Below, piece by piece: positions 1 through 13,338 of a stretch of DNA of 13,338 nt; the stretch's first letter is position 1, and the number at the start of each line of letters is the position of its first letter. The notes beneath the pieces were generated by a model that searched no databases, was not told the origin of the DNA, and saw only the letters and a list, made by a program, of their open reading frames with translations. Origin of the DNA: Oscillospiraceae bacterium. GTDB lineage: Bacteria > Bacillota > Clostridia > Oscillospirales > Oscillospiraceae. The stretch lies in contig JAFXBH010000100.1 in the NCBI GenBank assembly GCA_017521875.1, positions 1 to 13,338 on the forward strand, in the 5' to 3' direction. A program made the translations under genes and the position numbers.

Positions 1-1827
1 ACCGGCCCGGATTTCCCCACCGGCGGTATCATTATGGGCAGATCCGGCATCCGTGCCGCCTACGCCACCGGCCGTGGCAAGGTGGTTGTCCGGGCAAGGA
101 CGGAATTTGAGACCTTTGCAGGCGACCGCACCCGGATCATTGTGACCGAACTGCCTTATCAGGTGAACAAGCGGCAACTGATCAAAAACATTGCCGACCA
201 GGTGAAGGACAAGCGGCTGGAGGGTATTTCCGACCTGCGGGACGAGACCGACCGGAACGGTATGCGGATCGTTATCGAACTGAAAAATGACGCCAACCCT
301 CAAGTGGTGCTGAACACCCTGTTTAAGCAGACCGCTTTGCAAAGTAGTTTCGGCATCATTATGCTGGCCCTGGTGGACGACCAGAAACAACCCAGAATTC
401 TGTCTCTGCGGCAAATCATCGACGAGTACCTCACCTTCCAGATGGAAGTGCTGACCCGTCGGACAGAATTTGACCTGCGGAAAGCAAGAGAACGGGCCCA
501 CCTTTTGGAAGGTCTGCTGATCGCCCAGGACAACATCGACGAAGTGATTCGCATTATCCGTTCCGCTTACGACGACGCCAAGGAGCGTCTGTGTGAGCGG
601 TTCGGCTTGGACGATGTCCAGGCACAGGCCATTTTGGATATGCGTCTGAAAGCCCTGCAAGGTCTGGACAGAGAGAAATTGCAGGCGGAATACAACGAAC
701 TGCAGGAAAAAATCGCTTACTACGAAGACCTGCTGGCCAACAGAGAGAAGTTGCAGGGCGTTCTCCGTGAGGAATTGATCGCCATTCGGGATAAGTTTGG
801 CGACGAAAGAAAGACGGAAATTCAGGAGATCGAGGACGAAATCGACATCGAAGACCTGATTGAAGAGGAGACCTGCGCCTTCACCATCTCCAAGGACGGC
901 TATGTGAAGCGTATGCCCGTGGACATTTACCGCACCCAGAGCCGTGGCGGCCGTGGTGTCAATGCCCAGAATCTGAAGGAAGCAGACTATGTCAAGAGCC
1001 TGTATGTGGCCTCTACCCACGACCATTTGCTGTTCTTCACCGACAAGGGTCGTGTCCACCACCGGAAGGGATATCAGATTCCCGAGGCCGGCCGGACTGC
1101 CCGTGGCACTGCCATGGTGAACATTCTGCCCCTGGAGCAGGGTGAGAGCGTCACTGCCACCGTGGTGACCCGGGAGTTCCACGAAAATGAATTTTTGATG
1201 ATGGTCACCCAGCGGGGTACGGTGAAACGGATTCCCTTTGTGGCCCTCAATACCCGCCGTAAGACAGGTATTCGCGCCATTACTCTGGACGAGGGCGATC
1301 AACTGATCAATGTGATCCGCACCACCGGTGATGACAATATTATTTTGGCTACCCGGGAGGGTATGGCCATCTGCTTCAACGAGAAGGATGTCCGGCCTAT
1401 GGGCAGAGATGCCGCCGGTGTTCGTGGTATTATGTTAACCGGTGAAGACTATGTGATCGGCGCAGAGAAGTGGGAGGATGGCAAGACCCTGCTCACCGTC
1501 ACCGAAAACGGTTTCGGCAAGCGGACAGAACTTTCTGAATACCTGCGTACCGGCCCTGACGGGGAGAAGATTCCCCAGAGTAGAGGCGGTAAGGGTCTGA
1601 AGAACTACAACATCACCTCCAAGACCGGCTGCGTAGCCGGCTGCTGCACCGTAGCAGAAGAGGACGATGTGATGCTGATTGAAAACGGCGGCGTTATCAT
1701 CCGTGTGAAAGCGGCCGGCATTAACATCTACAAGCGGGATGTGCAGGGCGTTATCGTGATGCGCATTGAGGACGGCAACCGATTGGTGGCCATCCAGCGG
1801 GTAGAAGCGGAAGAGGAAGAGGCTTAA
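1..1827 (+). CDS. gyrA: DNA gyrase subunit A, C-terminal part (5' end outside window)
   Basis: GyrA is the DNA-breaking and DNA-wrapping subunit of gyrase (A2B2), which introduces negative supercoils using ATP hydrolysed by GyrB. The reading frame is open from base 1 and begins with the conserved GPDFPTGG segment, so roughly the first 200 residues are missing, including the catalytic tyrosine and the quinolone-resistance region. Visible are the end of the breakage-reunion domain, the long coiled-coil arm (about bases 480-840) and the C-terminal beta-pinwheel. The pinwheel carries a GyrA-box, QSRGGRG (937-957), and a second box-like QSRGGKG (1576-1596). The GyrA-box and the acidic tail EAEEEEA favour GyrA over ParC. 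The TAA stop is immediately followed by the rnhA ATG, so the two genes are probably co-transcribed. The first in-frame ATG in the window (base 34) is internal, not the start. Confidence 0.97.
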   Translation, partial: TGPDFPTGGIIMGRSGIRAAYATGRGKVVVRARTEFETFAGDRTRIIVTELPYQVNKRQLIKNIADQVKDKRLEGISDLRDETDRNGMRIVIELKNDANPQVVLNTLFKQTALQSSFGIIMLALVDDQKQPRILSLRQIIDEYLTFQMEVLTRRTEFDLRKARERAHLLEGLLIAQDNIDEVIRIIRSAYDDAKERLCERFGLDDVQAQAILDMRLKALQGLDREKLQAEYNELQEKIAYYEDLLANREKLQGVLREELIAIRDKFGDERKTEIQEIEDEIDIEDLIEEETCAFTISKDGYVKRMPVDIYRTQSRGGRGVNAQNLKEADYVKSLYVASTHDHLLFFTDKGRVHHRKGYQIPEAGRTARGTAMVNILPLEQGESVTATVVTREFHENEFLMMVTQRGTVKRIPFVALNTRRKTGIRAITLDEGDQLINVIRTTGDDNIILATREGMAICFNEKDVRPMGRDAAGVRGIMLTGEDYVIGAEKWEDGKTLLTVTENGFGKRTELSEYLRTGPDGEKIPQSRGGKGLKNYNITSKTGCVAGCCTVAEEDDVMLIENGGVIIRVKAAGINIYKRDVQGVIVMRIEDGNRLVAIQRVEAEEEEA

Positions 1828-2265
1828 ATGAAAACCGTGACTTTATACACAGATGGCGCTTGTTCCGGCAACCCCGGCCCCGGCGGCTGGGGGGCGATTT
1901 TGGAGTACCAAGGCACAGAAAAAGAACTCTCCGGCGGAGAAAGCAGCACCACCAACAACCGTATGGAACTGACGGCGGTGATCGAAGGTCTGTCTGCCCT
2001 GAAAGAGCCCTGCGTGGTGGAACTGTATTCCGATTCCAAGTATGTGATCGACGGTCTCAGCAAAGGCTGGGCGGAAAGTTGGCGGAAAAACGGCTGGCGC
2101 AAGGCAGACAAAAAACCGGCGCTCAACCCTGACCTGTGGGAAACGCTGTTAAATTTGGTGGAAAAACACCAACTCCGCTACCACTGGGTCAAAGGCCACG
2201 CCGAAAACCCGAAAAATAACCGCTGCGACGAAATGGCAGTTTCAGAGAGTAAGAAATTCTTATAG
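1828..2265 (+). CDS. rnhA: Ribonuclease HI
   Basis: This cytoplasmic endonuclease cleaves the RNA strand of RNA-DNA hybrids, removing primers and R-loops. The 145-residue length is close to the usual ~155 of the E. coli type. The four acidic metal ligands are in place: D9 in YTDGACSGNPGPGGWG, E47 in NNRMEL, D69 in YSDSKYV and D134 in NNRCDEMA. H124 in WVKGHAENP matches the flexible catalytic-loop histidine, and the basic handle (about residues 80-97, rich in W, R and K) is present. The ATG directly follows the gyrA TAA with no gap, implying translational coupling; the purine-rich end of gyrA (GGAAGAGGAAGAGG) can act as ribosome binding site. Pairing with gyrA fits a shared role in topology and R-loop control. 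No terminator hairpin follows; the repeat field begins 10 bp after the stop. Confidence 0.96.
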   Translation: MKTVTLYTDGACSGNPGPGGWGAILEYQGTEKELSGGESSTTNNRMELTAVIEGLSALKEPCVVELYSDSKYVIDGLSKGWAESWRKNGWRKADKKPALNPDLWETLLNLVEKHQLRYHWVKGHAENPKNNRCDEMAVSESKKFL

Positions 2266-2274
2266 AACCCATTT

Positions 2275-2572
2275 GTCATTGCGAGGGCGTCAGCCCGTGG
2301 CAATCTCCCCCTTGTCATTGCGAGGAGCGAAGCGACGCGGCAATCTCCCCATTTGTCATTGCGAGGAGCCGTAGGCGACGCGGTAATCTTAACCAGATTC
2401 CCACGCCAGTGTGAGCACTGGCTCGGAATGACAATGTAGGTGCCGTGTATTCGCTGGCTCGGAATGACAAGGAAACACTATAGATTCCCACGGCTTGCTA
2501 CGCAAGCCTCGGAATGACAACAAGGATAGTACCCCCGTTTGTCATTGCGAGGGCGTCAGCCCGTGGCAATCT
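2275..2572. repeat. Palindromic repeat field 1 (seven copies, two types, both orientations)
   Basis: This 300-bp gene-free stretch is filled by 32-38 bp imperfect palindromes. Type A (GTCATTGCGAG...GGCAATCT) lies forward at 2275-2306, 2314-2346, 2355-2389 (right end mutated to GTAATCT) and 2541-2572. Type B (GTCATTCCGAG...GGGAATCT) lies reversed at 2395-2432 and 2482-2518, with a truncated reversed copy at about 2442-2468. Each copy has an outer stem (ATTGC/GCAAT or ATTCC/GGAAT) and a variable inner hairpin such as GGGC-GTCA-GCCC or GCCAGTG/CACTGGC. Copies 1 and 7 share the same inner hairpin. Their position just after rnhA, which has no other terminator, means they may also influence 3' ends of the gyrA-rnhA transcript. 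Confidence 0.9.
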
Positions 2573-2911
2573 AAGGAGAAAACCAAGTGCAATACTATGT
2601 ATATTTTTTAACTACCAAAGATAATAAAGTATTATATGTTGGCGTAACCAACGATTTGCGGCGCAGAGTGTACGAGCATAAAAACAGTTTGGATAAAAAG
2701 AGTTTTACATCTAGGTATTGTGTAAACAAATTGGTCTATTATGAATATACCGGAGATGTAAATGCCGCCATTGCACGAGAAAAACAAATTAAAAGTTGGA
2801 ACAGAGATCGTAAGAATAGATTGATTGAAAGCAAAAATCCAAATTGGACAGAATTGTATAACAGCATTTTAGAGTAGATTGCCACGGGCGACAAGCCGCC
2901 CTCGCAATGAC
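2541..2911 (+). mobile_element. Putative GIY-YIG cassette bounded by inverted type A repeats
   Basis: The 371-bp unit starts with a forward type A repeat (2541-2572) and ends with a reversed type A repeat (2876-2911), so its ends read GTCATTGCGAGGGCG and CGCCCTCGCAATGAC. Between them is only a 14-nt leader with a ribosome binding site and one gene. The left repeat ends ...GGCAATCT directly before AAGGAG, and the gene's TAG stop shares its last two bases with the right repeat (AGATTGCC...). Other repeat pairs in the window have the same head-to-head polarity with a 14-15 nt spacer where this unit carries the gene. The insert is about 33% G+C against clearly G+C-rich neighbours. Mobility is inferred; no target-site duplication is obvious because the unit lies inside other repeats. 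Confidence 0.55.
2587..2877 (+). CDS. Small GIY-YIG domain endonuclease, repeat-associated
   Basis: This is a 96-residue single-domain GIY-YIG protein, related to the small stand-alone family often named UPF0213/YhbQ-like. The core motif appears as YVY (residues 4-6) and YVG (17-19). It is followed by NDLRRRVYEHK with the conserved Arg (about R27) and H31, and by E65 in AIAREKQIKSW, the expected metal-binding glutamate, so the nuclease centre looks intact. The C-terminal NPNWTELY is typical of the small family. The start is GTG, chosen because AAGGAG at 2573-2578 sits 8 nt upstream and no better in-frame ATG exists. By hand count 95 of 291 bases are G or C (33%), with A-ending codons and AAA/AGA use unlike gyrA or rnhA, which indicates transfer. 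The family is known to nick or cut DNA; a role in moving or maintaining the flanking repeats is inference from position. Confidence 0.9.
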   Translation: MQYYVYFLTTKDNKVLYVGVTNDLRRRVYEHKNSLDKKSFTSRYCVNKLVYYEYTGDVNAAIAREKQIKSWNRDRKNRLIESKNPNWTELYNSILE

Positions 2912-3061
2912 GACAAACCTAACGCGTCATTGCGAGCCAGTCCGCAGACTGGCGTGGGAATCTAATGATTAGTCGTCATTCCGAGGCTTGTGAAACAAGC
3001 CGTGGGAATCTATACTACGGTATTTTAGATTGCCGCGTCGCCTGCGGCACCTCGCAATGAC
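2876..3061. repeat. Palindromic repeat field 2 (four copies, one A/B hybrid)
   Basis: Copies are type A reversed at 2876-2911 (right end of the GIY-YIG cassette), a hybrid at 2926-2963, type B forward at 2975-3011, and type A reversed at 3027-3061. The hybrid begins GTCATTGCGAG like type A but ends GGGAATCT like type B, so one outer-stem base pair is lost. The last two copies form a B-forward/A-reverse composite (2975-3061, 87 bp) with a 15-nt spacer. Inner hairpins include GGCTTGT/ACAAGCC and GCC-TGC-GGC. The field ends 18 bp before the remB start codon, leaving no room for a separate promoter outside the repeats. Confidence 0.88.
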
Positions 3062-3079
3062 AGTAAGGACGGTGTTGAA

Positions 3080-3322
3080 ATGTATCTTCCCATTGGTAAC
3101 GATATGTCTGTGCGGGACAGGGCGATTGTCGGCATCTTTGATATGGACAACACCTCTACCTCCAAACGCACCAGAGAATTTCTGGAACGGGCGGAAAAGG
3201 AGGGCGAAGTGATTCCCTGCGATGACCTGCCGAAAGCCTATATTGTCACCGCAGAATACGGTTTCCGTCGGGTGCATTTATCCGCCCTGAACACCGCAAC
3301 CTTGGAAAAAAGATTAAAATAA
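3080..3322 (+). CDS. remB: RemB-like extracellular matrix regulator (DUF370/YaaB family)
   Basis: This 80-residue protein matches the RemA/RemB (DUF370) family, small DNA-binding proteins that in Bacillus subtilis promote biofilm matrix gene expression. It starts with the family signature MYLPIGNDMSV, then AIVGIFDMDNTS, and ends with KAYIVTAEYGFRRVHLSALNTATLEKRL; the MYIHLGDD-like start and the 'SPLSSSTLKKR'-like end point to RemB (YaaB) rather than RemA. AAGGA at 3065-3069 lies upstream of the ATG at a usable distance. In Bacillus remB sits between recF and gyrB; here it lies downstream of gyrA and rnhA, separated from them by the repeat fields. Transcription probably depends on read-through from gyrA-rnhA or on a promoter inside the repeats. 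The regulatory role in this organism is inferred from the family. Confidence 0.85.
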   Translation: MYLPIGNDMSVRDRAIVGIFDMDNTSTSKRTREFLERAEKEGEVIPCDDLPKAYIVTAEYGFRRVHLSALNTATLEKRLK

Positions 3323-3354
3323 AAGACAGGAGAGGATTTCCTCTCCTGTCTTTT
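3321..3354. terminator. Bidirectional intrinsic terminator between remB and metY
   Basis: A perfect 15-bp stem (3321-3335 with 3340-3354) closes on a 4-nt loop; it begins AAAAGACAGG and ends CCTGTCTTTT. The stem is flanked by T-rich tracts in both reading directions. It overlaps the remB stop codon and lies 14 bp beyond the metY stop, so it serves both convergent genes. Confidence 0.9.
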
Positions 3355-3367
3355 CTATTATAATGAT

Positions 3368-4654
3368 TTACACTTTTTCGATGGCCTGTTTCAGGTCGGC
3401 AATCAGGTCTTCACAGTTTTCCAGACCGCAGGAAAGCCGAATCAGGTCGGGGCTGACGCCGGCGGCGATGAGTTGCTCGTCGGTCATCTGCCGATGGGTG
3501 GCAGAGGCGGGGTGGAGACAGCAAGTCCGGGAGTCGGCCACATGGGTCTCGATAGAGCCAAGGCGCATATGCTTCATAAAGGTCTCCGCAGCGGTTCTGC
3601 CGCCCTTCAGACCAAAGGCAATCACGCCGCAAGAGCCGTTCGGCATATACTTTTGGGTGCGTTCGTAGTACTTATCTCCCTTGAGACCGCCGTACCGTAC
3701 CCAGGCAACCTTCTCGTTTTCCGAGAGGAACTTTGCAATGGCTTCTGCGTTGGCACAGTGCTGGCGCATACGGAAAGGCAGGCTTTCCAAGCCCAAATTC
3801 AGGTAGAATGCGCTCTGGGGAGACTGAATAGAGCCCAGATCCCGCATCAGTTGGGCGGTACACTTGGTGATAAATGCCCCCTCTAAGCCGAAGCGCTCGG
3901 TATAGGTAACCCCGTGATAACTGTCATCGGGGGTACACAGGCCGGGGAAGCGGTCGGGGTACTTGGTCCAGTCGAACTTGCCGCTGTCTACGATACAGCC
4001 GCCCACGGCCACGCCGTGACCGTCCATATACTTGGTGGTGGAGTGGGTGACGATGTCTGCACCCCACTCGATGGGCCGGCAATTCACAGGAGTGGCAAAG
4101 GTGTTGTCAATGATAAAGGGCAGGCCGTTGTCGTGTGCCGCCTTGGCGAACAGTTCAATGTCCAGCACATTCAATGCGGGGTTGGCAATGGTCTCACCGA
4201 AAATCAGTTTGGTATTGGGACGAATGGCGGCGCAGATTTCCTCATAGGTGGCGTCGGGGCTGACGAAGGTGGCGTCGATGCCCATCCGCTTCATAGTCAC
4301 GGAGATCAGGTTGAATGTGCCGCCGTAGATAGCGGAGGAGGATACGATATGATCGCCGCAGGAGGCGATGTTGAACATGGCATAGAAGTTGGCCGCCTGA
4401 CCGGAGCCGGTGAGCATAGCCGCCGCGCCGCCCTCCAGAGCCGCAATTTTGGCCGCTACCATATCGCAGGTGGGATTCTGCAGACGGGAATAGAAATAGC
4501 CGGATTCCTCCAAGTCAAAGAGTTTTGCCATATGTTCGGAAGTGGCGTACTTGAAAGTGGTACTTTGAATAATGGGAATCTGCCGGGGCTCACCGCTTTC
4601 GGGGCTGTAACCGGCCTGAATGCACAAGGTCTCGGTGCGTAATTTCTGATCCAT
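3368..4654 (-). CDS. metY: O-acetylhomoserine sulfhydrylase (aminocarboxypropyltransferase)
   Basis: This PLP enzyme of the Cys/Met metabolism family converts O-acetylhomoserine and sulfide to homocysteine for methionine synthesis. It is 428 residues, the usual length for MetY and longer than cystathionine gamma-synthase (~390). Visible motifs are the phosphate-binding SGSGQAAN-type turn (about 83-89), D183 in IIDNTFATP, which contacts the pyridine nitrogen, and the Schiff-base lysine K208 in HSTTKYMDGHG. The start is supported by GAGGTGA five bases upstream of the ATG. A strong promoter lies about 29 bp upstream, leaving a leader of roughly 20 nt, too short for a SAM riboswitch. It is monocistronic, with its own terminator shared with remB. 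Family-level alternatives (methionine gamma-lyase, cystathionine synthase) are less likely on length and on the NCRPIEWGAD context. Confidence 0.92.
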   Translation of the reverse strand: MDQKLRTETLCIQAGYSPESGEPRQIPIIQSTTFKYATSEHMAKLFDLEESGYFYSRLQNPTCDMVAAKIAALEGGAAAMLTGSGQAANFYAMFNIASCGDHIVSSSAIYGGTFNLISVTMKRMGIDATFVSPDATYEEICAAIRPNTKLIFGETIANPALNVLDIELFAKAAHDNGLPFIIDNTFATPVNCRPIEWGADIVTHSTTKYMDGHGVAVGGCIVDSGKFDWTKYPDRFPGLCTPDDSYHGVTYTERFGLEGAFITKCTAQLMRDLGSIQSPQSAFYLNLGLESLPFRMRQHCANAEAIAKFLSENEKVAWVRYGGLKGDKYYERTQKYMPNGSCGVIAFGLKGGRTAAETFMKHMRLGSIETHVADSRTCCLHPASATHRQMTDEQLIAAGVSPDLIRLSCGLENCEDLIADLKQAIEKV

Positions 4655-4682
4655 AAAATCACCTCAAAAATAAGTTGGTATT

Positions 4683-4711
4683 ATTGTAATATCCCGTAGC
4701 AAATTTGTCAA
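4683..4711 (-). promoter_or_regulatory. Sigma-A promoter of metY
   Basis: On the minus strand a perfect -35 TTGACA (4706-4711) is followed by a 17-bp spacer and TACAAT (4683-4688, five of six consensus bases). It is placed correctly for the metY ribosome binding site and start at 4654. Confidence 0.88.
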
Positions 4712-4785
4712 ATGGAAAGAAATATTAAGAGGAATGCTCCTGTCGTTCCCGGGTTGCGTGTCGTTATCTGCAGTTTTGGGGATTA

Positions 4786-4918
4786 CAAAGGGGGAAGCGG
4801 AGAAACTGTCTTTTGTTGTAAATCTTTAGCCGCTCCCCCTTTGGACGTCTGGGGGTCCGGGACCATACGGGAGGTCCCGGCGGCGCTTTGCATACTTTCT
4901 CGCCGAAGAGAAAGTATG
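4786..4918. other. Non-coding stretch with three consecutive hairpins
   Basis: The 4712-4968 region between metY and the aldolase terminator has no convincing gene. It holds three palindromes in a row. The first pairs 4786-4800 with 4830-4843 (CAAAGGGGGAAGCGG against CCGCTCCCCCTTTG, one bulged A). The second pairs CCGGGACC (4857-4864) with GGTCCCGG (4873-4880). The third is a perfect 11-bp stem, CATACTTTCTC (4891-4901) with GAGAAAGTATG (4908-4918), and a 6-nt loop. The composition is very G+C-rich in parts. It could be a dispersed intergenic repeat of this genome or a structured RNA; sequence alone does not decide. No function is assigned. Confidence 0.5.
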
Positions 4919-4968
4919 GTCGTCTCAATGGAAATTCCTCCGGTGGGAAAGCGGGATCGTCTTAAAAG

Positions 4969-4994
4969 AAAACCTCCCCATGGGGGGAGGTTTT
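4969..4994 (-). terminator. Terminator of the threonine aldolase gene
   Basis: AAAACCTCCCC (4969-4979) pairs with GGGGAGGTTTT (4984-4994) around a 4-nt loop. Read on the minus strand it lies 8 bp past the aldolase stop and is followed by a T-rich tract (TTTTCTTTTAAG). A T run on the plus side makes it potentially bidirectional. Confidence 0.85.
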
Positions 4995-5001
4995 TGTTAG
5001 G

Positions 5002-6042
5002 TTAAATGGTATCCAAAAGGGCCAGCAGACCGTCCACATCTTCCTGACTGGTAGCCCAGGAGGTGGCAAAGCGGATCACGGTGTGGTCGTCGTCGGGCTT
5101 TTCCCAGAAACCAACGATGGCCTGTTCCTCAATTTTCGCCCGGATCTCATCGGGGACACAGACAAATACCTGATTGGTAGGAGAGCCGTAGCACAGGGGC
5201 AGACCTTTTTGGGTCAGTTTATCCCGAATGGCATCGGCGTATTCAATGGCAGATGCGCCGATGGTTTCATACAGACCGTCGGTGAACAGTACCTCAAACT
5301 GAATACCCATCAGTCTGCCCTTGGCCAGCAACGCGCCGTGCTGTTTCACAAGGGTAAAGAAGTGGGGAATCAGGCTGGGGTCAGGCATTACGATGGCCTC
5401 GCCCAACAACGCGCCGCACTTGGTACCGCCAATGTAGAAAATATCGCAAAGCCGTGCCAGATCCGGCAGAGTCACATCATTGCTGGGGGTTGCCAGCGCG
5501 TAGGCCAGCCGGGCGCCGTCTAAAAACAGGTGCAGGTTATTTTCTTTGCAGACCCGGGAGATGTCCTCCAGTTCGGAAAGGGAGTACAGCGTGCCGCTTT
5601 CCGTAGGCTGGGAGATGTACACCATACCCGGCATCACCAAATGGTCATTGTTGTCGTCAGTTTGATAGGTTTTCACCAGTTTTTCCACATCGGAAGCCTT
5701 CAGTTTGCCGTTATACTCCGGCACACAAAGCACCTTGTGGCCACCATGCTCAATAGCGCCGGCTTCGTGACCGGCAATGTGGCCGGTGGTGGCGGCAATG
5801 ACCCCCTGATAGGGTTTTAAAAGGCTCTTGATCACCAGAGAATTGGACTGGGTACCGCCGGAAATGAAGTGAATTTCCGCATTGGAGGCATCGCAGGCGA
5901 CGCGAATCTTCTCCCGGGCGGAATTGCAGAATTCATCCAGACCGTAGCCCACACACTTGTCCATATTGGTGGAGAGCATCCGCTCCAAAATGGCGGGGTG
6001 CGCACCTTCCATATAGTCAGAGGCGAAAGAATATTTAGCCAT
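5002..6042 (-). CDS. ltaE: Low-specificity L-threonine aldolase
   Basis: This PLP-dependent aldolase (beta-eliminating lyase family) cleaves threonine or allo-threonine to glycine and acetaldehyde and can run in reverse. The protein is 346 residues, normal for the family. Motifs are ASDYMEGAHP near the N terminus, SGGTQSN (61-67), which binds the cofactor phosphate, the TGHIAGHEAGAIE segment (86-98), D175 in LFLDGARLA, and the Schiff-base lysine K208 in YIGGTKCGALLGE. The start at 6042 is chosen over an upstream in-frame ATG at 6153. AAGGAG (6050-6055) lies 7 nt before it, the family N terminus begins here, and the upstream extension would run across the promoter. It is a single-gene unit with a promoter at 6070-6098 and a terminator at 4969-4994. 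Confidence 0.93.
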   Translation of the reverse strand: MAKYSFASDYMEGAHPAILERMLSTNMDKCVGYGLDEFCNSAREKIRVACDASNAEIHFISGGTQSNSLVIKSLLKPYQGVIAATTGHIAGHEAGAIEHGGHKVLCVPEYNGKLKASDVEKLVKTYQTDDNNDHLVMPGMVYISQPTESGTLYSLSELEDISRVCKENNLHLFLDGARLAYALATPSNDVTLPDLARLCDIFYIGGTKCGALLGEAIVMPDPSLIPHFFTLVKQHGALLAKGRLMGIQFEVLFTDGLYETIGASAIEYADAIRDKLTQKGLPLCYGSPTNQVFVCVPDEIRAKIEEQAIVGFWEKPDDDHTVIRFATSWATSQEDVDGLLALLDTI

Positions 6043-6069
6043 AAGTGTTCTCCTTGTTTGGTTTTTGTC

Positions 6070-6098
6070 ATTATACCACGGGAAAAACAGAAAAGCAA
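6070..6098 (-). promoter_or_regulatory. Promoter of the threonine aldolase gene
   Basis: On the minus strand TTGCTT (6093-6098) is a moderate -35, followed by a 17-bp spacer and a perfect -10 TATAAT (6070-6075). It lies 28 bp upstream of the chosen start codon. Confidence 0.75.
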
Positions 6099-6120
6099 CA
6101 CGCTGAAAAGTCCCAGAGGG

Positions 6121-6155
6121 CATTGCCAACCTGTGGGTAAAATGGCGTGGCAATC
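6121..6155 (+). repeat. Degenerate type A palindromic repeat
   Basis: The stretch begins CATTGCC and ends GCGTGGCAATC, so it keeps the ATTGC/GCAAT outer stem and the GTGGCAATC right end of type A, but the GAG box and inner hairpin have decayed. It lies 10 bp before the first clear copy of repeat field 3. Confidence 0.45.
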
Positions 6156-6523
6156 CCTTTTACTGTCATTCCGAGGCTTGCTATGCAAGCCGTGGGAATC
6201 TGTTATGTTTCGTTGTCATTCCGAGCCAGTGCTCACACTGGCGTGGGAATCTGTTATGTTTCGTTGTCATTCCGAGCCAGTGCTCACACTGGCGTGGGAA
6301 TCTACATTACTGACTTTAGATTGCCACGGGCTAACGCTCCTCGCAATGACAAGGGGGTGAGATTGCCACGGGCTGACGCCCTCGCAATGACAAAGAAGGG
6401 AACCCCTTTTACTGTCATTCCGAGGCTTGCTATGCAAGCCGTGGGAATCTGTTATGTTTCGTTGTCATTCCGAGCCAGTGCTCACACTGGCGTGGGAATC
6501 TACATTACTGACTTTAGATTGCC
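6155..6523 (+). repeat. Internal direct duplication within repeat field 3
   Basis: The block 6155-6325 recurs at 6404-6523, identical as far as read by eye except that the first block carries one extra 51-bp unit. The two copies of that unit (repeat starts 6215 and 6266) appear identical, each a type B repeat plus the spacer GTTATGTTTCGTT. This indicates recent unequal exchange or slippage within the field. Confidence 0.8.
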
Positions 6524-6548
6524 GCGTCGCTGCGCTCCTCGCAATGAC
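6165..6548. repeat. Palindromic repeat field 3 (eight copies)
   Basis: The copies are type B forward at 6165-6201, 6215-6252, 6266-6303, 6414-6450 and 6464-6501, and type A reversed at 6318-6350, 6360-6391 and 6516-6548. Inner hairpins are GGCTTGC/GCAAGCC or GCCAGTG/CACTGGC in type B and short GAGC- or GCCC-based ones in type A. Copies 6266-6350 and 6464-6548 are B-forward/A-reverse composites of exactly 85 bp with the same 14-nt spacer, ACATTACTGACTTT. The field fills the gap between the divergent aldolase and prfC genes. Apparent reading frames across it are translations of the repeats. Confidence 0.9.
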
Positions 6549-6573
6549 AAGGGGGGATTAGGAAAGGTTTTTC

Positions 6574-6616
6574 TTGTAAAATATAGGGATTTGTGGTAAA
6601 CTAAGAAAAATATAAT
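6574..6616 (+). promoter_or_regulatory. Candidate prfC promoter region
   Basis: Two readings are possible. TTGTAA (6574-6579), a 17-bp spacer and TAAACT (6597-6602) match four of six bases in each box. Alternatively TATAAT (6611-6616) is a perfect -10 with no good -35 at 16-18 bp. Both would start transcripts upstream of the small reading frame at 6643 and leave an 80-100 nt leader before prfC. Confidence 0.35.
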
Positions 6617-6642
6617 GGATAGTATGGCCTTTGGAGGAAATT

Positions 6643-6666
6643 ATGGGATTTTCATTTCCACCCTAA
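6643..6666 (+). CDS. Possible seven-residue leader peptide upstream of prfC
   Basis: The frame reads MGFSFPP then TAA. Its start context, TTTGGAGGAAATTATG, is nearly the same as that of prfC, TTTGGAGGGAAATTATG, so it has a strong ribosome binding site at normal spacing. It ends in Pro-Pro-stop, a context known to slow termination in bacteria. CCCTC just after the stop (6669-6673) can pair with GAGGG (6699-6703) in the prfC ribosome binding site, leaving the opportunity for a ribosome paused at the leader stop to expose that site. Conservation is not known, and a chance reading frame cannot be excluded at this length. Confidence 0.35.
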   Translation: MGFSFPP

Positions 6667-6708
6667 ACCCCTCTTGGAGATGCAAACAATCATATTTGGA
6701 GGGAAATT

Positions 6709-8301
6709 ATGTCAACTTTAGAAGAAGAAATCAGCCGCCGTCGGACATTTGCCATCATCTCTCACCCCGATGCCGGTAAAACCACTTTAACGGAAAAATT
6801 CCTGCTGTACGGCGGCGCCATCGCCCAGGCCGGCGTGGTCAAGGGTAAGAAAAACTCCCGGGCGGCCACCTCTGACTGGATGGAGATCGAAAAACAGAGA
6901 GGTATCTCTGTCACATCTTCTGTGATGCAGTTCCAGTACGGCGGATTCTGCATTAACATTCTGGACACCCCCGGCCACCAGGACTTCTCGGAAGATACCT
7001 ACCGTACCCTGATGGCAGCGGATGCTGCGGTCATGGTCATCGACGGCGCCAAGGGCGTGGAGCCCCAGACCCGGAAACTGTTCAAAGTTTGCGCTATGCG
7101 GCACATTCCCATCTTCACCTTTGTGAACAAAATGGACCGGGAGACCCAGGATCCCTTCGACCTGCTTGACGAAGTGGAACGGGAACTGGGCATTGAGACC
7201 TACGCTATGAACTGGCCCATCGGCAGCGGCAAGGATTTTCAGGGCGTGTACGACCGGGAAAAGAGCCAACTGCTGTTCTTCTCCGGTGTCAACGGCAAAG
7301 CCAAGGCGGATAAAATGGCGGTGGATCTGTACGATCCCCAGGTGGCAGTGCTGTTGGATTCTGAAAGCAAGCATCAGCAACTGATCGATGATGTGGAACT
7401 GCTGTCCGCCGGTCGGGAAATGGATATGGAAGCGGTGCGCAACGGTGGGTTGTCCCCGGTGTTCTTTGGCTCTGCGCTGACCAATTTCGGCATTGAGCCG
7501 TTTTTGGAGAACTTCCTGAAACTGACCCCGCCCCCTCTGTCTAGAGTGGCGGATTGCGGTGAAATCGATACTTTTTCCCCGGATTTTTCCGCATTTGTGT
7601 TCAAAATCCAGGCAAATATGAACAAAGCCCACCGAGACCGTCTGGCATTTATGCGGATCTGTTCCGGTAAATTCCAGCGGGATACGGAGTATTACCATAT
7701 GCAGGGCGGCCGGAAAATGCGGCTTTCCCAGCCCCAGCAACTGATGGCTGCGGAGCGGGAGATCGTGGACGAAGCCTACGCCGGTGACGTGATCGGCGTG
7801 TTCGACCCGGGCATTTTCTCCATTGGCGATACCATTACCGTGCCGGGTAAGAAATTCCTCTATTCCGGCATTCCCACCTTTGCGCCCGAGCATTTCTGCC
7901 GGGTTTCCGCCAAGGATTCCATGAAGCGGAAGCAGTTCGTCAAGGGTACGGAGCAGATCGCCCAAGAGGGTGCAATCCAGATCTTCAAAGTCCCCAATTC
8001 CGGTATGGAAGAGGTGATCGTGGGCGTGGTGGGTACGCTGCAGTTTGAGGTATTCCAGTACCGGATGAAGAACGAGTACGGCGTGGATCTGCGGATGGAT
8101 ATGCTGCCGTATGAGGAAATCCGCCTGATCGAAAGTTACCCCGGCGACCTGACGGATCTGAATTTGGGCAGCGATGCGGAACTGCTGGAAGACTACCGTG
8201 GTCGGAATCTACTGGTATTCAGCAGTTTTTGGGCCATTGATTTCACCTGCAAGCGGAATCCCGGTCTGAAACTTCGGGAAATCGTTGTAGAAGAAGGCTA
8301 A
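6709..8301 (+). CDS. prfC: Peptide chain release factor 3
   Basis: RF3 is a cytoplasmic translational GTPase that removes RF1 and RF2 from the ribosome after peptide release. The 530 residues match the family (~529). GTPase motifs are G1 SHPDAGKTT (18-26), G2 with T69 in GISVTSS, G3 DTPGH (86-90), G4 NKMD (140-143) and G5 around GSAL (254-257). The G-domain is followed by domain II (about 290-390, with FKIQANMNKAHRDR and the SGKF segment) and the RF3-specific C-terminal domain. RF3 is told from EF-G by the short length and by SDWMEIEKQRGISV. The start is supported by GGAGGG (6698-6703) 5 nt upstream. It is a single-gene unit behind a leader with a possible regulatory peptide and ends at a hairpin terminator. 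Confidence 0.96.
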   Translation: MSTLEEEISRRRTFAIISHPDAGKTTLTEKFLLYGGAIAQAGVVKGKKNSRAATSDWMEIEKQRGISVTSSVMQFQYGGFCINILDTPGHQDFSEDTYRTLMAADAAVMVIDGAKGVEPQTRKLFKVCAMRHIPIFTFVNKMDRETQDPFDLLDEVERELGIETYAMNWPIGSGKDFQGVYDREKSQLLFFSGVNGKAKADKMAVDLYDPQVAVLLDSESKHQQLIDDVELLSAGREMDMEAVRNGGLSPVFFGSALTNFGIEPFLENFLKLTPPPLSRVADCGEIDTFSPDFSAFVFKIQANMNKAHRDRLAFMRICSGKFQRDTEYYHMQGGRKMRLSQPQQLMAAEREIVDEAYAGDVIGVFDPGIFSIGDTITVPGKKFLYSGIPTFAPEHFCRVSAKDSMKRKQFVKGTEQIAQEGAIQIFKVPNSGMEEVIVGVVGTLQFEVFQYRMKNEYGVDLRMDMLPYEEIRLIESYPGDLTDLNLGSDAELLEDYRGRNLLVFSSFWAIDFTCKRNPGLKLREIVVEEG

Positions 8302-8302
8302 A

Positions 8303-8332
8303 AAATCCCGGCGGCGTATTCCGCCGGGATTT
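8303..8332 (+). terminator. Terminator of prfC
   Basis: AAATCCCGGCGG (8303-8314) pairs perfectly over 12 bp with CCGCCGGGATTT (8321-8332) around a 6-nt loop, 1 bp after the stop codon. The T tract is short, so termination may be partial. Confidence 0.75.
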
Positions 8333-8335
8333 CTA

Positions 8336-8474
8336 ATGTATAATTGAAAATGGAAAATGTATAATGGATGTGTCGGCTTTGCCGACAGATTCAAATCATC
8401 GCTGTAAGCGATACAACAATTTTCAATTTTCAATTCTCCATTCTCAATTATCCATTCTCCATTTTCAATTTTTT
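8336..8474. repeat. MITE-like A+T-rich element with two-hairpin core (copy 1)
   Basis: Imperfect inverted arms made of AATTGAAAATGG-like units (left about 8340-8368, right about 8416-8474) flank a core. The core has hairpin 1, TGTCGGC-TTT-GCCGACA (8371-8387), a 10-nt linker, and hairpin 2, ATCGCT-GTA-AGCGAT (8398-8412). The right arm is longer than the left and contains several CAATTCTCCATT-like units. The same architecture with different arm sequence recurs at 10308-10420. It fills the gap between the prfC terminator and the pit promoter. No coding sequence is present. Confidence 0.7.
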
Positions 8475-8475
8475 A

Positions 8476-8504
8476 TTGACGGGTGGGCGGAGGTATAGTA
8501 CAAT
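8476..8504 (+). promoter_or_regulatory. Sigma-A promoter of pit-DUF47
   Basis: TTGACG (8476-8481), a 17-bp spacer and TACAAT (8499-8504) give five of six consensus bases in each box. It begins directly after the MITE-like element's right arm and leaves a leader of about 50 nt before pit. Confidence 0.85.
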
Positions 8505-8560
8505 AGAAAACAGAAAAATATGGTTTATGATGACGAGAAAAACCTGTTTGGAGGATTTTT

Positions 8561-9616
8561 ATGGATACTTCCCTTGCGTATTTCTGGAGTCAAATGACCG
8601 CCAATCCCCTGCTGTTCATTGCGGTGGTAATGACTTTGGGTGTGATTTTGGTCAACGGCTGGACGGATGCGCCCAACGCCATCGCCACCTGCGTGGTGAC
8701 CCGGTGTATGTCTGCCCGGGCGGCCATCATTATGGCGGCTGTTTTTAACTTCCTTGGCGTGTATGTGATGACCATGCTCAGTCCCAAGGTGGCCGAGACC
8801 ATCACCAAAATGGTGGACTTCGGCAACGATCCGGACAAAGCCATCATCGCCCTGAGCGCTGCCATGTTCGCCATCGTCACTTGGGCCACTGCCGCATTCG
8901 TCTTCGGCATTCCCACCAGCGAAAGCCATGCGCTGATCGCCGGCCTCACCGGCTCTGCCATCGCCCTCAACGGCAGTTTTGATGCCGTGAACGGCGGAGA
9001 ATGGGTCAATGTGCTTTACGGCATCGTGGTTTCCGTGATTTTGGGCTTCGGTCTGGGTTGGGTGGTATGTAAGTTGGTCACCGTGGCGTTCCGGAATGTG
9101 GAACGGCGAAAGACCGAACCGGTCTTTAAATACGCGCAGATCGCCGGCGCGGCCTATTCTGCCTTTATGCACGGCGCCCAAGACGGCCAGAAATTTATGG
9201 GTATCATCATCCTGTGCCTGTTTATGTCTCAGGGCCAGTCCATTCCTGCCGGTATGCAGCCGGCCACCTGGATCATGATCCTCTGCGCGGTGATTATGGG
9301 TCTTGGAACTGCCATCGGCGGCAAAAAAATCATCAAGTCCGTAGGTATGGACATGGTAAAACTGGAGAAATACCAAGGTTTTTCTGCTGACCTGTCTGCA
9401 TCCTCTGCGTTGCTGCTTTGCTCTGTGTTAGGCCTGCCGGTTTCTACGACCCACGCAAAGACCACCTCCATTATGGGCGTGGGCGCAGTGAGAAATGTGA
9501 AAGCCATCAACTTTGGCGTGGTGAAAGAAATGGTGCTCACCTGGGTGCTGACATTCCCCGGCTGCGGCGTGATCGGCTTTTTGATGACCAAACTGTTCTT
9601 GGCAATCTTCTGCTAA
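8561..9616 (+). CDS. pit: PiT family inorganic phosphate transporter
   Basis: PiT proteins are membrane carriers that take up phosphate (as metal-phosphate with H+ or Na+). The 351 residues are almost wholly hydrophobic helices. The family's internal duplication is visible: NGWTDAPNAIAT (32-43) with GIPTSESHALIAG (from 116) in the first half, and HGAQDGQKFMG (around 204-214) with GLPVSTTHAKTT (291-302) in the second. It is shorter than E. coli PitA (~500), as usual for Gram-positive forms that lack the long central loop. GGAGGA lies 5 nt before the ATG. The DUF47/PhoU-like gene follows 29 bp downstream in the same transcript, a standard pairing, though DUF47 more often comes first. Substrate could include other oxyanions such as sulfate, which cannot be excluded from motifs. 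Confidence 0.9.
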   Translation: MDTSLAYFWSQMTANPLLFIAVVMTLGVILVNGWTDAPNAIATCVVTRCMSARAAIIMAAVFNFLGVYVMTMLSPKVAETITKMVDFGNDPDKAIIALSAAMFAIVTWATAAFVFGIPTSESHALIAGLTGSAIALNGSFDAVNGGEWVNVLYGIVVSVILGFGLGWVVCKLVTVAFRNVERRKTEPVFKYAQIAGAAYSAFMHGAQDGQKFMGIIILCLFMSQGQSIPAGMQPATWIMILCAVIMGLGTAIGGKKIIKSVGMDMVKLEKYQGFSADLSASSALLLCSVLGLPVSTTHAKTTSIMGVGAVRNVKAINFGVVKEMVLTWVLTFPGCGVIGFLMTKLFLAIFC

Positions 9617-9645
9617 TGTTCTGAACATAAGAAAGGAAATGAATT

Positions 9646-10266
9646 ATGGCTAAATCTGACCGTTTGTATTTTGAAAATTATACCGCAGCCGCCCAGTGCT
9701 GCAACAAGGCCGCTGCCTACCTGCAGGCATGCCTGACCAACTATGACTATGCCAACATCGAGACCATGCTGCGGGAAATGCACGAACTGGAGCATGCGGC
9801 TGACGGCGTGAAGCATGAGATGACCGCTATGCTGGCCAAGGCTTTCGTGACCCCCATGGATCGGGAAGATATGGCCCAGATCAGCGCCAATATCGACGAA
9901 GTGGCTGACTTTATCGAGGAAGTGCTGCAGCGGATCTATGTGAACCGCATCCAGACCATTATGCCCGAGGCCGTTGCCTTTGCCGGCAAGATCGTAGAGT
10001 GCTGCCAGATGATGACCGATATGCTGAGCGAACTGCCCAACTTCAAAAAGCCTAAGAAACTCCACGAGATGATCATAAATTTGAGCCATAAGGAAGAAGA
10101 GTGCGACCAGTTGTATCTGGAAGCAACCTTAAAGGCTGCGGATTTCTCTTCCGATGTGCTGACGGTAATCTTCTGGCGTGAGATCTTCGACAAACTGGAA
10201 AAATGTGCCGACGCCTGCGAACATGTGGGCGACAGCATCGAAACCATCGTAATGAAAAACTCCTGA
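9646..10266 (+). CDS. DUF47 family PhoU-like protein, partner of PiT
   Basis: This 206-residue, all-helical protein of the DUF47 (Pit accessory, PhoU-like) family is expected in the cytoplasm at the membrane, modulating phosphate uptake through the adjacent PiT carrier. Typical sequences are ELEHAAD (47-53), the strongly conserved FVTPMDREDM (67-76), HKEEECDQLY (148-157) and EIFDKLEKCADACEHVGDSIE (from 179). Their spaced Glu and Asp residues match the metal-binding E-x-x-x-D pattern of PhoU. AAGGA at 9633-9637 supports the ATG. The stop codon overlaps the base of a strong terminator, so the operon is pit-DUF47 only. The exact regulatory mechanism is not known from sequence. Confidence 0.9.
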   Translation: MAKSDRLYFENYTAAAQCCNKAAAYLQACLTNYDYANIETMLREMHELEHAADGVKHEMTAMLAKAFVTPMDREDMAQISANIDEVADFIEEVLQRIYVNRIQTIMPEAVAFAGKIVECCQMMTDMLSELPNFKKPKKLHEMIINLSHKEEECDQLYLEATLKAADFSSDVLTVIFWREIFDKLEKCADACEHVGDSIETIVMKNS

Positions 10267-10307
10267 TAAAAAATTCCCGGCGGTGTGCCCGCCGGGAATT
10301 TTTTATC
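10265..10307 (+). terminator. Terminator of the pit operon
   Basis: This is a perfect 19-bp stem (10265-10283 with 10289-10307) with a 5-nt loop; the G+C core CCCGGCGG/CCGCCGGG is flanked by A and T runs. It overlaps the stop codon of the DUF47 gene. The paired A/T runs make it potentially bidirectional. Confidence 0.93.
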
Positions 10308-10420
10308 AATGCATAATGCATAATTCATAATGCATAATGAATGTGTCGCTTTGCGACACAATTTAATCATTGCCGGAGGCAATACCATAATTATGCATTC
10401 AGCATTCTGCATTCTGCATT
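10308..10420. repeat. MITE-like A+T-rich element with two-hairpin core (copy 2)
   Basis: Inverted arms are built from ATGCATAATGCATAA-like units on the left (10308-10340) and ATTCTGCATT-like units on the right (about 10386-10420). The core has hairpin 1, TGTGTCGC-TTT-GCGACACA (10342-10360), a short linker AT-TTAATC, and hairpin 2, ATTGCC-GGA-GGCAAT (10369-10383). Stem lengths, loop sizes and linker match copy 1 at 8336-8474 although arms and stem bases differ. It lies exactly between two terminators, with no gene. Confidence 0.7.
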
Positions 10421-10421
10421 A

Positions 10422-10446
10422 AAAAACCGCCCTTGGGGCGGTTTTT
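10422..10446 (-). terminator. Terminator of the amidohydrolase gene
   Basis: AAAAACCGCCC (10422-10432) pairs with GGGCGGTTTTT (10436-10446) around a 3-nt loop. On the minus strand it lies 6 bp beyond the stop codon at 10453 and ends in a run of six T. Confidence 0.88.
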
Positions 10447-10452
10447 CTTATC

Positions 10453-11358
10453 TTAGTGGATGTCCAGCAACTTAGCGGCGTTGTCGTAAGCGATCTTCCG
10501 GAAGGTAGTCTCGCTGATCTTGCCCTGCTGACGCCAGGACAGCAACAGTTCGTCCAGACCCACGAACATATCCTCAGCCACCATATCGGTGCCGAAGTAC
10601 AGCCGGTCTTCAAACTCAGACAGGAAACGGGGGCCGTAGGAGTGATCCCGGTTCATTGCGTTGAAGCAAGTGCCGTCGGACAGGTCGCCACACAGGTTTT
10701 CGTATCTGCGGAACAACTTGGGCACAACGCCCTCTTCCAGAATGGGATTGCTGTTCAGTCTGCCCTGCTGGCCGTTGATGCCAAAGTAAACACCACGCTC
10801 TGCGGGGGTCTCCAACTTGGCGATCTCACACCAGAACACAGGGCCGTGGCCGAAGATCTTCAGGTTGGGGAACTGCAGCAGGGTGTACTCCAACTGGGGC
10901 AGGCCGGCATCGTCGTACAGGCCGAAGTCACAGTCTTTCTGCACAGAGCCGTCGAATACGATGGGCATATTTTCCTTTGCGGCGCAGGCAAACAGGTTCT
11001 GCACCTTGGGATCCAGCAATTCCATATTGGGCATTACTTCGCCGATACCCTTACAGCCCAGGCTCTTGTAGTACCGCATAACCTCGTCCAGAGGAGCGGT
11101 GGGAGAGTTGGTCATTGCCCGGGGGTCAACATTGCAGTAGGGAATGAATCTGTCGGGATGCTTTTGGCAGATTTCCACCACATCTTCCACAGACTGTACG
11201 AAGTAAATTTCAGAGTTGATAACCGGCAGCAAAACGGCGTAGTCCACCTTCATTTTGTCATACCGTCTGATCAGTTGCTCGGGGGTGCAGAAGGGGGGTA
11301 CATACTGATTGCAGAAAGGAAGAACGCGATAACAATGGGAATGAATGTCAATAAACAT
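10453..11358 (-). CDS. Amidohydrolase-type metal-dependent hydrolase (TIM barrel)
   Basis: This 301-residue protein matches the amidohydrolase 2 (COG2159-like) family of TIM-barrel hydrolases and decarboxylases. Seen are the N-terminal metal pair H6 and H8 in FIDIHSH, GIGEV with E107, H171 in IFGHGP and the barrel-end D258 in LYFGTDM. The usual strand-5 histidine appears replaced: the PIVFDGS segment has D136 where relatives often have His, so metal binding may differ. The substrate cannot be named; relatives act on aromatic acids and other small carboxylates. GGAGG (11366-11370) lies 7 nt before the ATG. It has its own promoter at 11391-11419, but no terminator separates it from the decarboxylase genes upstream, so it may also receive read-through from them. 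Confidence 0.8.
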   Translation of the reverse strand: MFIDIHSHCYRVLPFCNQYVPPFCTPEQLIRRYDKMKVDYAVLLPVINSEIYFVQSVEDVVEICQKHPDRFIPYCNVDPRAMTNSPTAPLDEVMRYYKSLGCKGIGEVMPNMELLDPKVQNLFACAAKENMPIVFDGSVQKDCDFGLYDDAGLPQLEYTLLQFPNLKIFGHGPVFWCEIAKLETPAERGVYFGINGQQGRLNSNPILEEGVVPKLFRRYENLCGDLSDGTCFNAMNRDHSYGPRFLSEFEDRLYFGTDMVAEDMFVGLDELLLSWRQQGKISETTFRKIAYDNAAKLLDIH

Positions 11359-11390
11359 AACAGTACCTCCGTATGTATTTATGATTATTT

Positions 11391-11419
11391 ACTATATCTG
11401 CAAAAACCGGGAAAGTCAA
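11391..11419 (-). promoter_or_regulatory. Sigma-A promoter of the amidohydrolase gene
   Basis: On the minus strand TTGACT (11414-11419), a 17-bp spacer and TATAGT (11391-11396) match five of six bases in each box. It lies in the 80-bp gap after the decarboxylase beta-subunit gene and leaves a short leader of about 25-30 nt. Confidence 0.83.
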
Positions 11420-11438
11420 GGAATTATAAAGTATTTTC

Positions 11439-12704
11439 TTAACCAAACACGCTCAGCAGGAAGCCTGCGGCGATGGCAGAGCCGATGACGCCGGCCACAT
11501 TGGGGCCCATGGCGTGCATCAGCAGGAAGTTGCTGGGGTTGGCCTTCTGGCCTTCCAGATTGGCCACACGGGCGGCCATAGGCACGGCGGAAACGCCGGC
11601 AGAGCCGATGAGGGGATTGACTTTGCCCTTGGTAAGTTTGTACATGATCACACCGCAAACCAATCCGCCGCAAGTGGACAGAATGAAGGCGGCCACGCCC
11701 AGTACCACAATCATGAGGGTCTCGCCGGTGAGGAAGGTAGCGCCCACCATCGTTGCGCCCACGGAAGTAGACAGCAAAATGGTGACGATATTCATCAGGG
11801 CATTCTGGGCGGTGTCACTGAGACGGTCAGTGACACCGGTCTCTTTCAACAGGTTACCCAGCATCAGGCAGCCGATCAGGGGAGCGGTATCCGGCAGCAG
11901 CAGCGCCACAAACAAGGTGACCACGATGGGGAATACGATCTTCTCCGCCTTGGAAACATTCCGGGTCTGCTCCATCTTCACCTTCCGCATCTCGGGGGTG
12001 GTCAGCAATTTCATAAAGGGCGGCTGGATCAGGGGGATCAGCGCCATATAGGAGTAGGCGGCTACGGCGATGGCGCCCAGCAGAGGGGGTGCCAGTTTAG
12101 TGGCGACGAAAATAGCGGTAGGGCCGTCAGCGCCGCCGATAATACCGATGGAAGCGGCCTGCTCAGGGGTGAACTTCAACAGGATCGCGCAGATAAAAGC
12201 GGCAAACACGCCCATCTGGGCAGCAGCGCCCAGCAGCAAACTCTTGGGGTTAGACAGCAGAGGACCAAAGTCGGTCATAGCACCCACGCCAATGAAGATC
12301 AGGCAGGGGTAAATGGAAGTCTTGACACCGATGTAGAAGAAGTCCAGCAGACCGCCATTGCTGAGAATGGTGCCGTAGGAGTGGTAGTTGGGATTGGCGA
12401 TCTTCTCGCCCAACTCGTTGAGCAGGAAATTGCCCTCAGCGTCCTTCAAAAACTCGGACATAAAACTTTCCCACAGTTCCTGGTTGTACAGACCTGCACC
12501 GGGCAGGTTACTGAGGATACAACCAAAGGCAATGCCGCACAGCAGCAGCGGCTCAAATTTCTTTACGATGGCCAAATACAGCAGCACGCAGCCGATGGCG
12601 ATCATCACCAGGTTCTGCCAGCCGCCGTCGGCCAAAAAGCCGGTAATCAGTTTGGAAAAACCGGAGTCATTCCACAGATTTAAGAGAGTTTGTCCAATAT
12701 GCAT
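11439..12704 (-). CDS. Sodium ion-translocating decarboxylase, beta subunit (OadB/GcdB/MmdB type)
   Basis: The beta subunit is the membrane channel of biotin-dependent Na+ pumps; it decarboxylates carboxybiotin and exports sodium ions. The 421-residue protein is mostly transmembrane helices. It contains GIIGGADGPTAIF with D193, equivalent to the essential aspartate (D203 in Klebsiella OadB), LSTSVGATMVGATFL, and the C-terminal NPLIGSAGVSAVPMAARV and HAMGPNVAGVIGSA segments. AAGGAGG at 12714-12720 lies inside the end of the gamma gene, and its ATG overlaps the gamma stop codon (TAATG). The carboxyltransferase alpha and biotin-carrier subunits are not in the window and may lie beyond its right edge. 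Which acid is decarboxylated (oxaloacetate, methylmalonyl-CoA or glutaconyl-CoA) cannot be told from beta alone. Confidence 0.93.
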   Translation of the reverse strand: MHIGQTLLNLWNDSGFSKLITGFLADGGWQNLVMIAIGCVLLYLAIVKKFEPLLLCGIAFGCILSNLPGAGLYNQELWESFMSEFLKDAEGNFLLNELGEKIANPNYHSYGTILSNGGLLDFFYIGVKTSIYPCLIFIGVGAMTDFGPLLSNPKSLLLGAAAQMGVFAAFICAILLKFTPEQAASIGIIGGADGPTAIFVATKLAPPLLGAIAVAAYSYMALIPLIQPPFMKLLTTPEMRKVKMEQTRNVSKAEKIVFPIVVTLFVALLLPDTAPLIGCLMLGNLLKETGVTDRLSDTAQNALMNIVTILLSTSVGATMVGATFLTGETLMIVVLGVAAFILSTCGGLVCGVIMYKLTKGKVNPLIGSAGVSAVPMAARVANLEGQKANPSNFLLMHAMGPNVAGVIGSAIAAGFLLSVFG

Positions 12705-13045
12705 TATTGTTCAACCTCCTTGATAGAGATAAACCGCAGTTCGTTGATGGGCTTGCCCATCTTGTCAGCCACAATGGCCATCAGCATGGCGGCGGTTTTG
12801 GGCTCAACATTGTACAGTTTCACGCCGCCGGCAGCGCCGGGAGCCAAAACAGGCGCGGGGGCGGGAATCTCTGCCGCCGGGGAAACGGGAGCGGCCGCTT
12901 TTTTCTTCTTTTCCGCGGCCACAAAAGCCTTGCCCAGCAGGGTTACCACGATCATCAGCAGGATCAGGCCGAAAAATACCACGGCGTAACCCAGCAGGGC
13001 GGTAATGCCTGCGTCGGTAAAAGTGTAAGTATCAGTCAAAATCAT
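12704..13045 (-). CDS. Sodium ion-translocating decarboxylase, gamma/delta-type small subunit (OadG family)
   Basis: This 113-residue protein has the OadG/MmdD layout. A short N-terminal segment leads into one transmembrane helix (about residues 14-42, GITALLGYAVVFFGLILLMI onward). A lysine cluster AEKKKKA and a flexible Ala/Pro linker (about 50-72) follow, then a small C-terminal domain VKLYNVEPKTAAMLMAIVADK ending near FISIKEVEQ. The family anchors and assembles the decarboxylase complex beside the beta channel. AAGGAG (13055-13060) lies 9 nt before the ATG. Stop and the beta start share one base, so the two are translationally coupled. No clear promoter was found between the gene and repeat field 4; transcription may begin beyond the window. 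Confidence 0.85.
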   Translation of the reverse strand: MILTDTYTFTDAGITALLGYAVVFFGLILLMIVVTLLGKAFVAAEKKKKAAAPVSPAAEIPAPAPVLAPGAAGGVKLYNVEPKTAAMLMAIVADKMGKPINELRFISIKEVEQ

Positions 13046-13116
13046 AATTTTTATCTCCTTGGGGATATATGCAATTATGCATTATTGCGAATTCGTGTTG
13101 ATGAAACACCCACGTT

Positions 13117-13338
13117 GTCATTCCGAGCCAGTGCTCACACTGGCGTGGGAATCTATATTGTCTACTTTAGATTGCCACGTCGCTGCGCTCCTCGCAATGA
13201 CAAAGGGGGTGAGATTGCCACGTCGCTGCGCTCCTCGCAATGACAAAGGGGGTGAGATTGCCGCGTCGCCTACGGCTCCTCGCAATGACAAAGGGGGTGA
13301 GATTGCCACGTCGCTGCGCTCCTCGCAATGACAAAGGG
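13117..13338. repeat. Palindromic repeat field 4 (five copies, continues past window end)
   Basis: Type B forward at 13117-13154 and type A reversed at 13169-13201 form an 85-bp composite with a 14-nt spacer. Three more type A reversed copies follow at 13212-13244, 13255-13289 and 13300-13332, giving a tandem array with a 43-45 bp period and the constant spacer AAAGGGGGTG. Inner hairpins alternate between GCGCAGCG-like and GCCGTAGGC-like cores. The array starts about 70 bp upstream of the gamma-subunit gene and runs to the window edge. Confidence 0.9.

Follow-up and report, generated by a model that had tools for sequence, protein, structure and literature searches.

The locus described here raises the question of why the gene of a small GIY-YIG nuclease lies exactly between two inverted copies of a palindromic repeat, and whether the enzyme acts on the repeats that surround it. 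The origin of the short palindromic repeats scattered through many bacterial genomes has been an open question. A sequence-only reading of the same DNA had proposed that the nuclease recognizes the palindromes and spreads or maintains them, and this proposal is followed up here. Throughout, the window is the full stretch of 13,338 nt, corresponding to contig C159 of genome G000, and the names of neighboring genes (gyrA, rnhA, etc.) were assigned by recognition from the translated ORFs. The features of the locus are collected in Table 1.

Table 1. Nuclease gene, repeats, and repeat islands in the window
Feature	Position	Strand	Basis
Type A repeat	2275..2306	+	repeat comparison, pattern
Type A repeat	2314..2346	+	repeat comparison, pattern
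Diverged type A repeat, missed by the pattern GTCATTSCGAN{5,30}GSAATC	2355..2389	+	repeat comparison, sequence
Type B repeat (GTC-ATTCC...GGAAT-CT)	2395..2432	-	repeat comparison, pattern
Type B repeat	2482..2518	-	repeat comparison, pattern
Type A repeat GTCATTGCGAGGGCGTCAGCCCGTGGCAATCT (GTC-ATTGC...GCAAT-CT), upstream frame of the gene, hairpin-folding	2541..2572	+	sequence, pattern, fold
AAGGAGA, likely ribosome binding site	2573..2579	+	sequence
Gene of the 96-aa GIY-YIG nuclease, starting with GTG, its TAG stop lying partly within the downstream repeat	2587..2877	+	ORF and domain match
Type A repeat, inverted (AGATTGCC...CAATGAC), downstream frame, overlapping the stop codon	2876..2911	-	sequence, pattern, fold
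Hybrid repeat, A left end and B right end	2926..2963	+	pattern
Type B repeat	2975..3011	+	pattern, fold
Type A repeat, final unit of the nuclease island	3027..3061	-	pattern
814-bp island separating rnhA from the following ORF (nuclease gene, repeats, short spacers)	2266..3079	.	alignment to G135
Second repeat island, eight A/B units, without a nuclease gene	6165..6548	.	pattern
Third repeat island, five units, reaching the contig end	13117..13338	.	pattern

The 96-residue protein, read from a GTG start at 2587 to a TAG stop at 2875-2877, belongs to the GIY-YIG nuclease superfamily, matching the Pfam model PF01541 with 63.9 bits (cut-off 22.6). In an alignment of 90 rows, Y6, Y17, G19, R27, and E65 are present in all rows and N84 in 89, the one other row ending earlier. 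These six are the likely catalytic residues, and they are intact in the window's protein, as judged previously. The G+C content of the gene is 32.6%, compared with 52.8% for the window and 55.1% for gyrA, in line with the earlier estimate of about 33% in G+C-rich surroundings. More specific assignments were also considered and rejected, namely a phage homing endonuclease (best PHROGs match only E 1e-4, and 0 matches in 50,697 phage records at E 1e-10), a defence nuclease (PADLOC match at only E 3e-4, covering part of the protein), and a group I intron endonuclease (NCBIfam 24.7 bits, with a cut-off of 56.05).

Folded as single strands, repeats of types A and B give the same hairpin, and it is a compensating change in the outer stem that sets the two types apart. 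Of 230 repeat heads, 185 have T and 36 have C before GTCA, and the outer stems are mostly ATTGC and ATTCC. The framing of the gene by two inverted type A repeats (2541-2572 and 2876-2911), pointed out previously, holds to the base: the forward repeat ends at 2572 and AAGGAGA follows directly from 2573, while the stop codon at 2875-2877 and the downstream repeat, which starts at 2876, share two bases.

The pattern GTCATTSCGAN{5,30}GSAATC, used for the genome-wide count, has 81 copies in the window's genome, located on 18 of the 319 contigs, and the control, the same pattern read backwards, has 0 copies there. The analysis of neighboring repeats covers 78 of the 81 copies, three lone copies being omitted. 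Inverted neighbors are head-to-head in 23 cases and tail-to-tail in 6; a further 27 neighbors are in direct orientation because the repeats are clustered. All 23 head-to-head pairs lie within 120 nt, and 17 of them have 16-17 nt between the pattern ends, which becomes 14-15 nt if the final T is included in each repeat, so that the head-to-head spacing of 14-15 nt noted earlier applies to 17 of the 23 pairs. However, each of the 23 close pairs is an A/B heterodimer (GTCATTGC with GTCATTCC), whereas the pair that frames the gene is A/A. The short pairs are therefore not simply the framed unit minus the gene, and the suggestion that they are its non-autonomous derivatives is not upheld.

It should be considered here whether the arrangement could be a matter of chance or an assembly artifact, in which the repeat-rich ends of metagenome contigs were joined around a stray gene. 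The host assembly is indeed metagenome-like and fragmented (1.66 Mb in 319 contigs, 82% complete, 5.4% contamination), and it contains a second short gyrA fragment on contig C260. Such an origin is nevertheless extremely improbable: the same arrangement is found in complete plasmid records of Azospirillum and Sphingobium and in the one-contig genome G078, the window's gyrA is 82% identical to that of G135, a genome of the same genus, and the general pattern stands without the window's locus. The fragment itself (G000:C260:5060-5155) is the beginning of another gyrA, which matches that of the window with 91% identity over 32 residues and is located on a contig that also bears repeats; it likely reflects a mixture of strains in the assembly.

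A scan of one genome per species gave at least 537 relatives of the nuclease, the best 80 of which were kept. Together with 11 loci from a search of the window's family they constitute a close set of 91 loci in 16 phylum-level groups, where the phylum labels of metagenome bins can be wrong. Repeats were located by a general motif, consisting of GTCA, a 5-nt arm, its exact complement, and C, within 75 nt; a stricter 7-bp motif missed many repeats because the outer stem often has only 5 bp. Flanks could be judged in 88 of the 91 loci, one partial gene and two short flanks being dropped. A motif lies within 150 nt of 81 of the 88 close homologues, compared with 28 of 148 control ORFs from the same loci and 1 of 18 distant GIY-YIG paralogues. 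On both sides it is present in 52 of 88, 3 of 148, and 0 of 18, respectively. The comparison of homologues with control genes, suggested by the sequence-only reading, thus comes out in its favor. In the two-sided loci the motifs are inverted as in the window in 34 cases, inverted the opposite way in 10, and in the same direction in 8.

Seven of the 88 have no GTCA motif within 150 nt. As the motif demands GTCA, repeats of the GTCG type are scored as absent in these flank counts and in the motif densities, which amount to 6.9 per kb in the vicinity of the gene, 0.41 in the remainder of these loci, and 0.12 after shuffling (one locus being still reverse-oriented). The hairpin stem is not an artifact of the search, since 212 of 449 heads near nuclease genes have their own arm complement, compared with a mean of 40 when the arms are permuted. 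In 8 of the 91 loci (L004, L043, L051, L054, L065, L074, L081, and L092) the downstream repeat runs into the stop codon of the nuclease gene or directly adjoins it, TAGATT being the commonest form. Together with the genome counts and class comparisons given below, these results support an association of nuclease and repeats that is real, widespread, and specific, and the package of a nuclease gene with its matching repeat spans many bacterial phyla. At the level of the 5-nt stem, the type changes 30 times on the nuclease tree, compared with 42.5 after shuffling, but between phyla it does not follow nuclease similarity, the nearest cross-phylum neighbor having the same stem type in 24 of 83 cases, with 21.8 expected.

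Homologues in plasmid records (37-65% identity) have the motif near the gene in 5 of 8 cases. The other three, L128, L129, and L130, have no GTCA motif near the gene; in L128 a GTCG variant frames the gene, as judged by eye, and L129 and L130 are without repeats of such kind. One plasmid homologue with 65% identity (L131, Planktothrix plasmid p1) has an MmeI-type restriction enzyme on one side and a DISARM helicase gene on the other and lies among repeats of the GTCATTCTGAG type. Two of the records filed as plasmids are chromosome-sized, NZ_CP119140.1 (N. gonorrhoeae, 2.2 Mb) and NZ_AP026896.1 (A. caviae, 4.9 Mb). The GIY-YIG proteins of the UPF0213 type (PDB 1zg2, E 8e-4) have the same catalytic domain and a similar size, but three aligned distant paralogues lack the conserved N/W tail, and the distant paralogues are unframed, as the flank count above indicates.

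The pairing of a GIY-YIG nuclease with a repeat is itself probably already known, although the earlier note was aware of no description. In the Ssn family of Neisseria (Nature Communications, 2025), GIY-YIG nucleases reportedly cleave a repeated sequence in single-stranded DNA and have an effect on transformation, and homologues are reported from elsewhere. A gonococcal ORF, in a chromosome-sized record, with 46.3% identity to the window's nuclease and the same N..W.D tail of the subfamily is found among dRS3-like GTCATTCCCGCG...CGGGAATC repeats, one of which starts 3 bases past the stop codon, and we infer that this ORF is Ssn itself. The likeness consists in this homology and in a small GIY-YIG protein with a cognate repeat at the gene and in many genomic copies, 81 in the window's genome. 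The window differs in having two repeat types and a host that, judging by the nearest named homologues, probably belongs in or close to the Oscillospiraceae, and cleavage is proposed here from homology. To our knowledge, neither the gain of the unit nor the matching of classes is part of the Ssn paper. Among the literature titles listed, none links GIY-YIG nucleases with REP, REPIN, dRS3, RAYT, or palindromic repeats.

The Ssn precedent suggests an alternative in which the nuclease recognizes and cuts the repeats without spreading them. As is reported for Ssn, it would police DNA that enters the cell or is single-stranded, and would restrict or direct recombination where repeats flank a region, and the repeats would multiply by other means. 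The position of the gonococcal homologue among dRS3-like repeats is in its favor, and the numbers of repeats per genome bear on it in both directions. In the window's family (150 genomes), at least ten repeats are present in 11 of 11 carriers of the close gene and in 9 of the 139 others (Fisher 1.1e-11, with genomes treated as independent though related). In the alphaproteobacterial family (the family of G160, reached via a Bradyrhizobium-labelled locus; 149 genomes), at least ten repeats of two classes occur in 94 of the 108 genomes that match the nuclease strongly, compared with 17 of the 41 that match it weakly or not at all; for the first repeat class alone the numbers are 45 of 108 and 5 of 41. 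Among the genomes of this family, G697, G688, and G704 have 68 to 262 repeats of the two classes and no strong nuclease match, which makes them candidates for a lost or strongly diverged partner.

The correlation of repeat number with the gene, another comparison suggested at the outset, is thus only partly as anticipated: all carriers in the window's family are repeat-rich, but so are 9 of 139 and 17 of 41 genomes without the close gene. The sequence-only reading had itself named abundant repeats without the gene as evidence against its proposal, and this is what these genomes show in part. Such persistence counts against a strict dependence of the repeats on the nuclease and is in favor of the policing alternative. 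On the other hand, nine genera have a second species sampled, and the close gene is present in 0 of their 10 sister genomes, whose repeat counts are 0, 0, 0, 0, 0, 0, 1, 1, 10, and 33, each below that of the carrier of its genus (10 to 122). The near absence of repeats (0-1) in 8 of these 10 is more than policing predicts. We regard policing alone as a real possibility, if one that we would rather bet against.

The repeats resemble the CGTC-tagged REPs. In the published description of the latter (Di Nocera 2013, PMC3733652), they have a CGTC or TGTC tag, a stem of 8-9 bp starting with complementary AT, and a short tail, occur mostly as head-to-head dimers, with heterodimers predominant in two families, include dRS3 of Neisseria and the rickettsial RPE, and are distributed over 5 phyla, predominantly in alphaproteobacteria; no associated enzyme is reported there, and the repeats are described as apparently without a dedicated transposase and not associated with transposase genes. 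The window's repeats match the tag, the AT-first stem, and the short tail as given there. They differ in that their units, with a 5-bp outer stem and an inner hairpin, are longer than the published families. In addition, repeats of this kind are seen here together with a partner nuclease, and they extend to Bacillota and further phyla. A large group of so far orphan repeats thereby gains a candidate partner enzyme. The RAYT enzymes with their REP/REPIN sequences offer a further likeness, their gene being flanked by palindromic repeats scattered through the genome. The present nuclease was rejected as a RAYT, its fold being GIY-YIG rather than HUH tyrosine and its tag GTC rather than GTAG, and no joining chemistry is known for the GIY-YIG system.

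Genomes of the alphaproteobacterial family often carry several nucleases, which allows specificity to be followed class by class. Among the matches listed, 99 loci from 39 genomes were analyzed, with one further locus, from another phylum, set aside and a few multi-match genomes, G579, G595, and G702 among them, not included; both GTCA and GTCG were accepted in the flank counts. The framing is inverted as in the window in 48 of the 99 loci, and 20 have no motif within 150 nt. The same 5-nt arm is found on both sides in 31 of the 48 framed loci, and in the 16 genomes with more than one framed locus the arms match in 26 of 39, compared with a mean of 13.9 and a maximum of 24 when shuffled within genomes.

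Four repeat classes were set by loop and length, after viewing the repeats but not the nucleases, which left 62 of the 99 loci for analysis, as 36 fell into no class and one contained a stop. On the tree of these 62 nucleases the class changes 5 times, the minimum being 3, while 300 within-genome shuffles give a mean of 20.2 and a lowest value of 10, 0 of 300 being as low. Pairs without homologous outer flanks have the same class in 43 of 43 cases at 75% identity or more and in 214 of 226 at 65-75%, and for 58 of 62 nucleases the class agrees with that of the closest relative from a different genome and a non-homologous site, the expected fraction being 0.35; paralogue pairs within a genome have a common class in 13 of 44. 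A match of classes at non-homologous sites is not explained by common ancestry of the insertion site. Every clade of nucleases in this family has a repeat class of its own. Genome-wide repeat counts, with genomes treated as independent, weakly show a crossed specificity: the best score for a long-class nuclease rises with the number of long-class repeats (rho 0.24, P 0.011) but is unrelated to that of the other class (-0.02), and the score for an other-class nuclease correlates with its own repeats (rho 0.27, P 0.0055) and not with the long class (-0.06).

This matching bears on the idea that the nuclease is a hitchhiker, i.e. that an unrelated enzyme, such as an IS200-like transposase or a filamentous-phage recombinase, spreads the repeats and that the AT-rich gene is cargo that landed between two of them. 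The gene does have a G+C content more than 5 points below that of its outer flanks in 84 of the 91 close loci (median 12 points), and the repeats also occur without it. But mere cargo would leave the correspondence of nuclease clade and repeat class unexplained, a correspondence examined for the nuclease family alone, as well as the unframed state of the distant GIY-YIG paralogues; the report on CGTC repeats (Di Nocera 2013, PMC3733652), which finds them not associated with transposase genes, also speaks against it. We consider hitchhiking improbable.

Empty sites in relatives, a further comparison that the sequence-only reading had called for, were found in three lineages. In the window's own genus, the G135 locus L124 has 4 bp between the rnhA stop and the start codon that comes next (TGA at 2842-2844, ATG at 2849), where the window has 814 bp; in the alignment, window positions 1-2258 correspond to 578-2834 of L124 and 3071-3313 to 2840-3082. 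Neither G135 nor G049, both of the same genus as the window, has a nuclease match or the repeat pattern. In Azospirillum lipoferum, sufB and sufC are separated by the nuclease gene and the repeats to either side of it, and 4 relatives have sufB-sufC without the gene. In Sphingobium plasmids, the gene is found in inverted 25-nt repeats between fnrL and a regulator gene in six cases, with a frameshifted copy in a seventh, and TomTYG46 has its right-hand repeat minus part of the tag; four other plasmids have the site without the nuclease gene. In trees of the Sphingobium site (eight rows), the filled sites group together among the empty ones (fnrL 100/99, regulator gene 91/100), and gain is therefore the simpler reading. 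Taken together, these observations support the gain of gene and repeats as one block.

The empty site of TomTYG64 contains one perfect palindrome, made of the left half of one framing repeat and the right half of the other, and TomTYG74 has a near-perfect version of it. Such a palindrome would fit an insertion into, or a clean excision to, a repeat. It raises the possibility of a true site-specific mobile element, in which enzyme and framing repeats would transpose as one, existing repeats serving as targets and the gene-less pairs as passengers, as with RAYT and REPINs. The empty sites in the three lineages and the position of the filled Sphingobium sites on the trees agree with this, as does the finding that nucleases 65-85% alike are mostly at different sites, with a common outer flank in 41 of 518 pairs (18 of 86 at 75-85% and 23 of 432 at 65-75% identity).

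However, inspection of the two alignments by eye reveals no evident target-site duplication, and the fused palindrome is absent from the other two Sphingobium empty sites, the Azospirillum empty sites, and the sister site of the window; empty sites are clear in all three lineages, but only in Sphingobium do the ends coincide with the repeats by eye. At 85% identity or more, 7 of 8 nuclease pairs have homologous outer flanks, which shows that the unit is also inherited in place. The A/B composition of the short pairs, set against the A/A frame, does not suit their role as passengers, and we know of no end-joining activity of GIY-YIG enzymes. We consider a mobile element of this kind possible but doubtful. 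As no end joining is known, any spreading would be homing-like, via host repair.

The reading that we prefer, with a probability of about 0.7, is that the nuclease targets the hairpin repeats around it, the nuclease and its own repeat class being one heritable and insertable unit. Both parts, the presumed recognition of the repeats and the joint travel, appear well supported by the comparisons above. The enzyme would be a small GIY-YIG endonuclease whose targets are REPs of the CGTC kind, with an unpaired GTC, an outer stem that begins with AT or GT, an inner hairpin or loop, and a tail C. The unit would consist of the gene between two inverted repeat copies, with more copies of the same class scattered in the genome. 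By homology, and in the manner reported for Ssn, the nuclease would nick repeats that are single-stranded or form an extruded hairpin while DNA is replicated, taken up, or repaired. More speculatively, nicks at the two inverted copies might trigger repair or recombination by which the unit, or its repeats, would be copied to other sites. The initial proposal of recognition together with spreading or maintenance is thereby retained in part: the association, the class specificity, and the gain as a block speak for it, while the fact that the short pairs are not A/A speaks against it.

A broader version, to which we would give just short of even odds, is that a second, GIY-YIG-based REP system exists in many phyla. 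It would comprise co-evolving pairs, several per genome, in which each nuclease spreads itself and its own class of hairpin by nicking matching hairpins with the help of host repair, new copies landing in existing repeat palindromes, and the nuclease would then be the missing enzyme of the CGTC-tagged REPs. The filled and empty strain pairs in Azospirillum and Sphingobium make the question directly testable. If the pairing is by recognition, the loci also constitute a catalogue of natural nuclease-target pairs.

Other inverted repeats were observed elsewhere in the window. Two AT-rich arrays at 8335-8477 and 10302-10426 contain inverted repeats that differ from the GTCATT repeats, their units being of the kind ATTTTCAATTTTCAATTCTCCATT and ATGCATAATTCATAATGCATAATGAAT. 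At 8299-8332 and 10272-10305, just past ORFs ending at 8301 and 10266, lie two G+C-rich, terminator-like hairpins that resemble each other (71% alike in direct and 74% in inverted comparison).
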